Positions 1-64,000 of a stretch of 64,000 nt of DNA are shown here, one piece after another. This DNA comes from Dehalogenimonas formicexedens. Lineage in GTDB: Bacteria; Chloroflexota; Dehalococcoidia; Dehalococcoidales; Dehalococcoidaceae. The stretch spans positions 1,206,210-1,270,209 of the forward strand of contig NZ_CP018258.1 in NCBI RefSeq assembly GCF_001953175.1. The letters run 5' to 3'. Below the pieces are notes generated by a model, which was not told where the DNA came from, searched no databases, and saw only the letters and a list, made by a program, of their open reading frames with translations. Both the position numbers and the translations under genes were made by a program. The number at the start of each line of letters is the position of its first letter. Within the stretch, counting starts at the first letter, position 1.

Positions 1-1
1 T

Positions 2-361
2 TTGATCCACCGGACCATGACCGATCCGGCTTTTCAACCTGATACCACCCTCACTCCGGCTGAGATACAGGCGGCCGCAGATTTGATGACCGGGGTTTTC
101 TCCTTCATGGCTGTAGCGGGCATACTTCTCTCCATTTTCATTATCGTGGCAGGTGCTTATGCCCTCAAACGTAGGGCATGGGGTTTGGGTTTGGCGGGTT
201 CGATCGTTGGCTTGTTTGTCTTTTTACCCACCGCTATTCCCGCCCTGGTTTTCATGGCCCTGTCCAAACCGGAGTTTGAATCTAGGGCTTCCCGGCAGAC
301 TTTCCCGGGCGAAGATCAACCAAACCGTCTAAATCCCCCGGGAACCCCGCACGGCGGCTAG
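2..361 (+). CDS. Small two-span membrane protein of unknown function, possibly cut by the window edge
   Basis: The open frame starts at the window edge (TTG at 2-4), so the true start may lie outside; an ATG at residue 6 is an alternative. Two hydrophobic segments at about residues 33-55 and 60-87, separated by a basic KRR turn, predict two membrane spans. The last 30 residues are polar and rich in proline and arginine, probably cytoplasmic. I do not recognise the family and assign no function. It lies upstream of rpsB on the same strand but is separated from it by rpsB's own promoters, so it is unlikely to be part of that operon. Confidence 0.55.
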   Translation: MIHRTMTDPAFQPDTTLTPAEIQAAADLMTGVFSFMAVAGILLSIFIIVAGAYALKRRAWGLGLAGSIVGLFVFLPTAIPALVFMALSKPEFESRASRQTFPGEDQPNRLNPPGTPHGG

Positions 362-415
362 TCTCTTGCTGCCCGCCGAAGGCGGATCCGGGGCGCAAGC
401 ACCGGTTTATTTCCG

Positions 416-457
416 TTGCCCGGCTTATGGCGTTGTGATATACTGCTGTGTTATACT
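416..457 (+). promoter_or_regulatory. Tandem extended -10 promoters for rpsB-tsf
   Basis: TTGCCC (416-421) lies 17 bases upstream of TATACT (439-444), which is preceded by TGA to make an extended -10. A second TG-T-TATACT (449-457) follows immediately. Both sit 45-65 bases before the rpsB start. The boxes are read directly; use of both is inferred. Confidence 0.6.
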
Positions 458-502
458 TACCACTTGGCTAAATACGCGTGCCTAAATTTAGGAGGAGATC
501 AC

Positions 503-1279
503 TTGCCGACCACAACCACCATTAAGGAATTACTAGAGTCCGGGGCGCACTTCGGTCACCAGACCAGCCGCTGGCACCCCAAAATGAAGAAGTACATCTT
601 CACCAAGCGTAACGATATCCACATTATCGACCTGGAAAAGACGGTCGTCATGCTGGATAAGGCGCTGGCGTTTGTCGATAAAATTGTGTCCGAGGGCGGC
701 AAAATCCTCGTCGTGGGCACCAAAAAGCAGGCCCAGGAAATCGTCGCTGAGGAAGCCAAGCGCGGCGGCCTGTACTACATTAACCAGAGATGGATCGGCG
801 GTATCCTCACCAATTTTGCCGCCATTCAAAACCGGATTGATTACCTGGTCAGGCTGGAAGACCAGCAGGCCCGGGGCGAATTGGCCCGCCTGCCCAAGAA
901 GGAACAGCAGAACCTGGCCGATGAAATGGCCCGTCTGAACAAGATGATGGGCGGCTTCAAAGAAATGACTGCCTTACCGGATGTCATTCTCATTGTTGAC
1001 CCGACTAAAGAGAAGATCGCCCTGGCGGAAGCCCGGCGCATGGGTATCCCGATCGTCGCCATGGTCGACACCAACTGCAGCCCGGAGGGTATTGATTATC
1101 CGATTCCCTCGAACGACGACGCCATGAGGGCCATCAAGCTGGTTCTCGGCAAAGTCGCCGACACCGCTATCGCCGCCAGAGAAGGGCTTTCCAAGGTCGA
1201 GGTCGAACAGGTGAACAATGCCCCGGCCGAGGCCGAACTCCTTGAAAAACAGGCTGCCGACGCCGAACTCGGTGCCTAA
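503..1279 (+). CDS. rpsB: 30S ribosomal protein S2
   Basis: Ribosomal protein S2, a late-assembling protein of the small subunit at the head-body junction. The 258-residue product has the S2 hallmarks: LLESGAHFGHQTSRWHPKMK near the N terminus, the HIIDLEKT strand, and the GILTNF and PDVILIVDPTKE segments in the second half. The start is TTG at 503 because a strong Shine-Dalgarno (GGAGGAG, 491-497) precedes it at normal spacing and the protein then begins where S2 proteins begin; the frame is open from 416 but that part runs through the promoter. tsf follows after 20 bases, the usual rpsB-tsf pair. Confidence 0.96.
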   Translation: MPTTTTIKELLESGAHFGHQTSRWHPKMKKYIFTKRNDIHIIDLEKTVVMLDKALAFVDKIVSEGGKILVVGTKKQAQEIVAEEAKRGGLYYINQRWIGGILTNFAAIQNRIDYLVRLEDQQARGELARLPKKEQQNLADEMARLNKMMGGFKEMTALPDVILIVDPTKEKIALAEARRMGIPIVAMVDTNCSPEGIDYPIPSNDDAMRAIKLVLGKVADTAIAAREGLSKVEVEQVNNAPAEAELLEKQAADAELGA

Positions 1280-1299
1280 GCTGAATTAATTAGAGGTTT

Positions 1300-1809
1300 A
1301 TGAAATTGCAGATATCAGCCGAACAAGTAAAAGAACTGCGCGAAAAATGCGGCGCGGGCGTTATGGAATGCCGGAATGCCCTGGTCGAATCGCAGGGTGA
1401 CGTCAACAAAGCATTCGAGGCCCTTCAGGCCAAGGGCTTTTTAAAGGCTGCCAAAAAAGCCGAGAGGGTCACCGGACAGGGCCTGGTTGAAGCGTACGTG
1501 CATACCGGCGGGCGCGTTGGTTCCCTGATCGAACTCAATTGCGAAACCGACTTTGTCGCCAGGACTGACGAATTCAAAAAACTGGCTCATGACGTTGCGA
1601 TGCAGGTGGCCGCTATGTGCCCGATCTACGTCAACGAGTCCGACCGTCCGGAGACCTGTGAAGTTGAAGCCAGCAGCGCTTGCTTGATGCTTCAACCTTT
1701 CATCAAGGATCCTTCGAGGACGATCAAAGATCTTATTACCGAGGGTATTGCGCGCACCGGTGAGAATATCCGCCTTAAAAGGTTTGTCAGGTTCGAACTG
1801 GGCGGTTAA
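1300..1809 (+). CDS. tsf: Translation elongation factor Ts (short form)
   Basis: EF-Ts, the guanine-nucleotide exchange factor that recycles EF-Tu. The 169-residue protein opens with a UBA-like domain containing VKELREKCGAGVMECRNAL and continues with the core signature ELNCETDFVARTDEF at about residues 78-92. It is a short form: E. coli EF-Ts has about 280 residues with a second core subdomain and coiled coil that are missing here, as in other short bacterial and organellar versions. The ATG at 1300 follows a GAGG ribosome site. It is co-transcribed with rpsB. A stem-loop lies between it and pyrH. Confidence 0.95.
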   Translation: MKLQISAEQVKELREKCGAGVMECRNALVESQGDVNKAFEALQAKGFLKAAKKAERVTGQGLVEAYVHTGGRVGSLIELNCETDFVARTDEFKKLAHDVAMQVAAMCPIYVNESDRPETCEVEASSACLMLQPFIKDPSRTIKDLITEGIARTGENIRLKRFVRFELGG

Positions 1810-1820
1810 CCTAGGCTTGA

Positions 1821-3211
<1,391 letters not shown>

Positions 3212-3231
3212 TCTTCGTATCTGGTTGATGA

Positions 3232-3265
3232 ACAGGGCGCCCCCAAAGGCGCCCTGTCTGTTATT
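3232..3265. terminator. Hairpin between convergent frr and CDGSH gene
   Basis: A 10-bp perfect stem, ACAGGGCGCC (3232-3241) with GGCGCCCTGT (3248-3257), has a six-base loop. The trailing tract (CTGTTATT) is only moderately T-rich. Its position between two convergent genes suggests a bidirectional terminator. Confidence 0.7.
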
Positions 3266-3965
3266 CGCTCGATCTGAATTTGAATTCCAGGTGGCTGCCG
3301 TCGCAAAAAGGCATGTTGCTGGAATGGCCGCAGCGGCAGAGGGTAACCCTGTTACGCCGTTCGTAATCGAAGCCATCGGACGATTCGATGGGGATGCCGC
3401 CCCGCACCCAGATTGGACCTGAAAACCCGGCCGGAACGTCCTCGATAAGCCCGATCGAAGGCGTTAACTCGGGCTCGATAACGTTACCGTCCTTGTCTTT
3501 CAAAACGATTCTTCCGGACGGGCACTCTGACGCTTCTTCAATGGCGATCTTACGGCATTCCTGATCGTCCGATTTTTTCACCAGGTGCCAGGTGTCTCCG
3601 GCTCGCTGGCAGAAACGCGCTTCGGCGCATAGAATCGGCACTTCAGATAAGGTCAAATCCGGACCTACGACTTCGACTGATTGAGTGGAAAAAGACGCAC
3701 GGCTGGCAGTTTCGGTACCGTCGAAACCCGACCGGTAATGTGATCCATCGCAGAACGGCTTATTCTTCGACTTGCCGCACCGGCACAGGGTGTATGTTTC
3801 AGGAACTTCAAATACCTTTCCCTGGCGCCAGCCGTGGCAATGACCCTCCGCGTCCTGGCAAATGATCTGTTCGGCAAGCGGCAGGCCGCCGCTCACTACA
3901 TAGGGTCCGTTTTTGGTGATCTTGATCCGGTAACTATCTTCACTCGGTTCGTGTCCCGTATTCAT
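3261..3965 (-). CDS. CDGSH iron-sulphur protein with two CDGSH motifs
   Basis: A 234-residue protein with two [2Fe-2S]-binding CDGSH motifs of the C-x-C-x(9-10)-CDGSH type: CRCGKSKNKPFCDGSH at about residues 62-77 and CRCGHSSNMPFCDGSH near the C terminus (about 210-225). Between them lies a segment with several cysteines resembling the divergent 4Fe-4S mono-cluster domain often joined to CDGSH domains. MitoNEET-type clusters are redox-active and labile, so a role in electron transfer or cluster trafficking is plausible, but the partner is unknown. It is convergent with frr and overlaps its terminator region. The start is ATG at 3965. Confidence 0.85.
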   Translation of the reverse strand: MNTGHEPSEDSYRIKITKNGPYVVSGGLPLAEQIICQDAEGHCHGWRQGKVFEVPETYTLCRCGKSKNKPFCDGSHYRSGFDGTETASRASFSTQSVEVVGPDLTLSEVPILCAEARFCQRAGDTWHLVKKSDDQECRKIAIEEASECPSGRIVLKDKDGNVIEPELTPSIGLIEDVPAGFSGPIWVRGGIPIESSDGFDYERRNRVTLCRCGHSSNMPFCDGSHLEFKFRSSE

Positions 3966-4051
3966 ACGACATCCTCAGAAAAGTGCATTATTATATCATG
4001 AGAGGAGGATTCCACCGGCATTTTCTCGATAAAAAATATGGTAATTATCCC

Positions 4052-4081
4052 TTGACAACAAGTACTCACCTATGCTAGACT
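4052..4081 (+). promoter_or_regulatory. Sigma-70 promoter of the accessory patch
   Basis: TTGACA (4052-4057), an 18-base spacer, then TAGACT (4076-4081) preceded by TGC, making an extended -10. Predicted transcription starts near 4088, just ahead of the 80-residue gene at 4110. Confidence 0.7.
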
Positions 4082-4109
4082 GGGTTTAATAAGTTAGAGA
4101 GGTGTTCAA

Positions 4110-4352
4110 GTGCTGGATTCAGAACTTAGATACACGATGATAAACAACCTTAAAGAACTTGAACGCGACATCATTAACAGGGAACTTCCTATTGCGACTC
4201 GCGGTGTCGAGATTTTTGGTAAAAGCGGCGAATACATCGACGAAAACAAGAAACGATATTGGATAGCAGCCTATATTTCTGTGGAATCGAAGTCTGATGT
4301 TGAGCGCATTCACTCTTATCTTGCAGATTATGGTAGTACCAAGAATCAGTAA
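4110..4352 (+). CDS. 80-residue protein of unknown function next to the transposase
   Basis: A GTG start at 4110 follows AGAGAGG and lies about 22 bases after a good promoter, so the frame is likely expressed. The 80-residue product is charged and soluble, with an N-terminal helix (NNLKELERDIINRELP) and a likely beta-strand core (RYWIAAYISVESKSD); no signal peptide, cysteine motif or known domain is visible. It is 36 bases upstream of the transposase on the same strand and has the same A+T-rich composition, so it may be cargo or a regulator of the insertion sequence. I do not recognise the family. Confidence 0.55.
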   Translation: MLDSELRYTMINNLKELERDIINRELPIATRGVEIFGKSGEYIDENKKRYWIAAYISVESKSDVERIHSYLADYGSTKNQ

Positions 4353-4388
4353 CGATTGATCTCATAATTTACTCCAAAGGGGTTGACT

Positions 4389-5261
4389 ATGGAACGCTAC
4401 ACAATCAAAGACTTCAACAAGGACTTTCCCGATGATGCCTCTTGTCTCGAATGGTTAAGAGGTTATCTGTATCCTGAAGGGATTACTTGCAAGGCTTGTG
4501 GCAAGGTAACTAAGCATCATCGCGTTACCAACCGCGCCTGTTTTGTTTGTGATAATTGCGGAACTCAAGTCTATCCGATGGTTGGTACAATCTTTGAGAA
4601 ATCCAGTACATCTCTTAAGACTTGGTTTTATGCCATATTCCTGATGAGCCAAACAAGGTGCGGGATCTCTGCCAAGCAAATTCAACGCGAGACAGGCGTA
4701 ACCTATAAAACAGCGTGGCGAATGTTTCACCATATAAGGACACTACTTCAAGAGAATGTAGGCGTATTTAAGGGGCAAGCAGAGGCTGACGAGACATATA
4801 TCGGTGGCGCAAGGAAGGGCAAGCGCGGACGTGGTGCTGCGGGTAAAACTCCCGTTGTCGGTATTGTGGAGCGCAAAGGAAAGATAGCCGCTAAAGTGGT
4901 CGGTGATTGCAAATGTAATTCACTTCAACCGTTTATCAACAATCACGTTGACTGGCATACCAAGCTATACACAGACAATTATCGAGGATATGATGGATTA
5001 GATTTCTACGTTGGTGAACACGAGACTGTAGATCACGATAATGACGAATGGGTACGCGAGGACGTTCACACGAATACTATTGAGGGTTTTTGGTCCTTGA
5101 TGAAGCGCGGGATTTCGGGTGTTTACCACGCTGTTTCACCCAAGTATTTGCAGAACTATGTGAATGAGTATGCGTTTCGTTACAATCATCGCCAGGACGA
5201 GACTCCGATGTTTCAGTCTTTCCTTGGTCAGATCGCGAGCAAGCCTTCTTTAAGTCCTTGA
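4389..5261 (+). CDS. IS1595-family (ISXO2-like) transposase
   Basis: A 290-residue DDE-type transposase. The N-terminal zinc ribbon has two cysteine pairs (CKAC and CDNC, about residues 37-60), followed by a helix-turn-helix (SAKQIQRETGVTYKTAWRMF). The ISXO2/IS1595 catalytic domain shows ADETYIGGARKGKRG (first acidic residue), YTDNYRGYDGL (second) and HTNTIEGFWSLMKRGISGVY with the last acidic residue. The start is ATG at 4389 because AAAGGGG (4376-4382) sits 6 bases upstream. The frame is intact, so it could be active. I could not find terminal inverted repeats or a target duplication, so element ends are undefined. Base composition is clearly A+T-rich against the neighbours. Confidence 0.9.
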   Translation: MERYTIKDFNKDFPDDASCLEWLRGYLYPEGITCKACGKVTKHHRVTNRACFVCDNCGTQVYPMVGTIFEKSSTSLKTWFYAIFLMSQTRCGISAKQIQRETGVTYKTAWRMFHHIRTLLQENVGVFKGQAEADETYIGGARKGKRGRGAAGKTPVVGIVERKGKIAAKVVGDCKCNSLQPFINNHVDWHTKLYTDNYRGYDGLDFYVGEHETVDHDNDEWVREDVHTNTIEGFWSLMKRGISGVYHAVSPKYLQNYVNEYAFRYNHRQDETPMFQSFLGQIASKPSLSP

Positions 5262-5284
5262 AAAATTGATCTCGCGTAATACTT

Positions 5285-5959
5285 TCATTTTGCTGTTTCA
5301 TCTACAACCTTCAACTCGAAGGATTTAAGTTGACGTGACGATTCGTTAAACAGATGAATCGTTGTTACTAAATCCCCGTTCCATTCCCCGTTCGTAAAGA
5401 ATTGTACCAAATAATCAAGGGTTTTATTTTTGTGGCTATGTAATTCGGGCGAGTACCAAATATCAACATCACCTAATCTTTTACCATATGTCTTAGTTAT
5501 ATTTAACGATTGTTGGTTTAAGTCCGATATCTTAATCAGCCTGGGTTTATTTTTGTCATCCCCAACCAATCTCAAGGAGATTCCATCGACACTCCAAGAT
5601 TTTCTGGGTTGTAATTCTAAAAATATGACATGCCTGTCGTCTTTTTGAGAATGCTTGATCAGTCTTATTTGGTCTTGGCGTAACCAGTTTTGAGGAAGTG
5701 CTTCTTGTGCCCTCCCCCCTCTAATATCAGCATCGGTTGGATCTGAAATGGATCCCTTTTTATATCCATGCTCAATCTTGAATGGATTGTGTTTAAGATT
5801 AGTTGAATATCCCCATCTGATTAAAGGTAAAATGATCGCCGTTAAAATCAAAATGGCAAGCGTTACGATTGAAGTAGGACTACCCCAATCAGTTATTGCC
5901 ACAATCAAAGCTCCCAAATAAACTACAATTTGAAGAGTAGTATACTTCAAACGTCCCAA
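5285..5959 (-). CDS. Two-span membrane protein of unknown function in the A+T-rich patch
   Basis: A 224-residue product convergent with the transposase, 23 bases between stops. The N terminus has two hydrophobic spans (about residues 10-24 and 28-48) with a short loop; the remaining 170 residues look soluble and mixed alpha/beta, with several strand-like stretches (HVIFLELQPRKSW, DYLVQFFTNGEWNGDLV). No signal peptide cleavage site, catalytic motif or known domain is visible. Codons are markedly A+T-rich compared with core genes here, consistent with recent acquisition together with the insertion sequence. Function unknown. Confidence 0.6.
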   Translation of the reverse strand: MGRLKYTTLQIVVYLGALIVAITDWGSPTSIVTLAILILTAIILPLIRWGYSTNLKHNPFKIEHGYKKGSISDPTDADIRGGRAQEALPQNWLRQDQIRLIKHSQKDDRHVIFLELQPRKSWSVDGISLRLVGDDKNKPRLIKISDLNQQSLNITKTYGKRLGDVDIWYSPELHSHKNKTLDYLVQFFTNGEWNGDLVTTIHLFNESSRQLKSFELKVVDETAK

Positions 5960-6011
5960 CTTACATAGAACTATTTCATTGACAGACTTATTTTTGAGAG
6001 TAGAATAAACT

Positions 6012-6105
6012 CACCCGAAAGGGTAGGCACGGCGGAATCCTACGTCTAATCCACTTGGCAATTTAGCTGAAAAGGCGCGGCTAATAGCCGAGAAAGGAGA
6101 AGACG
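6012..6105 (+). ncRNA. Candidate structured RNA leader of a 36-residue peptide gene
   Basis: Several nested helices are visible: ACCC-GAAA-GGGT (a GNRA-capped hairpin at about 6013-6024), GTAGG/CCTAC (6023-6027 with about 6038-6042), and CGGCT-AAT-AGCCG (6078-6090), all before the ribosome site at 6094-6099. I could not match it to a riboswitch class I know. It is proposed only from the density of perfect stems. Confidence 0.35.
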
Positions 6106-6242
6106 ATGGCTAAAACACAAGGGGATAAAAAGATCGTCTATGTTCACGGATATACAAAATACGTGAACGGGCAAAAAGTGATAGTGCCGCCGTTCTATCG
6201 GTCGACACCTAACTAAAGCGGGATGATCAATCCGCCGTGCCT
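6025..6242. repeat. 12-bp inverted repeat enclosing the 36-residue peptide unit
   Basis: AGGCACGGCGGA (6025-6036) and TCCGCCGTGCCT (6231-6242) are perfect reverse complements 194 bases apart, flanking the leader and the short gene. They could be terminal repeats of a tiny mobile unit or a long-range RNA helix. The right arm also takes part in a local hairpin, GCGGGAT...ATCCGC (about 6218-6236), followed by a U-rich tail like a terminator. No target duplication is evident. Confidence 0.5.
6106..6216 (+). CDS. 36-residue peptide with a GYTK...VPPFYRSTPN pattern
   Basis: ATG at 6106 is preceded by AAAGGAGA at ideal spacing and reads 36 codons to TAA at 6214-6216, giving a basic soluble peptide. 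Its second half, VHGYTKYVNGQKVIVPPFYR, resembles a short motif (GYt-x-x-dGt-x-V-x-PhyR-s-x-P) that I recall from small bacterial and phage proteins; that recollection is unverified. The strong ribosome site, the structured leader and the terminator-like hairpin after the stop argue that it is a real gene rather than chance. It lies at the edge of the A+T-rich patch. Function unknown. Confidence 0.55.
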   Translation: MAKTQGDKKIVYVHGYTKYVNGQKVIVPPFYRSTPN

Positions 6243-6296
6243 TTATTATATCCCTAAGCTATTTAAACGCAATACTTGTCCCTAAGGGATATGTAC

Positions 6297-6366
6297 CAAA
6301 AATATTTAGCCAAAAACGACACGAAACGCTTGACACCCCTAACGAACCCTTGTGCTATAATATCGC
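6297..6366 (+). repeat. Dispersed repeat A, copy 1, containing a promoter-like core
   Basis: This 70-base stretch is matched in inverted orientation at 17821-17888, sharing CCAAAAACGACAC, AAACGCTTGACA and TGTGCTATA. It carries TTGACA (6330-6335) and TGC-TATAAT (6353-6361) with a 20-base spacer, so each copy may drive outward transcription. Confidence 0.7.
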
Positions 6367-6392
6367 TCGCCCAACAAATCCTACCCTTCACT

Positions 6393-6556
6393 GTCTTTGC
6401 GAGCCCCCGATGAAATCGGGGGTGGCAATCTCCTCCCCACGAAATTGTCCACCGATCCCGGGAAATGCCGGAATCTATTGGGTGGGCAGGGGTAGGGCGA
6501 GCGGCCGCTCGCCCGCCTCGTACTGTCAACTGATAACTGAAAACTGATAACTGTCG
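6393..6556 (+). repeat. Dispersed repeat B, copy 1
   Basis: It is matched in inverted orientation at 17515-17702. Shared parts are the hairpin CCCCCGAT-GA-AATCGGGGG, the segment CCACCGATCCCGGGAAATGCC, a G+C-rich CGGGCGAG segment and the terminal heptad array. Copies A and B keep the same order in both places, so they form one compound element. Confidence 0.7.
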
Positions 6557-6557
6557 A
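6521..6557. repeat. AACTGNN heptanucleotide array (5 units)
   Basis: Period-7 units ACTGTCA, ACTGATA, ACTGAAA, ACTGATA, ACTGTCG in tandem. The first five bases are fixed and the last two vary, as in the other arrays of this window. Confidence 0.75.
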
Positions 6558-6593
6558 CTTGTTCGAATTGAAAGGATTGAATGAATTGAACGT

Positions 6594-6668
6594 GCGATAC
6601 GACTCCACGATTAAAACCTTCATAACCCAATCGTGTCGTTTCCCAAAAATTCGTCGCCCGCGCCCAAA
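6594..6668 (+). repeat. Dispersed repeat C, copy 1
   Basis: ATACGACTCC-A-CGATT...CCAATCGTGTCGTTTC repeats at 7057-7136 in the same orientation and in degenerate inverted form near 17436-17480. An internal CGATTGG/CCAATCG pair could form a hairpin in the better copies. Confidence 0.6.
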
Positions 6669-6975
6669 CAATTCAAACCCGGGCGGGGCGGTGAATATTG
6701 GACATTGGTATTATTGGTATCTTTCCCTCCGGGCGGGATTCGAAATGATTTGGTTTTGAAAACAATTCCTACGATTGCGTCAAAGCTAAAATTCAGGGAT
6801 TCGTTTCGCATTAAAAGGTTTTCCGAAACGCCGAAAAACAAATGCCACCCGCCGCCCCGCGTTAATCAGAACGGATTGTTCCCTTTGTTTTTGCCTTATT
6901 GGTCGTATTTGGCATCGGTAGTATTGGTGGTATTCCTGAAAGGCGGGATTCGTTCCATTCGTTTTCGTCCGGGAC

Positions 6976-7049
6976 AAACTGTTAACTGTCAACTGTGAAC
7001 TGTAAACTTTGAGGGAGGTCTGATAGCTGAAAGCTGATTGCTGACAGCC
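6976..7049. repeat. AACTGNN array followed by AGCTGNN array
   Basis: Units AACTGTT, AACTGTC, AACTGTG, AACTGTA occupy 6978-7005; after a short break AGCTGAA, AGCTGAT, TGCTGAC, AGCC follow at 7025-7049. Both keep the 7-base period. Confidence 0.7.
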
Positions 7050-7056
7050 CAAGTAT

Positions 7057-7136
7057 GCCATACGACTCCCCGATTGGAACCCTAACAATCCAATCGTGTC
7101 GTTTCTAAAAATCGTATGATCTGCGCCCGGACAAAC
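7057..7136 (+). repeat. Dispersed repeat C, copy 2
   Basis: Second direct copy of the unit at 6594-6668, with TACGACTCC-C-CGATTGG and CCAATCGTGTCGTTTC. It ends about 70 bases before pdxS. Confidence 0.6.
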
Positions 7137-7206
7137 GTTTCGATTGCTATCGCAGGCACCGAGATTGTAGAATTATAGTTCATCGTCTGTTGAAGGGGTT
7201 CGGAAA

Positions 7207-8100
7207 ATGGAACAGGAAGTAACCGTCGGTACGTTTAAAGTCAAGAGCGGCTTAGCCCAGATGCTCAAGGGTGGCGTCATCATGGACGTCACTACCCCGG
7301 ACCAGGCCCGCATCGCCGAAGAGGCAGGTGCTTGTGCGGTCATGGCTTTGGAGCGTGTGCCGTCGGATATCCGTGCCGAGGGCGGGGTTGCCCGGATGGC
7401 TGATCCCACGGTTATCAAGGCCATCATGAAAGCCGTCAGCATCCCGGTGATGGCCAAATGCCGCATCGGACATTTCGTGGAAGCCCGGGTTCTGGAGGCC
7501 ATGGGAGTGGACTTCATCGACGAATCAGAAGTCCTGACCCCCGCCGATGAGGCTTATCATGTCTGGAAACAAGATTTCAAAGTCCCGTTCGTCTGCGGTT
7601 GCCGTGACCTGGGAGAAGCTTTGCGCCGCATCGGCGAAGGCGCCGCCATGATCCGGACCAAGGGTGAAGCCGGAACCGGTAATGTTGTCGAAGCCGTCCG
7701 GCATATGCGGGCAGTCCAGGATGGTATCAGACGGGTTGTCGCGGCGCCGATGGAAGAACTCATGGCGATTGCCAAGGAACTCAATGCTCCGTTTGAGCAA
7801 ATCCTCGCGTTGCATAATACCGGGAAACTGCCGGTTGTCAATTTTGCCGCTGGCGGCATCGCCACTCCTGCCGACGCCGCGCTGATGATGCAACTTGGCG
7901 CCGAGGGCGTGTTTGTCGGTTCCGGTATTTTTAAGAGTTCCGATCCGGCCCGGCGCGCTCATGCCATCGTCAAAGCCACCACTCACTACCAGGACCCGGT
8001 TGTCATCGCCGAGGTTTCAGAAGCTCTTGGCGAGGCCATGCCCGGCATCGAGATCGGCCAGATCAAACCTGAGCAACTTTTGGCCAAACGCGGTTGGTAG
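7207..8100 (+). CDS. pdxS: Pyridoxal 5'-phosphate synthase, lyase subunit PdxS
   Basis: PdxS (Pdx1) condenses ribose 5-phosphate, glyceraldehyde 3-phosphate and ammonia into PLP in the DXP-independent pathway. The 297-residue protein matches the family length. The two catalytic lysines known from Pdx1 can be placed in [12 protein letters not shown] (about residue 84) and in [12 protein letters not shown] (about 152); the conserved [11 protein letters not shown] motif is present. The ATG at 7207 follows GAAGGGG. The glutaminase partner pdxT, often adjacent, is not in this window, so ammonia delivery must come from elsewhere. A terminator follows at 8128-8166. Confidence 0.96.
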
Positions 8101-8127
8101 CTACCACGGTCAAATAAAAGAAAACCG

Positions 8128-8166
8128 GTTCGAGGGACGGCGATACTAGCCCCCTCGGACTTTTTT
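8128..8166 (+). terminator. Intrinsic terminator after pdxS
   Basis: GTTCGAGGG (8128-8136) pairs with CCCTCGGAC (8152-8160), one G-U pair, followed directly by TTTTTT (8161-8166). The purL -10 box begins within a few bases of the T-run. Confidence 0.75.
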
Positions 8167-8169
8167 AGC

Positions 8170-8175
8170 TATAAT
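8170..8175 (+). promoter_or_regulatory. -10 box of a probable leaderless purL transcript
   Basis: A perfect TATAAT ends 9 bases before the TTG start of purL at 8185, so transcription should begin at or within about 3 bases of the start codon. No ribosome site exists and the -35 region is weak. Confidence 0.6.
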
Positions 8176-8184
8176 TACGATATC

Positions 8185-11031
8185 TTGATTTACCGCATTG
8201 ACGTTCTTCCCGCCGCGGGCATGCCTGACCGCCGTGGCGCGGCGCTGCTTAAAGACATCAAGGACCTGAATTTTTCCGGACCGGCTTCAGCCCGGGTTAT
8301 CGATGTCTACTGGCTCAAGGGTGAGATTGACTCCCCTTCCGTCGAACGGTTGGCACGAGAGGCTTTGACCGACCCGGTAACCGAAACTTTCCAACTTGAT
8401 CAGCCGACCGAGAATTCGACAGCCGATCATTCCGTGCTTGTCGCCCACAACGCCGGCGTTACCGACCCGATCGAAGAAACGATTCTCAAAGCCGCTTCAG
8501 ACCTGGGTATTAACCTCGAGGCGGCGAGAACCGGGCGGCTATATCTCCTCGGCGGTGAATTCGATGCCGCTACCCTGAATGCCATTACCAACCAGCGCCT
8601 GCTTAATCCTATCGTCCAGCACGCGGTCACCGCTGATTCCGTGATCTTTGGCGAAAACCCGGTTTACCATTTCAAGCTTCGAGAGATCGATTTACCTGGG
8701 AACCCTGCGGCATTGTGCGATGTCGGCAAACTCTTTTGCCTCTCGCCCTCGGAAATTCAAGCAGCCGCCAGTTACTATGCCAAAATCGGCCGCAAGCCGA
8801 CAGATGTTGAACTCGAAACGTTGGCTCAAACGTGGAGCGAACATTGCGTCCATAAGACCTTCAAAGCCAGATTCGATTTCGACGGGCAGGTCATCGACAA
8901 TCTTCTAAAATCGACGATCGCGCGCGCCACCAAACAACTGGACAAGCCATGGTGCCTTTCTGTGTTCGTGGACAATTCGGGAGTCATCGACTTTGATGGC
9001 GAGAACGCCGTTTGCTTCAAGGTGGAGACTCACAACCATCCCTCGGCGGTCGAACCCTACGGCGGCGCCGCCACCGGATTGGGAGGGGTGATCCGCGATG
9101 TTTTAGGCACCGGGCTTGCGGCTCGTCCGATATTCAATACCGATGTGTTTTGTTTTGGCGAGCCGGACATGCCTTACGCCGACCTGCCAGCTGGGGCCCT
9201 GCACCCAAAACGGGTGTTCAAAGGGGTTAGAGCCGGCGTTGCCGATTATGGTAACCGAATCGGCATACCGACGATAAACGGTGCGATCCTGTTCGATGAG
9301 CGCTACGCCGGTAATCCGCTGGTGTACTGCGGCACGGCCGGAATAATGCCGGTCTGGGCGGCCAAGCCGGGCAAACAATCGCCGGGGGACCTGATCATCC
9401 TCATGGGAGGGCGAACCGGCCGCGACGGTATCCACGGCGTCACCTTCTCCTCCGAGGCGTTATCCGATAAATCCACCGAGCAGTCCTTCTCGTCGGTCCA
9501 AATCGGCAACCCGATTGTTGAAAAGCGGATGGCCGAGGCTATATTAAAGGCCCGCGACGAAAAGCTGTTCGTCCGCATCACCGACGTCGGCGGCGGCGGT
9601 TTATCATCGGCTGTAGGCGAGATGGGCGAGGACACCGGCGCCAGGGTATATCTCGACCGGGTGCCGCTCAAATATTCAGGCCTTTCATACTCCGAAATCT
9701 GGATCTCCGAATCCCAGGAACGCATGGTTCTGGCTGTCCCACCCCAGAATTTGGATCGGCTACTCGAGATTTGCCGTGGTGAGGGCGTCGAAGCGACTTC
9801 CATCGGCGAATTCACTAATGATAAACATCTCATACTCTACTATCGGGATCGTCTTGTTTGCGATCTCGATATGGTGTTCCTGCATGGCGGTAGACCGCAG
9901 ATTACTTTAAAAGCCACCTATAACCCTCCCAGCTATCCGGAACCCGAATTCCCATGTCCGCCGCGCCTCGACGATGATCTTCTGAGATTGCTCGGGCGCT
10001 GGAATACCTGCTCTAAAGAATGGGTCATCCGCCAGTATGACCATGAAGTTCAGGGAGCGAGCGTTCTCAAACCGCTCGTCGGTGACCAGAGCGACGGCCC
10101 CGGCGACGCGTCTATCATACGTCCTGTTCTGGATTCCAACAGAGGGGTTATCGTCGCCTGCGGCATCAACCCATCTTACTCCGGCATTGACGCTTACAAC
10201 ATGGCCGCCTCGGCCATCGATGAGGCAGTCCGGAATGTAATCGCTTCGGGCGGCTCCCTGGAGCGCCTGGCGCTGCTGGATAATTTCTGCTGGGGCTCGG
10301 CAACCGATGAGCAGTCGCTCGGCGCTCTCGTAAGAGCCACCCAGGCATGTGCGGACCTGTCATTAGCCTATGAAACGCCTTTCATCTCAGGCAAGGATTC
10401 TCTGAATAACCAATTCCGTGCGGGAGATAAAATAGTTTCCATCCCCCACACGCTGTTGATATCCGCCTTTGGCGTCATGCCGGATGCCGAAAAAGCCGTT
10501 TCGATGGACTTTAAGGCTGCGGGAAATCTCATCTATGTCCTCGGTGAGACCAAAGCTGAATTGGGTGGCTCGGCGTATTTCGCTTCAAAAGGATTTATCG
10601 GGAACAAAGCCCCGGGAGTTGACCCGTCGATCTCAAAATACCTTTATGATCGGTTAGCGGCGGCTACCGAAAACAAACTCGTCAGTTCCTGCCATGACCT
10701 GTCCGAGGGCGGATTGGGCGTTGCCCTTTCGGAAATGGCATTCGCGGGAGGGTTGGGAGCGCGGGTTCACCTCTCCCGGATACCCCAGGATGGAAGTCTG
10801 AAACGGGATGACTATCTGCTGTTTTCCGAATCCAACTCGCGCTTTATCGTTGAAATCTCGCCGGAGCATCGGCACGATTTCGAAACGGTCATGGGCGATA
10901 CCAAAATCAACATCATTGGCGAAGTGACAAACACAGATAGACTCGAGATTGAAGGTTTGGACAGTACCATTATTGTCAATCAACTGATAGCCGACTTGAA
11001 GGAAGCATGGCAAAGACCGCTCAAATGGTAA
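8185..11031 (+). CDS. purL: Phosphoribosylformylglycinamidine synthase, PurS-PurL fusion
   Basis: FGAM synthase synthetase subunit, fourth step of purine synthesis. At 948 residues it is about 200 longer than Bacillus-type PurL. The first 170 residues look like two PurS-like modules (YRIDVLPAAGMPDRRG... and HSVLVAHNAGVTDPIEETI...), so the normally separate PurS appears fused and duplicated at the N terminus. The synthetase part follows, with TWSEHCVHKTFKA, VETHNHPSAVEPYGGAATG and ITDVGGGGLSSAVGEMGE (ATP/FGAR-binding AIRS-type halves). The start is TTG at 8185 directly downstream of TATAAT. purQ overlaps its end by 25 bases. With purQ it makes a PurSL-Q complex without a separate purS gene. 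Confidence 0.95.
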   Translation: MIYRIDVLPAAGMPDRRGAALLKDIKDLNFSGPASARVIDVYWLKGEIDSPSVERLAREALTDPVTETFQLDQPTENSTADHSVLVAHNAGVTDPIEETILKAASDLGINLEAARTGRLYLLGGEFDAATLNAITNQRLLNPIVQHAVTADSVIFGENPVYHFKLREIDLPGNPAALCDVGKLFCLSPSEIQAAASYYAKIGRKPTDVELETLAQTWSEHCVHKTFKARFDFDGQVIDNLLKSTIARATKQLDKPWCLSVFVDNSGVIDFDGENAVCFKVETHNHPSAVEPYGGAATGLGGVIRDVLGTGLAARPIFNTDVFCFGEPDMPYADLPAGALHPKRVFKGVRAGVADYGNRIGIPTINGAILFDERYAGNPLVYCGTAGIMPVWAAKPGKQSPGDLIILMGGRTGRDGIHGVTFSSEALSDKSTEQSFSSVQIGNPIVEKRMAEAILKARDEKLFVRITDVGGGGLSSAVGEMGEDTGARVYLDRVPLKYSGLSYSEIWISESQERMVLAVPPQNLDRLLEICRGEGVEATSIGEFTNDKHLILYYRDRLVCDLDMVFLHGGRPQITLKATYNPPSYPEPEFPCPPRLDDDLLRLLGRWNTCSKEWVIRQYDHEVQGASVLKPLVGDQSDGPGDASIIRPVLDSNRGVIVACGINPSYSGIDAYNMAASAIDEAVRNVIASGGSLERLALLDNFCWGSATDEQSLGALVRATQACADLSLAYETPFISGKDSLNNQFRAGDKIVSIPHTLLISAFGVMPDAEKAVSMDFKAAGNLIYVLGETKAELGGSAYFASKGFIGNKAPGVDPSISKYLYDRLAAATENKLVSSCHDLSEGGLGVALSEMAFAGGLGARVHLSRIPQDGSLKRDDYLLFSESNSRFIVEISPEHRHDFETVMGDTKINIIGEVTNTDRLEIEGLDSTIIVNQLIADLKEAWQRPLKW

Positions 11032-11798
11032 AAAACGTTAGGGTGATGGTTTTGCGCGCACCCGGCACCAATGCCGATCGCGAATTGGCATTCGCATTTG
11101 AACTTGCCGGTGGCACGGCACGGCTGACTCACATCAATGAACTCATTTCTGGCTCCCAGAAACTTGCTGATTATCACATTCTGGCTCTACCGGGCGGCTT
11201 TTCCTACGGCGATGATTTAGGAGCGGGGAAGGTGCAGGCCAATGAAATGCGCCTTCGAATTTTCGATGATCTTAAAACCTTTGTTGAAAGAGGCAGCCTC
11301 ATCCTCGGAGTCTGCAACGGGTTTCAAGCCCTCATCAAAACGGGAATACTTCCAGGGCCCCCGGATCCTAAACTTCCCCACGTGACACTGACCAATAACG
11401 ACTCCGGTAAATTTGAATGCCGATGGATCAAATTAGTATCCGAGCCGACGGCAAGTTGTGTCTGGACGAATAATATCGATCGGATGGAAGCCCCCATAGC
11501 CCATGGTGAGGGAAAATTGATTGCCGCGCCGGAAATGCTCTCAAGGCTTCGCCCGGTGTTCTATTACGCTAACAGCAAATGGCAGCCGACCTCGACCTAC
11601 CCGTCCAATCCTAACGGATCGGTGAATAACATCGCAGGGCTCACCGATGACACGGGACGAGTTTTCGCCTTAATGCCCCATCCAGAAAGATTCGTTCGCG
11701 CGTCTCAACACCCTCAATGGACTCGCCGAGATATCGATGAACCGGGGCAGGGTCTCCAAATCTTCAGAAATGGGATAGCGGCAGCACGTGATTTCTGA
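11007..11798 (+). CDS. purQ: Phosphoribosylformylglycinamidine synthase, glutaminase subunit
   Basis: PurQ is the class I glutamine amidotransferase that feeds ammonia to PurL. The 263-residue protein shows the oxyanion segment LPGGFSYGDDLGAGK, the nucleophile cysteine in ILGVCNGFQALIKTG at about residue 105, and the terminal His-Glu pair in LMPHPERFVRA. It is longer than the Bacillus protein (about 227). The ATG at 11007 lies inside the purL 3' end and is preceded by GAAGGAAG, so the two are translationally coupled. An alternative in-frame ATG is at 11025. Confidence 0.95.
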   Translation: MAKTAQMVKNVRVMVLRAPGTNADRELAFAFELAGGTARLTHINELISGSQKLADYHILALPGGFSYGDDLGAGKVQANEMRLRIFDDLKTFVERGSLILGVCNGFQALIKTGILPGPPDPKLPHVTLTNNDSGKFECRWIKLVSEPTASCVWTNNIDRMEAPIAHGEGKLIAAPEMLSRLRPVFYYANSKWQPTSTYPSNPNGSVNNIAGLTDDTGRVFALMPHPERFVRASQHPQWTRRDIDEPGQGLQIFRNGIAAARDF

Positions 11799-11886
11799 CC
11801 TCAACGTGAAGGTTGTTACATTTTATTTTCCAAACGCTCTATGGTAGATTATTACTAAAAATAAAGAGTAGCTAAGGGAGTTGTAA

Positions 11887-12267
11887 ATGCGCATTACTCG
11901 GAAGTTTGTTGTTTGCAGCGTTCTCGTAATTATTAGCGTGTTAGCCTCTACCACACTGATCGCATGTGGCGGCGGCACGACATCGACAACCACGACGAAT
12001 CCTCCCACGACCACAACCGCGCCCCCGACCACAAGCCCGGGCGCTGCCCTTTACAAGGCCAGCTGCGCGGTGTGCCATGGTGAGAACCGCCAAGGTGTAA
12101 CTTCCGGAACTACAGTCATCGGTCCTGCAGTTCTGGTAACTTCGCCTACAATTACAAAGTTCACCACTGAAGCCAGCCTCGCCACATTTATCGCCGGTCA
12201 TCAGACCGGTAAAAACCTCACGGCTGATCAAAATACTCAAATTGCCCAGTTTCTAAAAGCCCCGTAA
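11887..12267 (+). CDS. Monohaem c-type cytochrome lipoprotein
   Basis: A 126-residue exported protein. A lipoprotein signal peptide ends in the lipobox LIAC (Cys27), followed by a Thr/Pro-rich flexible linker (residues 30-51) and a small cytochrome c domain with haem motif CAVCH at residues 60-64. No methionine follows the haem motif; where class I cytochromes have the axial Met, this sequence has GHQTGKNLTADQN, so His may be the sixth ligand. The ATG at 11887 follows AAGGGAG, and a TGG-TAGATT extended -10 lies at 11843-11850. It probably works as a membrane-anchored electron carrier outside the cell membrane. No oxidase or reductase partner is adjacent. Confidence 0.88.
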   Translation: MRITRKFVVCSVLVIISVLASTTLIACGGGTTSTTTTNPPTTTTAPPTTSPGAALYKASCAVCHGENRQGVTSGTTVIGPAVLVTSPTITKFTTEASLATFIAGHQTGKNLTADQNTQIAQFLKAP

Positions 12268-12295
12268 TAAACTTTAGCCGGGATGTCTTTGACCG

Positions 12296-12323
12296 AGAGG
12301 GAGAGCGTTTGCTCTCCCTCTTT
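12296..12323 (+). terminator. Intrinsic terminator after the cytochrome gene
   Basis: An 11-bp perfect stem, AGAGGGAGAGC (12296-12306) and GCTCTCCCTCT (12311-12321), with a GTTT loop and a short T-run. Confidence 0.8.
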
Positions 12324-12438
12324 AATATTTACCGAACCATCCGGGTCTTACGGACAGCTATCGGTTCGATCGCCAGTTTTTGGGATCGATAATTGTTGGG
12401 TACAAAGATGGAGGAGTTTCGGTCTATATTAGGGAGAA

Positions 12439-12467
12439 ATAAAAAAAGAGGGGCTTTCGCCCCTCTT
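12439..12467 (-). terminator. Intrinsic terminator of guaB3
   Basis: Read on the minus strand, GAGGGG-CGAAAG-CCCCTC is followed by TTTTTTTATTT, a strong terminator just after the guaB3 stop. Confidence 0.85.
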
Positions 12468-12484
12468 CAAATTACCTTACGTAG

Positions 12485-13627
12485 TTAAACGCACTTGGAA
12501 AGCTGGTAGCTTTTTCCTTCGGTAGTAATGGCCGGCGCAATGACCATTTCGGCGCGCTGCATATCTCGGATCGTGGCGGCGCCACAAACACCCATCACAG
12601 TTTTGAGAGCGCCAACGAAGTTCTGACTGCCATCCACAACTGAAGTTGGGCCAAACAGGATTTGCTCAAGCGGGACCGTGGTCCCCACTTTAATCCGCGT
12701 ACCCCGAGGCAACGACGGATGTGGGTGGCTCATCCCCCAGTGATAGCCGTGGCCGGGTGCTTCTTTAGCCTGGGCGATAATGGAACCGAACATAGCGGCA
12801 TCTGCGCCGGCAGCGATAGCCTTGCAGAAATCGCCGCCCTTTTTGAAGCCGCCGTCGGTGATGATGGACACATAACGGCCGGTTTCCGCCAGGTATGTCT
12901 CGCGGGCGGCGGCACAATCCATGGTGGCAGTGATCTGTGGCACCCCTAAACCCAGTACCTCACGGGAGGTGCAGGCGGCGCCGGGCCCAACACCGACCAG
13001 AACGGCTGATACGCCCTGCCGCATCAGTTCTAATGTCGCGGAGTAGCTGACGCAGTTGCCAACCATTACCGGGATCTTCAGTGACGAACAAAGCTCGGAA
13101 AAAATCAATCCGCGATAGCTCTTGGAAATATGACGGGCAGTAGTAACTGTCGAAGCAACGACAAAGATATCGGCGCCGGCCTCGGCGACTACCGGAGCCA
13201 ACCTCTTGGCATTGGCGGGCATACAAGCAACGGCTGCTGTACCGCCCGCGGCTTTAATGGCTTTGACCCGCTCGGCGACGAGGTCATCTTTAATGGGTTC
13301 AGTGTATATCTTTTGCAGTAAAGCAGTAACTTCTGCCTGTGGTGTTACAGCGATTTCGGCCAGAACGGCTTCAGCGTCATGGTAACGAGCCTGAATGCCT
13401 TCACCATGAAGAACCGCTAAACCACCGAGTTGACTCATCTTCACGGCCATTTTTACATCGGTAACGGCATCCATCGCCGCTGCGATAACGGGAATTTTGA
13501 ACTTAACATCACCGATAGCAAATCCGATATCGGTCTGCTCAGGATTAATGGTCACATCGCCTGGAACGATCGCAACTTCATCGAAACCATAAGAGCGCCT
13601 CAGCTCTTTGAATTGGGGATGGGTCAT
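12485..13627 (-). CDS. guaB3: GuaB3-family IMP dehydrogenase-related protein
   Basis: A 380-residue TIM-barrel protein of the IMPDH/GMPR superfamily. It lacks the CBS insert of standard IMP dehydrogenase and has the GuaB3 arrangement: IPVIAAAMDAVTD near the N terminus, the substrate loop GVGPGAACTSREV with the catalytic cysteine, and ITDGGFKKGGDFCKAIAAGADAAM for phosphate binding. GuaB3 proteins are known from actinobacteria and cyanobacteria; some appear to be GMP reductases, so the direction of the reaction is uncertain. The start is ATG at 13627 because AAGGAGG precedes it; the open frame upstream crosses the promoter. With purL/purQ nearby, a purine role is likely. Confidence 0.88.
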   Translation of the reverse strand: MTHPQFKELRRSYGFDEVAIVPGDVTINPEQTDIGFAIGDVKFKIPVIAAAMDAVTDVKMAVKMSQLGGLAVLHGEGIQARYHDAEAVLAEIAVTPQAEVTALLQKIYTEPIKDDLVAERVKAIKAAGGTAAVACMPANAKRLAPVVAEAGADIFVVASTVTTARHISKSYRGLIFSELCSSLKIPVMVGNCVSYSATLELMRQGVSAVLVGVGPGAACTSREVLGLGVPQITATMDCAAARETYLAETGRYVSIITDGGFKKGGDFCKAIAAGADAAMFGSIIAQAKEAPGHGYHWGMSHPHPSLPRGTRIKVGTTVPLEQILFGPTSVVDGSQNFVGALKTVMGVCGAATIRDMQRAEMVIAPAITTEGKSYQLSKCV

Positions 13628-13651
13628 CAGTGCCTCCTTGTTTGAAGAGTT

Positions 13652-13681
13652 ACTATAACAAATAGGCTCAACTTGGGTCAA
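13652..13681 (-). promoter_or_regulatory. guaB3 promoter
   Basis: On the minus strand TTGACC (13681-13676), an 18-base spacer and TATAGT (13657-13652) precede the guaB3 ribosome site by about 20 bases. Confidence 0.7.
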
Positions 13682-13710
13682 GAATTTCAGGCATGACTGA
13701 CTTCACAAAT

Positions 13711-16335
13711 TCAAGATGAAGCGGGGGAAAATAAGGGAAGGTCAATAAAAAAGGTGGCCCCTTTACCGAGTTCACTCTCCGCCCATATCCGGCCGCCATG
13801 ACCCTGAATAATACCGTGGCTGATAGATAATCCCAATCCGGTCCCTTGCCCGACATCTTTAGTTGTAAAGAAGGGATCGAACAGCTTTGACAATGTTTCT
13901 GCCGGAATGCCTGGGCCATCGTCGGAAAAGGTTATGCGTACACCACCCATATCAGGAAGAGTATTGGTGCTTATCAGCAAGTTACCCTTGCCGTGAGATT
14001 TAGCCATAAAGAACTCGGCGTTGATGACGATGTTAAGAAACACTTGTTGAAGCTGGAAATAATCCGCTTCAATCTCTGGCAGGTTTGCGTCATATTCGGT
14101 TGTGACAGAAATATTGTTTGTTTTTTGCTCGTAGGCGCGAAGGGCCAGCACTTTATCGATCACTTCACTTACCAGAAGGTTCTGTCGAACCTGGCTGTGC
14201 CTCCTGGCGAAAACCAGAAGATTCTTGACAACCTCCGCAGCCCTCCTGGCTTCGGAGTGAATCGTTTGGACGTCCTGGCGGATACCTGCCGGTATGTCCG
14301 AAGAAAGAACCAACTCCGAAAAACCAAGTACGCCGGTCAGAGGGTTGTTGATTTCATGCGCTATTCCGGCCGCCAGTTCTCCGACGGAAGCCAGTCTGTC
14401 CGTTACCATCAACTTTTCCTGCATCCGCTTGCGCTCAGTGATATCCTGGGAAATATGGACAGTAGCTATCACATCTCCCGAAGGACCGAACATCGGGTAG
14501 GTTGAAACGAGGGTGTAGGTTCCCTTGTCGGCGTCATGGATCTCAACTTCAGCGGGCACACCCTTTTTAATAGTTTGAACATGCGGGCACCCCGTTACCG
14601 GTTCCGAAGACCCATGGGATACCTGGTAACAGGTTTTCCCCACGAGCGCCTCAGGCGTGGTCTTCAAAGCCTCGGCGAAGGCCTTGTTAACACGAACAAT
14701 CTTAAAGTTAGCATCCTGGATTGAAATCGGCGTCGCGATGGCGTTGAAGGTGGACCGCCATTCCTGGGCCGCCCGCACCAGCCGGAGCTCCATCCGCTTG
14801 CGTTCCGTCTCGTCCCTGAAGCTCCATACCCGGCCGACAATCTTGCCTTCAAGACGTAACGGGCGGGAATAACGCTCGAAAACACGACCGTCTTTCAACA
14901 GAAGACTGTCGGTGCTTGAAAGTTCGGGTTGGTCTAAAATTTCATCGATTCTCCTGACGAACCCTTGATCATCAATGAGTTGTCCCCGAACAAATTTGAT
15001 CAATTCCGGATCGTCGCCCTGCTCCAAGAGCTGTTTGGGGATGCCCCACATTTTGGCGAACCGGCTGGAATACCGTTGGACCTTTCTGCCGAGGCCAACT
15101 ACCAGGATGCCGTCGGCGGTTGATTCCAGTGTGGCTGATAACTCCGACAGGGACTCACGCAGCGCTGCCTCGACCCGGGCAGATTCCGAGGTGTCGAGCG
15201 CCGTAAACACAATCCCTTTTGAGGGATCCGAGGCATCGAGCGGAGTCACGGACAGTATCATCGGGAAATGACTGCCGTCTTTGCGCCGTCCGTTGATCTC
15301 GGTGGTAAATTGGCCGCGGGCTGTTAGTTCGTCCTGGATGGTCTGGCCCATGCTCTCGTAAGCGGCCACGTCATCGTACAACACGCGGGTGCTCTGTCCG
15401 ATCAATTCCTGGCGCGTGTAGCCGGCCATCCGGCAAATGGTATCGTTAACCTCTTTGATGATCCGGTTGACCGCGACCGCGATGCCGACCGGTGCCGTCC
15501 TGAATATGGCATCGAGCTTGCCCTCGCGTTCCCTCAACGCGTCTTCGGTGCGCTTCCGTTCGGTGATGTCGCGGGAGACGCCGAGGATGTGCGACGGCCG
15601 TCCTTCGTCATAGACCAGCGATGCCGAAACCTCCGTCCATACTGTCGTGCCGTCCTTGCGGGGCTGTTCAACCTCATAAAGCGGAGCAGGACCCTGCCTG
15701 TCACCAGTCATGATCTCAGCGGCGGCCAGTTTCATCCCCTGGGCGACTGCGGAAAGAGAACCGGGGCAAACCGCTTCTTCGATCGATTGCCGCAGCACTT
15801 CATCCGGGGTGTAACCGCGCAGCTCGTACACGGACGGGCTGACGTAGGTGAACCTGCCGTCGAGGGACAACGTCCAGATGACGTCGGTCGACTTTTCGGC
15901 GATGAGGCGGTAGCGGTGCTCGCTGTCCCGGAGGGCGTTCTCCGCCCGCTTCTGCTCCGTGATGTCCTTGATGACGCCGAAAACCTTGCCTGCAGCGGCG
16001 TCATACTCAGCGACGGACTGGACGTCGGCGATGGCGCCGTCGGAGGGACGGCGGATCTTGAACTCGACGTTGTAGGGCTGGCCGTGCTCTATCAGGTTGT
16101 GCAGAGCGTCGTCGAGCAATGCCCGGTACTCTTCCAGCGGCATGCCCTGGATGGTGGCCAGCGACCAGTGGTCGCCTTCAAGGCCGTAGATAGCCCTGGC
16201 GGCATCGGAGGCAGTGACTTTTTTGGACTGGAGGTCTATCTCCCAGTTGCCGAAACCGAGGACGCGGCCGATGCGCTCGATGCGCAAGATGTCCTGCCGC
16301 AGGGATTTGTGAGACCTGTTTCCGTTTCCCGTCAT
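13711..16335 (-). CDS. Multi-PAS sensor histidine kinase, cytoplasmic
   Basis: An 874-residue soluble kinase with no membrane span or signal peptide. Five PAS/PAC repeats occupy about residues 10-620; four end in the familiar DITE(Q/R)KR-type linker and one has the variant DTSESAR. The HisKA domain carries the phospho-acceptor in ELAAGIAHEINNPLTGVLGF (about 645), and the HATPase domain shows NIVINAE, DDGPGIP, FDPFFTTK and GTGLGLSISHGII. The order is typical of NtrB/AtoS-like kinases sensing redox, light or small ligands through PAS pockets. No response regulator is adjacent, so its partner is unknown. The start is ATG at 16335 with GGGGA upstream; an upstream in-frame start at 16377 lacks a ribosome site. 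Confidence 0.9.
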   Translation of the reverse strand: MTGNGNRSHKSLRQDILRIERIGRVLGFGNWEIDLQSKKVTASDAARAIYGLEGDHWSLATIQGMPLEEYRALLDDALHNLIEHGQPYNVEFKIRRPSDGAIADVQSVAEYDAAAGKVFGVIKDITEQKRAENALRDSEHRYRLIAEKSTDVIWTLSLDGRFTYVSPSVYELRGYTPDEVLRQSIEEAVCPGSLSAVAQGMKLAAAEIMTGDRQGPAPLYEVEQPRKDGTTVWTEVSASLVYDEGRPSHILGVSRDITERKRTEDALREREGKLDAIFRTAPVGIAVAVNRIIKEVNDTICRMAGYTRQELIGQSTRVLYDDVAAYESMGQTIQDELTARGQFTTEINGRRKDGSHFPMILSVTPLDASDPSKGIVFTALDTSESARVEAALRESLSELSATLESTADGILVVGLGRKVQRYSSRFAKMWGIPKQLLEQGDDPELIKFVRGQLIDDQGFVRRIDEILDQPELSSTDSLLLKDGRVFERYSRPLRLEGKIVGRVWSFRDETERKRMELRLVRAAQEWRSTFNAIATPISIQDANFKIVRVNKAFAEALKTTPEALVGKTCYQVSHGSSEPVTGCPHVQTIKKGVPAEVEIHDADKGTYTLVSTYPMFGPSGDVIATVHISQDITERKRMQEKLMVTDRLASVGELAAGIAHEINNPLTGVLGFSELVLSSDIPAGIRQDVQTIHSEARRAAEVVKNLLVFARRHSQVRQNLLVSEVIDKVLALRAYEQKTNNISVTTEYDANLPEIEADYFQLQQVFLNIVINAEFFMAKSHGKGNLLISTNTLPDMGGVRITFSDDGPGIPAETLSKLFDPFFTTKDVGQGTGLGLSISHGIIQGHGGRIWAESELGKGATFFIDLPLFSPASS

Positions 16336-16457
16336 CGTTCCCCGTTTAGAATGGTTGGTTTGCGCGGGTGGACGCACCGGGTCCCGGACCGATGCGCTAA
16401 TTAATAATCGTAATGATGTACCAAAGCCCGGTATTTGTCAATTGCATGCCGATTGTT

Positions 16458-17228
16458 CTAACGGGTGAAAACCCCGAGATACCAGTCAATGATTTGGTTC
16501 CCCCACAGGAAGGTGATGAAGGTGGTCAGGGCGAGGAAAGGACCGAAGGGGATGGCCTCCTTGCGGCCTTTGCGGCTGAATATGAGCAGCCCGATGGCGA
16601 TGATGCCGCCCAAAATCCAGGACATGATGACCGCGGCGATGATGTTGGGCCAGCCGGTCACCAGCCCGGCGAAGGCGCCGAGTTTCACATCGCCCTCGCC
16701 CATGCCGCCGCGAGAAACGACGTAAACGACCAGGAAGATCAGGAATCCCACCACCCCGCCGATGACCGCGTGCAGTAGATTCGGTGAAAGATCGATCTGA
16801 GAATGGAAGACGCTGGCGGCCAGAGCCACTATCGACGCGGCAATAAGGATGCCGTTCAGTATCAGCTGGTGTTCCATATCGATGACGAAGATGACGATGG
16901 TGAAGGCCGCGTAAACCAGGCTCAGCCACAGCACCGCCGAGAAGCCGAAATAGAGGTATAGCCCGGCGAAAGCCAGCGCGGTCACCAGTTCCACCCAGAA
17001 TACCCTTTGCGGGATTTGTTCCCCGCAGGTGCGGCACCGGCCCCGGAGGGCCAGCCAGGAGATAACCGGGATCATGTCGAGAGGAGTGAGCCGCCGGCCG
17101 CAGCCGGGGCATCGCGAAGGCGGCGCCACTACCGATTGTTCCTGGGGCAGCCTGTCGCACAGGACGTTCAGGAAGCTGCCGATGACGGCGCCGAACAGGG
17201 CGAAGATGACGGCGTAGGCTATTTCCAT
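16458..17228 (-). CDS. pilD: Prepilin peptidase (type IV leader peptidase)
   Basis: A membrane aspartyl protease that cleaves prepilins at G|F and N-methylates the new N terminus. The 256-residue protein has GSFLNVLCDRLP in the first span, a zinc-binding pair CPGC and CRTC in the cytoplasmic loop (about residues 38-70), several membrane spans, and both catalytic aspartates: one in FVIDMEHQ and one in GGMGEGDVKLGAFAG (GxGD motif). I start at ATG 17228; a TTG at 17258 is in frame but adds a non-family leader. It should process the three pilins at 18.6-19.9 kb and the minor pilins at 26-28.5 kb. A heptad repeat array lies about 50 bases upstream. Confidence 0.95.
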   Translation of the reverse strand: MEIAYAVIFALFGAVIGSFLNVLCDRLPQEQSVVAPPSRCPGCGRRLTPLDMIPVISWLALRGRCRTCGEQIPQRVFWVELVTALAFAGLYLYFGFSAVLWLSLVYAAFTIVIFVIDMEHQLILNGILIAASIVALAASVFHSQIDLSPNLLHAVIGGVVGFLIFLVVYVVSRGGMGEGDVKLGAFAGLVTGWPNIIAAVIMSWILGGIIAIGLLIFSRKGRKEAIPFGPFLALTTFITFLWGNQIIDWYLGVFTR

Positions 17229-17276
17229 TTCGCGATATTGTGGCGGGTTGGGGGACAAGTGTCAAACATGTTGGAT

Positions 17277-17332
17277 AGTTCACAGTTCACAGTTATCAGT
17301 TATCAGTTATCAGTTTACAGTTAACAGTATCG
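17277..17332. repeat. CAGTTNN heptanucleotide array upstream of pilD (8 units)
   Basis: Units AGTTCAC x2, AGTTATC x3, AGTTTAC, AGTTAAC, AGTATCG in tandem at a strict 7-base period, about 50 bases upstream of the pilD start. Confidence 0.8.
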
Positions 17333-17514
17333 AGCTATCGCCATCGGCTTTCAGCAATCAGTTCCCCCGGATCCCCGATCGATCGTGAATTGAACGGGCA
17401 CAAAAAAGGAGATTTGGGGAAACAACTACGATTTTTACGATTGGGTTTTGGATCGTCCAATCGTGGAGTTGTTTGGTGCGGTCAATTCAATCAATTCATT
17501 CAATACGTTCAAAT

Positions 17515-17568
17515 AGTTGACAGTTTACAGTTATCAGTTATCAGTTTACAGTTATCAGTTGACAGTAC
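17515..17568. repeat. CAGTTNN heptanucleotide array (7 units)
   Basis: Units AGTTGAC, AGTTTAC, AGTTATC x2, AGTTTAC, AGTTATC, AGTTGAC, at the boundary of inverted repeat B. Confidence 0.8.
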
Positions 17569-17702
17569 GAGGCGGGCGAGCCGCCGCCCGCCCCTACCAT
17601 CACCCACCCGCCAATAGGTTCCGGCATTTCCCGGGATCGGTGGACAATTTCGTGACGAGGAGATTGCCACGCCCCCGATTTCATCGGGGGCTCGCAAAGA
17701 CA
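17515..17702 (-). repeat. Dispersed repeat B, copy 2 (inverted)
   Basis: Reverse-complement copy of 6393-6556, keeping the heptads, the CGGGCGAG segment, the CCCGGGATCGGTGGAC segment and the CCCCCGATTTCATCGGGGG hairpin in order. Confidence 0.7.
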
Positions 17703-17719
17703 ATTTGGGAGACATTGTC

Positions 17720-17822
17720 TTGCCCTCACCTTAGTCCTCTCCCACACTCCCTCACTCTCAAGCTCTCTCCCAGAGGGAGAGAGAATAAAAATGAAGGGCC
17801 AATCGTACGTGGGCGAGGAGAT
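17720..17822 (+). repeat. Dispersed repeat D, copy 1
   Basis: It is matched directly at 24096-24197: GCCCTCACC...CCTCTCCC, CCCTCACTCTCAAGC, then the palindrome CTCTCCCAGAGGGAGAG and AATAAAAATGAA. The central palindrome can form a hairpin. Confidence 0.75.
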
Positions 17823-17888
17823 TACTATAGCACATGAGTTCGTTGGGGATGTCAAGCGTTTGGTGTCGTTTTTGGGGCGATATTTTGT
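17821..17888 (-). repeat. Dispersed repeat A, copy 2 (inverted)
   Basis: Reverse complement of 6297-6366; read on the minus strand it retains CGCTTGACA and TGTGCTATAGT, so a promoter pointing left is possible. Confidence 0.7.
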
Positions 17889-18513
17889 TATGTCTAGTGA
17901 GACGGGCAAGATGATCCGCCTGATCACACTTGTGCCACCGTTGGTACGATGGATCGGAGGTTTGAAGGAAAGATTGTCTTGCCCTCACCCTAGCCCTCTC
18001 CCGCAAGACTGCGGGCGAGGGGAAAGTGAGACTGGGCGGGCGAGCTGCCGCTCGCCCCCTACCCAATGGCATCGGTGGACTCAGTGGGAGATTGCCACGG
18101 ATTTGCCAACTGGCAACTCCTCGCAAAGACACAATATTAATTGGAGATTGCCACGTCCCGATTCTATCGGGGACAGGTCCCGATTTCATCGCGGACTCGC
18201 AAAGACAGAGTATTAAATGAATGTTTACTAAATGTGAAACCGAGATTCTTCACTACGTTCAGAAAGACAAAGGTCTTGGCGGGCGGGGAACGATAGTTGT
18301 AGCGGTTTTGATGACAACAGACCGCTATGATCACACAACGTTACGCCGTCATATTTCATCGTAATCGCTATACACAGGCGACCCGACATCACCTATACTT
18401 ACCTGACAAAGTTCGCAATATGGAGTACCAGCGTCAGGCTGAAAGCTCGGAATCAGTACCCCAGTACGGGTAAAAACCTAATAATTCGTTAAAACAGGTA
18501 AACTAAAATACTA

Positions 18514-18543
18514 TTGACTATATCCAAGCCGCCCACTTATAAT
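18514..18543 (+). promoter_or_regulatory. Promoter of the first pilin gene
   Basis: TTGACT (18514-18519), an 18-base spacer and a perfect TATAAT (18538-18543). The transcript would have a leader of about 65 bases, consistent with a strongly expressed major pilin. Confidence 0.75.
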
Positions 18544-18617
18544 CCTTGGGTACTTAACTGAACGCTAATTCAGTGAGTAAATAAAATAAACTAGAACGGG
18601 AAGGTGGTGACAAACAG

Positions 18618-18989
18618 ATGAAGTTCTTACAGAAAATCCGCAAGGGCCGCAAAGGTTTTACCCTGATCGAACTTTTGGTGGTCATTGCCATCCTGGGCGT
18701 CATCGCCGCCGTCGCCGTGCCGAACATCCTCAGCTTCATGGGCTCCGGCAAGACCGAGGCCGCCAAGGCTGAGCAGCATAACGTTCAGGTCGCCGTTGCC
18801 GCATATATGGCTGAGCATGACGGAGTAGCGGTTGCCGAAACGATCGGCGTGGGTACGAAGGGTAGTTACGGAACTTACCTCATCAACAATGTTGAATACC
18901 CATGGGTGATCACCGACACTGGTACCGTCTCACCTGATACCAAAGCAAATGGTAATCCGCTCGGATCCTTGGGGTCTGCAGCTAACTAA
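18618..18989 (+). CDS. Type IV major pilin candidate (pilin 1)
   Basis: A 123-residue prepilin. The leader MKFLQKIRKGRKG is cut at G13|F14, giving mature FTLIELLVVIAILGVIAAVAVP, the N-terminal hydrophobic helix with the conserved Glu5 of type IVa pilins. The globular part is small (about 85 residues) and cysteine-free, ending in a Gly/Ser/Asn-rich tail. It has its own good promoter, a long leader, GGAAGGTGG as ribosome site and its own strong terminator (19014-19050), which suggests higher expression than the two paralogues downstream and makes it the best candidate for the major subunit. It would be processed by PilD and assembled by PilB/PilC. Confidence 0.93.
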   Translation: MKFLQKIRKGRKGFTLIELLVVIAILGVIAAVAVPNILSFMGSGKTEAAKAEQHNVQVAVAAYMAEHDGVAVAETIGVGTKGSYGTYLINNVEYPWVITDTGTVSPDTKANGNPLGSLGSAAN

Positions 18990-19013
18990 AAACTTCCAAA
19001 CAAATAATGAAAA

Positions 19014-19050
19014 ACGGAGGCAGATCTCAAAAGGAATGCCTCCGTTTTTT
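19014..19050 (+). terminator. Intrinsic terminator between pilin 1 and pilin 2
   Basis: ACGGAGGCA (19014-19022) pairs perfectly with TGCCTCCGT (19037-19045), followed by a T-run to 19050. Confidence 0.85.
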
Positions 19051-19076
19051 ACTAAAGCGAAAATCCGGAGACAAAT

Positions 19077-19412
19077 ATGGTTTCCAATCGAACTAGTAAA
19101 AGACAAGCCGGTTTTACTTTAATTGAACTTCTCGTGGTCATTGCGATTTTGGGGGTTGTTGCTGCTGTAGCAATTCCCAACGTTTTAAGTTTCATCGGCA
19201 AGGGAAACGACGCCGCCGCTAAACAAGAATTGTTAAATGTCGCAGCTGCAACGTCTGCAGCTCTTGCCTCAAATCCTCCGGTAGATCCGACCATTGATGA
19301 CGCACAAATTATCGTAGGCGTTGGTGTCGGTAAATTTCTTGTTCAGAACACTGAATTCAAATATACGATAGATGCTTCTGGAAACATTACACAAGGTGGC
19401 AGAGTCTCCTAA
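19077..19412 (+). CDS. Type IV pilin paralogue (pilin 2)
   Basis: A 111-residue prepilin with leader MVSNRTSKRQAG cut at G12|F13 and mature N terminus FTLIELLVVIAILGVVAAVAIP. The body is short and cysteine-free. The ATG at 19077 follows CCGGAG. It lies after the terminator of pilin 1, so its expression depends on read-through or an unseen promoter. It differs strongly from pilin 1 outside the N-terminal helix, so the three genes are old paralogues rather than recent copies. It may be a minor pilin or an alternative subunit. Confidence 0.9.
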   Translation: MVSNRTSKRQAGFTLIELLVVIAILGVVAAVAIPNVLSFIGKGNDAAAKQELLNVAAATSAALASNPPVDPTIDDAQIIVGVGVGKFLVQNTEFKYTIDASGNITQGGRVS

Positions 19413-19532
19413 ACGCCTGAATTGCCACCGAAACGTGACAACAAAACGCTACAAACTCGCAATAAAACCATCTTGATTACAGTTGTCTGATATTCTATTC
19501 TAAATATCATTTCTTCTATCCGAGGCGGAAAA

Positions 19533-19895
19533 TTGTCGTTAATTAATCTTACGAAGCGGCGACATGGCTTCACCCTCATGGAAGTGCTTGTCGTCCTTGT
19601 AATTTTCGGGGTTCTCGCCGCGATAGCGATTCCAAATGTGTTGCAATATATTGGAGTTGGTAACCGAAACGCGGCTCTCGAGGAAGAACATAATCTCATC
19701 GTCGCGGTCGGGGTGGCGATGAAAGAGGGTGGCGGAGCTATTGTTTCGGATTACACAAGCAGCGGCAAAGTGTATGCAAATGCTGACGCTGCGGATAACG
19801 ATCCTGCCAAGTATCTCCACAACGGTACTGAATTTGAATGGATCATCACCACAGGCGGAGTGTTAAGCCCCGGAACCAATAATCCCCTCAAATAA
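19533..19895 (+). CDS. Type IV pilin paralogue (pilin 3)
   Basis: A 120-residue prepilin starting at TTG 19533 after a GAGGCGGA ribosome site. The leader ends at G12|F13 and the mature protein starts FTLMEVLVVLVIFGVLAAIAIP with Glu5 preserved. The C-terminal half (EFEWIITTGGVLSPGTNNP) parallels pilin 1 (VEYPWVITDTGTVSPDTKAN), pointing to a shared fold. It is followed after 43 bases by a PMT-family glycosyltransferase on the same strand, which may glycosylate the pilins. Confidence 0.9.
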   Translation: MSLINLTKRRHGFTLMEVLVVLVIFGVLAAIAIPNVLQYIGVGNRNAALEEEHNLIVAVGVAMKEGGGAIVSDYTSSGKVYANADAADNDPAKYLHNGTEFEWIITTGGVLSPGTNNPLK

Positions 19896-19938
19896 ACGTT
19901 CAATTAATAATCACTGCCAAAACGAGTAAACTTAGGCC

Positions 19939-21234
19939 GTGGTTGGATCTCTAATCGGTAAAACGCGATCCTTCGTAGATAAATTAAAGCGCCAGCATCA
20001 CTTTTGGCTGGCGCTTCTCGTTTTGGCTGTCCTGATACTCCATTTTTCTGTAATCAATCAACCTCAAGAGTATATTTTCGACGAACAATGGTATGCAGCC
20101 GACGCTGGCACAAATATCATAAACGGCCTAGGCACGTCGTTTCCTCAGCAACCACCTCTAGGTAAGCTATTAATCACATCCGGAATTTTTATCTTTGGGG
20201 ATAACAGCTTAGGTTGGCGGCTTTTCCCAATAATTTTTGGGGCTGGTGGAATTGTTCTGCTGTTCTATATTTGCCTCGAGTTGAAACTACCGAACAGACT
20301 GGCCTGGCTGGCGGCGTTCCTTTTAGCTTTCGAAAATCTCAGTTTCGTTCAATCCAGCATCTCCATGCTTGATGTCTTCAGTGTAACTTTTATGCTGGCT
20401 GCGTTCCTGGCGTATCTGAAGAATAGGTGTTTCACAAGCGGGGCATTGATCGCTCTATCAGCCTTAACCAAATTCACCGGTATCCTGGCGATCCCGGTTA
20501 TAGCGTTGCATTGGCTGCTTACCAACAGGAATCGTTGGCAGCATTTCGTTCCAGCTATAGCTGCAGTACCGATGCTATATCTCTCGCTTCTGGTTCCCCT
20601 CGACTTCATCATCTGGGGCAAATTCGTCAACCCGGTCATAGAAACCATGACGATGCTTGATCTGAACAGCGTCTCAACCTTCGCCACAATCCATGACCCA
20701 ATCTTGAGCAGGCCCTGGGACTGGATAATTAACCTTAAGATAATTACCTACTGGGCAGATCCGCATTACCTTGCGATGATTAGCCCCCCAATTTGGATAG
20801 CAATAGTCCCTTCAATAGGGTATATGGTCTATAAATCAATCAAGGGCGATAAGGCCGCTAAGTTCATCGCCGCATGGTTCACCGGCACGTTTATTTTATG
20901 GATACCGATCAGTCTCATAACAGACCGAACCAGTTATGTTTTCTATTTTTATCCCACAGTTGGGGCAATCTGCATGGCGGTAGCGGTTTCACTTTGGGAT
21001 CTTGTTAATTATTTTACAAATGTAAAATCGGTATCAACCTCAATCTCAAAATGGATCATACCAGGATTTGTACTAGCCCAACTCGCCATTTTCGCCTTTT
21101 TAGCGCCCGTACCCTATATCTGGAAACTGCCGATATGCGTGATGGTATACACAATATTCAGACTGTTCACCAATAGTGAGGGTAATTATGAGCCACTTAG
21201 CGCGGAAAAGTTGAATAATCTTCGTAGACGTTAA
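19939..21234 (+). CDS. PMT-family (GT39-like) membrane glycosyltransferase
   Basis: A 431-residue polytopic protein of the dolichyl-phosphate-mannose protein mannosyltransferase type, which moves a sugar from a polyprenyl-phosphate to an exported protein. About ten hydrophobic spans are visible. Family marks are the acidic FDEQWYAADA in the first outer loop, QPPLGKLL (the HPPLGK motif with Gln for His), and RTSYVFYFYPTVG near the C terminus, like the R-x-x-F-x-Y-x-P signature. The start GTG at 19939 lies 43 bases after pilin 3. The 3' end overlaps the convergent glycosyltransferase gene by 38 bases. Pilin O-glycosylation is a reasonable but unproven role. Confidence 0.85.
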   Translation: MVGSLIGKTRSFVDKLKRQHHFWLALLVLAVLILHFSVINQPQEYIFDEQWYAADAGTNIINGLGTSFPQQPPLGKLLITSGIFIFGDNSLGWRLFPIIFGAGGIVLLFYICLELKLPNRLAWLAAFLLAFENLSFVQSSISMLDVFSVTFMLAAFLAYLKNRCFTSGALIALSALTKFTGILAIPVIALHWLLTNRNRWQHFVPAIAAVPMLYLSLLVPLDFIIWGKFVNPVIETMTMLDLNSVSTFATIHDPILSRPWDWIINLKIITYWADPHYLAMISPPIWIAIVPSIGYMVYKSIKGDKAAKFIAAWFTGTFILWIPISLITDRTSYVFYFYPTVGAICMAVAVSLWDLVNYFTNVKSVSTSISKWIIPGFVLAQLAIFAFLAPVPYIWKLPICVMVYTIFRLFTNSEGNYEPLSAEKLNNLRRR

Positions 21235-22789
21235 CTGAAAGAATTTTTAAGCCGGCGGGAACAAAAGATGCGATCAATTTTCCACGTGCATCGAGATCAG
21301 CAGCCAAAACGCCAAATTGAGGCTTTTGGAATCCGAGAAGGTAAAGCGGATCAACGATGAAATAATCAACTCCCAGGCTTTGCTCTCTTAAAATAAGCGC
21401 CTCTGGATCTTCTCCGAAGATTTCCAGAAACGCAAACGTGTCGAATTGTAGAGTAGTGTCTATCTTTGAGGATAGTGCCGGAATAATCGGGCTCATTGAA
21501 TAAACTGTTTTGTCAGGATGTCCTTCAAGATATCTGTTTACTTGATCATACGCAGTTTTTTCAAAAGTTATCCCCTCGGGACCGGTGTAACTATAATCAT
21601 ATCTCTGGAGAATGAGAAGGCTGGCAACCCCAAAAATAAGAACAGCCAAACCAAAGGCGAAAGAACTCAATTTGTGTATGGATAGCCGTTCAATCGGCTG
21701 AACAATCGTTTTGGCATCTAACTCAGGAACAAAAGCGGCAATCATGATGATTGTCATTAAAAATGGACTCACGAAATACCTTAGTTCGCCAAACCTATTG
21801 AAGGTGGAACTCAAAACAAGGGAAACGAACAGGGCGATAAATATAAAAGAATTGGCGCGGGATACTTTCCTCCTGAAATAGGCGAAAAATGCCACTGCGA
21901 TGACAAGGATAACGCAAATGGAGGTAATTTTCTGGCTCCAAAGAGGAAGTTGAAAGAAGTTGAAAAAATGTAACAAATCGGGCATCACGAAATTAAGACG
22001 ATATCCCACCTGTGCCGATAAAGTCTGTGAGATGAATTGATCAGGAAACAAGACAATAAAATAACCGGTGACCACTAAAAACCCAAAAACAACTCCACCG
22101 CCAAATAAAAGGTTTTCTCTACTAAACCAATCTCTGAGTGAAGTCCACCTTCCTCGCATGGATAAGAATAAAAATCCGAGTGACAGACCGGCGACAACAG
22201 GCAAGAATGTGTACTTAGTCGCTAATGCTAATCCCAGACACACGCCACTTAATAATATTCTCCACCCAATCTTATTTTCGCGAATAAAATCAATGGCAAA
22301 AAACAGACTCAATAAAACAAAGAAAATGCCCAAAGGTTCCTGAACAGCCCTATACCAAAGAAGAAAAAATCCGGGGAAAAAAGCAACCAAAGCAGCGCCT
22401 ACGAGCGCTGCGGTTGAATTAAACAACTTGCGAATAATTATGAAAACCAGAATGATACAAAGAACAGAAAGGAGTACTGAAAAATACCGACCTAAGAAAA
22501 AGTCGTACCCGAATATCTTATATATAAAGCCGAGTGTCAGATCATAAAGAGGTGGATGAACTAGCGTAAAATCACGGTACGGCAAGAATCCTTCCGAGAT
22601 AAACCTTCCGCCGAGAGAATAAGCGCCTTCATCATAGTCATAGATCCAAGCGAATAAATGCTGGGCATACCACATTCTCACGAACAAATGAACGCACAGA
22701 ATGCCAAGAAGAATTAGAATATCGGGGCGTTTGAAGATAGAAAATAATCTAATGCGAAGTTGCAACCACAACCTAAGTGTACTCCCCAT
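21197..22789 (-). CDS. GT39/ArnT-like membrane glycosyltransferase downstream of pilT
   Basis: A 530-residue protein with 10-12 predicted membrane spans. The N-terminal outer loop has DYDEGAYSLGGRFI with the catalytic-type acidic pair and LVHPPLYDL, as in PMT_2/ArnT-like enzymes that use polyprenyl-phosphate sugars. A soluble C-terminal part of about 130 residues (from FEKTAYDQVNRYL) is probably outside the membrane. Its ATG is 4 bases after the pilT stop codon, so it is translated from the pilus transcript. Base composition is more A+T-rich than pilT. Together with the convergent enzyme it suggests surface-protein glycosylation. Confidence 0.82.
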   Translation of the reverse strand: MGSTLRLWLQLRIRLFSIFKRPDILILLGILCVHLFVRMWYAQHLFAWIYDYDEGAYSLGGRFISEGFLPYRDFTLVHPPLYDLTLGFIYKIFGYDFFLGRYFSVLLSVLCIILVFIIIRKLFNSTAALVGAALVAFFPGFFLLWYRAVQEPLGIFFVLLSLFFAIDFIRENKIGWRILLSGVCLGLALATKYTFLPVVAGLSLGFLFLSMRGRWTSLRDWFSRENLLFGGGVVFGFLVVTGYFIVLFPDQFISQTLSAQVGYRLNFVMPDLLHFFNFFQLPLWSQKITSICVILVIAVAFFAYFRRKVSRANSFIFIALFVSLVLSSTFNRFGELRYFVSPFLMTIIMIAAFVPELDAKTIVQPIERLSIHKLSSFAFGLAVLIFGVASLLILQRYDYSYTGPEGITFEKTAYDQVNRYLEGHPDKTVYSMSPIIPALSSKIDTTLQFDTFAFLEIFGEDPEALILREQSLGVDYFIVDPLYLLGFQKPQFGVLAADLDARGKLIASFVPAGLKILSVNVYEDYSTFPR

Positions 22790-22792
22790 GGA

Positions 22793-23917
22793 TTAGAGGA
22801 ACGAGGAAATCATGCCGCCGCTTGAGGGTGGTCTGCGGCGTTGGTCCGGTTTTTTGGTCCGTCCCCCAAGCAACCTCCCCACCTCATCCGGATCATCGCA
22901 ATAGTCAAAAACGGTCTCACGGGATATCTTCTGATTCCGGTAGAGATCAACGAGGGAATCATCGAGGGAGACCATGCCCTCGTCCCGGCTGGTGCGGAGG
23001 ACATTGGGCAACTGGTAGATCTTTTCTTCCCTGATCAGATTACGGACGGCGGTGTTGGCAAGAAGGACTTCAACAGCGGCGATACGCCCGTCAATAGGAT
23101 GCCGCGGCACCAGTGCCTGGCACAGGACGCCGACAAGAAGCGAGGCAAGCCTGGTATAAGCCAGGTGACGCTCATGGGGCGGGAAGAGGTCTATGATTCG
23201 CTCCAGGGCCTGGTGGGCGCTGGGGGCGTGGCTGGTGGAGAGGACAAGGTGGCCGGTCTCGGCGATGGTCAAAACGGCGGCGGCGGTCTCCAGGTCACGC
23301 ATTTCGCCGACAAGGATAACGTCAGGATTCTGTCGCAGGACGTGCTTGAGGGCTTGGGCGAAAGATTTGGTATCGGTGCCCAGCTGCCGCTGGGTGACGG
23401 CGCATTTTATCGAGGGATAGATATACTCAATTGGATCTTCAATGGTAATGACGTGCTTGGCCTCGGTATGATTAAGATGCTGGATCATGGCGGCCAGGGT
23501 GGTGGACTTGCCGCTGCCGGTGGGGCCGGTGACGATGACGAGGCCCCGGGGACGGGAGACCAGGTCTTTGCAGATATCAGGGAGTTCAAGTTCGTCAATG
23601 GTGGGGATGACGGGAGGCAGAAGGCGGATTGCCAAGCTGATGGCGCCGCGCTGCTGGGCGGCGTTGCAGCGCAAGCGGCCGACGCCCGGCATGGTGAAGC
23701 CGAAATCCAATTCCAGTTCCCGCTGGAAAGTGTCCAGGTCGCCGGGCAAGGCCAGTTGTTTGAGCGCCTCGGCGGTGTCCTGGCTGGAGAGGGGCGGGGT
23801 GTTCAGTTTCTCCAGGGAACCTTTGGTGCGCACCATCGGCGGGGAGTCCACCACGAGGTGGAGATCTGAACCGCCTCGGTCGCGGGCCTGGGTTATGAGT
23901 GAAAAGACGTCGATCAT
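22793..23917 (-). CDS. pilT: Type IV pilus retraction ATPase PilT
   Basis: A hexameric cytoplasmic ATPase that depolymerises the pilus. The 374-residue protein starts with the PilT PAS-like domain (GGSDLHLVVDSPPMVR), then Walker A GPTGSGKSTT (about residues 131-140), the Asp box ITIEDPIEY, Walker B DVILVGEMRD and the His box TGHLVLSTSHA. The AIRNLIRE-type PilT signature appears as NTAVRNLIREEKIYQLP. The C-terminal 30 residues are an extra Arg/Pro/Gly-rich tail. The ATG at 23917 lacks a clear ribosome site; a heptad array begins 8 bases upstream. The gene is followed directly by the glycosyltransferase. Confidence 0.94.
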   Translation of the reverse strand: MIDVFSLITQARDRGGSDLHLVVDSPPMVRTKGSLEKLNTPPLSSQDTAEALKQLALPGDLDTFQRELELDFGFTMPGVGRLRCNAAQQRGAISLAIRLLPPVIPTIDELELPDICKDLVSRPRGLVIVTGPTGSGKSTTLAAMIQHLNHTEAKHVITIEDPIEYIYPSIKCAVTQRQLGTDTKSFAQALKHVLRQNPDVILVGEMRDLETAAAVLTIAETGHLVLSTSHAPSAHQALERIIDLFPPHERHLAYTRLASLLVGVLCQALVPRHPIDGRIAAVEVLLANTAVRNLIREEKIYQLPNVLRTSRDEGMVSLDDSLVDLYRNQKISRETVFDYCDDPDEVGRLLGGRTKKPDQRRRPPSSGGMISSFL

Positions 23918-23924
23918 TTTATGA

Positions 23925-23983
23925 AGTTCACAGTCAATAGTTATCAGTTATCAGTTATCAGTTATCAGTTGTCAGTTATCAGT
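23925..23983. repeat. CAGTTNN heptanucleotide array abutting pilT (8 units)
   Basis: Units AGTTCAC, AGTCAAT, AGTTATC x4, AGTTGTC, AGTTATC. The array starts 8 bases upstream of the pilT ATG and occupies the place where a ribosome site would lie. Confidence 0.8.
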
Positions 23984-24095
23984 GGCCATTTACAGAATAA
24001 TACCAATGTCACCAATAATACCAATTATCCAATCTGTCCAATGTTCCAAAAATGCAATTAATAACAATGAGGCGTGACCATCAGGTAAGACTATC

Positions 24096-24197
24096 TCGCC
24101 CTCACCCTACCCTCTCCCGCGCGCCCTCACTCTCAAGCCCTCTCCCAGAGGGAGAGGGAATAAAAATGAATGGCCCTTTTTACGCGGGCGAGGGGAT
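24096..24197 (+). repeat. Dispersed repeat D, copy 2
   Basis: Direct copy of 17720-17822, with the palindrome CTCTCCCAGAGGGAGAG and AATAAAAATGAATGGCCC. It ends just before the stop codon of the PilM-PilN gene. Confidence 0.75.
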
Positions 24198-24203
24198 TTC
24201 AGT

Positions 24204-25667
24204 TTAAACACAGGTCAGGGTGAAGTGGTAGACATAGACCATGGTGTCGGTGGTCAGTTCTTTGACTATCGACGTGACGATGACGTTCTGGAAACGGTAG
24301 GTGTCCCGTAGTTCCGTGGCATAGTCAAAGACGATAGACTCAGACGTTGTGGCGGTGCCGACGATAACGACGCTGGTGCCGTCCCACGAGATCGAATCCA
24401 GTTGGATCTGGGTAATATTCCTCTTTTCCAGCCAGGCGCTGCGGACGTACCCTGAAGCCATGGAGCGCTGGTCCTGGAGCACCTGGTAGAAGGAGGCATA
24501 GGCGGCGGCTTCCGTCTGCACCGGGGTAACGGCGGCGTTAGCGGCATCAATTTGAGGTTTAATGCCAGCAAGTTTAGCCTGAGCCTGGGTTACCTGCAGC
24601 GTAATGGCGTCTATCTGGGGCTGGATGGCATCAGCGTCTTTCTTGGCTTTATCGACGTAGGTCCAGCCATAAACCAGCGCGCCGATCAAAAGCACGCCGA
24701 CAGCCGGCGCCAGGATATTGAACCAGTTGACGCCGCGGGGCAGGTAGATAGCCGGAATGGCGTTCAGGTTGATGACCGAACCGAACTCATTCGGTAGGTC
24801 CCGCTGGGCCATGCCCAGGTTGACCATGAAACGGGAGGCATCGAAGCCTTCAGGGGCGGTAAATTCGGTGGTCAAAGCCTCCACCGGCCGGCCGTCGGTG
24901 CCGCCCAGAACAGACCACTGCTCTTTATCAGCGGCAAGTTCACCGGCGACCAGAATGGGAACTTCAGCACCCAGGGGGTCTTCCGTATGGGATGAATTAT
25001 AGAAGACGACGGTGCGGGAGATCTCCTCGGCGATGGTACCGAGGCGCTCCGAGTCCGTCAGGTGTTCAGAACCGAGGGAGAAACTGCGGATGACTTCCGG
25101 AACGCGGTCAACCAAGACGATGATATCGATGGTGGAAAGCCAGGTGTTGACGACGACGCAGCGGGAGCGGTTGACATTGCGAGCCAGGGCCAGCGGGGCG
25201 ACGTCAAGCACCTTGCTCTTGAGGCCGGCCTTGGTGAGGGTGCGCATCAGGGAGTCTGTGGCGTTCTTGGGGTGGGCGGCGAGGAAAAAGCGCATCTCGT
25301 GAGGAACCTTGGTCTGTAATTCCTGGCGCGCAACATAGACTTGGTCCATGGGGACGGGAATAACGCGGGTGGCCTCACTCATAATGGCATCATCCAGGAT
25401 ATTCTTGGGCACTTCCGGTATGTTGATTATTCTGAAGATCGAGTTCTGGCCGGAAACGGCGGCAACAACCTGATGCCCGGCAACACCGTTGTCCGATGCC
25501 AGTTTCTTCAGGCGTTCCGCAACGGCGTCTTCCTGCATGATGACGCCCTCATTGACCATGCCGGAATCAAGGGGGGCCATGGCCCATTTTTCAACCTGCT
25601 TGCCGGCGGTGACCAGGAGTTCTATCTCGTTGTCTTCGATGTAGACGGTAGTAAGAGTTTTTGCCAT
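24204..25667 (-). CDS. Fused PilM-PilN-like pilus inner-membrane assembly protein
   Basis: A 487-residue protein. Residues 1-310 look like the actin-like PilM fold (TTVYIEDNEIELLV, VVAAVSGQNSIFRI, VVVNTWLSTIDIIVL), here with a weakly conserved nucleotide site. Around residues 310-325 there is INLNAIPAIYLPRG, similar to the INLLP motif by which the PilN tail binds PilM, then one membrane span (ILAPAVGVLLIGALVYGW), a coiled coil and a periplasmic-type ferredoxin-like domain as in PilN. So PilM and PilN appear joined in one chain, tethering the cytoplasmic ring to the membrane. It is followed upstream in the operon by the PilO-like gene with 4 bases between them. Confidence 0.8.
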   Translation of the reverse strand: MAKTLTTVYIEDNEIELLVTAGKQVEKWAMAPLDSGMVNEGVIMQEDAVAERLKKLASDNGVAGHQVVAAVSGQNSIFRIINIPEVPKNILDDAIMSEATRVIPVPMDQVYVARQELQTKVPHEMRFFLAAHPKNATDSLMRTLTKAGLKSKVLDVAPLALARNVNRSRCVVVNTWLSTIDIIVLVDRVPEVIRSFSLGSEHLTDSERLGTIAEEISRTVVFYNSSHTEDPLGAEVPILVAGELAADKEQWSVLGGTDGRPVEALTTEFTAPEGFDASRFMVNLGMAQRDLPNEFGSVINLNAIPAIYLPRGVNWFNILAPAVGVLLIGALVYGWTYVDKAKKDADAIQPQIDAITLQVTQAQAKLAGIKPQIDAANAAVTPVQTEAAAYASFYQVLQDQRSMASGYVRSAWLEKRNITQIQLDSISWDGTSVVIVGTATTSESIVFDYATELRDTYRFQNVIVTSIVKELTTDTMVYVYHFTLTCV

Positions 25668-25671
25668 CAGT

Positions 25672-26268
25672 TTATCCTTCCAGCGCCATCAGGCTGATTG
25701 TGATAGTGGCATCCGGCGGCGGTACGGCGCCGAGTTCGGTGTCGAATTCGGTATAGAAGGTGATATCGACCGAATCGATCGTCGCGGTGAGATAGGCGGT
25801 GCCGGTTTCCAGGTTGCCTACAAAATCATTGATACGTTCTATGGCACCCGATACTTTGATAACCATTACGGTTTTTTGGTACGCGATCTTATCAATGGTT
25901 ACCTTATCCGGTCCAGAGGCGCTAAATTCAGTCAAATTCAAGGTATTGTTCGCAGCAAGAATGAATAGTTTTTCACCGTAATCTATAGATTGGATGGCTG
26001 CCACGGGCGGTGGGGTGGGGAATTTAGCTTTGTATGCTTGCAGGTTAGCTTGAGCTGCAGCAACTTTGGCCTGAGCAGCTGCTAAATCAGCCTGCGCCTT
26101 AGTGATGTTAGCCTGTATTGGTGGCAACAGCGCCGATGTTGAATTCAGGGTATCATTAAGCGTTGACTGACGATCAAGCTCTTTTTGGTACATGGTGTAG
26201 AGAAGTCCGGCCCCAATTGCGATTAAACCGAGGAAGAGAACCGATATAAAAGCTTTGCTGATCTTCAT
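25672..26268 (-). CDS. PilO-like pilus assembly protein
   Basis: A 198-residue bitopic protein: an N-terminal membrane span (residues 7-25), an Ala/Gln-rich coiled coil (about 55-80: KAQADLAAAQAKVAAAQANL) and a C-terminal alpha/beta domain. This layout and the position next to PilM-PilN match PilO, which pairs with PilN in the alignment complex. Sequence similarity alone would be weak; the context makes the call. The ATG at 26268 follows AAGGAGAG. Confidence 0.72.
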   Translation of the reverse strand: MKISKAFISVLFLGLIAIGAGLLYTMYQKELDRQSTLNDTLNSTSALLPPIQANITKAQADLAAAQAKVAAAQANLQAYKAKFPTPPPVAAIQSIDYGEKLFILAANNTLNLTEFSASGPDKVTIDKIAYQKTVMVIKVSGAIERINDFVGNLETGTAYLTATIDSVDITFYTEFDTELGAVPPPDATITISLMALEG

Positions 26269-26303
26269 TGACTCTCCTTAACAGGTTTTGGCGTTGGATT
26301 CGA

Positions 26304-27569
26304 CTAACTTACAGTTACTTCCCAGAGCAGTGTCTTCCATCGGATGTCAGGGGTACCGCCTAGTGTGGCAAAATCGGGCACATTCAATGGTGGGACAACA
26401 TCGTTAGGAGGCTCAAATGTGCTAGGGTGAACGAGTTCGGCTCCAGGTTGGAGTTCAACTTCAGCCGCACCTGCCACTGAACCCATGAAATCCCCATTTG
26501 GCTTCAATTGAGTGGTGCCCTCGATGGACATGATAAAAATGAAGCCTGCCGCGGATGTATTGGGATAAAAATCGATATCCCCTTTAGCGATGATGCAGCC
26601 GGCTCCAACTAATTTAATGGCTGAAGCAATACTTACTGAACCATTGACGTAAATGGTGTTCCCGTTAAGATTAATGATTGGATTTTTCTGACCGTTTTCC
26701 GCTATCTTAAAATCACCATTTACAAAAATTGTTCCGTTCAAAGTAGTGTAGGACGTAGGATCTGTAGACACATAGGTGGGATATTTGGTATCGCTTTGAA
26801 TCTCCAGGTCACCATACCTGAATAACGGCCCAATCGTGCCCCCGGGAGCGACGGTTATTTTGCTATCAGGATAATAAAGGGGACTGAGATTTTTCACTTG
26901 CTGCCAATAAAAATACGCCACCTGATCACCTGAGGTAGGTGGAACCCAGGAAGCTGGTGCTTCTGGATTGGGTTGCGTGTATGGCCAATTTGGGATGGGA
27001 TTCTTAGTAATGTCGCCAGTTATCGTACCCTTGTTATCCATAAATCCGTTATACATGACAGGACCGTTCACGGTCGCATTCGATCCCAACGACACGTTCC
27101 CGGGACTGGTTATAGCGTTCTCGGTGAAAATGATTGGCAATCCTGAAGGCGTGACGTAGGTTTGGACCGTTGTTTTCTTGCCACTAGGGTTTGTCGCTTC
27201 AGATACGACTTTATAAATCCGATCATGCTGATCCCACAATTGGATACTAACTTTCACAACCTGATTATTTACCCTAAACGATGAATCATCGTTGTTTAAA
27301 TAATAAGGCCCGAGAGTTTCAAATTGATTGACCGGTACGCGTTCCGTACCGTTTTTTATCTGCCAGACCGCATCAGCGACCCCCGCATCTGCAGCATACA
27401 ATTCTTCGGTTTTATTTTCGAACTTGGTCCCAACCGCCAATCCGCTAGCCATAAAACTAAGCATCGGAACCATGATGAGACTGCCCACAGCCAACACAAT
27501 TAAAGCGAGGATAAAGGTTACTCCTTTTTCCTCCCGTATTAACTTTTTCGGCCATCTAACGGCAATCAT
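26304..27569 (-). CDS. PilX-like minor pilin / pilus assembly protein with large extracellular domain
   Basis: A 421-residue protein with a prepilin-like N terminus: basic leader ending REEKG, probable cleavage at G16|V17 (VTFILALIVLAVGSLIMVP), no Glu at mature position 5. Next comes ELYAADAGVADAVWQIKNGT, the segment typical of PilX-type minor pilins, then a long, Gly/Asn/Pro-rich beta-structured region with repeated strands (GNVSLGSNATVNGPV, LNGNTIYVNGSVSIAS), which suggests a beta-helix or adhesin-like fold. It is far larger than ordinary PilX. It sits between the PilW-like and PilO-like genes and is probably a tip or priming component. Confidence 0.75.
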   Translation of the reverse strand: MIAVRWPKKLIREEKGVTFILALIVLAVGSLIMVPMLSFMASGLAVGTKFENKTEELYAADAGVADAVWQIKNGTERVPVNQFETLGPYYLNNDDSSFRVNNQVVKVSIQLWDQHDRIYKVVSEATNPSGKKTTVQTYVTPSGLPIIFTENAITSPGNVSLGSNATVNGPVMYNGFMDNKGTITGDITKNPIPNWPYTQPNPEAPASWVPPTSGDQVAYFYWQQVKNLSPLYYPDSKITVAPGGTIGPLFRYGDLEIQSDTKYPTYVSTDPTSYTTLNGTIFVNGDFKIAENGQKNPIINLNGNTIYVNGSVSIASAIKLVGAGCIIAKGDIDFYPNTSAAGFIFIMSIEGTTQLKPNGDFMGSVAGAAEVELQPGAELVHPSTFEPPNDVVPPLNVPDFATLGGTPDIRWKTLLWEVTVS

Positions 27570-27586
27570 CTTGAGCCTCCACCTGT

Positions 27587-28099
27587 TTAAGCAGGAGTAT
27601 AAAGCCTGGACAAAATGGTGTATGTATGAGACTGGGTAATGTCTCCCACCGTTACCGTCGCGATAAATGTCACCCCAACGGAATCAAGCGTGAAACTTGT
27701 CTGTGTGGAATCCAGATATTTGGCGACGATAACATTGCTCACCTGATGGTTGTTCTCCGAGTAAGCACGCCACAGGTCACCGTTAACGATTGTGTAAACG
27801 ACGGTATAAGTGGTGTGGCCTGACAAATCCTTCCAACTCAAAGTGACCAGGGAACCAACGGGAGTATCCGGAAGTGCGGACTCAGCCCGCTGGGTATCGT
27901 CACTAATCCAACGTCCGGCAATCTGCACCTGACGAACGGCTTCCATCTGGGAATCACTTCTGGCGCTGATCACGAACAATTGGAATACAGTGGTAGCAAG
28001 TGCGATTCCAATCACGACAGCGATCGAAATTGCTACTAGAAGCTCCACCAATGTAAAGCCCTTTCGCGCATTCCCGATATGAGTTAAAAATCGCTTCAT
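27587..28099 (-). CDS. PilW-like minor pilin
   Basis: A 170-residue prepilin. The leader ends ARKG (cut at G14|F15) and the mature chain starts FTLVELLVAISIAVVIGIALA with Glu5. The rest is a small beta-rich domain without cysteines. Its start overlaps the stop of the PilV-like gene by four bases. With PilV- and PilX-like neighbours it probably forms the priming complex that starts pilus assembly. Confidence 0.85.
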   Translation of the reverse strand: MKRFLTHIGNARKGFTLVELLVAISIAVVIGIALATTVFQLFVISARSDSQMEAVRQVQIAGRWISDDTQRAESALPDTPVGSLVTLSWKDLSGHTTYTVVYTIVNGDLWRAYSENNHQVSNVIVAKYLDSTQTSFTLDSVGVTFIATVTVGDITQSHTYTILSRLYTPA

Positions 28100-28515
28100 G
28101 GCTTAAATAAAAAATCTGTCAAACTGAGGATTACTTCGCCTCGATGAGACACGGTTACGGTGATCTGTTGAAGTTCATCGTCGTTGGTGTAGCCATCTTG
28201 CTTAGGATCCATGCGCTCCGCCACAATGGAAACCGTATATCCTGAGGGCGGCGGCAAAATGTATGCATCGTAGTTCGGGGGATCCGAGACATCGTACCAA
28301 GTGTCAACATGTGCTTTAAGATACTCGATCTGGCTCCGGGCGATTGTTTCTGATTGAGTCCGGATATCAGTAAGACGGGTCGCTTTTTGGGAGGTCGCCA
28401 ATCCAGACAACACCGCACCCGCGATAACCGCCATGATCGCCATAGCTACCAGGACTTCAACAAGGCTGAAGCCTTTTTGCCCTTTCTTTTTGTTTCGTTC
28501 GGCAGCGGATCCCAT
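28096..28515 (-). CDS. PilV-like minor pilin
   Basis: A 139-residue prepilin with a Lys-rich leader cut at G15|F16 (FSLVEVLVAMAIMAVIAGAVL), typical of PilV/PulI-type minor pilins, followed by a short beta domain with no cysteines. The start overlaps nothing upstream but lies 9 bases after the pilC stop; its own stop overlaps the PilW-like start (ATGA type), indicating coupling. Confidence 0.85.
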   Translation of the reverse strand: MGSAAERNKKKGQKGFSLVEVLVAMAIMAVIAGAVLSGLATSQKATRLTDIRTQSETIARSQIEYLKAHVDTWYDVSDPPNYDAYILPPPSGYTVSIVAERMDPKQDGYTNDDELQQITVTVSHRGEVILSLTDFLFKP

Positions 28516-28524
28516 TTCAAGTTC

Positions 28525-29739
28525 CTATTGAGCGCCCAGTTGACCGTACATCGAGTACATCGAACCCACAAGGGCGACAGCGATAAAGGCAACTATCAAA
28601 CCGATAATGACGGTCATAGCTGGTTGAATCAGTTCAACGGCAGATTTAATCTTGTCATCAGCTTCCATGTCATAGGTATGAGCGACAGTGGACAGGGTAT
28701 CATCCAATTTACCTGTTTCCTCACCGACACCGACCATGGCGACCATCATGGGTAAGAAAACCTTGCGCCGTTTCATTGGGCCGGACAGGCCCTCGCCGCG
28801 GATGAGTTCTTTCTGTACCTGCCCCAAATTTTCGCTGATAATCTTATTCGAAGTAGCGTTCTGGGCCTGGGCCATGATCTCAGGGAGGGGTAGACCAGCC
28901 CGGAACAGGAGGGCAATGGTCTGGCAGGCGCGGGAAAGTTCCGAAAGCTGAATGATCCGGCCAATCACCGGGGTCTTCAACAAACCCTTATCTATGTTGT
29001 ACCGGCCGTTTGGCGTCCTGGCCCACATTACCAAACCAACCACAGTCAAAACCAGAGCGCCGAGGATGTAAATGCCCCATTTGGCTGAGAAATCGGTAAG
29101 GGTAATAAGTATCTTGGTGGCTGTCGGCAGGTTAACGCCCAGGTTTCGATAGAGATCAGTGAACGTCGGCATGACGAAAAGCATCAGGATCGACACCACA
29201 ACGACAGCCACAACGGCAACCACGACCGGATAGGTCATGGCGCTCTTCAACTTCTTGCGGGTCTCGTTCATGCGGGAAAGGAAGTCCGCCATGTTGCGGA
29301 GGACGGCTTCCATGTTGCCGCCCTGTTCGCCGGCGGAAAGGACGCGGTGGAAGAGAGCCGAAAAGACCTTGGGGTGCTTGCTCATGGCGGCGGAGAGCGA
29401 AGAACCGCCGCGGATGTCGTTGGCAACGGCGCCGAGGGTCTTTTTGAAGGTGGGGTTGGTGGTCTGCTCCTGGAGGAGTTCCAGCGAGGTCACGATATCC
29501 GTGCCGGACTCCAGGAGGAGGGCAAGCTGGCGGGAAAAGAGGATGATCTCCTGCAGTTTCACCTTTTTGGCGAACATGCTGGAATCAGGCATCGAAAACA
29601 GGCGGGACTGGGTCTTGAGGGAAAGGACCTGGTAGCCGTTATGGACAAGCAGCTTGGCGGCGGAGTCACGGTCCATGGCCGCGATCTTGCCCTGCACCAA
29701 TTTGCGATCCTGGGTGTATGCTACGTAGGCGTAATTCAT
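28525..29739 (-). CDS. pilC: Type IV pilus platform protein PilC
   Basis: An inner-membrane platform protein that couples the PilB/PilT motors to pilin addition and removal. The 404-residue chain has the two GspF domains: residues about 65-190 (FSRQLALLLESGTDIVTSLELL) and 265-390 (ELSRACQTIALLFRAGLPLPE), and three membrane spans (about 168-190, 217-240 and 370-395). The N-terminal segment MNYAYVAYTQDRKLVQGKI is the usual PilC start. The start codon is ATG 29739 with GGCAGGA upstream; a heptad repeat array begins 14 bases before it, between pilC and pilB. Confidence 0.95.
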   Translation of the reverse strand: MNYAYVAYTQDRKLVQGKIAAMDRDSAAKLLVHNGYQVLSLKTQSRLFSMPDSSMFAKKVKLQEIILFSRQLALLLESGTDIVTSLELLQEQTTNPTFKKTLGAVANDIRGGSSLSAAMSKHPKVFSALFHRVLSAGEQGGNMEAVLRNMADFLSRMNETRKKLKSAMTYPVVVAVVAVVVVSILMLFVMPTFTDLYRNLGVNLPTATKILITLTDFSAKWGIYILGALVLTVVGLVMWARTPNGRYNIDKGLLKTPVIGRIIQLSELSRACQTIALLFRAGLPLPEIMAQAQNATSNKIISENLGQVQKELIRGEGLSGPMKRRKVFLPMMVAMVGVGEETGKLDDTLSTVAHTYDMEADDKIKSAVELIQPAMTVIIGLIVAFIAVALVGSMYSMYGQLGAQ

Positions 29740-29752
29740 CGATAAATCCTGC

Positions 29753-29795
29753 CAGTTTTCAGTTTACAGTTATCAGTTATCAGTTTCCGCCAGTT
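29753..29795. repeat. CAGTTNN heptanucleotide array upstream of pilC (5-6 units)
   Basis: Units AGTTTTC, AGTTTAC, AGTTATC x2, AGTTTCC, then a broken AGTTGAA unit. It lies 14 bases upstream of the pilC start, in the 194-base gap after pilB, which otherwise holds A+T-rich sequence with no gene. Confidence 0.75.
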
Positions 29796-29933
29796 GAACA
29801 ACTATTGCTGAATATTTCTTAATTAATTTTACAATCTAAATTTATGAGCGCCTAATCTCCAAAACGGAACGCCGTTATTTATATAATTATACCCCTCTAT
29901 ACAATCCACCCAATCGTGACACGTTTTGTTATT

Positions 29934-32279
29934 TTAGAAACTTTCTTCTGGTGAATAGGCATTCTTTAGTACTTCCGATGGCGTGGTTATACCCTCTCGT
30001 ACTTTCAGCATGCCGTCTTTCATCATAGTGACCATGCCCTCGCGGATGGACTGGGCGCGCATATCGACGGCGCTAGCGCCGTCGAGCATCATCCGCTTGA
30101 GCGTTTCAGAGAAGTACATGATCTCATAGACGCCGACGCGGCCGAGGTAGCCGGTGTAGGCGCAGGATTTGCAGCCGGTGCCGTAATTGAACTTGGCGCG
30201 CTTTTCCCCGGTCTCACGCTCATAGGCGTGCTGCTCCACCACCGGCGCTTCAACCTGGTGGTTGCAATAGGGGCAGACGCGGCGAACCATGCGCTGGGCG
30301 ACGACGCCGATGACGGCCGACGAGATGAGGAAGGGCTCAACGCCCAGGTCTACCATGCGGAAGAGGACGCCGACGGTGTCGTTGGCGTGGATGGATGAAA
30401 GCATCAGGTGGCCGGTCAGGGCGGCCTGGACGCCGATGTTGGCGGTTTCGGCGTCGCGGATTTCGCCGACCATGATGACGTCCGGATCCAGGCGGAGGAT
30501 GGAGCGCAGGCCCGAGGCGAAGGTGATGCCGGCCTGGACGTTGACCTGGATCTGGTTGATGTCCTTGAAGCGGTATTCGGCGGGGTCCTCGATGGTGATG
30601 ACGTTCCGGGTCTTGGTATCGACCGTGGCCAGCGAGGCGTAAAGGGTGGTGGTCTTGCCGGCGCCGGTGGGGCCGGAGATCAGGATCATGCCGTAAGGCA
30701 CCCGCAGCATGCTCTCATACTTGGCCATCGACTCTTTGTTGAAGCCGAGCTGGGGCAGCTGCATCAGGCCGCGGGACTTATCTAGGAGGCGCATGACCGA
30801 CATCTCGCCGTGGACGGTGGGGGCGGTGGCGACGCGGATATCGATGGACCGTCCGCCGGCGGTGACCGAGAACTGGCCGTCCTGGGCGTGGTGATGGTCG
30901 GCGATGTTCAAAGACGCCAGAATCTTGATGCGTGAAATTATGGCCCGCTGCACCGAGATGGGCAGACTCATCATTTCCTGTAACGAGCCGTCAATGCGGA
31001 AGCGGACGCGGAGGCGCTCTTCATCGGGCTCCAGGTGGATGTCCGAGGAGCGGGCCTTGACCGCTTCTTCGATAATGAGGTTGAGGGCCTGGGCGAGGGG
31101 CGCGTCGACGGCGGCGTCCACGGCCAGTTTTTCATCGGAGATGTCCGCCGACATGGACATGCGGGACAGGAACTTGTCGACCTCGCCGTAACCCTTGTAG
31201 TTGAAGTCAATTGCCTCACGGAGTTCACGCTCATCGGCAGGCAGGGCCTTGATGCGCCGCTTGGAGTAGGCGGTCAGGGCTTCCAGCGCCAGGATGTCCG
31301 ACGGGTTGGCCATGGCCACTTCCAGGGTATTGCCGGTGAGGCGCACCGGTATGGCGTTGTAGCGCCGGGCCATGATCTCCGGGATGATCTTCAAAGCTTC
31401 CGGGGTGGGCAGCTGGCGCAGTTCCCGGCCCAGCTTGCCGCCTTCGGCGGGCTTGATCTCCATCTGGGGGGGCGGGGCGGTGACGGGGACGGTGGTGAGC
31501 GGCGTGACTTTTTCATCCGCCTTGGGAGTAAAGGTGATGATGCGGATCTTCTGGCTGTCGGCAAATTTCTCGGCTTCCTCGGACAGGTGGGCGGAGGTGG
31601 CGATGAACTTGGAGCCGACCCGGGCGTCATAGGCCTTGGTGTCGAACAGGGCGATCTCTTCCAGGTTCAGCACCGGGGCGTGGTTGATGATGTCTATGCC
31701 GAGGCAGTGCTCCTGGGCACCGTTGCCAAGTGAGCAGGCGACCAGGTCAAAGGTGTGCTCGATGCCGCTCTTGCCGGTCAGCCGCGCGTTCTCATCCACC
31801 TTGTAGCCGGTCTTCTTGAGCGATTCGATGAGGTCGGCCTTATCGACAAACTTCAGGGGGCGGTCCAGGTTGGGGGCTTCGGGGGCGGGGGACGTTTCCG
31901 CATGGCTGAAGAGGACCTGGAGGGAGGCTTCATCGAAAAGCTGGACCTTCTGGCTGTCGGCGAACTCCTGGGCCTGCTTGGCGAGATCGGTGGGCAGGAT
32001 GACCGCGCGCTCCGAGATGCCGGAGTCATAGGTCTTGTTGGCGAAAGCGAAGATGGAGGCTTCGGCCGCCGACTGGTCGGCAAGGCCGGTCAACACCGCG
32101 AAGGCGATGGTGCGCCGGGCAAAACCGTCGTCACGCCGGGCCAGGACGTCGAAATTATGCTCCAGGCCGGAGCGGCCTTTAAGCTTGGCCTGCTCCGTGA
32201 CCTCGTAGCCCTGGCTGGTGAGGTAGGCGGACAAGCGGGCGCCGATGGACTTCTTTTCGGCAACCTTGGTCGGTGTCAT
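29934..32279 (-). CDS. pilB: Type IV pilus extension ATPase PilB with two N-terminal Mrr-like domains
   Basis: A 781-residue GspE/PilB ATPase, about 200 residues longer than usual. Residues about 10-118 and 138-245 are a tandem duplication: each has GY-x-V, then G(R/K)SG(L/I)EH-x-FD, and ends FADSQK(V/I), resembling the Mrr-type restriction-endonuclease fold but lacking the catalytic Q/E-x-K (AVL and DII stand there). A T2SSE_N/MshEN domain follows (about 265-360), then the motor with Walker A GPTGAGKTT near 525, ITIEDPAEY, DVIMVGEIRD, TGHLMLSSIHAND and the zinc site CPYC...CKSC. I choose ATG 32279, with GAGG upstream; ATG 32297 is in frame. It powers pilus assembly with PilC. Confidence 0.93.
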   Translation of the reverse strand: MTPTKVAEKKSIGARLSAYLTSQGYEVTEQAKLKGRSGLEHNFDVLARRDDGFARRTIAFAVLTGLADQSAAEASIFAFANKTYDSGISERAVILPTDLAKQAQEFADSQKVQLFDEASLQVLFSHAETSPAPEAPNLDRPLKFVDKADLIESLKKTGYKVDENARLTGKSGIEHTFDLVACSLGNGAQEHCLGIDIINHAPVLNLEEIALFDTKAYDARVGSKFIATSAHLSEEAEKFADSQKIRIITFTPKADEKVTPLTTVPVTAPPPQMEIKPAEGGKLGRELRQLPTPEALKIIPEIMARRYNAIPVRLTGNTLEVAMANPSDILALEALTAYSKRRIKALPADERELREAIDFNYKGYGEVDKFLSRMSMSADISDEKLAVDAAVDAPLAQALNLIIEEAVKARSSDIHLEPDEERLRVRFRIDGSLQEMMSLPISVQRAIISRIKILASLNIADHHHAQDGQFSVTAGGRSIDIRVATAPTVHGEMSVMRLLDKSRGLMQLPQLGFNKESMAKYESMLRVPYGMILISGPTGAGKTTTLYASLATVDTKTRNVITIEDPAEYRFKDINQIQVNVQAGITFASGLRSILRLDPDVIMVGEIRDAETANIGVQAALTGHLMLSSIHANDTVGVLFRMVDLGVEPFLISSAVIGVVAQRMVRRVCPYCNHQVEAPVVEQHAYERETGEKRAKFNYGTGCKSCAYTGYLGRVGVYEIMYFSETLKRMMLDGASAVDMRAQSIREGMVTMMKDGMLKVREGITTPSEVLKNAYSPEESF

Positions 32280-32317
32280 AGGAGCCTGACCTCGCATTCA
32301 GTAGAAGTGTATCGTGA

Positions 32318-32323
32318 ATTATA
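32318..32323 (-). promoter_or_regulatory. -10 box upstream of pilB
   Basis: TATAAT on the minus strand (32323-32318), giving a leader of about 30 bases before pilB. It would allow pilB expression apart from the regulator genes upstream. Confidence 0.5.
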
Positions 32324-32354
32324 AATCATATGAATACTAACTATCTAATATTGT

Positions 32355-33047
32355 TCAACTTGCCTTTGTCGGTTGTTCCGTTTCACGGCCCAAGGGGATA
32401 TAGCCGCGGCGGATAGCCAGCACGGCGGCGTGGGCGCGGTCATTGGCGTTCAGCTTGCGCAGGATGGCCGAAATGTGGTTTTTGATCGTCTGTTCCGAGA
32501 TCTTCAGGGCCAGGGCGATCTGCTTGTTGGTATGGCCGTCGGTGACGTGGATGAGGATCTGGCGCTCGCGGGAGGTGAGGGGGGCGACGACATCCAGGCC
32601 GGCGTCCATCTCGGAGAGCTCCTGGAAGTTTTTCAACACCCGCTGGGCGATGAGGGGACGGGTGAGCAGTTCGTTGATGGGATATTCGCCGCGGGCGGCG
32701 CGGTCGATGGTCTCCAGGAGTTCGCCGGCGGTGGTGCTCTTCTTGAGGCAGGCCACGGCTGCGGTGCGGATGACATCGAAGAGTTCGGTGTCGTTGGGAT
32801 CCGGGGACAGGATGATGACGCGAATGTTGGGGTAATACCGCACGATCTTCCTGCCCAGTTCCAGGCCGTTGGCGGCGGTCAGGTCAGAGCCCAAAAGGAC
32901 GATATCGGGCATGGCGGCTTCCACCTTGCCCAGGGGGTCTTCGTTGGGATCGCATTCGACTACTTCCAGGTTCTCCCGGGATGAAAGCGCCTGGGCGACG
33001 CCGGAACGGAAAAAGGGTTGTTCATCGCAAACCATAATTCTGGTCAT
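32355..33047 (-). CDS. NarL/LuxR-type response regulator lacking the phospho-acceptor Asp
   Basis: A 230-residue two-domain regulator. The receiver (1-120) keeps the acidic pair D8/E9, the Ser switch in VIILSPD and the Lys in ACLKK, but the phosphorylation site reads PDIVLLGSDLTAANG: Gly53 stands where NarL-type proteins have Asp (LLD-x(7)-G spacing is preserved). D55 is two residues away. The C-terminal LuxR HTH is intact (LTSRERQILIHVTDGHTNKQIA and ISEQTIKNHISAIL). It is probably phosphorylation-independent. It follows the HTH gene by 3 bases and precedes pilB, so it likely controls the pilus genes. Confidence 0.88.
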   Translation of the reverse strand: MTRIMVCDEQPFFRSGVAQALSSRENLEVVECDPNEDPLGKVEAAMPDIVLLGSDLTAANGLELGRKIVRYYPNIRVIILSPDPNDTELFDVIRTAAVACLKKSTTAGELLETIDRAARGEYPINELLTRPLIAQRVLKNFQELSEMDAGLDVVAPLTSRERQILIHVTDGHTNKQIALALKISEQTIKNHISAILRKLNANDRAHAAVLAIRRGYIPLGRETEQPTKAS

Positions 33048-33050
33048 GTT

Positions 33051-33293
33051 TTATGCCATCTCCTTGCTGTCTTCAGCCGCTTCTTCGGCGCCGTTGTGAT
33101 TCTGGTGCACCGCCAGGAACTCGTCGATATCCTCGCGCCGGAAGCGCCGGTCGCCGCGGGGGCCAAGCTGGTAAGCCTTGAGGTTGCCCTGGTTGCTCCA
33201 GCGCCGGACGGTATTGATGTGGACGTTAAGTATCGACGCCACTTCGCTCGTGGTGAGCATCGGAGTGACTGGCGACCCGTTTTTCTGAGCCAT
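33051..33293 (-). CDS. Small MerR/excisionase-type DNA-binding protein
   Basis: An 80-residue protein with one winged HTH of the excisionase/BldC type: MLTTSEVASILNVHINTVRRW (helix-turn-helix, residues 12-32) and LGPRGDRRFRREDIDEFL (wing and terminal helix). It has no sensor domain and an acidic tail. The ATG at 33293 follows AAAGG. It is the first gene of the minus-strand pilus series and is 3 bases upstream of the unusual response regulator, so the two probably act together on pilus expression. BldC-like proteins bind direct repeats cooperatively; here no target is assigned. Confidence 0.85.
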   Translation of the reverse strand: MAQKNGSPVTPMLTTSEVASILNVHINTVRRWSNQGNLKAYQLGPRGDRRFRREDIDEFLAVHQNHNGAEEAAEDSKEMA

Positions 33294-33395
33294 GCTGATT
33301 TACCTTTCTCAACCTTACCATAACTTACAAGAAAGAACTATAACTCATTGAAAGTACCTCCACAAGATGACTTTCGTACTAATGGAAAAATATTT

Positions 33396-33424
33396 TTGCG
33401 TCCCATGAAGCCGAGTAGCATAAT
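33396..33424 (+). promoter_or_regulatory. Promoter of the leaderless aldolase gene
   Basis: TTGCGT (33396-33401), a 17-base spacer and CATAAT (33419-33424). The ATG at 33431 is exactly 7 bases after the -10 box, the expected +1. Confidence 0.65.
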
Positions 33425-33430
33425 GACGGT

Positions 33431-34417
33431 ATGAACGAAAGTTTAGGTATCGGGAAAATCCGGGGGCTGCAGCAAATAGCGGGTAGCGGCGGCATCTTCA
33501 CCATGGCGGCGCTCGACCACCGCGGTTCGCTGGAGCGCGGCTTGTGCCGGGTTGACGGTCCGGAGTGTTACGCCGAGATGGTCGAGTTCAAAATGGAACT
33601 GTGCCGGGCCCTGGCGCCCTTTGCCAGCGCCGTGCTGCTGGACCCTATCTACGGAGCGGCCCAAGCCATCTCAAGCTCGGTGTTGCCGAAAGGGACAGGC
33701 CTGCTGGTCAGCGTCGAAGCCACCGGCTACGAGGGGCAGAGCACCGCCAGAGTCACCCGGATTTTGGAAGGGTGGGGAGTGGAGAAGATCAAGCGGATGG
33801 GGGCCTCAGCGGTCAAGATGCTGGTCTATTTCCGGCCGGATACCGGGAGACTGGCGGCAACCCAGCTATCGACAGTAGAAAAAACCGCCATCGAGTGCCG
33901 CAATTTTGATATACCATTCCTGGTTGAACCGGTAGCGTACCCCCTGGAGTCCGAAACCGCCGCGGATTTCCATTCCAGGAAGACTGAACTGGTAATCGAG
34001 ACAGCCAGGGTCATGACCGCGCTGCCTATAGACGTTCTCAAGGCGGAGTTCCCGGCGGACACGGCGTCAGGCAGCGATGATGCCATGCTTGAAGCCTGCC
34101 GCAGATTGGATGAAGCATCCGCCAAACCATGGGTCATCCTGTCCGCGGGAGCGGAATTCGAGGTATTCCGAAAAGAAGTTGAGATAGCCTGCAAGGCGGG
34201 GGCTTCGGGTTTTCTGGCGGGCCGGGCGTTGTGGCAGGAAGCGGTCGCAAAAGAAACGGACGATAAAAGGATCAAATTCCTGAATACGGTGGCAGCCGGG
34301 CGATTAAAAGAAATCAGCCTGATCGCGGAAAACTCCGGGCGTCCCTGGTATCGCAGGCTCGGCCTCGAGCTGGGATTCCTGGCGGCGGTGGACGAGGGGT
34401 GGCATGAACGGTACTAG
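33431..34417 (+). CDS. Tagatose-1,6-bisphosphate aldolase-like class I aldolase
   Basis: A 328-residue TIM-barrel protein resembling the LacD family, class I (Schiff-base) aldolases that split tagatose 1,6-bisphosphate. Visible features are MAALDHRGSLERGL (substrate loop, residues 25-38), VLLDPIYGA, VKMLVYFRPD, and PIDVLKAEFPAD, where the lysine matches the Schiff-base Lys of LacD (DVLKVE). FLAGRALWQEAV near the end is a phosphate-binding segment. Related proteins act on other sugars, so the substrate is uncertain. No sugar kinase or transporter is adjacent. The ATG lies at the predicted +1 of its promoter with no ribosome site. Confidence 0.82.
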   Translation: MNESLGIGKIRGLQQIAGSGGIFTMAALDHRGSLERGLCRVDGPECYAEMVEFKMELCRALAPFASAVLLDPIYGAAQAISSSVLPKGTGLLVSVEATGYEGQSTARVTRILEGWGVEKIKRMGASAVKMLVYFRPDTGRLAATQLSTVEKTAIECRNFDIPFLVEPVAYPLESETAADFHSRKTELVIETARVMTALPIDVLKAEFPADTASGSDDAMLEACRRLDEASAKPWVILSAGAEFEVFRKEVEIACKAGASGFLAGRALWQEAVAKETDDKRIKFLNTVAAGRLKEISLIAENSGRPWYRRLGLELGFLAAVDEGWHERY

Positions 34418-35001
34418 GGGGAACGGCCGGAGACACATACCTGGTCATTCTTGCGGTTCAAGCCCGTCACTCCCGGCATCTTCGAAAAGAAGTCCCCGGG
34501 CAGGGCCGCGCCCAGTTTTAGGTGTAATTTTATTCCCGATGCTGCCCCGCACGTAGTCATAATCATGATTCCGGGTATTTTTCTCAAAGCATTCTGAAAT
34601 GCAATCGCGTCCGGGGTTGTAAACCGGGTCAGTTGTAACAGATAGTTTCCGGGGGCGAATTCTTCGGCAACCTCTACAATGGGTGCCTCAATCGTTGCAT
34701 CCGGTGAACCATCCGGATTCTTGATGTCGACGCCGGTGCCTTCCTGTTCTTGTTCCCCGGTCAAGCAGGGTTGACGAATCGGTGACGCATCGGGTTCTCC
34801 GATGGCGTTAATTTCGGGATCAGGCCTGTCCGGAACTCCGATGGCGGTACAGTCAACGTTAGCTTTTTGGCCGGCGGGAATATGTTCTTCCAACTGACGG
34901 ATCAGAGACTCGGCTTCGCGGCGCGCCAGTTCTTCAATCTCGGCGAGCATCCTCGCCTTGCCTTCGAAAACGTTGGATGGTTCGTTGTCCCTGTCGTTCA
35001 A
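34414..35001 (-). CDS. Protein of unknown function, convergent with the aldolase
   Basis: A 195-residue soluble protein. I start it at TTG 35001 because GGAGG (35012-35008) lies 6 bases upstream. The first 45 residues form a charged helix (MLAEIEELARREAESLIRQL). A middle section rich in Pro, Asp and Glu is probably disordered. The last 70 residues form a compact domain (LQLTRFTTPDAIAFQNALR, IMIMTTCGAASGIKLHLKLG) that may be a small alpha/beta fold of the ferredoxin-like kind. No known family is recognised. The stop overlaps the aldolase stop region by four bases. Confidence 0.6.
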   Translation of the reverse strand: MNDRDNEPSNVFEGKARMLAEIEELARREAESLIRQLEEHIPAGQKANVDCTAIGVPDRPDPEINAIGEPDASPIRQPCLTGEQEQEGTGVDIKNPDGSPDATIEAPIVEVAEEFAPGNYLLQLTRFTTPDAIAFQNALRKIPGIMIMTTCGAASGIKLHLKLGAALPGDFFSKMPGVTGLNRKNDQVCVSGRSP

Positions 35002-35144
35002 TCCGGACCTCCGGCAGAGACCGGCCCTACAGCTTTGGGCCAATCGTGCAATCACCAGGAAGTATAAGGTGACAGGCAGAGGCTGTCAATCACCAAAGAA
35101 CCGAAACACCCAAGGTATGATCTAAAATGAAAGCTGAGAAAGGT

Positions 35145-36062
35145 TCAGGGATTTTCGATCAAAGCCTGGTAACCATTCACAATCGCCGCCAAAGCTCTGT
35201 CAAGCGCCTGCTGAACCGCCGGGGAATTGGAGGGGTTGAAAGCGCCGGAAAGAGAAGCGATCTGGTTATTGGCACTGACAACGATACCGGAATCGATCGC
35301 CGAGCCATTCTGCGGCGCGGTTACCGATGTCCCAAAAATCGGGATATTCGCCTCCGGAGGACCGGCGGTTCCGGCTACCGTGGAGCTGCCGGGAGGCGGG
35401 GTGACTCCGGGTGAGGTCGTATCCGTGACGGTATTGCCCGGTGTTCTCGGGAAATTTGAAGAAGCCTTGGCGGCGGCATAATCGTTGGCGGAAAGCCCGA
35501 GAGCGGACGCTGCCGCCGAAAGGTTGCCTTCGATTCGGCTGGTCAATTGGGCGATACCCTGAGAATCACCTTTTTGGGCAAGGTAAACGATCTCGCTTAC
35601 CCGCCGATCATTAAGGGCAGTATACAACTGTACTTTGGCTTCGGAGGAGAAGGTAACATTCACCAGCGCCTGTTCGAGATCGAGCTTCAAGGGGTAAAGA
35701 GCCTGTCCGGGCATGGCTGAAGACGCGGCATAAGCCACGCCGCCGCCCGCCATGGACAGCCCCAACACGAAAGTGACGATGGCGTTGGCCCAACCGATCC
35801 GCCAGAAGGGCCTGGATTTCGCGGTACGGCCGGACATCTCCGCCATGCGCTCGTTCAAGGCGACCCGGATCCGCATTCTGGCGCCCGCGGGCGCCTCGAT
35901 CCTGGCGGCGTTAGAAATATCGAGGGAGGTATCGAGGAGATCCCTGAGTTCCCCGGCATACTCCGGATAACGCTTGAGACAGTCCTCTACGGTAGATTCT
36001 CCGGTGAGAACTTCATCCAGGCAGGTACTGAAAATCTGATCTATTTCGTTGGCTTTGTTCAT
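35145..36062 (-). CDS. DUF5667-type anti-sigma factor candidate
   Basis: A 305-residue single-span membrane protein. Residues 1-75 form a small helical domain (CLDEVLTGESTVEDCLKRYPEY) of the kind that binds sigma factors. One membrane span follows (about 90-112). Outside the span, MPGQALYPLKLDLEQALVNVT is the signature of DUF5667, followed by a helical region, and a Pro/Thr/Ser-rich linker leads to the C terminus. The gene starts inside the sigma-factor stop codon (four-base overlap), the classic sigma/anti-sigma arrangement. The signal sensed is unknown. Confidence 0.75.
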   Translation of the reverse strand: MNKANEIDQIFSTCLDEVLTGESTVEDCLKRYPEYAGELRDLLDTSLDISNAARIEAPAGARMRIRVALNERMAEMSGRTAKSRPFWRIGWANAIVTFVLGLSMAGGGVAYAASSAMPGQALYPLKLDLEQALVNVTFSSEAKVQLYTALNDRRVSEIVYLAQKGDSQGIAQLTSRIEGNLSAAASALGLSANDYAAAKASSNFPRTPGNTVTDTTSPGVTPPPGSSTVAGTAGPPEANIPIFGTSVTAPQNGSAIDSGIVVSANNQIASLSGAFNPSNSPAVQQALDRALAAIVNGYQALIENP

Positions 36063-36598
36063 TTGGATTCACCCATGATACGCCGCAGAGCGCCGACAGC
36101 GCTGTGCTGCAAGGCTTTGATCGCCCCTTCGTTCTTGCCCATGACCTTCGCCACCTGGGCTATCGGCATATCGGCGCCGAAACGCAGGGCAATCACCTCC
36201 TGCTGTAATTTCGTTAATTTCTTGGCCGCCTCTACCAGTTCTTTAGTTTCGAGCTTCAGTTCGGTTTCTTCGACCAGGTCGCCGTCAGCCGGAATCGCCA
36301 AGGATTCATCGAGTTCCATAGTCGGCCGCCGCGATCTTTTCCTGAGAGTGTCCACTACCTGGTTGTGAGCTATCCGGTAGAGCCAGGCGCTGAAGGGAAC
36401 TTCCCGCATTTTGTAGGAACAGATCGATTCCAGGGCATTAACGAATACCTGTTGTGTCAAATCTTCCGCCTCGGTACGGTTGCCGATCTTGATCGCCACG
36501 TACCGGTAAATCTTTTCGAAATAGGCCTCATATAACTGGCCAAAGGCCTCCGGATCGCGGGATTGTGCCCGCGTTATGAGACTTTGCTCATCCTGCAC
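36059..36598 (-). CDS. ECF-type RNA polymerase sigma factor
   Basis: A 179-residue group IV sigma factor with region 2 (DPEAFGQLYEAYFEKIYRY, EDLTQQVFVNALE, FSAWLYRIAHNQVVDTLRKR) and region 4 (LTKLQQEVIALRFGADMPIAQVAKVMGKNEGAIKALQHSAVGAL). Regions 1.1, 3.0 and 3.1 are absent. The start is GTG 36598, about 10 bases after AAGGGGG. It overlaps the downstream anti-sigma gene by four bases, so they are co-translated and the sigma factor is probably held inactive at the membrane until the signal is received. Targets are unknown. Confidence 0.92.
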   Translation of the reverse strand: MQDEQSLITRAQSRDPEAFGQLYEAYFEKIYRYVAIKIGNRTEAEDLTQQVFVNALESICSYKMREVPFSAWLYRIAHNQVVDTLRKRSRRPTMELDESLAIPADGDLVEETELKLETKELVEAAKKLTKLQQEVIALRFGADMPIAQVAKVMGKNEGAIKALQHSAVGALRRIMGESK

Positions 36599-36737
36599 CT
36601 TGAAAAAACCCCCTTGTCGGCAAGCGTAATGTTGAAGTTTCTACCGACACCGTCCGGTTTTAAGTCGGTGCAACAATTATAACGAAAGGATTGGCGCCGG
36701 GATAGCACCAGGATGGTTCCAATCCGGGCGGGAGCTT

Positions 36738-36771
36738 AAAAAAGAAAGCCCGGGAGCTGCCCGGGCTTTCT
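36738..36771 (-). terminator. Intrinsic terminator of the DUF362 gene
   Basis: A 12-bp perfect stem (AGAAAGCCCGGG, 36743-36754, with its complement at 36760-36771) and a 5-base loop; on the minus strand it is followed by TTTTTT. Confidence 0.88.
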
Positions 36772-36790
36772 TCTAATGACGAACGGAGTG

Positions 36791-37519
36791 TCAGACTTCG
36801 ATTTCCTGGCGTCCCAGCTTGATATTCTCCAGGTAGTCAGCCTTGATGCCAAGGGTTTCGGAAATCTCCGTGTCCACATCAAGGGGCCTGCCCATGAATA
36901 TCTTTCCCACTTCTTCCGCGGTGCCGTGGACCGGATCATCCCCGACGATGAATTTTTGCTTCGCCTCGATGATGCTCATATCGAAGGGGAGGGTAAAATA
37001 AAGGTCAGCCAGCACCTTGTCCAAGCCGAGAGCATACAGGTTCCGCCAACCGTCTTTATTGCCGCCGTACTTGGCTATGGGCAGCAGCGACATGAGGTTG
37101 GACATGGTAAGTTCGCCCTGCCCTTTGTTCACTCTGAGCGGCGACACCGATATCAGGTAGTCCGAGGACAGGATAATATTGGGCACCCAGAACGTTGGTA
37201 TGATGAACGGTTTCGGTAAAGGGTTATCCACCTCAACCCAGGTGGAATCCTTCACGTCCAGGGTCAGCACCCTTGGAAAATCGTATCCGAGTGATTGATA
37301 AATGGGACGGATAGGTTCCCCGTTAGGCGTGCCGTCCAAAAGGATTATGTCCGCATCGGAAATCCAGCGGATGCCCTTGATGATGCGAGCGATAATATCC
37401 TTACTGGTGGTCACCGGGTAGCCCGCGGCAAAATGAGCCGAGGGTTTAATCAGGACCCGCCTGGCCCGTGAAATGGCTTCCGGGGCTTTGAACACAAACT
37501 GCGATGCGTTATATATCAA
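36791..37519 (-). CDS. DUF362-family protein
   Basis: A 242-residue soluble protein resembling the DUF362 family: RRVLIKPSAHFAAGYPVTTSKDIIARII near the N terminus, DADIILLDGTPNG, and SSDYLISVSPLRVNKGQGELTMSNLMSLLP in the middle. Many DUF362 proteins carry a ferredoxin domain; this one has no cysteine pairs. The start is TTG 37519 with GAGAAGGG upstream. It stands alone with its own terminator. The biochemical role of the family is not settled and I infer nothing beyond membership. Confidence 0.7.
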   Translation of the reverse strand: MIYNASQFVFKAPEAISRARRVLIKPSAHFAAGYPVTTSKDIIARIIKGIRWISDADIILLDGTPNGEPIRPIYQSLGYDFPRVLTLDVKDSTWVEVDNPLPKPFIIPTFWVPNIILSSDYLISVSPLRVNKGQGELTMSNLMSLLPIAKYGGNKDGWRNLYALGLDKVLADLYFTLPFDMSIIEAKQKFIVGDDPVHGTAEEVGKIFMGRPLDVDTEISETLGIKADYLENIKLGRQEIEV

Positions 37520-37855
37520 CTCGAAAAACCCTTCTCAGGAATGTTTATGTGGTTAGGGCAGTCTTTTTGGCAAATCTAAAATAAAAAACTTGAGACGCGT
37601 GCAAAGTGCGAAGTCAGTTGGCATCGGTCCCAAGTGAGTATTCTTACCAGGCCAAAGACCCAAGGCGCAAGGCCTTAATCTCGGCACAGCTTACGCGATG
37701 AAACGGGCTAGAACTAACCCCTCCTATACATTCATTTTAACATTCTCGTCAATAGGGTTTGAGACAAAATCACCCCATTCCTATCGGATAAGACGTCAGG
37801 TTTGACTTTGAACGGCCCGTAATTTATCCTGAATCACTATCGCCAAGGAGCCGAA
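37520..37855. other. Divergent intergenic region between DUF362 and iorA
   Basis: 336 bases without a gene. An AGGCC...GGCCT pair (about 37651-37678) could form a hairpin. TTTGACTTTGAAC near 37800 resembles a -35, but no good -10 lies at the right distance before iorA. I see no tRNA or recognised RNA here. Confidence 0.5.
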
Positions 37856-39655
37856 TTGGAACGTCTCTTGCTGTCCGGGAACGAAGCGATCGCTTTAGGC
37901 GCAGCCCATGCCGGTGTAAAGATCGCCGCTGCTTATCCGGGCACGCCGTCGACCGAGATCATGGAAGCCATCTCCCGGATTCCGGACATCTACGGCGAAT
38001 GGTCGTCGAACGAGGCAGTCGCGGTCGAGGTAGCCACCGGAGCCAGCTACACCGGCGTCCGCGCCATGGCGTGCATGAAACACGTCGGTCTCAACGTGGC
38101 AGCCGATGCCTTCATGGCCGCCGCTACCACCGGCGTCAGAGGCGGTCTGGTAATTGTCTCCGCGGACGACCCTGGGATCCATTCGTCGCAGAACGAACAG
38201 GATTCCCGAAATTACGCCCGGCTGGGCAAAGTTCCCTGCCTTGAGCCTTCAGATTCGCAGGAAGCCTACGATTTTGCCCGCGCGGCATTTCAAATCAGCG
38301 AGGAATTCGATACCCCGGTGCTGCTGCGCCCGACGACCCGCGTCTGCCATTCCAAGAGCATCGTCGCTCCAAGAGAAAAAAACCCTATCGGACAAAACCC
38401 CGAATTCCGTCATGACCCCGGCAAACTCGTGATGCTGCCCGGTGCGGCAAGGATGCGCTGGGCCAAAATCATCGAAAGGCTGCGGCAACTCTCCCTCTAC
38501 GCTGAAACATCCGGTCTCAACAAAATCATCGTTGGAAAGACCGACCTGGGCATCGTCGCCAACGGCATCTCCTACCAGTACGCGCGCGAAGTATTCCCGG
38601 GTGCTTCGTTTCTGAAACTGGGAATTTCTTACCCCCTGCCGGAAAAACTCGTTCGGGATTTTGCCGGGCAGGTCGGGAGACCGCTGGTGATCGAGGAACT
38701 GGACGGCTTCATCGAAACCGAGCTTCGAGCCATGGGCATCGCTGTGACCGGTAAAGAATTCTTGCCGCGGACAGGTGAGTTCTCTCCCGACGTCATCCGC
38801 GACTCAGCCGCCAGAGCCGGCATCATCACCGGAGCCAAATCGAAGCCGGCGCCCGCCTCAGGCCTGGCCAAACGGCCGCCCCTGCTTTGCCCCGGCTGTC
38901 CTCATGCCGGCTTTTTCTTCACTCTGTCCAGCATGGGACACCGCTCGACGTTGCCCGGAAAGACCCAGCGAACCCCGAAACTCACCGTCTGCGGAGACAT
39001 CGGCTGCTACACCCTGGGCGCCTACCCGCCTCTCGGCGTCATCGATACCTGCGGCTGCATGGGCGCCGGAATATCCCACGCTGCCGGCATGGCCCAGGCT
39101 GGAATCAGCGAAAAACCGCTGGCGGTGATCGGCGATTCCACCTTCATGCACTCCGGCATCAACAGCCTGATAAACGCGGTTTACAATCAGGCCAAGATCT
39201 GCGTCATCATCCTGGACAACGGCACCACGGCGATGACCGGACACCAGGGACATCCCGGAAGCGGGGTATCGGTTAAAGGCCAGTCAGGCAACCGGGTGGT
39301 CATCGAAGACCTGGTCCGGGGAGCCGGGGTAAAAAACGTTGCCATCATCGACGCCTTCGATTTGAAAACAATCCGTTCTGCATTGAGACAAGCGATGTCC
39401 TCCGAATCCCTCGAAGTCCTGATCATCCGGGGCGAATGTCCCACCCTGGCACGAAAAAAAGCCAAACCGCTCGAACTCTCGGCGCAAAAATGCGACGATT
39501 GCGGCGCCTGCCTGTTGATCGGCTGTTCGGCCATCATGAAAACCGGAAACGGTAAGATTACGATCGACCCCGGCGCCTGCCTGGGGGAGAATTGCACTCT
39601 TTGCCTGCAACTCTGTGCTCGCGGCGCGATCTCGGCAAAAGAGGTTTCCTCATGA
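37856..39655 (+). CDS. iorA: Indolepyruvate:ferredoxin oxidoreductase, alpha subunit
   Basis: Thiamine-diphosphate enzyme that decarboxylates aryl pyruvates to acyl-CoA and reduces ferredoxin. The 599-residue protein starts LLSGNEAIALGAAHAGVKIAAAYPGTPS (pyrimidine-binding domain), has the ThDP motif GDSTFMHSGINSLINAVYNQ in the second half, and ends in a two-cluster ferredoxin domain (KCDDCGACLLIGC, CLGENCTLCLQLC; eight Cys). CPGCPHAGFF near residue 342 is typical of IorA. The start is TTG 37856 after AAGGAG. iorB overlaps its end by four bases. The enzyme is oxygen-sensitive and characteristic of anaerobes that degrade or make aromatic amino acids. Confidence 0.95.
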   Translation: MERLLLSGNEAIALGAAHAGVKIAAAYPGTPSTEIMEAISRIPDIYGEWSSNEAVAVEVATGASYTGVRAMACMKHVGLNVAADAFMAAATTGVRGGLVIVSADDPGIHSSQNEQDSRNYARLGKVPCLEPSDSQEAYDFARAAFQISEEFDTPVLLRPTTRVCHSKSIVAPREKNPIGQNPEFRHDPGKLVMLPGAARMRWAKIIERLRQLSLYAETSGLNKIIVGKTDLGIVANGISYQYAREVFPGASFLKLGISYPLPEKLVRDFAGQVGRPLVIEELDGFIETELRAMGIAVTGKEFLPRTGEFSPDVIRDSAARAGIITGAKSKPAPASGLAKRPPLLCPGCPHAGFFFTLSSMGHRSTLPGKTQRTPKLTVCGDIGCYTLGAYPPLGVIDTCGCMGAGISHAAGMAQAGISEKPLAVIGDSTFMHSGINSLINAVYNQAKICVIILDNGTTAMTGHQGHPGSGVSVKGQSGNRVVIEDLVRGAGVKNVAIIDAFDLKTIRSALRQAMSSESLEVLIIRGECPTLARKKAKPLELSAQKCDDCGACLLIGCSAIMKTGNGKITIDPGACLGENCTLCLQLCARGAISAKEVSS

Positions 39656-40254
39656 GCGGCAAGGATATTCTGATCGTTGGGGTCGGCGGCCAGGGCGTAG
39701 TCCTGGCTTCCAATTTCCTGGCTGAAGCCGCGCTGAGGGCTGGTTATGAGGTCAAAAAAACCGATACGCTGGGCATGGCGCAACGCGGCGGCAGCGTCGT
39801 CTCCCATTTAAGGTACGCCGGATCGGTGGCCTCACCGCTTATCCCGGCGGGAGAAGCCGATTTGCTTATCGCTTTTGAAAAACTCGAAGCGGCCCGGTGG
39901 GCTCATTTCCTGAAGCCTGACGGCGCGGCCATCGTCAACGACCTGGCCATGCCGCCGTTATCGGTAACCCTCGGGACCGAGACCTACCCTTCTGATCAAG
40001 ACCTGCTGGATATGCTTTCGGCTTTTTCGACCAATATTCGGTTGGTTCCGGCGACAGCCGCCGCCGCCAACCTGGGCAACCCCAAAATGGTCAATACGGT
40101 GCTTCTAGGCTACGCCTCCCGCTGGTTGGATATCGAACCGGGAATTCTCACCTCTGCCATAGAAGCCGGCTTACCGGAAAAGCTTCGGAAAACAAACTTG
40201 GCGGCCTTTGAAACAGGCAGGGACCTGGCCGCAGGTCAGTTCCGGCAGGAATAA
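39652..40254 (+). CDS. iorB: Indolepyruvate:ferredoxin oxidoreductase, beta subunit
   Basis: The gamma-domain subunit that completes IorAB. The 200-residue protein has ILIVGVGGQGVVLASNFLAEAAL at the N terminus and KKTDTLGMAQRGGSVVSHLRY, the standard signature of the 2-oxoacid:acceptor oxidoreductase gamma domain. The ATG at 39652 overlaps the iorA stop (ATGA), which fixes the start; frame upstream of it belongs to iorA. A CBS-domain gene converges 7 bases downstream. Confidence 0.95.
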   Translation: MSGKDILIVGVGGQGVVLASNFLAEAALRAGYEVKKTDTLGMAQRGGSVVSHLRYAGSVASPLIPAGEADLLIAFEKLEAARWAHFLKPDGAAIVNDLAMPPLSVTLGTETYPSDQDLLDMLSAFSTNIRLVPATAAAANLGNPKMVNTVLLGYASRWLDIEPGILTSAIEAGLPEKLRKTNLAAFETGRDLAAGQFRQE

Positions 40255-40261
40255 TTTCGGG

Positions 40262-40759
40262 TTAAGTCCCGGTCTCGCAAACCGGACCGGTTTTCAGAGC
40301 ATCGCCCAGCATCTTTGAAAGAAGCTGAGGCAATTTTATCTCCCCTAAAAACACCCCGGCCTTATCTACCACCGGGAGTTCGGTGGCCTGTTCGAGGACC
40401 ATGATCTGCAGCGCCTGGGCCAGGGTCGCCTCCGGGTTTACCTCCGGCCCAGATGAAAGAATATCGCCGATCGTCTGGGACTGGCACAGCTTCACCACTT
40501 CGAAAGCCTGGAGCGAATCGACGGACCGTATGCTCGAGCGGCTGACAATTTCCATGCCCAATTTAAGTTTGACCCAGTTCAGGATGTAATGCAGTTTTAC
40601 GGCGCCCTTGTATTTATTGTGCCTGTCGACGATGAAAAGAGTGTGCACGTCGGGCTGGGAGAGAAATTCATTTATAGCCTTTTCCATGGGTTCATCCTCG
40701 GCGGCAAACACGGCTTTTGCCCCGGAAATCATCACGTCCCGGACTCGAGTTTCGTCCAT
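40262..40759 (-). CDS. CBS-domain pair protein
   Basis: A 165-residue protein made of two CBS domains: VRDVMISGAKAVFAAEDEPMEKAINEFL...VHTLFIVDRHNKYKGAV and IGDILSSGPEVNPEATLAQALQIM...ELPVVDKAGVFLGEI. Such Bateman pairs bind adenine nucleotides and regulate partner proteins. The start is ATG 40759 with AAAGGAGA upstream; the longer open frame extends into the ferredoxin gene in another reading frame. The ferredoxin gene ends 19 bases upstream, so the two are probably co-transcribed, convergent with iorAB. A link to ferredoxin-dependent metabolism is only inferred from position. Confidence 0.85.
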   Translation of the reverse strand: MDETRVRDVMISGAKAVFAAEDEPMEKAINEFLSQPDVHTLFIVDRHNKYKGAVKLHYILNWVKLKLGMEIVSRSSIRSVDSLQAFEVVKLCQSQTIGDILSSGPEVNPEATLAQALQIMVLEQATELPVVDKAGVFLGEIKLPQLLSKMLGDALKTGPVCETGT

Positions 40760-40778
40760 TGGTTCTCCTTTCGCCATT

Positions 40779-40988
40779 TCAGGGATACAGGCGGTTACCA
40801 TTATCATCGAAAACGGCGATGGCATCAACCGGGCAAGAACGGGCGGCGGCCAACAACTTCCCGTCATCCACTGATTTAGGATCGAGGAGTACGGCTTTGC
40901 CGAAAGAATCGAGCTCAAAAACCGTCGGGGCTTCCTCAACGCAGTCCCCGGCGCCGATGCATTTGTCGCGGTCTATCTCTACTCTCAT
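40779..40988 (-). CDS. Small ferredoxin, probably [3Fe-4S]
   Basis: A 69-residue ferredoxin with CIGAGDC near the N terminus and SCPVDAI near the C terminus. In [4Fe-4S] ferredoxins the pattern is C-x2-C-x2-C...CP; here the second cysteine is Ala, leaving three ligands, the signature of a [3Fe-4S] cluster. The start is ATG 40988, preceded by GGAGGG; upstream frame lacks a start signal. It is followed by the CBS protein and converges on iorAB, whose physiological acceptor is ferredoxin, so it may serve that enzyme or a different one. Confidence 0.88.
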   Translation of the reverse strand: MRVEIDRDKCIGAGDCVEEAPTVFELDSFGKAVLLDPKSVDDGKLLAAARSCPVDAIAVFDDNGNRLYP

Positions 40989-41074
40989 GAATTCATCCCT
41001 CCCTAATGACATTGTAACACCGGTATGCGCCCAATCTATCAACCTGCCCCGGCGCATGTTTTTGTGATGATGGT

Positions 41075-41102
41075 TTGAGCCGTGTTCTCGATACTATATA
41101 AT
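41075..41102 (+). promoter_or_regulatory. Promoter of the superoxide dismutase gene
   Basis: TTGAGC (41075-41080), a 16-base spacer and TATAAT (41097-41102). A GAGGA/TCCTC hairpin lies in the 5' leader before the ribosome site GGGAGGA. Confidence 0.65.
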
Positions 41103-41155
41103 GGATTCGAGGACAAGCATCCTCAATTGCGATCGATAATCAGGGAGGACTCTCG

Positions 41156-41731
41156 ATGTACACCGCCACGGATTTCAATCACCTGAAAGGAATGCCGGGA
41201 TTTTCCGAGACTCTGCTTAACAACCATTTCACTCTGTACCAGGGTTACATCAAAAACACCAACAAGCTCTTCGAAACGCTCGATGCCCTGTCCAAAGCGG
41301 GCAAGTCCGATACCCCCGAATTCGCCGAACTGCAGCGCCGCTTCGGTTTCGAGTGGAACGGCATGAGACTGCACGAGCTGTATTTCGGCAACCTCGGCGG
41401 CGACGGTTTGCTGGCGCCCGCGGTCAAGCTGGAGAAAAAACTGGCTGAGGCCTGGGGCAGCCGCGAGGCGTGGGAGAAGGATTTCCGGGCTGTCGGTTCG
41501 CTGCGGGGCGTCGGCTGGGCGGTGCTCTACCAGGATCCGGTTAGCGGCGCCTTATTCAACTGCTGGATCAATCTCCACGAATCCGGGCACCTGGCCGGAT
41601 GCAATCCCCTCCTGGTAATGGACGTCTGGGAACATGCCTTCATGATCGATTACGGGCTGAAGCGCGCCGACTATATCGATGCCTTCTTCAAGAATATCGA
41701 TTGGGCGGCCTGCGAGAAACGCCTCAAGTAA
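41156..41731 (+). CDS. Superoxide dismutase, Fe/Mn type
   Basis: Converts superoxide to oxygen and peroxide in the cytoplasm. The 191-residue protein has the four metal ligands in the expected places: His in LLNNHFTLYQGY (about 24), His in MRLHELYFGNL (about 75), and Asp and His in VMDVWEHAFMIDY (about 161 and 165). GVGWAVLYQD and the NLHESGHLAG region correspond to the C-terminal domain. Iron versus manganese cannot be told from sequence alone. The ATG at 41156 follows GGGAGGA. The ferritin-like gene follows after 23 bases with its own ribosome site, an oxygen-defence pair in an otherwise anaerobic gene set. Confidence 0.93.
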   Translation: MYTATDFNHLKGMPGFSETLLNNHFTLYQGYIKNTNKLFETLDALSKAGKSDTPEFAELQRRFGFEWNGMRLHELYFGNLGGDGLLAPAVKLEKKLAEAWGSREAWEKDFRAVGSLRGVGWAVLYQDPVSGALFNCWINLHESGHLAGCNPLLVMDVWEHAFMIDYGLKRADYIDAFFKNIDWAACEKRLK

Positions 41732-41754
41732 AGTTATCGATAAGGAGAGAAAAC

Positions 41755-42234
41755 ATGACTATCGCCTTCTCCCCGGCAGAGCTCTACAACATCGCCATCG
41801 CCGTTGAACGCAGGGGGGCCGCGTTTTACGACACCCTGGCCCGATCCTCCCAGAACGACCTGGTAAGACAGTCGTTTCTGGCGCTGGCGGCGATGGAGCA
41901 CCAGCATATCCAGGCTTTTCAAAAAATGCTGGCATCCGCCCCAAAAACCTTCGGCGAAGGGTATGGCGATGAGGAATACGCCGCTTACTTCAAAGCCCTG
42001 GTCGATTCCGCCATATTCAACGACGACCTGGCTACCAGCGAACTGGTGACCAAGGTGGACAGCGATAAGGAAGCGGTCGAGATCGGGATGGGGGCGGAAA
42101 AGGATTCCATCCTGTTTTACGAGCAGCTGCAGGACATTGCCGGGGGCGATGCCTCGGAAAGCATCGGCAAGATCATCAGCGAGGAAAAAGAACACCTGCG
42201 GAAACTGGCGGAGATCAAAACCAAATTACAATGA
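41755..42234 (+). CDS. Ferritin-like / rubrerythrin-type di-iron protein
   Basis: A 159-residue four-helix protein of the erythrin family. Two E-x-x-H type motifs are present: VERRGAAFYDTLA with AMEHQHIQAF, and AEKDSILFYEQL with ISEEKEHLRKL, which supply the carboxylate and His ligands of a di-iron site. The C-terminal rubredoxin domain of true rubrerythrin is missing. It probably reduces peroxide or handles iron. The ATG at 41755 follows AAGGAGAG, and the gene is co-transcribed with the superoxide dismutase, so peroxide made by SOD may be its substrate. Confidence 0.85.
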   Translation: MTIAFSPAELYNIAIAVERRGAAFYDTLARSSQNDLVRQSFLALAAMEHQHIQAFQKMLASAPKTFGEGYGDEEYAAYFKALVDSAIFNDDLATSELVTKVDSDKEAVEIGMGAEKDSILFYEQLQDIAGGDASESIGKIISEEKEHLRKLAEIKTKLQ

Positions 42235-42335
42235 CCAAGATACAATAACCATATCAAATCTCAAGAAACAAACAGTTTTGGAATTTGAATATTGGGATTT
42301 GAAAATTTGTGTGGGATTTGTCTCTTGGTTATTGG

Positions 42336-43346
42336 TTATTTCTTGACTACATCCCAGAAACTTTGCAGGCTGTTGAAGTCCATCAGGCCGCTCATGGCGC
42401 GGTTACGGGTGCCGATCCCGGCCTCAGCCGCGGCAGCCACCGGGTTCAACCCGCCGCTGAGCACCAGCCCGACCTTGTTCAACCCGACGGGTACCTCGCA
42501 GACCGGCTTGCCGCTTTCACCCATGGCCACCAGGCCGCGAATGCCGGCTTTCTCCAGCTTGGCAAAAAGGTCTCTCACCAGCGGCAGACTCATGGCCGGA
42601 ACCTCACGAAAATTAGCCAGAACCTTGCCTGCCCCGCGGCGGGCGGTTTCGCCGACCGCGGTCATCCGGCTGGCGATAAATATCTCCGAGGGGTCCAAAG
42701 AGGACCCGGAATAGTGGATGAGATCGGTGAACCGCCATGGCCGGTTTTGGCGGAACTGCAGCGTGCCGCCGAAACGTGAATCCATTGGCACGCCTGACTT
42801 GAGCAGCGTACCGTTGATCACGATGGAACACACCGTGGCAAAACCGACGTAACCCTGAGGCACCGGCAACCCGCCAAGCGATCCCCCGGCTTCAGCCACC
42901 GCCACCTTTTCGGCGACGCAGATACCGGCTTTGAACACCGGGATCATCGCCTTGAGCGCGTCCTTGAACTGATCGGCCTGGAACAGGGAGATGTTCACCG
43001 GAATAAGCCCGGACTGGGTTCCGGCATCGAAGGTGCTCTGGTAAGCCAGGAGTTCGATCTTGTCGGATACGAAGCCGACCTTGTCGGTAACCAGCGCGTT
43101 GGAAAGCTCGTCGAGGCCAGCCGTGGTGACACTCCGGCCGCTGCGCCGGGAAACCTTGGTGGTCAAGCCCTGCTCATCCAGCAGCCCCAGGTGGTAACGC
43201 ACGGCGCGTTCCGAGAGTTCGATGCCGTATTCATCGCGCAGGCGCCGGGCGATAACCTGGCTCCCCAGCGACCCGGAGGAACTCCCCAGGACCCTCAGGA
43301 TGGCCAGCTTTTCTCTTTCAACTTCGCGGCTGTCTATTTTAGCCAT
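42336..43346 (-). CDS. nrpR: NrpR-type nitrogen regulatory repressor
   Basis: A 336-residue regulator of the NrpR family (DUF128), best known in methanogens, where it represses nif and glnA until 2-oxoglutarate binds. Residues 1-75 are a winged helix (AILRVLGSSSGSLGSQVIAR, LSERAVRYHLGLLDEQGL). One NrpR effector domain follows (residues about 105-330), with GLIPVNISLF, GICVAEKVAVAEAGG, and GLVLSGGLNPVAAAAEAGI near the end. Many archaeal NrpR proteins have two such domains; this has one. The ATG 43346 has GAGG upstream. A dyad lies over its transcription start, suggesting autoregulation. No nif or glnA gene is in the window. Confidence 0.9.
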   Translation of the reverse strand: MAKIDSREVEREKLAILRVLGSSSGSLGSQVIARRLRDEYGIELSERAVRYHLGLLDEQGLTTKVSRRSGRSVTTAGLDELSNALVTDKVGFVSDKIELLAYQSTFDAGTQSGLIPVNISLFQADQFKDALKAMIPVFKAGICVAEKVAVAEAGGSLGGLPVPQGYVGFATVCSIVINGTLLKSGVPMDSRFGGTLQFRQNRPWRFTDLIHYSGSSLDPSEIFIASRMTAVGETARRGAGKVLANFREVPAMSLPLVRDLFAKLEKAGIRGLVAMGESGKPVCEVPVGLNKVGLVLSGGLNPVAAAAEAGIGTRNRAMSGLMDFNSLQSFWDVVKK

Positions 43347-43364
43347 TTGACCTCAAATTGATAC

Positions 43365-43419
43365 GGCAATTTAATAATTTTATTTGCCATTATACCACGG
43401 ATTCAAGCAGCCAGGTCAA
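43365..43419 (-). promoter_or_regulatory. nrpR promoter with downstream dyad
   Basis: On the minus strand TTGACC (43419-43414), a 19-base spacer and TGG-TATAAT (-10 at 43394-43389). Immediately downstream, GGCAA (43365-43369) and TTGCC (43384-43388) form an inverted repeat over the likely start site, a plausible operator for NrpR itself. Confidence 0.55.
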
Positions 43420-43445
43420 TCTTCCGGCGTCGCGGGTATCATTTT

Positions 43446-43454
43446 TGATATAAT
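43446..43454 (+). promoter_or_regulatory. Extended -10 of a leaderless mtaB transcript
   Basis: TGA-TATAAT (43446-43454). The GTG at 43461 is 7 bases after the box, the predicted +1. No -35 or ribosome site is visible. Confidence 0.6.
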
Positions 43455-43460
43455 GTGATC

Positions 43461-44660
43461 GTGGTAACCGTATATATAGAGACCCTCGGCTGCAAGCTGA
43501 ACCAGGCCGAATCGGAGGTTATGCGCCGCGATTTAGCGGCGGCGGGTTACCGTATCGTTCAAGCCGTCGATAACGCCGACGTCCTGCTTCTGAACACCTG
43601 CACCGTCACCGGTGTTGCCGACCGCAAGGCAATGCAAGCCGTGCGCTCGGCGATCAAGGCCAATGCCAGGTTAAAGGTCATCATTACCGGCTGCTACGTT
43701 GAACGGGACGCAGAAACGTTAACAAAACTGCCCGGAATCCTGGCGACACTGGGAAATGACGCCAAGAATAACATCGCCAGTGAGTTTGAACGCCTTGGAT
43801 TCGCCCCTTCTGAAGTTCCTTTCGAAGCCGAAGCGGGCCGGACGCGCTCCATGGTCAAAATTCAGGACGGCTGCGATCACCGGTGCTCCTACTGCGTCGT
43901 CCCACTGGTCAGGTCCCTCAAAAGCTGCGTTCCCGCGGGAACCATCGTCGAACAGATCAAAGCGCGGCAGGCCGAGGGTTTCCGTGAGGTAGTCCTCACC
44001 GGCACGGAAATCGGGGAATATGCCTGCGATGGGCTGGACCTGGCGGGACTGCTAAAAAGAATCCTCCTGGAGACGGGGATCGAACGTATCCGGATTTCGT
44101 CGCTTCAGCCCCAGGAAGTGACTCCGGAACTTATCAGGCTGTGGGATAACCCGCGCCTGTGCCGGCATTTCCATCTTTCTCTGCAGAGCGGTTCCGACGC
44201 CGTCCTGGGGCGCATGAGACGGCGATATAACACGGCAGGCTACCTTTCGGCGGTTAAACTTATACGGGACATCGTGCCGGAAGCGGCGGTCACCACCGAC
44301 ATTATCGCCGGGTTCCCCGGCGAGACCGATGCCGAGTTCGAAGACAGTTTCAGGTTCATTGAGCAGATCGGCTTCTCACGCCTGCATGTTTTTCCGTATT
44401 CTCCCCGCCCCGGCACCCTTGCCGCCTCGATGCCCGACCAGGTTGAGCACAGTGCCGTTAAACCCCGGGTAGCCCGGCTGCTGAAACTGGGGCGGCAGTG
44501 CGAAGCCTGGTTCAAGGGGAAATTCAAAGGACAATTCCTTGAAGTCCTGGTCGAGGCCCGTGAAGAGGGCAGGTGGGTGGGCTACACCGACAATTATATC
44601 CGTGTGTCGGTTGACAGCGACGAAGACCTGGAAAACCGGATCGTCCCGATAAAATTATAA
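43461..44660 (+). CDS. mtaB: tRNA t6A37 methylthiotransferase MtaB
   Basis: Radical-SAM enzyme that adds a methylthio group to N6-threonylcarbamoyl-adenosine 37 of tRNA. The 399-residue protein has the UPF0004 domain with cluster cysteines in ETLGCKLNQAE, NTCTVTGVADRKA and ITGCYVERD; the radical-SAM motif CDHRCSYCVVP (about residue 140); and a C-terminal TRAM domain (FLEVLVEAREEGRWVGYTDNY). I choose GTG 43461 at the predicted transcription start; GTG 43455 is in frame but sits at the -10 edge. A strong terminator follows. Confidence 0.93.
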   Translation: MVTVYIETLGCKLNQAESEVMRRDLAAAGYRIVQAVDNADVLLLNTCTVTGVADRKAMQAVRSAIKANARLKVIITGCYVERDAETLTKLPGILATLGNDAKNNIASEFERLGFAPSEVPFEAEAGRTRSMVKIQDGCDHRCSYCVVPLVRSLKSCVPAGTIVEQIKARQAEGFREVVLTGTEIGEYACDGLDLAGLLKRILLETGIERIRISSLQPQEVTPELIRLWDNPRLCRHFHLSLQSGSDAVLGRMRRRYNTAGYLSAVKLIRDIVPEAAVTTDIIAGFPGETDAEFEDSFRFIEQIGFSRLHVFPYSPRPGTLAASMPDQVEHSAVKPRVARLLKLGRQCEAWFKGKFKGQFLEVLVEAREEGRWVGYTDNYIRVSVDSDEDLENRIVPIKL

Positions 44661-44673
44661 AGCCCGGAAATGA

Positions 44674-44707
44674 CTGAGGCGCCTCTTGCGAGGCGCCTCA
44701 GATTTTT
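44674..44707 (+). terminator. Intrinsic terminator of mtaB
   Basis: A 12-bp perfect stem (CTGAGGCGCCTC, 44674-44685, with its complement at 44690-44701), TTGC loop, then ATTTTTG. It lies between convergent genes. Confidence 0.9.
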
Positions 44708-44722
44708 GCTTTTTAGTTCAAA

Positions 44723-45043
44723 CTACCGGGTCGGCGGTTTGATCTTGCGGAAGCAATCGCTGCAGTAGACGGGCTTGTCGCCACGGGGCTGGAACGGAAC
44801 CTGGGTGTTCTGACCACAGGCTGCGCACACGGCCGGGTACATCTGAGCCCTCTGACCGCCGCCGAAACTGCCGCCACCCATTCCGGTGCTGCCACCACGC
44901 TCGGCTTTGCGAGCGGCGCGGCAGGACGGGCAGCGCTTGGGTTCATTGGTATAACCCTTGGAACGGAAAAACTCCTGATCCTCAGCGCTGAAGGTGAAGG
45001 TAGTGCCGCAATCGGTGCACTGGATCTGCTTGTCCTGAGCCAT
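44723..45043 (-). CDS. Double zinc-ribbon protein of the CxxC type
   Basis: A 106-residue protein with four C-x2-C knuckles: CTDC and CPSC in the N-terminal half (QCTDCGTTFTFSAEDQEFF, a 'probable zinc-ribbon' domain), then a Gly-rich linker (GGSTGMGGGSFGGG) and CAAC and CSDC in a second ribbon ending KPVYCSDCFRKIKPP. The second half matches the CxxCxxCC-SSSS-type ribbons often found beside cold-shock or DNA-binding proteins. It is expected to bind two zinc ions and nucleic acid. The start is ATG 45043 with GAGGAGG upstream. Confidence 0.85.
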   Translation of the reverse strand: MAQDKQIQCTDCGTTFTFSAEDQEFFRSKGYTNEPKRCPSCRAARKAERGGSTGMGGGSFGGGQRAQMYPAVCAACGQNTQVPFQPRGDKPVYCSDCFRKIKPPTR

Positions 45044-45231
45044 TGTATGACCTCCTCTCTTAAAACTCGTTGTGAGAGTTGCGGTCATCTATACTTAGGC
45101 TCGAGGCGCGGTAATAATGACACGAACTGAACAACTATCCTTCAATATAACGCATCACGTAGCGGTTGTCAATAGGCCAATCACGAAAGGGATAAAGACG
45201 GCGAAAATTATGGGGCATGGAAACAGACGGC

Positions 45232-45687
45232 TCAAAGTTCCAGTTGGAAAACCTTGATGGTGTCGAGCATTCTGCCGCCCATCCTGCGATAGAAGTCATG
45301 GGCCGGGGTGTTCCAATCGAGCGCCGTCCATTCCACCGCGCCGCAGCCCCGATCCCGGGCCAGTTCGACCATTGCCCGGAATAGCGCTTTACCGGCACCG
45401 CGGCCTCGATCTTCCGGTAGGACAAAGAGATCTTCGATGTAAAGTTTCGGTTTTGCCCGGAAACTGCCGAAGGTCTCGAACACTACGGCACAACCGACGG
45501 CGCGCCCGCCAAATTCCGCGAGATAAGCTTCGAAACGGGGGTTTATGGAGGACATTTCCTCGGTTAGCCGCTGCCGGCCCGCCGCGTCCGGCGGAGTCAA
45601 CCGCTCGTATTCGGCAAGGGCTACCAGAAGGCTGATGACGGCGCCCGAGTCTCCGGGACCGGCGCGGCGGACGGTGATTTCAGACAT
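45232..45687 (-). CDS. GNAT acetyltransferase, SSAT/thialysine type
   Basis: A 151-residue acetyl-CoA-dependent N-acetyltransferase. LYIEDLFVLPEDRGRGAGKALF is the beta4-motif A pyrophosphate site, and EWTALDWNTPAHDFYRRMGG is motif B as in the diamine/thialysine acetyltransferase group, where it binds a polyamine-like substrate. The substrate here is unknown but small amines are likely. The gene stands alone with no evident promoter beyond the short gap to the peroxiredoxin pseudogene upstream. Confidence 0.85.
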   Translation of the reverse strand: MSEITVRRAGPGDSGAVISLLVALAEYERLTPPDAAGRQRLTEEMSSINPRFEAYLAEFGGRAVGCAVVFETFGSFRAKPKLYIEDLFVLPEDRGRGAGKALFRAMVELARDRGCGAVEWTALDWNTPAHDFYRRMGGRMLDTIKVFQLEL

Positions 45688-45725
45688 AGCGCCAATCTTA
45701 AGGCAAAGGTGCCCGGCGATACAAC

Positions 45726-46183
45726 TTACTTCCCCCGCGCCACCGCCGCCAGGACTTCATCCATATCGGGGGCGTGGTCGATGTTGTATTCTTTGGCGAA
45801 GATGACCTTGCCCTGCTCGTCCAGGACCACGTTGGCCCGGTTGGCGAAACCCTCGGATTCGAGAAACAGTCCGTACTTGCGCGAAACTTCGCCGTGGGGC
45901 CAGAAATCCGAGAGCAGCCTGGTATGTTTTATCCCCATTGATTTGGCTGGGCGTTCTTGGTCGGGACGGTGTCGATGCTGATGCCGAATGCCACGGCATT
46001 CAATTCAGCCAGTCTCTGAAAGTTTCGTTCAAGAGACAGCATTTGCTCCTGGCAAACGTTGGTCCAGGCCAGGGGGTGGAAGGAAAGAAGAACTTTTTTG
46101 CCGCGATATTTGGAAAGAGTGACCGGGTTGCCGTCCTGGTCTTTCAAGGTAAAATCCGGGGCCTCAGTTCCTGTCTTGATCAT
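45726..46183 (-). pseudogene. Peroxiredoxin (AhpC/TSA family) with a frameshift
   Basis: Two overlapping frames together make one peroxiredoxin of about 152 residues. The first (ATG 46183, with GGGGAGG upstream) holds APDFTLKDQDGNPVTLSKYRG and the active site PLAWTNVCQEQ (P-x3-T-x2-C with the peroxidatic Cys), then breaks after VPTKNA. The second (from about 45947) continues AKSMGIKHTRLLSDFWPHGEV to the normal end. One base seems lost at about 45948-45949, where a codon should stand between Ala and Ala. Either the gene is inactivated or the sequence has an error. The break removes the C-terminal third, including the segment that closes the active site. Confidence 0.8.
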
Positions 46184-46258
46184 CAAAAATGCCTCCCCAA
46201 ACGGATAAATGCTCTTAAGAGACATTGTAACCGCTGCGGCGATGAGCGCAAAACAGGA

Positions 46259-48208
46259 TTAACCGTTGGCCGGGAGGCCGGCCTTGCTGCCGTGGAACTG
46301 GGTTTCGTACAGGCGGGCGTAGAGTCCGCCGCGCGCCAGCAACTCCTGATGCGTTCCCCGCTCGATGATCTGCCCCCGGTCCATAACGAGGATGAGGTCC
46401 GCCGCCAGGATGGTCGAGAGGCGGTGGGCGATGACGATGCTGGTCCGCCCGGTCATCACCCGTTTTAATGCTTCCTGGATAAGGGCCTCGGATTCGGAGT
46501 CCAGCGAACTGGTGGCCTCGTCGAGGACCAGGATGCGAGGATCCTTGAGAATGACCCGCGCCAATGCGATGCGCTGTTTCTCGCCGCCGGAAAGCCGGTA
46601 GCCGCGTTCACCGACTACGGTATCGTATCCTTGGGGCAAACCCATGATGAAGTCGTGGATGTTGGCCGCCTTCGCCGCCGATTGGACCTGGGCTTGAGTG
46701 GCGTCCGGATCGGCGTACAACATGTTGACCCTGATGGTGTCGTGGAACAGGAAGGTTTCCTGGGTGACCATGCCTATCTGGTTAGCCAGAGAATCAAGGG
46801 TGACGTCGCGCAGGTCGTGGCCGTCGATCAATATCCGGCCGCCGGTGGGATCGTAAAGCCGGGGAATCAGGTAGGTGAGCGTCGTTTTTCCGGCGCCGCT
46901 GGGACCGACCAGGGCCACCAGTTGCCCCGGTTCGGCGCGGAAAGAGATATGGTCCAATACTTGCTCGCGCGCCTGGGTTGCCGGGGCCTTTTCGGTTTCC
47001 CCGTTGACCGGTTTTTCGGTCTGGGCGCCGCCCGATAAGACGGCCACCACGTCCTGCATCTGGCCGAACCGCTTGACGTCCTTCAACAGTCCCCTGTCAG
47101 CCCGGGAGTACTTGAAGCTTACGTCGTCGAGTTCAAGAACACCCCGGACGTCCTGGAGACACAATGCCTGGGGTTTTTCCGCAATCTCGTGCGGCAGGTC
47201 CAGCACCTCGAACACTCTCTCAAAGCTGACCATCGAAGTGGCAAAGTCCACCGGGGCGTTGGTCAGGTTTTGTAAAGCTGAATAAAGGCTGCCCAGGTAA
47301 GCCGCCATGGCCACGATGGTGCCGATGGTCAGACTGCCTTTAATCACCAGATAGCCGCCCAGTCCGTACACCAGGGCCACGCCGATGGCGCTGATCAGGC
47401 CGATGCTGGCGAAGAAAAGCATGCCGGTAACGGCGCGCCGCACGCCAGAATCCCGCACCGCCGCCGCCCTTTCCTTGAACCTCTCATCTTCCGTTTTGGC
47501 TCGGCCGAAAAGCTTCACCAAAAGGGCGCCTGAGATATTCAGCAGTTCGTGCATGACCGCGTTCATCTTGGCATTGAAGTCCAGCTGTTCCCTGGCGATA
47601 TTCTGTAAACGCCGGCCGAGGTTTCTGGCGGCGACTAAAAAGAGCGGCAGGATGACGATGGACAAAAGCGTCAGCCGCCACTCCAAGCTGAACATGACTA
47701 TCAGAAGCGCCACCGTCTGGATGAAACTGGATACTATGCCGACCATGGTGTTGCTGATGGCGTTCTGCGCACCGACGACATCGTTATTGAGGCGGCTCAT
47801 CAGTTCACCGACTTTGGTATTGGTGAAAAAATTGAGCGCCATCCTCTGGAGGTGGGAGAACAGGGCCACCCGAAGGTCGTAAACCACACCCTCACCCACC
47901 CGGGCGTTGATCCTGCGCAAAAGCACAGTCAGACTGCTGGTGGCTAACGGCAGGGCAACGAGAGCGGCTACCAACCACCACAATTGCGAGAGATTGCGTT
48001 CCTTCAGGGTAACGTCGATGAGCTGGCGCAGAATGAGGGGCATCAACAGCGATAAGCCGGCAACGACAATAGTGATAGCGAACATCACTAAGATCAGCCT
48101 GGTGTAAGGCCGGGCATAGCCCATTACCCGTTTTAAGAGACCGCGGGTGACTTTGGGCTTCTCATCGGGGGAGCTCAACGAATAAGGGAAACCGTGAACC
48201 ATCGACAT
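46259..48208 (-). CDS. ABC exporter half-transporter (MsbA/LmrA type)
   Basis: A 649-residue type IV ABC exporter subunit, membrane domain first (six spans, about residues 35-330) and nucleotide-binding domain second. Motifs: Walker A GPSGAGKTT (about 448), Q-loop MVTQETFLF, signature LSGGEKQR, Walker B ILVLDEATSSLD and the His switch in VIAHRLST. The start of the NBD carries an insertion of about 50 residues (KRFGQMQDVVAVLSGGAQTE...), rich in charged residues and absent from typical members. It probably works as a homodimer, since no second half-transporter is adjacent. Substrate unknown; lipid or drug export is typical for the class. Confidence 0.9.
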   Translation of the reverse strand: MSMVHGFPYSLSSPDEKPKVTRGLLKRVMGYARPYTRLILVMFAITIVVAGLSLLMPLILRQLIDVTLKERNLSQLWWLVAALVALPLATSSLTVLLRRINARVGEGVVYDLRVALFSHLQRMALNFFTNTKVGELMSRLNNDVVGAQNAISNTMVGIVSSFIQTVALLIVMFSLEWRLTLLSIVILPLFLVAARNLGRRLQNIAREQLDFNAKMNAVMHELLNISGALLVKLFGRAKTEDERFKERAAAVRDSGVRRAVTGMLFFASIGLISAIGVALVYGLGGYLVIKGSLTIGTIVAMAAYLGSLYSALQNLTNAPVDFATSMVSFERVFEVLDLPHEIAEKPQALCLQDVRGVLELDDVSFKYSRADRGLLKDVKRFGQMQDVVAVLSGGAQTEKPVNGETEKAPATQAREQVLDHISFRAEPGQLVALVGPSGAGKTTLTYLIPRLYDPTGGRILIDGHDLRDVTLDSLANQIGMVTQETFLFHDTIRVNMLYADPDATQAQVQSAAKAANIHDFIMGLPQGYDTVVGERGYRLSGGEKQRIALARVILKDPRILVLDEATSSLDSESEALIQEALKRVMTGRTSIVIAHRLSTILAADLILVMDRGQIIERGTHQELLARGGLYARLYETQFHGSKAGLPANG

Positions 48209-48266
48209 GATGTATTATGTTAACACAAATGGCTTCCGGGTTGCTTGATGCCTGTATCGCCGTCCG

Positions 48267-48719
48267 CTATGTCATGGGTATATCGAAGTTGAGTACCTCT
48301 TCGCCTTCGCCCAGTGATTCGTAGAGTCGAATCGCCGCGGTATCCATTTTGTCCGCCTGGACGAAAATAATGTAAGCGCCGGTTGCCCTGCCTATCGATT
48401 TCAATTTTGTGATCAGCGACTTGGCAACTCCCCGCCTCCGGTGGCGTTCGGCAACCGCCAGGTCGTAAATATAGATCTCCTTGCGTTCCTGCTCGAATTT
48501 TTCCAATACGTAAGCGGCCAGACCGCCGATCACTTCCTCTCCAATGAAAGCCACCAAAACGATAAATTCCGTTTTATCCAGGAGATTCTTCAGATAGGCT
48601 TCGCTCGGAGCATTCCCCTGGTAGGTCGCAGGCTCCTTGAAAGCTTCGCCAAATACCTTCAGCAGGGCATTCATTTCAGGTAAATCGAGCCCGGTTAAAC
48701 GACGGTAGGTATATTTCAA
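48267..48719 (-). CDS. AAC(3)-I-like GNAT acetyltransferase
   Basis: A 150-residue GNAT protein that resembles aminoglycoside 3-N-acetyltransferase type I along its whole length as I recall that family: LTGLDLPEMNALLKVFGEAF, PATYQGNAPSEAYLKNLL, AAYVLEKFEQERKEIYIYDL, then RHRRRGVAKSLITKL (acetyl-CoA loop) and IIFVQADKMDTAAIRLY, ending EEVLNFDIPM. The start is TTG 48719 because GAGG lies 8 bases upstream and the protein then begins where AAC(3)-I begins; a longer frame to 49013 crosses the divergent MFS promoter. Whether it acts on aminoglycosides is untested. It is divergent from a drug-exporter-like MFS gene. Confidence 0.82.
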   Translation of the reverse strand: MKYTYRRLTGLDLPEMNALLKVFGEAFKEPATYQGNAPSEAYLKNLLDKTEFIVLVAFIGEEVIGGLAAYVLEKFEQERKEIYIYDLAVAERHRRRGVAKSLITKLKSIGRATGAYIIFVQADKMDTAAIRLYESLGEGEEVLNFDIPMT

Positions 48720-48850
48720 ACGTCGCGCCTCAGTTTTTACGTTCCCCACTAAGAATACCATGTGGTCATAAAAACCCTGTGTGCCCCCTTGGAACACCGG
48801 GAACCCCTCAGTCTGACTCTGTGACCCATCTTCTTCGCATAAGGCTGTTT

Positions 48851-48879
48851 TTCGACGAGCCGGCTGTTTCTGGTACATT
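48851..48879 (+). promoter_or_regulatory. Promoter of the leaderless MFS gene
   Basis: TGG-TACATT (extended -10, box at 48874-48879) with TTCGAC 17 bases upstream (48851-48856). The ATG at 48886 is 7 bases after the box. Confidence 0.55.
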
Positions 48880-48885
48880 GGTATC

Positions 48886-50472
48886 ATGGCAGGAGAAAAT
48901 CCGGCAGGCACCTCTTCCTCCGGGCTGTTCAAGCTCACCGAAAATTCCGGGCGATGGTTGCTGGCGACGACCACCATCGCCAGCGGCATGACCTTCCTCG
49001 TCGGTTCCGCCATCGGGGTTGCCTTGCCGGTAATCCAATCCTATTTCAACGCCCCTCTTTCCGGCATCCAGTGGGTTGCCAGCGCGTATTTGGTGTCGTT
49101 GTCAGCCCTCATTCTCATTGGAGGCGCACTCGGCGATCATTTCGGACGCAAACGGATATTCAACGTCGGCGTCATCATATTTTTTGTCGGAGAAGCTCTG
49201 TCATCGGCGTCTCCTGATATCGGTTTCTTGATCGCTTTCCAAGGATTAGCCGGAATCGGTTCGGCGCTGATGGTGCCTCAGAGCCTCGCCATTATCAATG
49301 CCAGTTTTGTTTCTTCGGAACGCGGGCGGGTCATCGGGCTTTGGGCAGGCCTTTCCGGGGCGGTATCGGCGGGAGCGCCATGGATCGGAGGTTTGCTGAC
49401 ACAGATTTCCTGGCGGGCGGTATTTTTCATCCCGCTGCCGCTTTGCTTTCTCATCTTGTGGCTGTCACGCAGGTACATTCCTGAAAACCCCACCAGGGCG
49501 GAACGTCCGCCAAACTGGTGGCTGTCCATCTCCATTTTTGCGGGGCTGGCCGCCATCACCTTCGCCCTTATTGAGGCTCCGGTCTGGGGATTCACCGACC
49601 CCCCAATCATCGCGGCGATGGTTGCCGGCGCGATGCTCCTCGTACTTTTCGCTGTATTGGACCGCCGGTTCGCCCGGCCGATCCTGCCTCCTTCGTTATT
49701 CAAGTCGCCCCTGGTGACGGGGGCGAACCTGGCAACGCTGCTCCTGTATTTTTCATTGAACGGGACGATCTATTTCACCGTGCTTAACCTCCAACAGGTC
49801 CAGGGGTTCTCGCCGTCCACCGCCGGACTGAGCCTGCTGCCTTCAGTGCTCATCATCATGCTGTTGTCAGGCGCTTTCGGCAGCCTGGCCGACAGGATCG
49901 GTCCGCGAACCCAGATGATCGCCGGGCCGCTTGTGGTGGCATCCGGCATCGGGCTGCTGGCCTTATCAGGCGTCCGAGCCAATTACTGGATAACCTTTTT
50001 CCCCGGTCTTGTCCTGATCGGCCTGGGGATGTCGGCGGTGATAGCGCCTTTAACCAAATCCGCGCTTTCGGTCAACGAGACCGCTTCCGGCGCCGCCTCC
50101 GGGCTGAACAACGCCGTAGCGCGCATCGCGGCGCTGCTGGCGGTGGCTTTGCTGGGCGCGGTGATGGCGACGGTGTTTTCAACAAGGCTGGAACAAGCCA
50201 TAGATAACACCAGCCTTTCGTCTTCGCAGCGGCAGGAGATACTTGACCAGTCGGAGAAGGTCGGAGCGGTGGTGATCCCGGCCGATTTCGGGAACGAGGC
50301 TCGAATGTCCGCCGAGTCAGCGGTGAAGAGTTCTTTTGTCTACTCGTTCCGATGGGTCATGGGCACCGCCGGGGTGCTTGCCGTCGGGGCGGCCGGGGTT
50401 TCATTCGTTACGATACACAATCCGCGTGGACAAGGCGAGCCACCTGAATATCGGGGGCGGAAGAAGACGTAG
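48886..50472 (+). CDS. MFS drug exporter, DHA2 (14-span) type
   Basis: A 528-residue proton antiporter of the EmrB/QacA type. About 14 hydrophobic spans are visible. Motif A between spans 2 and 3 reads GGALGDHFGRKRIF, and motif C in span 5 appears as GLSGAVSAGAPWIGG, the antiporter signature. A large loop near residues 440-485 (TRLEQAIDNTSLSSSQRQE) lies outside the membrane before the last span. The ATG lies at the predicted +1 of its promoter and has no ribosome site. The AAC(3)-I-like gene is divergent 166 bases away, so the two could form a resistance pair. Substrate unknown. Confidence 0.9.
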   Translation: MAGENPAGTSSSGLFKLTENSGRWLLATTTIASGMTFLVGSAIGVALPVIQSYFNAPLSGIQWVASAYLVSLSALILIGGALGDHFGRKRIFNVGVIIFFVGEALSSASPDIGFLIAFQGLAGIGSALMVPQSLAIINASFVSSERGRVIGLWAGLSGAVSAGAPWIGGLLTQISWRAVFFIPLPLCFLILWLSRRYIPENPTRAERPPNWWLSISIFAGLAAITFALIEAPVWGFTDPPIIAAMVAGAMLLVLFAVLDRRFARPILPPSLFKSPLVTGANLATLLLYFSLNGTIYFTVLNLQQVQGFSPSTAGLSLLPSVLIIMLLSGAFGSLADRIGPRTQMIAGPLVVASGIGLLALSGVRANYWITFFPGLVLIGLGMSAVIAPLTKSALSVNETASGAASGLNNAVARIAALLAVALLGAVMATVFSTRLEQAIDNTSLSSSQRQEILDQSEKVGAVVIPADFGNEARMSAESAVKSSFVYSFRWVMGTAGVLAVGAAGVSFVTIHNPRGQGEPPEYRGRKKT

Positions 50473-50473
50473 T

Positions 50474-50518
50474 TGGCGCGCCTGAAGGGATTCGAACCCT
50501 TGGCCCTCGGTTTCGAAG
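50474..50518. repeat. Attachment-site duplicate of the tRNA-Arg 3' half
   Basis: 45 bases identical to 50702-50746, running from the CCA end to the anticodon loop of tRNA-Arg. Such duplicated tRNA 3' halves are the outer attachment sites left by tyrosine-recombinase elements. Confidence 0.85.
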
Positions 50519-50701
50519 TTCTGCGAAAAGTATCTACACATTCACTGGGATTCTATGCGGTTCTACCGGTTGGAACGTAAAAACCAAAATTTCCGGCCCC
50601 GCCTTAACCGAGTGTTTTCAAAAAAGACGACAAGAAAGACGACATAATCTTTATGGTAAACAAAAAGCCCCCGACTTTGGGGGCTTTTAGCTTTATTTCA
50701 G
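50519..50701. mobile_element. 183-bp remnant between tRNA-Arg attachment repeats
   Basis: Only 183 bases separate the two 45-bp repeats. They hold a terminator (50661-50688) and a stretch with no intact gene. The size implies that an integrated element has been deleted almost entirely, or that only the ends remain from successive insertions. Confidence 0.6.
50661..50688 (-). terminator. Terminator after tRNA-Arg
   Basis: AAAAGCCCCC (50663-50672) pairs with GGGGGCTTTT (50679-50688); on the minus strand TTTTTG follows. It lies 14 bases past the CCA end. Confidence 0.85.
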
Positions 50702-50746
50702 TGGCGCGCCTGAAGGGATTCGAACCCTTGGCCCTCGGTTTCGAAG
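50702..50746. repeat. Attachment repeat inside tRNA-Arg
   Basis: Partner of 50474-50518; identical over 45 bases and differing immediately beyond (GACCG here, TTCTG in the outer copy). Confidence 0.85.
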
Positions 50747-50777
50747 ACCGATGCTCTATCCACTGAGCTACAGGCGC
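50702..50777 (-). tRNA. tRNA-Arg (anticodon TCG), CCA encoded
   Basis: Minus strand 5' GCGCCTG acceptor, D arm GCTCAGTGGATAGAGC, anticodon stem-loop TCGGT-CTTCGAA-ACCGA (anticodon TCG, Arg), T arm GGG-TTCGAAT-CCC, acceptor CAGGCGC, discriminator G and encoded CCA. 76 bases in all. Its 3' half from the anticodon loop to CCA is duplicated at 50474-50518, so it is the integration site of a mobile element. Confidence 0.96.
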
Positions 50778-50882
50778 TTGTACGATAATAAACACTGACC
50801 AAGAAACAAGCACCAGCCGGTCTATTGTTGAATTCTGATAGGTTTGGTTTATTGTATCTTGTATCTTGGTTATTCAAAGTAG

Positions 50883-50959
50883 TGGGGTGGGTAGTGGGAT
50901 TCGAACCCACGGTCTTCAGGGCCACAACCTGACGCCTTAACCACTCGGCTATACCCACC
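50883..50959 (-). tRNA. tRNA-His (anticodon GTG), G-1 and CCA encoded
   Basis: Minus strand acceptor GTGGGTA preceded by the His-specific G-1, D arm GCCGAGTGGTTAAGGC, anticodon stem-loop TCAGG-TTGTGGC-CCTGA (anticodon GTG), T arm GTGGG-TTCGAAT-CCCAC, acceptor TACCCAC, discriminator C opposite G-1 and encoded CCA. 77 bases. It lies about 105 bases upstream of tRNA-Arg on the same strand; the gap holds repeats of the TCTTGGTTATT kind. Confidence 0.96.
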
Positions 50960-51041
50960 GCGCAAAAAAAGATTATACCCATTTTTGCGTACTTATTTCA
51001 ATCGAAGCCGCCATGGGAAGGTGAGAAGGCATGCCGGTACG

Positions 51042-51050
51042 TGATATAAT
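51042..51050 (+). promoter_or_regulatory. Extended -10 of a leaderless prfA-prmC transcript
   Basis: TGA-TATAAT (51042-51050) is followed 8 bases later by the prfA ATG (51059). The expected +1 is at about 51057, so the mRNA has no leader or two bases. There is no ribosome site. Confidence 0.65.
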
Positions 51051-51058
51051 TTGAGATT

Positions 51059-52129
51059 ATGCTAGAACAACTTGAAAAAATAGAGCGGCGGTTCAACGAG
51101 ATCGAGCAGGCAATCGCCTCGCCCGAAGTCGCCGCCGACATCCCCCAGCTCACCCGGCTGGCCAAGGAACGCGCCGGCCTCGAAGAGATCGTCGGCCTGT
51201 ACCGGAAATACCAGCGAACCGAGAAAGCCTACGATGACACCCAGCACCTTCTCGAGACAGAGCAGGACGAAGAAATGCTGGACTTGGCGCGGGAGGAACA
51301 CCGCAGCCTCAAGGAACAGAAAGAAGCCCTTTACGAAGAACTCAAGATAGCCTTGCTGCCGAAAGACCCGAACGCGGACCGCAACATCATCATGGAGATC
51401 CGCGCCGGCACCGGCGGCGACGAAGCCAAGCTTTTTGCCGCCGACCTCTTCCACATGTACACCCGGTATGCCGAATCCAAGGGATGGAAGGTCGATGTTA
51501 TCGATCTTACCGAATCGTCTGCCGGCGTCTTCAAAGAGGTCATCTTCGAGGTCGACGGCGAGGACGTTTATTCCCGCCTCAAATTCGAAAGCGGCGTGCA
51601 CCGGGTCCAGCGCGTGCCGACCACCGAAGCCGCCGGCCGCATCCATACCTCAACGGCCACGGTGGCTGTCCTGCCTGTCGCCGAGGAAGTGGACATTTCA
51701 ATCAACCCCGATGAGATCCGGACCGACATCTTCCATTCCGGCGGCGCCGGCGGCCAAAACGTCAACAAGGTAGCCACGGCAGTCCGACTTACCCACCTGC
51801 CCACCGGTCTGGTGGTCATCTGCCAGGACGAACGCTCCCAGCTCAGAAACCGCCAGAAGGCGATGGACGTGCTGCGGGCGCGGTTACTGGCCATCGAGCA
51901 GGAAAAGAAAGACGCCGAGATGATCGATACCAGACGGTCGCAGGTCGGCACCGCGGAGCGGTCTGAGAAGATCCGGACCTACAACTTCCCCCAGGATCGC
52001 CTGACTGACCACCGCATCGGCCTTTCGGAGCATAATCTGCCCAAGATCATGGACGGCGACCTGGATGATATCATCGACGCGCTGGCGACCGATGAACAGG
52101 CGCGGCTGCTTCAATCCGCGGGTATATGA
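51059..52129 (+). CDS. prfA: Peptide chain release factor 1
   Basis: RF1 recognises UAA and UAG and triggers peptide release. The 356-residue protein has the family length. The codon-recognition tripeptide region PTTEA (a PxT-type motif) is in [20 protein letters not shown] and the catalytic GGQ in [17 protein letters not shown] (about residues 228-244). The coiled-coil N-terminal domain (residues 1-100) binds the ribosome stalk region. The ATG is at the promoter's predicted +1. prmC, which methylates the GGQ glutamine, overlaps its stop by four bases, the standard functional pair. Confidence 0.96.
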
Positions 52130-52959
52130 ACCTCGGCCAGGCTCTTGAATCAGGCGCGGCGAGGCTAAAAGGGCCCCTTGCCCGTTCCGATGCCGAGATC
52201 ATGCTCCGCCACGTTACCGGCCTGTCCCGCACCGATTTGTTGCTTCAAGCGAACCGGGAAATTGACCCGGAATCGGCAAAAACCTATCTTGATCTCGTCG
52301 ACCGCCTCAGAGAGGGCGAGCCATTGCAATATCTGACGGGACATATCGAGTTCTACGGACTGGATTTTTATGTAAACCCAGCGGTCTTGATCCCCCGGCC
52401 TGAAACCGAGGTCATGGTTGAAAAAGCCATCGAAATCGGCCGAAACTATCCCTTCCCGACCATCGCCGATATCGGCTGCGGCTCCGGCGCCGTCGCCGTT
52501 ACCCTGGCTAAGCACCTGCCCCAATCCAAAATCATCGCCCTCGATATCTCCACGACCGCGATCGACCTTGCGCAGCGCAACGCGTCGAAAAATGACCTCG
52601 ACAACATCGAATTCATCGAGAGTGATCTGCTCGGCGCCGTTTCCGATCATCATTTCGACATCCTCTGCGCCAACCTGCCCTATGTCCCCACCGTCGAGGC
52701 AAAGACCAACGGTTTTGAGCCGCAACTCGCCCTGGACGGCGGACCGGACGGGCTGGATGTCATCCGCCGACTGGTCCGGCAAATCGCGTCGCGAGAAGAT
52801 AAACCAGAGTGGCTGTTACTGGAATTCGGCACCGGGCAGGGCGCCGCGGTAAAGTTTATACTCGATGCCTCTCTACCGGGCAGCCAGACTCAGGTTCTCC
52901 GAGACTTCGTCCCGCTAGATCGTGTCTCGGTTACCCGCTTAACCCTCCGTTCGTCCTGA
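52126..52959 (+). CDS. prmC: Release-factor glutamine methyltransferase
   Basis: PrmC (HemK) methylates the Gln of the GGQ motif in RF1 and RF2 with S-adenosylmethionine. The 277-residue protein has the N-terminal helical domain that binds the release factor and [19 protein letters not shown], then the SAM site [19 protein letters not shown] (motif I). The catalytic tetrapeptide, normally NPPY, reads NLPY in [13 protein letters not shown]. The start ATG overlaps the prfA stop. The last codons and the TGA lie inside a dispersed repeat (52949-52977), so the C terminus was set by repeat insertion. Confidence 0.94.
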
Positions 52960-52977
52960 GCCTGTCGAAGGATGAAC
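52949..52977. repeat. GTTCGTCCTGAGCC-type palindromic repeat at the prmC end
   Basis: GTTCGTCCT (52949-52957) and AGGATGAAC (52969-52977) are near-perfect inverted arms around GAGCCTGTCGA. I recognise this as a repeat common in many environmental bacterial genomes. It supplies the prmC stop codon (TGA 52957-52959). Confidence 0.7.
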
Positions 52978-52991
52978 AGCGGGCATAGTAT

Positions 52992-53021
52992 TTGACCCCT
53001 ACCCGCCGCCGGTGCTAAATT
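52992..53021 (+). promoter_or_regulatory. Promoter of etfBA with a nearby dyad
   Basis: TTGACC (52992-52997), an 18-base spacer and TGC-TAAATT (-10 at 53016-53021). Downstream, ATTGA...TCAAT (53031-53047) forms a small dyad over the early transcribed region. Confidence 0.6.
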
Positions 53022-53069
53022 AACCGCGCCATTGAGCAATCGTTCAATGATTAACCGAGGAGATTCGCC

Positions 53070-53855
53070 TTGGATATTATCGTCCTGGTCAAGCAGATCC
53101 CCGATCCAGAAATTCCCCCCGCCAGCTTCAAAATTGATGCCGCGACGAATAAGGTTGTTCCTCCGGCCGGCGTCGCCCCGGTCATCGACCCGTATTCGGA
53201 GCACGCCCTTGAGGCTGCCTTAAGGTTGAAAGACGCCAACCCCGGCAGCGTCATCAAGGTGCTGAGCCTGGGTGCCAATTTGAACAAGGAACTTCTGAAA
53301 AAGGCCCTGGCGCTCGGCGCAGATGAACTCATCCTGATCGATGACCCCGCTTACGCCGACCTTGACGCCCCGGCGACCGCCGGAGTCATGGCGTCAGCAG
53401 TCAAGAAGATCGTCAAGTTCGATATCATTCTGACAGGCCGCGCCGCGGCCGATTGGGACGCCGGGCAGACCGGCTTGCTGCTGGCAGGCAGCTTGAACGC
53501 CCCGGCCGTGTCTCACGCAAGAAAAGTGGAGTTCTCCGGGGGCAAACTCCGCGTCGAGCGCGTCGTTTCCGACGGTTATGATGTAATCGAATCAGCGATT
53601 CCGGCGGTCATCACCGTTTCCTCGGAAATCGGTAAATTGCGTTTGCCCAACATCAAGGGCGTCCTGGCTGCCAAGAAGAAGGAACCGGTCTACTGGAAAG
53701 CCGCCGATCTCGGCGCGGCGCCCGGTCGAAAGGTAAAACTCGTCAGGCTCTATCAGCCCCAGCGCGAAGCCAGCTGTGAACTTATCCCCGGCGCCACGCC
53801 GGAGGAACAGGGAATCAACCTGGCACTCAAACTCCGCGAACTAAAACTGATTTGA
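53070..53855 (+). CDS. etfB: Electron transfer flavoprotein, beta subunit
   Basis: EtfB binds AMP or FAD and, with EtfA, passes electrons between dehydrogenases and membrane or ferredoxin acceptors. The 261-residue protein starts MDIIVLVKQIPDPEIPP and has PYSEHALEAALRLKD, ALALGADELILIDDP, GRAAADWDAGQTGLLLAG and IPAVITVSSEIGKLRLPNIKG, all typical. The start is TTG 53070 with GAGGAGA upstream. etfA follows after 56 bases. No acyl-CoA dehydrogenase is nearby, so the electron donor is unknown; bifurcation cannot be judged from this alone. Confidence 0.95.
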   Translation: MDIIVLVKQIPDPEIPPASFKIDAATNKVVPPAGVAPVIDPYSEHALEAALRLKDANPGSVIKVLSLGANLNKELLKKALALGADELILIDDPAYADLDAPATAGVMASAVKKIVKFDIILTGRAAADWDAGQTGLLLAGSLNAPAVSHARKVEFSGGKLRVERVVSDGYDVIESAIPAVITVSSEIGKLRLPNIKGVLAAKKKEPVYWKAADLGAAPGRKVKLVRLYQPQREASCELIPGATPEEQGINLALKLRELKLI

Positions 53856-53911
53856 TTTCGCATTGTCCACGACCGCCGTGGTTGAGGGATTAAACGAGAG
53901 GATGAAATTCA

Positions 53912-54868
53912 ATGGACATATTGATTATCGCCGAGGTTAAAGACGGGGCGCTGTCGCCGGTTTCCACCGAACTGTTCACCGCCGCCAGGACAATCTCGGC
54001 CGATTCCAGGGTCAGTGTTGTCGCCATCGGCAATGGGGTTAAATCTGCCGTTCTTTCCCTGGCAAACCTCGGCGCGTCCGTAGTATTCCTCGCCGAACCC
54101 CGGGACCTGACCCCGCAACTCGCCGTATCTTTCATCGGAAAGGCGGCCGCTGAGTCAAGGGCTGCCGTCATTTTGATGGCTGAGAGCGATCTGGGGGCCG
54201 ATATCGCCCCGCAATTGGCTTCCAAGCTTGGCACCGCGGCTGTCACCGGCGTCGTCGCCCTGCGGAATGACAATGGACAGTTAATTATCACCCGCCCTGT
54301 CTATGGCGGCAACGCCATGGCGGATTTCACTATCGATACCGAACCCCAAATCATTTCCATTCGTCCCAAGGTTTTTGCCCCGGCTGCCTCAGGTGGGAAC
54401 CAGACGGCCGAGACCATCGAACTGGCCGCTGAGTCTCCGGCTAATATCCGCGTTATCGAGCATGTCGCCGTTCAACAGCAGGGACCCAGGATAGAAGAAG
54501 CCAAGGTCGTCGTCGGCGGAGGGCGCGGTCTGGGTGGGCCGGAGGGGTTTACCCAGCTGAAACAACTTGCTGATCTCCTCGGCGGGGTTGTCGGCGCTTC
54601 CCGTCCCCCCTGCGACCAGGGCTGGTGGCCCGAAACCGGCCAGATCGGCATCACGGGCAAGATTATTTCACCGGATCTCTATATCGCTGTGGGCATCTCC
54701 GGTTCCTCACAGCATGTCTCCGGAGTGACGGGCAGTAAAACCATCGTGGCTATCAATAAAGACGCCGAAGCCAACATTTTCAAGGCAGCGACCTACGGTG
54801 TCACTGGCGACTGGAAAAAGGTAGTCCCGGCGTTGACGGTTAAAATAAAGGAATTGACTGGCGGTTAA
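53912..54868 (+). CDS. etfA: Electron transfer flavoprotein, alpha subunit
   Basis: EtfA, partner of EtfB. The 318-residue protein has the N-terminal alpha/beta domain (MDILIIAEVKDGALSPVSTE) and the C-terminal FAD domain with VVVGGGRGLGGPEGFTQLKQLADLLG, GASRPPCDQGWWPETGQIG, and ISGSSQHVSGVTGSKTIVAIN, which hold the flavin. The ATG at 53912 is preceded by GAGAGG. It ends just before the tungstate operon control region, which has its own promoter. Confidence 0.95.
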   Translation: MDILIIAEVKDGALSPVSTELFTAARTISADSRVSVVAIGNGVKSAVLSLANLGASVVFLAEPRDLTPQLAVSFIGKAAAESRAAVILMAESDLGADIAPQLASKLGTAAVTGVVALRNDNGQLIITRPVYGGNAMADFTIDTEPQIISIRPKVFAPAASGGNQTAETIELAAESPANIRVIEHVAVQQQGPRIEEAKVVVGGGRGLGGPEGFTQLKQLADLLGGVVGASRPPCDQGWWPETGQIGITGKIISPDLYIAVGISGSSQHVSGVTGSKTIVAINKDAEANIFKAATYGVTGDWKKVVPALTVKIKELTGG

Positions 54869-54927
54869 GGACATCCGGTTTTATCTTGACCTATTTTTGA
54901 ACCTTTAATTAATTTTTGTAATCCATA

Positions 54928-54956
54928 TTGACGGTACTAGTACCGTATGTTAATAT
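54928..54956 (+). promoter_or_regulatory. tupABC promoter with a perfect 16-bp palindrome between -35 and -10
   Basis: TTGACG (54928-54933), a 17-base spacer and TAATAT (54951-54956). The palindrome ACGGTACTAGTACCGT (54931-54946) overlaps the -35 end and fills the spacer, the classic place for a repressor operator. The binding protein is not identified. Confidence 0.7.
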
Positions 54957-54976
54957 CATACCAGTGAAATATCTGT

Positions 54977-55113
54977 CTCCGAGCCTGGCAACCTAAATCT
55001 CACGACATGGTTGAAAGGCCAGCGGGCGGGCAACCGCCCCAAGGGTAGCGCCGGAAACGGCACCGCCTCCCGCGGTTTGGAAAGGAGAGAAAGCAATGAC
55101 CGGATTCTCGGTT
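54977..55113 (+). ncRNA. Moco/Tuco-type riboswitch of tupABC
   Basis: The leader matches the molybdenum/tungsten cofactor motif as I know it: CTCCGAGCC at the 5' side (54977-54985), GGTTGAAAGGCC, a GNRA hairpin CCG-GAAA-CGG (about 55052-55060), and the 3' conserved block CGCCTCCCG...TTTGGAAAGG (55064-55085). CCGAG (54979-54983) pairs with CTCGG (55107-55111) to close the structure. An intrinsic terminator follows (55120-55155). With a tungstate transporter downstream, tungsten-cofactor sensing is the likely input. The open frame through this RNA is not coding. Confidence 0.82.
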
Positions 55114-55119
55114 GTCCGC

Positions 55120-55155
55120 GCACCTCCCTGACAAAAAGAGGTGCTTTTCTTTTTT
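55120..55155 (+). terminator. Riboswitch-controlled terminator before tupA
   Basis: GCACCTC (55120-55126) pairs with GAGGTGC (55138-55144), followed by TTTTCTTTTTT. It lies between the riboswitch and tupA, so it is the likely expression platform. Confidence 0.82.
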
Positions 55156-55184
55156 GTCCGAATATTACTTTTGAGGTGAGAAAT

Positions 55185-56102
55185 TTGAAGAAGAATAGAT
55201 GGTTGCGGATTTCGGGTTTCGTTTTGTCCGCGGTTCTGGTCCTGGGCTCGATAGCGGGCTGCTCCAACACCCCCGGGACGACCTCCACCCCGACTACGAC
55301 CGACCAGGGCGTGGGTGTATTGAAGCCAGCTTCCCGGCTGAAAGTGGCCACCACCAGTTCGCTGTATGACACCGGCCTTTGGGCGCTCCTTGAACCCATG
55401 TTCGAGAAGGAATACGGTGTCGAGGTTGACGTTCTCTACGCGAATACCGGTATCGCCATCCAGTACGGTCAGCGCGGCGATGTCGATATCATCACCGTAC
55501 ATGACAAGGCGCGCGAACTGACATTTATCGCCGACGGTTACGGCACAACCCGCAGTGCCTTCGCTTATAACTATTTCGTCATCGTGGGACCCGCCTCAGA
55601 TCCCCTGGGCCTCAAGGGTCTCTCCGCTGAGGAAGCCTTCAAAAAACTGGCCGCCTCCAAGACAACGCCATTTGTTTCCCGAGGTGACAGTTCCGGCACC
55701 CATTCCAAGGAGCAGGCAATCTGGAAAGCTGCCGGATTCAACTACACCGATATTCGTAACTCCGGCGCATGGTATGTTGAAGCTGGCCAGGGTATGGGGC
55801 CTACCCTCCAACTAGCTGCCCAAAAACAGGCCTATACGCTTTCTGATGTTGGGACTTTCCTTGCGTATAAAAGCCAGACCGGTTTAACGTCAATCGTCGA
55901 CAAGGGCTCGATATTGCTGAATGTCTATGCCGCCATCCCCGTAAATCCTGCTAAAGTGGCAGTCACCAACAGTGCTATGGCTACAAAAATGGCAGAGTGG
56001 TTGATGTCACCAGCAATTCAAAAAATTATCGGCGATTATGGTGTCAAGGACTTCGGCACGCCGCTGTTCACGCCCTGCGCCGGTAATGAACCGACCGGTT
56101 AG
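55185..56102 (+). CDS. tupA: Tungstate ABC transporter, substrate-binding lipoprotein
   Basis: TupA binds tungstate outside the membrane. The 305-residue protein starts at TTG 55185, preceded by GAGGTGAG; the frame is open upstream but runs through the riboswitch. A lipoprotein signal ends in SIAGC, then a Thr-rich linker. The domain begins LKVATTSSLYDTGLWALLEP, with VDIITVHDKARE and VSRGDSSGTHSKEQAIWKAAG, the TupA oxyanion motifs (TTS and SSGTH). Tungstate versus molybdate preference cannot be proven from sequence, but TupA rather than ModA is the closer type. It is first in tupABC. Confidence 0.92.
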   Translation: MKKNRWLRISGFVLSAVLVLGSIAGCSNTPGTTSTPTTTDQGVGVLKPASRLKVATTSSLYDTGLWALLEPMFEKEYGVEVDVLYANTGIAIQYGQRGDVDIITVHDKARELTFIADGYGTTRSAFAYNYFVIVGPASDPLGLKGLSAEEAFKKLAASKTTPFVSRGDSSGTHSKEQAIWKAAGFNYTDIRNSGAWYVEAGQGMGPTLQLAAQKQAYTLSDVGTFLAYKSQTGLTSIVDKGSILLNVYAAIPVNPAKVAVTNSAMATKMAEWLMSPAIQKIIGDYGVKDFGTPLFTPCAGNEPTG

Positions 56103-56110
56103 GATATACG

Positions 56111-56827
56111 TTGGAAGAAATTTGGCTGGGTCTTCAACGGGCGGTCGAATTGATCCTAACGGCCGACCAGGATGTAAAGGAAGCCGCTTGGCGGTCGCTG
56201 AGTATTTCAGCGACCGCCAGCGTCATCGCAGCCATTATTTCGTTACCACTGGGCTCACTTATCTTCCACAGTTCTTTCCCTGGCAAGCGGTTGCTCATCA
56301 GTTTCATCCACACCCTGTTCAGCCTGCCCACGGTGCTTGTTGGCTTGTTTGTCTTCCTGCTGTTCTCCCGGTCTGGACCTCTAGGTGAATTTGGGTTGTT
56401 GTTCACCCCGACCATCATGATTATCGGCCAGGCTTTGCTGGTAACACCGCTTATGCTTGGTCTGGTGATCTCGGCGCTCGCTGGCATAGATCGCCTCGCT
56501 AAAGAAACCGCTATTGCTCTTGGCGCCAACCGGTGGCAAATGAGCATTCTTATGGTCAAGGAAGCCCGATATGCCATCTTCACGGCTTTCATCCTGGGTT
56601 TTGGCAGAGCTATCTCGGAAGTAGGCCTCGCACTCATGGTCGGCGGCAACATCCGTGGTTTCACACGGGTGCTCACCACCGCGATCTCACTGGAGACGAG
56701 CAAAGGCGATATTGAATTATCGCTGGCCATGGGCATCATTCTCCTTGCCATCGCTCTGTTCATCAACCTGGTGTTATCCTGGCTGCAACAGCGCGGCGCC
56801 GTCATTAAAACGAGGCCAGTGGTCTAA
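56111..56827 (+). CDS. tupB: Tungstate ABC transporter, permease
   Basis: A 238-residue membrane permease with five or six spans and the EAA-type loop for the ATPase in IDRLAKETAIALGANRWQMS (about residues 128-147). GFGRAISEVGLALMVGGNIRG is the TupB signature after it. The start is TTG 56111, 8 bases after the tupA stop. It forms a homodimer channel with TupC. The next gene begins 2 bases after its stop. Confidence 0.92.
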   Translation: MEEIWLGLQRAVELILTADQDVKEAAWRSLSISATASVIAAIISLPLGSLIFHSSFPGKRLLISFIHTLFSLPTVLVGLFVFLLFSRSGPLGEFGLLFTPTIMIIGQALLVTPLMLGLVISALAGIDRLAKETAIALGANRWQMSILMVKEARYAIFTAFILGFGRAISEVGLALMVGGNIRGFTRVLTTAISLETSKGDIELSLAMGIILLAIALFINLVLSWLQQRGAVIKTRPVV

Positions 56828-56829
56828 AT

Positions 56830-57903
56830 ATGAACATTCTCGAAGCCCGGGACGTACGGCACCATTATGGCGACAGCGAAATTTTGAAAGGTATCACGTT
56901 ATCCATCGAAACCGGTGAGACGGTGGCCGTGATCGGTCCCAGCGGCGCCGGTAAAAGCACCATCCTCCGGTTACTCGATTTGCTGGAATCCCCATATTCA
57001 GGCTCGATCAGCGTCGGCGGGGAATTGGTGAATAAAAGTAATCGATTGTCACTGAGACGGAAAATGTCTTTCGTCCATCAAAAACCTTTGGTATTTTCTA
57101 CCAGCGTATTTGACAATATTGCCCAGCCATTGCGATGGCGTGGAGCTGATAAGCAGATCATTGGAGAACGTGTCACCGAAGCGCTTCATCTGGTTAATCT
57201 TGACGGTTTCGAATCGCGCCAGGCTAAAACGCTCTCCGGCGGCGAGACCCAGAGGGTGGCCCTGGCTCGAGCCCTGGTCACCGATCCAGAGGTCATGTTC
57301 CTCGATGAGCCGACCGCCAATCTCGACCCAAATTCGACGACGATGGTGGAAACCCTGGTCGCCGACATTATCCACCGGCGCAATCTGACTGTGGTCATGG
57401 CGACTCACGACCTGTCTCAAGGGCAGCGGCTTGCGGATCGCATCGGTGTGATCATGAAAGGCAGGTTGCTTCAGATCGGTAAAAGCGCGGATATATTCAT
57501 GGCACCGGTTAGCCGTGAGGTTGCCGAGTTCATCGGCATCGGAAATATACTCACCGGTACGGTCTCAGATAACGAGGATGGACTTTTCACCGCGGAGATC
57601 GAGGGGCGAAAGTTACAGGGAAGCGGTACCTTTGAAAATGGCACCAGGGTGAATTTATTCATCCGCCCTGAGGATATCACAATCGCCACCATGGAAAATC
57701 CGTGTTCCAGCGCCCGTAACCGTGTCGAGGGTTCAATTTCGCATTTGAGCATCATTGGTCCTCTGGTTCGATTAGAGATTGATTCCGGATTCAAACTGCT
57801 GGCGGTGGTAACGCGTCAATCAGCTGAAGATCTGAAACTGGCCATCGGACAAATGGTTTGCGCAAGCTTCAAAGCCACCGCCATTCACGCCGTCAAAGCG
57901 TAA
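56830..57903 (+). CDS. tupC: Tungstate ABC transporter, ATPase with TOBE domain
   Basis: A 357-residue ATPase. Walker A GPSGAGKST (about residues 37-45), Q-loop FVHQKPLVF, signature LSGGETQR, Walker B VMFLDEPTANLDP and the His switch in VMATHDLSQG are all present in the first 230 residues. The C-terminal 120 residues form a TOBE/Mop-like domain (EGSISHLSIIGPLVRLEIDSG) like that of ModC, which may bind the oxyanion and inhibit transport. The ATG lies 2 bases after the tupB stop, so the operon is translationally coupled. A strong terminator follows. Confidence 0.93.
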   Translation: MNILEARDVRHHYGDSEILKGITLSIETGETVAVIGPSGAGKSTILRLLDLLESPYSGSISVGGELVNKSNRLSLRRKMSFVHQKPLVFSTSVFDNIAQPLRWRGADKQIIGERVTEALHLVNLDGFESRQAKTLSGGETQRVALARALVTDPEVMFLDEPTANLDPNSTTMVETLVADIIHRRNLTVVMATHDLSQGQRLADRIGVIMKGRLLQIGKSADIFMAPVSREVAEFIGIGNILTGTVSDNEDGLFTAEIEGRKLQGSGTFENGTRVNLFIRPEDITIATMENPCSSARNRVEGSISHLSIIGPLVRLEIDSGFKLLAVVTRQSAEDLKLAIGQMVCASFKATAIHAVKA

Positions 57904-57929
57904 GTCGGGTCCGAAGGAATTAACAACGA

Positions 57930-57956
57930 GGGAGGGGCTTTCGCCCCTCCCTTTTG
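57930..57956 (+). terminator. Intrinsic terminator of tupABC
   Basis: GGGAGGGG (57930-57937) pairs with CCCCTCCC (57944-57951), loop CTTTCG, then TTTTG. Confidence 0.85.
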
Positions 57957-58016
57957 AATTTGGTATTTCGAAATTCGGATTTGTTTCGGATTTCGATATT
58001 CGGGTTTCGTACTTGG
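57957..58016. repeat. TTTCGNATTTCG low-complexity repeat
   Basis: ATTTCGAAATTCGGATTTG-type units repeat in a short tract here and again at about 62397-62460, in both cases in the gap beside the stop codon of a minus-strand gene. Confidence 0.6.
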
Positions 58017-58018
58017 GG

Positions 58019-60088
58019 TTAATGTGCGGCTTGAGCCGCCGCCACCTCAGCAGCCCTGTCCGCCACCAGTTTCTGGGTCAGGTGTGACGGCACCTGCTGG
58101 TAGTGGTCGAACTTCATGGTGAAATGCCCCCTGCCGTGGGTCAGGCTCTTCAGGTCAATGGCGTAGCGCTGAACTTCGGCTAAAGGCGCCATCGCATCGA
58201 TGAGCGTCTTTTCGCCCTCGGGATTAAGCCCCTGGACCTGGGCGCGCTTGGTATTGAGATCTCCGATGATGTCGCCCACGACGCTCGAAGGCACGGAAAT
58301 ACGCATCGTGACCATAGGTTCCAGCAGCACCGGCCCTGAGGCTTCCATACCCTTCTTCAAGGCGCCGGCCCCGGCGATCTTGAAGCAGATTTCGGAAGAG
58401 TCGACCGGGTGGAAGCTGCCGTCGCACAGGGTAGCCCGGAGATCGACGATCGGGAAGCCCAGCGAACCGCCTTCCTGCACCGCTTCCTTGATGCCTTTTT
58501 CGACGGCGGGGATGTAGTTGCGCGGAACGGCGCCGCCGACCACCTTGTCCACGAATTCCACGCCGGAACCCGCGGGTAGCGCCTCCACCTCAAGCACGAC
58601 ATGCCCGAATTGACCGTGGCCGCCGGTCTGCTTTTTGTGGCGGTACTCCGCCCGGGCTGAACTTGTGATGGTTTCCTTGTAAGGTACTCTCGGCGGCTTC
58701 AAATCGACGGCAACGCCGTACTTGCGCGCCATTTTTTCCGCCATGACGTCCAATTGGGTGTCGCCTAATCCCACCAGGATCGTTTCAGAGGTGTCCGCAT
58801 CCCGATGGCTCTGAAGAGTCGGGTCCTCTTCGAGGATCTTGGCAATGGCCTGTCCCAGTTTGTCTACGTCAGCCTTAGACTTGGGGTGAGCGGCCACAGC
58901 GAAGGTGGGCGTCGGGAACACGATGGGAGCGATCACCAGCGGGGAATCATGCATGGCTAACGTGTCGTTGGTGAAAGTAATGGCGCACTTAGCCACGGCG
59001 CCAATATCCCCGGCGCCCAGTTGAGCCACCGGTTCCTGGTTCTTACCCCGCATGACGTACAGTTGCCCGATTCTTTCATCGGCGTTCCTGGTGGCATTCC
59101 ACACATGTGAATTACTCACCAGAGCGCCCCGGAACACGCGGAAGAAGGTCAGCTTGCCCACGTACGGGTCTGCGGTCGTCTTAAAGATTAGTGCTTCCAA
59201 CGATCCGGATTCGGAAGATTTTAATGTCCCGCCGCCGGCCAGGGCGACTTCGCGATTTTCAGGCGAAGGCATGAAATTGACGATAAAATCCAGCAGTTGA
59301 TCGATCCCGGTATTGGTGAGCGCCGAGGCGCACAGGATGGGAACGATCTCACCGGCGGCGACGGCTTTCTTTAACCCGTTGACCACTTCCTCCGGGGTGA
59401 GTTCCTGCCCGTTCAGAAATTCTTCGATCAGGGTGTCGTCCTGCTCGGCTATTGCCTCGACAAGTTTACTACGATAATCCGCGGCCGGCGCCTCGCTGCC
59501 TTCCGGCATGGGCGCTTCAACAGCCGGATGAGCCCCGTTGTAGGATTTCATATTTATCAGATTGACCACGCCCTTGAAATCCTTGAACGAGCCTACCGGG
59601 ATGTTTACCGGCAGGCACTTATGGCCGAATTTGGCCTGGATAGAATTTACGACGTTGTCGAAATTGATATTCTCGCGGTCCATTTTGTTGATTACGAAGC
59701 ACCGCGGCAGTTTGGCTCCCTCGGCCAGGTCCCAGGCAGTCTCAGTGCCGACTTCGACGCCCGATGATGCCGCCACCGGTATGATCACAGACTCTGCGAC
59801 TCTAACCGCCGCCGCTGCCTCCCCGGCAAAATCGGCGTAACCCGGCGCGTCCAGCAGATTGACCTTGGTTTTTTGCCATATAAAAGGCAGAAGCGAAAGA
59901 CTTATACTGATCTTTCGCTTCACTCCCTCGGGATCGAAATCGGACGCCGTTGTCCCGTCATCGACTTTCCCCATTCGGCTGATTGCCCCGGCGCTGTAGA
60001 GCGCTGCTTCGGCCAGGGTGGTTTTTCCGGCGCCGCTGTGAGACAGCAGCGCCACATTTCGGATGCCGGCTATGCCATAGTTCTCCAT
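58019..60088 (-). CDS. Elongation factor G-like GTPase
   Basis: A 689-residue translational GTPase of the EF-G-like group that is distinct from canonical FusA. G1 is SHSGAGKTTLAEA (about residues 17-29), G3 DAPGYADF, G4 NKMDREN, and the C-terminal domains IV-V carry YRHKKQTGGHGQFGHVVLEVE and THGRGHFTMKFDHYQQVP. Canonical EF-G has the effector segment with RGITI; here the switch I region reads GKVDDGTTASDFDPEGVKRKISI, as in the EF-G2/'FusA-like' group. Its role (back-translocation, recycling, stress) is unsettled. The ATG 60088 has AGGTG upstream, with TATAAT on the minus strand at about 60128-60123. Confidence 0.9.
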   Translation of the reverse strand: MENYGIAGIRNVALLSHSGAGKTTLAEAALYSAGAISRMGKVDDGTTASDFDPEGVKRKISISLSLLPFIWQKTKVNLLDAPGYADFAGEAAAAVRVAESVIIPVAASSGVEVGTETAWDLAEGAKLPRCFVINKMDRENINFDNVVNSIQAKFGHKCLPVNIPVGSFKDFKGVVNLINMKSYNGAHPAVEAPMPEGSEAPAADYRSKLVEAIAEQDDTLIEEFLNGQELTPEEVVNGLKKAVAAGEIVPILCASALTNTGIDQLLDFIVNFMPSPENREVALAGGGTLKSSESGSLEALIFKTTADPYVGKLTFFRVFRGALVSNSHVWNATRNADERIGQLYVMRGKNQEPVAQLGAGDIGAVAKCAITFTNDTLAMHDSPLVIAPIVFPTPTFAVAAHPKSKADVDKLGQAIAKILEEDPTLQSHRDADTSETILVGLGDTQLDVMAEKMARKYGVAVDLKPPRVPYKETITSSARAEYRHKKQTGGHGQFGHVVLEVEALPAGSGVEFVDKVVGGAVPRNYIPAVEKGIKEAVQEGGSLGFPIVDLRATLCDGSFHPVDSSEICFKIAGAGALKKGMEASGPVLLEPMVTMRISVPSSVVGDIIGDLNTKRAQVQGLNPEGEKTLIDAMAPLAEVQRYAIDLKSLTHGRGHFTMKFDHYQQVPSHLTQKLVADRAAEVAAAQAAH

Positions 60089-60181
60089 GCAACACCTGCC
60101 CTGTATTTAATCATTAGCGGCTATTATAACCACGCACCGACGTTAGGGCAAATTACCCAGATTGCGCGCCGATGAAACTAA

Positions 60182-60206
60182 TAGCTGACTGCTGATACCT
60201 GACAGC
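60182..60206. repeat. AGCTGNN heptad array (3-4 units)
   Basis: AGCTGAC, TGCTGAT, ACCTGAC, AGCTTGG at a 7-base period, the same AGCTG variant seen at 7021-7049. It lies between the SpoIIM-like gene and the EF-G-like gene. Confidence 0.6.
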
Positions 60207-60211
60207 TTGGT

Positions 60212-60763
60212 TTAATTGAACAGTCCCAGGAGCAGCGGGGTGATAAAAGCTTCGATCAGCGCCGCAGAGATAAGCAGGATTATCGCCAGCCCAAGCCATT
60301 TCAGGCATTTTATGAGCACCGGGCCGGCTTCAGACCTTCGCTGCGTATCGAAAATGGCCTTCAGCACATTGAAGCCGAAACAGATCGCCGCCGCTTGAGC
60401 CAGCAGGTAAGCGGGAATTTCGATGATGCCGTGGGGCAGTATGCCGGCAGCCAGAAAGGCCAGGGAATGGTCCTGGAGGGTGAGCCTGGCGACGACGGTG
60501 ATCAGGGCGCCGTTCATCAGCAGTGAAACGACAGGTAAAATAAGGAAAATCGGGCTGAATAAGAAGCTGGCCCCTACGGCCAGCGTGTTGTTCAACAGGA
60601 GCAAAACAAATAGGCCGAACCCCTCGGCGGAGGCGGCGTTCCCGGCGATGTCCTTGAAAGTCTGCTCGATCGAATCAGCGGCGCTGTCCGGCAGTAAAAG
60701 CCCGATTACCAGCCCGGCGCAGAATAGCGCCGCCGCGATAAGCAACCAGCGCCTCAAGCTCAT
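60212..60763 (-). CDS. SpoIIM/DUF95-family membrane protein
   Basis: A 183-residue protein with five or six spans. The pattern FVLLLLNNTLAVGASFLFSP, LLMNGALITVV and AGILPHGIIEIPAYLLAQAAAICFG matches the SpoIIM/DUF95 family (LLNN, NG and PHG-x-x-E motifs). In sporulators SpoIIM is part of the engulfment complex, but the family is widespread in non-sporulating bacteria and archaea; here no other sporulation gene is seen. It follows a TM-anchored gene on the same strand after a repeat-bearing gap, so operon membership is uncertain. Function unknown. Confidence 0.82.
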   Translation of the reverse strand: MSLRRWLLIAAALFCAGLVIGLLLPDSAADSIEQTFKDIAGNAASAEGFGLFVLLLLNNTLAVGASFLFSPIFLILPVVSLLMNGALITVVARLTLQDHSLAFLAAGILPHGIIEIPAYLLAQAAAICFGFNVLKAIFDTQRRSEAGPVLIKCLKWLGLAIILLISAALIEAFITPLLLGLFN

Positions 60764-60862
60764 TTAATGTCCCTCAAGAACTTCTCCAACAGAGGTTCCA
60801 TAACCCGGAATAATTGAGGCAAAAAGTCCCGTTCGTGGTGAACTTGAGCCTGCCCTGGCTTG

Positions 60863-60878
60863 CCCCGACAAGTCGGGG
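60863..60878. repeat. CCCCGAC-AA-GTCGGGG palindrome
   Basis: A 7-bp perfect hairpin with a two-base spacer in the 222-base gap between the SpoIIM-like gene and the small TM gene. It may help end the upstream transcript, but no T-run follows on either strand. Confidence 0.5.
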
Positions 60879-60985
60879 AGCAAAGCCGAAGGAAATCAAA
60901 AGGGGCGGGATCATGCGGGATATTCCATCTCGCGACAACCTCAATTGCCCTAGGTGCGAGCGATAGCTTGCCCCCGCGTTGTTTG

Positions 60986-61297
60986 TTACTTCAGCACCAG
61001 GGCGGCAGCCACCAAGACGATAACCACCAGGCTGCCGATAACCGCAAAACGCCTCAACTCGGCGCCCAGGTCGCTTACCCGGGAAATGCCCCTGCCCTCG
61101 CCCGGGACCACACCCGGTTTGGCCGCTGCCGCGGAACGCGCCGCTGTTGCGGTTTTAGGCTCGATAATCGGGTGGAAGTCACTGACCGGGGTAAGTTCGG
61201 CTTCAATCACGGCCTCAGGCGGGGTCGGCTGGGTAACAACCGGCCGGCGGGCGCCCTTCTTTTTCTTGCCTGGTCTGTAGGAGTATTTATCGGGCAT
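60986..61297 (-). CDS. Small tail-anchored membrane protein of unknown function
   Basis: A 103-residue protein: basic N terminus (SYRPGKKKKGARRP), a Pro/Ala-rich and probably disordered middle, and one C-terminal membrane span (about residues 83-102, FAVIGSLVVIVLVAAALVL). No known domain is recognised. The start is ATG 61297. It lies between xerD and the SpoIIM-like gene on the same strand. Confidence 0.6.
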   Translation of the reverse strand: MPDKYSYRPGKKKKGARRPVVTQPTPPEAVIEAELTPVSDFHPIIEPKTATAARSAAAAKPGVVPGEGRGISRVSDLGAELRRFAVIGSLVVIVLVAAALVLK

Positions 61298-61358
61298 AAT
61301 TCGTTCCTATTTGATTATTTGTATTTATTAGATGATTGGTATTATTTGATTATTGGAA

Positions 61359-62270
61359 TTATTTTTTGGCTCTCGGATGCGCGCTGTCGTAAGCCCTTCG
61401 GATGTGGTCCGAAGTCAGGTGGGTATAGATCTGGGTTGTCGAGATGTTCGCGTGGCCGAGCAACTCCTGTACCGAACGGAGGTCGGCGCCGCCGTTCAGC
61501 ATGTGGGTGGCAAAGCTGTGCCGCAGCGTATGCGGAGTTACCTGGTCTGCCAGGCCCGCGGCCCTGGCGTATTCCTTGAGTATCTGCCACAGACCCTGGC
61601 GGGTAAGGCGTTCGCCGCGGCGGTTTAGGAAGAGGGCTTTTTCGGACTCATCGCGTTGCAGGCGATGGCGCACTTCATTCACGTATTCGGCGGTTGCCCG
61701 GGCAGCCTGGGGATAGATCGGCACGATGCGTTCCTTCTGTCCCTTGCCGAAACACCTCACCTGACCTTCGTCGCAGTCGACGTCTTCGACGTTGAGGTTG
61801 ATGAGTTCAGACACGCGCATGCCGCTGGCGTAGAGCAGTTCCAGCATCGCCCGGTCGCGCTTGGCTTCCGGGGCAGATAACTTGACCGGCTGTTCCAGCA
61901 GGAGCTTGACTTGGCCCACTGAAATGGCGCCGGGGAGGGGCTTGCCCACTTTGGGCGATTCGATGTTATCGGTCGGATTCTGCCGTACTTTCTTTTCTTC
62001 GATCATGAAACCGAAAAAACTCTTGGCTGCCGCCAATTTCCTGACGACGGTGGTGACAGCGTACTTTCTCTCCTTGAGGTCAAGGAGGTATGAAAGCATG
62101 TCTTGCCGGTTGAAATTATCCCACAGGTGCTGGGCGCCGCGGTTGGAGAGGCAATTGCCGGCAAAGTCTGCAAGCTGGCACAGGTCATTATGGTAGGCTT
62201 CCTTGGTGTTCCCCGAAAAGCCTTTTTCGACCATCAGGTAGTTCAGAAAATTCTCGATGTCAGTTTTCAA
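61359..62270 (-). CDS. XerC/D-type tyrosine recombinase
   Basis: A 303-residue site-specific recombinase. The N-terminal SAM-like domain (IENFLNYLMVEKGFSGNT) is followed by the catalytic domain with Arg in LYASGMRVSELINL, Lys in GKGQKERIVP, HTLRHSFATHML, LGHANISTTQIYTHL with the tyrosine nucleophile. Size and motif order match chromosome-dimer resolvases XerC/XerD rather than phage integrases. The start is TTG 62270, with GAGG upstream; TTG 62285 is an alternative. A single such gene can serve as a one-recombinase Xer system. I see no dif site here. Confidence 0.9.
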   Translation of the reverse strand: MKTDIENFLNYLMVEKGFSGNTKEAYHNDLCQLADFAGNCLSNRGAQHLWDNFNRQDMLSYLLDLKERKYAVTTVVRKLAAAKSFFGFMIEEKKVRQNPTDNIESPKVGKPLPGAISVGQVKLLLEQPVKLSAPEAKRDRAMLELLYASGMRVSELINLNVEDVDCDEGQVRCFGKGQKERIVPIYPQAARATAEYVNEVRHRLQRDESEKALFLNRRGERLTRQGLWQILKEYARAAGLADQVTPHTLRHSFATHMLNGGADLRSVQELLGHANISTTQIYTHLTSDHIRRAYDSAHPRAKK

Positions 62271-62296
62271 CCCGGCACCTCGCAACCGCGATTATT

Positions 62297-62331
62297 GTTA
62301 TGTATTCTAACATAACTAAAGAAATGGTCAA
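62297..62331 (-). promoter_or_regulatory. xerD promoter with a dyad over the -10
   Basis: On the minus strand TTGACC (62331-62326), a 16-base spacer and TGT-TAGAAT (-10 at 62309-62304). GTTATGT (62297-62303) and ACATAAC (62310-62316) form a 7-bp inverted repeat centred on the -10, a possible operator. Confidence 0.6.
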
Positions 62332-62364
62332 AGGGCTTGCGCGTTAATTCAAACAGGTCTTTTT

Positions 62365-62392
62365 AAATAAAAAACCGTCTTTCGACGGTTTT
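62365..62392 (-). terminator. Intrinsic terminator of purF
   Basis: AAAACCGTC (62371-62379) pairs with GACGGTTTT (62384-62392); on the minus strand TTTTTTATTT follows. Confidence 0.85.
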
Positions 62393-62467
62393 CGGTTGTT
62401 TCGAAATTCTAAATTTGGATTTAGTATTTTTTCGTATTTCGATATTCGAATTTCGAATTTGACTCGC

Positions 62468-63949
62468 TTAGAGACTCACGGCCGGAATTTCCTCCGAATC
62501 CAGCACCCTGATGACATCTTCCCGTTTTTCCGACCCGCCCTCGAGGACAAACTTGTCCATTTCGAGCTGCACCGGCACCGGGTATTCGCCGGTAAAGCAC
62601 GCCAGGCAGAATTTGTTCTTGGGCGCGCCCACGGCGCGGATCAGGCCGTCGACAGAAAGATAACCAAGGGAGTCAGCGCCGATATAATCCTTGATCTGCG
62701 GTACGCTCATCCGGGCGGCGATGAGTTCCCTGCGGGTCGCCATGTCTACGCCGAAGAAGCAGGGGTGCTGGATCGGCGGGGCGCAGACCCTCATATGGAC
62801 CTCTTTGGCGCCGGCCTTTTTGAGAAGCTTGATGACCTGCGGCGTCGTCGTGCCGCGGACGATGGAATCGTCAACCAGGACCACCCTCTTTCCCGAGAGG
62901 ATGGACTGCAACGGGTTGAACTTCAATTTTACGCCCAGATCGCGGATGCGCTGTGTGGGTTCGATGAACGTCCTGCCCATGTAGCGGTTCTTGATCAGGC
63001 CTTCAGCCGGCGGAATACCGCTTGCAAGGGCGTAACCAGCGCCGGCGGCGGTGGCTGAATCCGGGACGCCGACGACGATGTCGGCATCGACCGGGTGTTC
63101 TTTAGCCAGTTCGGCGCCCATCGCCTGCCGTGCCGAATACAGCAGGCGGTCGTTCATGATGCTGTCCGGGCGCGCGAAATAGATGTACTCGAAAATGCAC
63201 AGGGCGCGCCTGCCTGATTCTTCTTTGTAACTTTCAATGCCGTTGGGATCGATGCGGATGATCTCGCCCGGTTCGATCTCGCGGACCAATTCGGCGCCGA
63301 TATGTCCCAGGGCGCAGGTCTCGGAGGCGATGACCGAGCCGCCGTTGCCGATGCTGCCCAGGCACAGAGGGCGCACTCCCAGGGGATCGCGGAAGGCGTA
63401 GAGCGTTTCCTTGGTTAGCATGGTTATCGAATAGGCGCCCTGCAGCCGCCCCATGGCGTAGCGGATGCGCTCTATCATGTCGATATAGGGCGCCGAGATG
63501 ATGAGATTGGCGATAACCTCGGAATCGGTACTGGATTTGAAGATATAGCCAAGTTCGTCGAGTTCGCGCCTGAGTTCGGCGGCGTTGGTGATGTTGCCGT
63601 TGTGGGCGAGGGCGATCTGGAATTCGCCTTCACCGGCGATGATCGGCTGGGCGTTGCAGGAAACGCTCGACCCTGATGTCGAATACCGGTTATGGCCGAT
63701 AGCCATATGACCGGTTAACTGGTTTAAGACCGGTTCGGAGAAGACCTGCGATACCAGGCCCATGCGGGCGTAATTGCGGATGGTGTAGCCGTCGGCGGTG
63801 GCGATGCCGGAAGATTCCTGGCCGCGGTGTTGCAGTGCGAAGAGGGCGAAGAACGAAATTCGGGAGACTTCTTCACCGGGGGCGTATATACCGAAAACGC
63901 CGCATTCTTCTCGCGGCGACTCTGTCAGTGGGGTTATCAGCCCTGTCAC
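62468..63949 (-). CDS. purF: Amidophosphoribosyltransferase
   Basis: PurF makes 5-phosphoribosylamine from PRPP and glutamine, the committed step of purine synthesis. The 493-residue protein is of the Bacillus type: an 11-14-residue propeptide before CGVFGIY, whose Cys becomes the N-terminal nucleophile, then GHNRYSTSGSS and HNGNITNA of the glutaminase domain. The PRPP loop is VVLVDDSIVRGTTT. Cluster-type cysteines occur in ALCIFEYIYF, MRVCAPPIQHPC and KFCLACFTGEYP, as in the oxygen-sensitive [4Fe-4S] form. The start is GTG 63949, directly downstream of its promoter. Other pur genes are 50 kb away at 8-12 kb. Confidence 0.95.
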   Translation of the reverse strand: MTGLITPLTESPREECGVFGIYAPGEEVSRISFFALFALQHRGQESSGIATADGYTIRNYARMGLVSQVFSEPVLNQLTGHMAIGHNRYSTSGSSVSCNAQPIIAGEGEFQIALAHNGNITNAAELRRELDELGYIFKSSTDSEVIANLIISAPYIDMIERIRYAMGRLQGAYSITMLTKETLYAFRDPLGVRPLCLGSIGNGGSVIASETCALGHIGAELVREIEPGEIIRIDPNGIESYKEESGRRALCIFEYIYFARPDSIMNDRLLYSARQAMGAELAKEHPVDADIVVGVPDSATAAGAGYALASGIPPAEGLIKNRYMGRTFIEPTQRIRDLGVKLKFNPLQSILSGKRVVLVDDSIVRGTTTPQVIKLLKKAGAKEVHMRVCAPPIQHPCFFGVDMATRRELIAARMSVPQIKDYIGADSLGYLSVDGLIRAVGAPKNKFCLACFTGEYPVPVQLEMDKFVLEGGSEKREDVIRVLDSEEIPAVSL

Positions 63950-63956
63950 TTGACTA

Positions 63957-63985
63957 ATTATACTCGGCAGGGGCTATCCGGTCAA
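63957..63985 (-). promoter_or_regulatory. Promoter of the leaderless purF transcript
   Basis: On the minus strand TTGACC (63985-63980), exactly 17 bases, and TATAAT (63962-63957). The GTG start at 63949 is 8 bases after the box, at or within a base or two of the +1. Confidence 0.75.
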
Positions 63986-64000
63986 TCTGAACCGCCCGGT

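What the first reader, a model, noticed from the sequence alone, without database searches (positions are those of the whole stretch)
6012..6242. Structured small transcription unit encoding a 36-residue peptide
Seen: a 230-base module with a GNRA-capped hairpin, two more perfect stems, a strong ribosome site, a 36-codon gene, and a terminator-like hairpin. The outer 12-bp arms (6025-6036 and 6231-6242) are perfectly complementary, and the right arm can also join the local hairpin, so two exclusive folds are possible. Inference: either a minimal mobile unit with terminal repeats or a self-regulating RNA that controls a small peptide. Its position at the edge of an acquired patch fits both.
Basis: partly seen in the sequence, partly recalled or inferred. 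Interest (0 to 1): 0.6.

Follow-up and report, generated by a model that had tools for sequence, protein, structure and literature searches.

The report
Mobile micro-protein with end-locked mRNA
A jumping gene in this bacterium carries a tiny, self-contained gene for a 36-residue basic protein whose messenger RNA can fold so that its two ends zip together; relatives turn up on transposons, phages, plasmids and gene cassettes in about eleven bacterial phyla, and what they do is unknown.

Summary
The 36-codon ORF is a conserved gene under strong purifying selection (PHROG 21154, function unknown), sporadic in about 11 phyla and present in 1 of 156 genomes of its own order. The 12-bp arms are a long-range RNA stem, not terminal repeats: in six related units they align by sequence alone, and 7 of 12 pairs show changes on both sides (0 of 500 shuffles reach the covariation score). 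Seven further lineages have arms of unrelated sequence around the same gene. The real mobile element is a 2,258-bp IS1595-family transposon (4040-6297, perfect 8-bp duplication AAAAATAT) carrying the unit as cargo; another relative (L082) sits in a different transposon, also with an 8-bp duplication. In arm-bearing units the ribosome site is unusually occluded (19 of 22 above same-locus controls). This works like the end-locked mRNAs of type I toxins (hok, aapA), but the peptide is soluble and basic, no toxicity is shown, and antisense promoters stand out in only two lineages. Coding, cargo status and the stem are well supported; the lock on translation is inferred.

The parts
4032..4039 (.). 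left copy of 8-bp target-site duplication AAAAATAT
   Evidence: identical to 6298-6305
4040..4064 (+). left terminal inverted repeat of IS1595-family transposon (19 of 25 match the right one)
   Evidence: 4040-4066 identical in a congener's element (L090)
4110..4352 (+). 80-aa ORF inside the transposon, no family
4389..5261 (+). IS1595 (ISXO2-like) transposase
   Evidence: PF12762 7.2e-41, NF033547 3.7e-63
5285..5959 (-). 224-aa ORF, second passenger, no family
5979..6006 (+). promoter TTGACA-N16-TAGAAT of the unit
   Evidence: 11 of 12; 0 of 200 shuffles as good
6013..6024 (+). GNRA-capped hairpin expected at the very 5' end of the transcript (not conserved in relatives)
6025..6036 (+). 5' arm of the long-range stem
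   Evidence: 91.7% of cells paired, 7 of 12 pairs with changes on both sides
6043..6052 (+). anti-SD segment CGTCTAATCC predicted to pair with GGAGAAGACG
6093..6099 (+). Shine-Dalgarno AAAGGAG, partly occluded
6106..6216 (+). 36-codon gene of the PHROG 21154 family
6218..6235 (+). local hairpin that competes with the 3' arm (predicted minor)
6231..6242 (+). 3' arm of the long-range stem
6245..6272 (-). possible antisense promoter (perfect TATAAT, weak -35 TTGCGT); not above chance on its own
   Evidence: p 0.295
6273..6297 (-). right terminal inverted repeat of the transposon
6298..6305 (.). right copy of the target-site duplication AAAAATAT

Best explanation
The stretch is a self-contained transcription unit (promoter, 5' arm, ribosome site, 36-codon gene, 3' arm) carried as cargo by an IS1595-family transposon. 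Shown by sequence: the gene is a conserved, translated micro-protein family that travels on many kinds of mobile element; the arms are a covarying stem of the + strand RNA. Inferred: after transcription the two ends of the messenger pair, the Shine-Dalgarno is held by an anti-SD, and the gene is silent or slow until the lock is opened (3' trimming, refolding, or a binding partner). It thus works like the end-locked mRNAs of type I toxins such as hok and aapA, with a soluble, basic, possibly nucleic-acid-binding product instead of a membrane peptide.
For: Coding: phrog_21154 matches 53 of 53 members; dN/dS between 0 and 0.27 in all 18 pairs compared, 8 of them upper bounds that assume a dS of 3. 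Spread: 39 genome loci and 14 viral loci, two of which are the same contigs as genome loci, plasmids and phages, an integron cassette in Vibrio (attC recognised from memory); absent from 155 of 156 genomes of the order. RNA: (covariation 0.567 vs 0.339 shuffled, 0 of 500; 91.7% of cells paired vs at most 54.2% for slid partners); in the five intact rows the departures from Watson-Crick inside the helix are five G-U and no A-C, which points to the + strand RNA rather than a DNA hairpin; best flank-to-flank stem z>=2.5 in 17 of 61 loci against random places in the same locus and in 2 of 7 loci added later. Regulation: opening cost of -18..+5 is 12.3 kcal/mol in 22 arm units vs 8.75 in same-locus ORFs, higher in 19 of 22, p 6e-5; window 18.7, second highest of 59. 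In phage and Firmicutes units the SD is predicted to pair with bases just after the stop codon. Cargo: TIR and TSD; L082 likewise.
Against: No experiment: no transcript, no peptide, no phenotype. SD occlusion is not general to the family (28 armless units 8.4 vs 10.05 in controls). For the window, cutting off the 3' arm barely changes the predicted SD occlusion (18.7 vs 18.4), so the long stem may not be what closes the ribosome site there. Peptide is not hydrophobic (GRAVY -0.62; family median -1.34), unlike most type I toxins. No significant antisense promoter in the window (p 0.295). Six sequences are few for covariation, and the related loci were picked with the help of a stem score that allows G-U. 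Close relatives are counted separately in the 22.
Confidence: 0.55

Rival explanations
1. Autogenous control: the basic micro-protein binds its own structured messenger and represses itself, different lineages having evolved different RNA structures for the same protein, as known for ribosomal protein S15.
For: Each lineage has its own strong structure: arms in some, a long 5' hairpin in Patescibacteria (L040, L049, L054, L069), a possible pseudoknot in Bacteroidia (L044, L053, L058); median fold z of 61 units -2.58. Peptide is very basic (median pI 10.9) and modelled as a four-strand sheet.
Against: No shared protein-binding motif was found between the structures; nothing shows RNA binding.
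Confidence: 0.22
2. The long-range stem is only an end cap and terminator that stabilises a short transcript; the peptide is expressed constitutively and acts in trans (anti-defence, nucleoid or virion protein).
For: In Bacillaceae units (L027, L046) the 5' arm starts 5 bases after TATAAT and the 3' arm runs into a T-run; neighbours include restriction, Shedu and methylase genes.
Against: No T-run after the window's 3' arm; SD occlusion in arm units is above controls.
Confidence: 0.18
3. The arms are terminal inverted repeats of a tiny transposon.
For: Perfect 12-bp inverted pair.
Against: No target duplication at the arms; promoter lies outside; arms differ in sequence between units; G-U pairs; the real TIRs and TSD are at 4040/6297.
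Confidence: 0.03
4. The ORF is a chance reading frame in a non-coding RNA.
For: The whole stretch is highly structured.
Against: Homologous ORFs in about 11 phyla with dN/dS far below 1.
Confidence: 0.01

Closest known systems
aapA/IsoA type I toxin mRNAs of Helicobacter (PMC6733600, passages read) and hok/Sok (same passages)
   Same: Short ORF on a transcript whose 5' and 3' ends pair; SD held by an anti-SD, in Firmicutes units just after the stop codon; own promoter; carried by plasmids, phages, chromosomes.
   Different: Peptide is soluble and basic, not a membrane peptide; no antisense antitoxin shown; 3' trimming not shown; homology to these toxins was not tested.
Ribosomal protein S15 leaders (PMC4137082, PMC4684408: search listing and start of abstract only)
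   Same: One small protein family, several unrelated mRNA structures in different phyla.
   Different: S15 leaders act on a ribosomal operon; here 5' and 3' ends pair around a single short gene on mobile DNA.
PHROG 21154
   Same: The peptide is a full-length member.
   Different: The family is a sequence cluster with no function; the RNA and the transposon cargo are not part of it.
IS1595 family transposons
   Same: Transposase, TIRs, 8-bp duplication, passenger genes (family traits recalled).
   Different: The passenger unit described here; a congener's sister element (L090) carries a different passenger.
HU/IHF beta saddle and PBCV basic adaptor domain
   Same: Weak fold match over all 36 residues (Z 2.9); 1 of 53 members hits PF08789 at 0.057.
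   Different: Both below any threshold of trust; no helices, no dimer core in the model.

Membership tests
PHROG 21154 micro-protein family | full-length profile match | tested here: met
   E 8.8e-7, residues 1-36 to 11-46 of 47; 53 of 53 members
IS1595-family transposon | ISXO2-like DDE transposase | tested here: met
   PF12762 7.2e-41, NF033547 3.7e-63
IS1595-family transposon | terminal inverted repeats | tested here: met
   4040-4064 / 6273-6297, 19 of 25
IS1595-family transposon | 8-bp target duplication (length recalled for the family) | tested here: met
   AAAAATAT both sides
Type I toxin-antitoxin | short toxin ORF | tested here: met
   36 codons
Type I toxin-antitoxin | 5'-3' long-distance interaction with SD occlusion (hok/aapA subgroup) | tested here: met
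   predicted and covarying; not probed
Type I toxin-antitoxin | antisense RNA antitoxin | tested here: inconclusive
   antisense promoter p<0.05 in 6 of 21 arm units, five of them one clade; window p 0.295
Type I toxin-antitoxin | hydrophobic membrane peptide (usual, not universal; recalled) | tested here: not met
   GRAVY -0.62, pI 9.9
Type I toxin-antitoxin | toxicity of the peptide | not testable with these tools
   none
Mini-transposon bounded by the arms | target duplication outside the arms | tested here: not met
   CGAAAGGGT before 6025, TTATTATA after 6242
Any Rfam 15 family | gathering score | tested here: not met
   window and 15 related loci: no match at the unit; only chance-level matches at E<=10
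HU/IHF fold | structural similarity | tested here: inconclusive
   the first 16 VIA rows are HU/IHF-type or ASFV pA104R, Z 2.5-2.9, 36 residues aligned

The most novel reading that the evidence does not exclude
A new, phylum-crossing class of one-gene stability or conflict module for mobile DNA: an mRNA kept shut by pairing of its own two ends, encoding a soluble, basic, beta-sheet micro-protein that acts on nucleic acid rather than on membranes, and carried interchangeably by transposons, integron cassettes, phages and plasmids.
Probability: 0.25. Interest if true: 0.82.

Novelty: new variant of a known kind. Interest (0 to 1): 0.63.

Why it matters
If right, end-locked messengers are not peculiar to membrane-toxin systems of a few bacteria but a device that mobile elements in about eleven phyla use for one micro-protein, having rebuilt the lock many times with unrelated sequences. 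The family is small (32-55 residues), not annotated under the match on the Synechocystis and Marinobacter plasmids, and cheap to test. It also gives a clean case of IS1595 transposons that swap passengers.

Tried and rejected
Rfam at gathering and at E<=10: only chance matches at the unit. Pfam/NCBIfam for 53 members: nothing credible. PDB by sequence: nothing credible. PDB and viral fold libraries: no match at E<=0.001; VIA rows all Z<3. Other copies of the unit or the transposon in the same genome: none. Weak hits (6 genomes, E 0.127-0.552; L016, L017), L031 and H6 were dropped as not family. tblastn with L027 gave no match, probably the low-complexity filter. Text search for five peptide strings and the PHROG name: 0 papers; two searches also 0. 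So I found nothing in print, within those searches only. More type-A units in the orders or families of three relatives: none new. General claim that all family members hide their SD: rejected. L058 also lies between 12-bp perfect ends with an 8-bp duplication (353-4162), but the stretch is 3.8 kb, AT-rich and holds a tRNA match, so I call it probable only.

Dropped before counts: L077, L083, L086 were left out of the SD test (altered start, internal stop, early stop). Loci that look like the same place twice (L042/L024, L072/L035, L060/L058, L043/L028, L052/L030, L055/L029) remain in the 61; without one of each pair it is 15 of 55. Searches read alignment rows in place of some loci because of shared names; one search repeats 96 correctly, and the neighbour list lacks those loci. 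The opening costs of the 59 units came from stored flanks and are unaffected. Neighbour tallies cover 81 of the 90 neighbours listed.

Full report
The observation. The arms are the only perfect 12-bp inverted pair with a 100-250-base loop in the 64-kb window. The + strand RNA folds far better than shuffles (z -6.6), and better so than the - strand (z -4.0). A near-consensus promoter TTGACA-N16-TAGAAT precedes it; 0 of 200 shuffles have one as good. A start at about 6013 would make the GNRA hairpin the first thing in the transcript; that start is inferred. No + strand intrinsic terminator was found.

The gene is real. The 36-residue product matches PHROG 21154 over its whole length, and so do all 53 members I aligned. 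Relatives were found in plasmids of Synechocystis and Marinobacter, Marinitoga viruses and a Helicobacter prophage, in 39 genome loci whose titles span Pseudomonadota, Bacillota, Synergistota, Patescibacteria, Delongbacteria, Cyanobacteriota, Chloroflexota (with Dormibacteria), Bacteroidota, Campylobacterota and Thermodesulfobacteriota (phylum names partly recalled), and in viral contigs. With the Thermotogota host of the Marinitoga viruses that is about eleven phyla. In the window's own order 1 of 156 genomes has it, the window's own; in its class 7 of 393, the window's own included (one of these, L083, has a stop inside, and L086 ends early). In 18 pairs compared, dN/dS was between 0 and 0.27; 8 of the values are upper bounds that assume a dS of 3 where it was saturated. 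The product is basic (pI 9.9; family median 10.9) and hydrophilic.

The arms are a conserved RNA stem. I compared the best stem between the 130 bases before and the 90 bases after the ORF with 60 random places in the same locus: 17 of 61 loci have z of 2.5 or more, and in 16 of 61 no random place is as good. Of seven loci added later, two more do (L081 z 7.0, L082 z 4.5). The arm sequences fall into at least eight unrelated sets. Six units have arms of the window's own type at a similar distance from the ORF: window, L081, L082, L083, L064 and L074. A sequence-only alignment puts both arms in register. There 66 of 72 cells pair, 7 of 12 pairs have a change on both sides, the covariation score is 0.567 against 0.339 in shuffles (0 of 500), and no slid version comes near. 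RNAalifold finds the same helix unasked. Three of the six unpaired cells are in L083, whose ORF also has a stop codon inside. In the intact rows the non-Watson-Crick pairs inside the helix are five G-U and no A-C, as expected of a + strand RNA and not of a DNA hairpin; five cells is a small sample.

The mobile element. Inverted repeats 4040-4064 and 6273-6297 (19 of 25) are flanked by perfect 8-bp repeats AAAAATAT and enclose an IS1595-family transposase, two ORFs without family, and the unit. The element is single copy in the genome. A congener has a sister element: 4040-4066 identical, transposase 81% identical, right end 86% over 35 bases, but a different passenger, and no micro-protein was found in that genome. 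A family-level relative has a shorter version, 1,425 bp, with its left end 96% identical over 25 bases (L091). Independently, L082's unit lies in a 2,095-bp element with an IS1-like transposase, TIRs GGTAGTGGGTCA.TTT and a perfect 8-bp duplication CGATTCAC. L058 is a probable third case. In Vibrio cincinnatiensis the unit sits between two attC-like repeats, recognised from memory. In two Bacillaceae-type units the homology between otherwise unrelated neighbourhoods starts near the promoter and stops at the 3' arm (L024/L027: 2916-3151), so the unit itself seems to be what moves.

How it may work. In arm-bearing units the cost of opening -18..+5 is higher than in ORFs of the same loci (12.3 vs 8.75 kcal/mol; 19 of 22; p 6e-5), in armless ones it is not (8.4 vs 10.05, 28 loci). 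In the window the SD bases GGA pair with TCC 6050-6052, and GACG with CGTC 6043-6046; in phage and Firmicutes units the SD pairs with bases just after the stop codon. This is how aapA mRNAs are described: a 5'-3' long-distance interaction with the SD held by an anti-SD, preceded by transient SD-hiding hairpins, opened by 3' truncation (PMC6733600, passages read). The likeness is of mechanism. Against it: in the window, dropping the 3' arm hardly changes the predicted occlusion (18.7 to 18.4), so there the upstream anti-SD does the work and the arms may only secure the fold or protect the ends. Antisense promoters stand out in the five Rheinheimera/Alishewanella-type units (TTGAAA-16-TACAAT at -44, p 0.005 or less) and in L081 (TTGACA-17-GATAAT just beyond the 3' arm, 0 of 200), not in the window (p 0.295); that is 6 of 21 units but two lineages.

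The protein. AlphaFold2 with 46 sequences gives four short strands, mean pLDDT 83.9, pTM 0.40. The second-look alignment lists HU/IHF-type chains first, over all 36 residues, Z up to 2.9; this is below any level of trust and is a lead only. A similar core motif ends a zeta-toxin family protein of a Microbacterium plasmid and follows the signal-like start of longer proteins in Alteromonas and Aneurinibacillus.

Verdict. Coding, cargo status and the long-range stem are well supported. That the stem locks translation is plausible (about 0.55). That the product is a toxin is open. I file it as a new variant of a known kind, end-locked small mRNAs, and not as a type I toxin-antitoxin, because its antitoxin and toxicity are not shown here and its product is not of the usual kind.

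Noticed in passing
L048, L050, L056, L059, L065 about -44 to -71 from the ORF: Conserved antisense promoter TTGAAA-16-TACAAT inside the 5' leader in all five related gammaproteobacterial units; it would transcribe an RNA complementary to a heavily structured leader.
   Followed up: partly
L044, L053, L058, about -65 to -20 from the ORF: Possible H-type pseudoknot: GCC[loop]GGCTTGGTGTT[anti-loop], the loop and its complement seeming to change together in the three Bacteroidia units (read by eye).
   Followed up: no
L040, L049, L054, L069, about -110 to -20: Patescibacterial units have a long 5' hairpin in place of the arms, with many pair changes; L049 has the lowest fold z of all 61 (-7.4).
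   Followed up: partly
L090 1432-3261: Sister IS1595 element in a congener with a different 226-aa passenger that resembles an Ntn hydrolase (name recalled): the transposon swaps passengers.
   Followed up: partly
L105 2501-2590; L104; L106: A similar V.GY.R.DGT.V.PH.R motif ends a zeta-toxin family protein on a Microbacterium plasmid and occurs in longer proteins with signal-like starts.
   Followed up: partly
window 54965-55103 (+): Moco (molybdenum/tungsten) riboswitch, 75.5 bits.
   Followed up: no
window 6520-7110: Gene-poor stretch with AACTGATAACTG-type repeats and a 56-nt direct repeat (6593-6648 and 7056-7111, 82%) just right of the transposon.
   Followed up: no
L063 930-1530: Vibrio cincinnatiensis copy looks like a complete integron cassette between two attC-like repeats.
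   Followed up: partly

Follow-up and report, generated by a model that had tools for sequence, protein, structure and literature searches.

Pilus motors are regulated at their N-terminus by c-di-GMP, through the MshEN domain, or by PilZ/FimX, and the PilB/MshE extension ATPases carry an N-terminal regulatory half of the former kind. Mrr-type restriction endonucleases have a PD-(D/E)XK fold with the motif D...Q/E-x-K. In NA-iREase1 (PF22722, NACHT-associated inactive restriction endonuclease) a degenerate restriction endonuclease (REase) domain is joined to an NTPase, and nucleotide sensing has been proposed for inactive REases coupled to NTPases in immune systems (PMC12839542). TackOD1 (PF18551; arCOG06883) received its name as an output domain of archaeal response regulators, and its function is described as obscure; it occurs in archaeal REC proteins, and TackOD1 proteins are found in thaumarchaeal type IV pilus loci (PMC5847659, PMC4858521). 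The PilB of Dehalogenimonas formicexedens has the same MshEN and T2SSE core as the PilB/MshE ATPases, and its gene belongs to the same run as pilC, pilM and pilT, but a tandem of degenerate Mrr-like nuclease domains stands at its N-terminus. The open-access papers that we searched contain no description of a nuclease-like domain on PilB.

The pilus locus and the layout of PilB

The window, i.e. the whole 64-kb stretch of DNA that was analysed, holds the whole pilus locus. It comprises pilD (16458-17258), prepilin genes (18618-19895) and, on the minus strand, pilT, pilM, pilN/O-like and PilX-like genes, two prepilin genes and pilC (22793-29739), then pilB (29934-32279) and, directly upstream of it, a gene for a NarL-type response regulator (32355-33047, minus strand). 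The order from pilT to pilC and the position of the regulator gene are the same in relatives. A link to defence systems was considered and dropped, as PADLOC gave only weak, scattered matches.

The pilB gene starts at ATG 32279, with GAGG ~10 nt before it, and stops at 29934; an alternative ATG lies at 32297. Long open frames on the plus strand opposite pilB (30289-32324) resemble shadow frames of the coding strand. Pfam domains and an alignment to the TIGR02538 model divide the 781-residue product into a tandem Mrr-like module, a linker, MshEN and the T2SSE ATPase. Repeat 1 spans residues ~3-128 (31896-32273) and repeat 2 residues ~142-250 (31530-31856), both placed from the AlphaFold2 model described below. 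They are followed by a Pro/Ala-rich flexible linker (residues ~251-287; 31419-31529; delimited from module-to-MshEN distances), the MshEN domain (residues 290-361; 31197-31412; Pfam E 6e-14) and the T2SSE motor ATPase domain (residues 390-771; 29967-31112; Pfam E 3.3e-123). The protein scores 494 bits against TIGR02538 (PilB), under the cut-off of 675.65, and is also below the cut-off of TIGR02533 (GspE), so the name PilB rests on context, namely T2SSE plus MshEN and the company of pilC, pilM and pilT in the gene run. The TIGR02538 alignment begins only at profile position 70, the first 70 positions being unmatched and the tandem module standing there instead. A strict c-di-GMP MshEN motif (RLGxx... 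of the MshEN N-terminal half, searched as a regular expression) is absent from the D. formicexedens protein and from 108 PilB-like ORFs. Together these two results indicate that the module occupies the place of the usual regulatory N-terminal half.

Fold and active site of the tandem module

The original prediction held that two tandem repeats of ~110 residues, sharing GYxV, GxSGxEHxFD and FADSQK, precede the MshEN and ATPase parts, and this description, silent only on the strand, is accurate: all three motifs are present in both repeats, which are 30% identical over 114 residues (blastp E 8e-16). Their alignment score of 140, against 27.8 +/- 4.8 for 2000 shuffles with a maximum of 57, rules out a chance or low-complexity repeat.

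A Pfam scan of the D. formicexedens protein alone returned no significant family in either repeat. Its best matches were ambiguous (DUF1829, 0.006, over the repeat pair; Mrr_cat, E 0.008, repeat 2 alone and under the gathering score; S1_RRP5, 0.07), so family membership could be settled only with relatives. With these included, the Mrr_cat profile (PF04471) is matched by 30/32 members of the module family (best 3.4e-14), several of them above the gathering score, and NA-iREase1 by 18/32 (best E 2.3e-8). A PDB search with the single sequence likewise gave nothing useful, and a 45-row profile ranked 1y88 first with an E of 0.24. Structure prediction points the same way. AlphaFold2, run on residues 1-258 with 31 relatives, yields a confident model (pLDDT 91, pTM 0.83) of two alpha-beta-beta-beta-alpha-beta-alpha-beta domains; by DSSP, repeat 1 runs helix, three strands, helix, strand, helix, strand, helix. 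The best solved structure in Foldseek is 1y88 (AF1548; E 1.3e-5), to which VIA-align fits repeat 1 with Z 13.8 and rmsd 2.7 over 114 residues (model 8-128), while repeat 2 is fitted to the NucS-type nuclease 2vld with Z 10.7 (model 145-253). Both repeats thus contain the alpha-beta-beta-beta-alpha-beta core of PD-(D/E)XK nucleases, and the unrelated fold that would have overturned the nuclease reading did not appear. The predicted relationship to Mrr also stands, on the Mrr_cat matches and on a profile alignment to Mrr domains.

To follow the active site we built a profile from 185 extracted copies and set it against 11 Mrr domains from the same class that keep D...QxK. Four separate profile-profile comparisons place the catalytic Asp of Mrr on D44 (32148-32150) in repeat 1 and D178 (31746-31748) in repeat 2, and assign its Q and K to columns 49 and 51. 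In D. formicexedens these columns fall in A61-V62-L63 (32091-32099) and D196-I197-I198 (31686-31694), exactly the AVL and DII at which loss of Q/E-x-K had been proposed. None of the 185 copies has [EQ]xK, so that the catalytic pair is gone throughout; G and D predominate in column 49, and L, A, E and I in column 51. Polar residues near the former site are largely kept, the catalytic-position Asp being D in 168/185 copies and the GxSG loop retaining Ser in 181/185 and Gly in 178/185. In addition, the copies share a further motif where helix B ends, F[DA]xK[AC][YF]DxGI, which is not seen in the Mrr domains aligned. It corresponds to F79-I88 (FANKTYDSGI; 32016-32045) in repeat 1 and F212-V221 (FDTKAYDARV; 31617-31646) in repeat 2, with K/R at the Lys column in 174/185 copies and D/E at the Asp column in 183/185.

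Active-site residues are known to migrate within the PD-(D/E)XK superfamily, which raises the question of whether the tandem has stayed a nuclease by rearranging its active site, with K82 and D85 of helix B (K215 and D218 in repeat 2) in place of the lost pair. The retained D44/D178 and the conservation of the Lys and Asp columns are what such a site would require. We nevertheless consider it most improbable: helix B (69-85) has K82 and D85 at its C-terminal end, but A61-L63 is found where strand 3 (55-62) ends, close to where helix B begins, and from this topology ~13-16 helical residues, roughly 20 A, should separate the new residues from the old site.

The module is under purifying selection, with a dN/dS of 0.08-0.15, at least roughly double the value for the remainder of the protein. 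It is acidic, with a mean net charge of -6 (D. formicexedens copy -8, pI ~5.3) versus about -0.5 for single Mrr domain pieces. Set beside Mrr_cat endonucleases and AF1548, it has the same fold and element order and keeps the catalytic Asp, but it differs in having no Q/E-x-K in any copy, in being nearly always tandem and fused to PilB or TackOD1, and in its acidity. With NA-iREase1 it shares the profile match and a degenerate REase domain joined to an NTPase; here, however, the domain is tandem, and where NA-iREase1 has a NACHT immune ATPase there is a pilus motor (T2SSE) or a TackOD1/REC regulator.

Across 35 PilB proteins, the distance from the module to MshEN ranges from 31 to 411 residues (median 46), while the gap between the repeats is always 26-34 residues. 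The fixed spacing combined with the variable linker suggests that the tandem is a unit tethered to the PilB motor. Copy number can also vary: a 1103-residue PilB (locus L061, 1573-4881, minus strand) has four Mrr-like copies, i.e. two tandem modules, and a TackOD1-type protein (locus L147) has three.

Distribution and a second carrier, TackOD1

All 11 Dehalococcoidaceae genomes have the PilB module. A profile built from the copies of this family matches in 33/101 genomes of the order and 67/393 of the class; PilB with the module (PilB-Mrr2) occurs in 49/393 class genomes, or, by a hand tally, in about a third (49/149) of the MshEN-bearing Dehalococcoidia genomes, which answers how widely the class shares it. 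Outside the class the module was not matched in a 350-genome phylum sample. A contig scan with the single PilB protein as query found nothing, whereas a one-genome-per-species scan with a 10-row alignment gave 38 loci. The titles of 36/38 read Dehalococcoidia, Dehalococcoidales, Dehalococcoidaceae or Chloroflexi/Chloroflexota. Two loci are titled Deltaproteobacteria (L137 and L141), probably wrongly, since their PilB ORFs (806 and 829 aa, with the repeats at identical positions) are apparently those of genomes G100 and G041, which are placed in Dehalococcoidales.

PilB is not the only carrier. The same tandem forms the C-terminus of ~455-residue TackOD1 zinc-ribbon proteins (TackOD1-Mrr2) and of REC-TackOD1 proteins of ~700-840 residues. 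As in archaea, TackOD1 is associated with pilus loci and fused to REC, but full-length Dehalococcoidia TackOD1 proteins end in the Mrr2 tandem that is also found on PilB. Foldseek on a TackOD1-Mrr2 model retrieved nucleases again, and nothing firm for TackOD1 itself. Most TackOD1 genes sit in the pilus locus, where TackOD1-Mrr2 adjoins pilA and/or pilD, inside or alongside loci in which PilB-Mrr2 is encoded too (e.g. L084, L085 and L086). In nine genomes with a PilB of 518-533 aa that has no module, TackOD1-Mrr2 is instead directly upstream of pilB on the same strand, with a gap of at most 27 bp or an overlap in 8/9 and 167 bp in the ninth. Of the 33 class genomes with TackOD1, 18 also have PilB-Mrr2, versus 49/393 overall, although these hand-tallied counts ignore relatedness and the copies are not independent. 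Neighbouring genes in relatives were named by blastp to a reference set, in which PilB is labelled PilT on account of the shared ATPase core. At one locus (L056, 7292-9051, minus strand), a row of three short genes lies between TackOD1-Mrr2 and pilB-Mrr2; judged by sequence alone, their products resemble Roadblock/LC7 (MglB-like) proteins.

The 11 Dehalococcoidaceae genomes have no TackOD1 by a model that exceeds its cut-off in 33 other class genomes. In D. formicexedens, the interval between pilD and the first prepilin gene (17259-18617), which by synteny is the place of TackOD1-Mrr2 in relatives, is 1.36 kb without a convincing gene, and no TackOD1 remnant was found there or elsewhere in the 64-kb window.

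In a weakly resolved tree of individual repeat copies (102 columns), repeats 1 and 2 of PilB form one group each, and PilB repeat 2 joins ten TackOD1 second repeats with 96% SH-aLRT. This grouping is consistent with a tandem that predates the split between PilB and TackOD1.

REC-TackOD1-Mrr2 genes lie next to a membrane glycosyltransferase gene and further two-component genes instead of pilus genes. The module may thus have uses beyond pili, and control of exopolysaccharide by the same module is possible at these loci. The glycosyltransferase is a family-2 membrane enzyme adjoining REC-TackOD1-Mrr2 at six loci (L073, L074, L103, L147, L148 and L149); an OmpR-type regulator is nearby in L073, L074 and L148, and a histidine kinase also in L073 and L074.

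Possible roles of the module

Taken together, we favour, with a probability of roughly 0.6, the view that the N-terminus of PilB consists of two catalytically dead Mrr-type PD-(D/E)XK domains working as a non-enzymatic binding and regulatory module. The tandem is probably not a nuclease but a part of the motor that serves control or docking; its presence on TackOD1 and REC-TackOD1 proteins, many of which have their genes in the pilus locus, suggests regulation or docking. The proposal that a nuclease fold had been reused as a binding or sensory module on the pilus motor is supported in part. The selection on the module (see above) agrees with a functional part of the motor gene and it is maintained in pilB, but it is not specific to PilB, and the suggested DNA binding is without support. 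The module is acidic and nothing ties it to DNA or its uptake; every one of the 11 Dehalococcoidaceae genomes has ComEC, but this protein is common and does not discriminate.

Mechanistically, the tandem would be one rigid two-domain unit that hangs or swings off the PilB hexamer at the position usually taken by the N-terminal MshEN half, and through which a partner might act on pilus extension. That partner could be a second protein with Mrr2, for instance TackOD1, through which two-component input could be relayed; other candidates are PilM and the response regulator encoded upstream. Since all 11 Dehalococcoidaceae genomes are devoid of TackOD1, contact between TackOD1 and PilB cannot be the general function, and the module must act there with another partner or a ligand. 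A ligand might bind at the conserved Asp/GxSG and Lys/Asp sites.

A module that only stabilises or oligomerises PilB, without conveying a signal, would fit the fixed repeat spacing, and a pair of nuclease folds in tandem could resemble a dimer. A tether of 31-411 residues is, however, unlike that of a rigid structural part, the same module is found on REC-containing regulators, and pilB of related families does without it. We regard such a purely structural extension as unlikely.

A likelier, if still tentative, alternative is that the module is a nucleotide or nucleic-acid sensor, in which a small nucleotide or DNA/RNA bound at the vestigial active site gates the motor. The polar residues around the old site have survived the loss of the motif, more than half of the family members match NA-iREase1, nucleotide sensing has been proposed for inactive REases coupled to NTPases, the module stands at the unmatched start of the TIGR02538 model, and GGDEF proteins are present in all 11 Dehalococcoidaceae genomes. 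On the other hand, an acidic module is unlike a typical DNA clamp, the published role of inactive REases is itself a proposal, and folding or an interface may just as well account for the conserved residues. By extension, the tandem could be a shared nucleotide or nucleic-acid receptor of the pilus motor and the TackOD1 regulators, such that one intracellular signal would steer both pilus extension and, with REC-TackOD1-Mrr2, a surface-polysaccharide synthase; this we think rather doubtful.

The pilus biology of organohalide-respiring bacteria is, to our knowledge, almost unstudied. As a non-catalytic regulatory module, a pseudo-nuclease tandem at the N-terminus of the motor would represent an input of a new kind. 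That TackOD1, a domain of obscure function, is joined to this tandem as well gives a first testable lead for both the PilB module and TackOD1. The concept that inactive REases act as sensors or adaptors would thereby reach from immunity to a machine of motility and adhesion.
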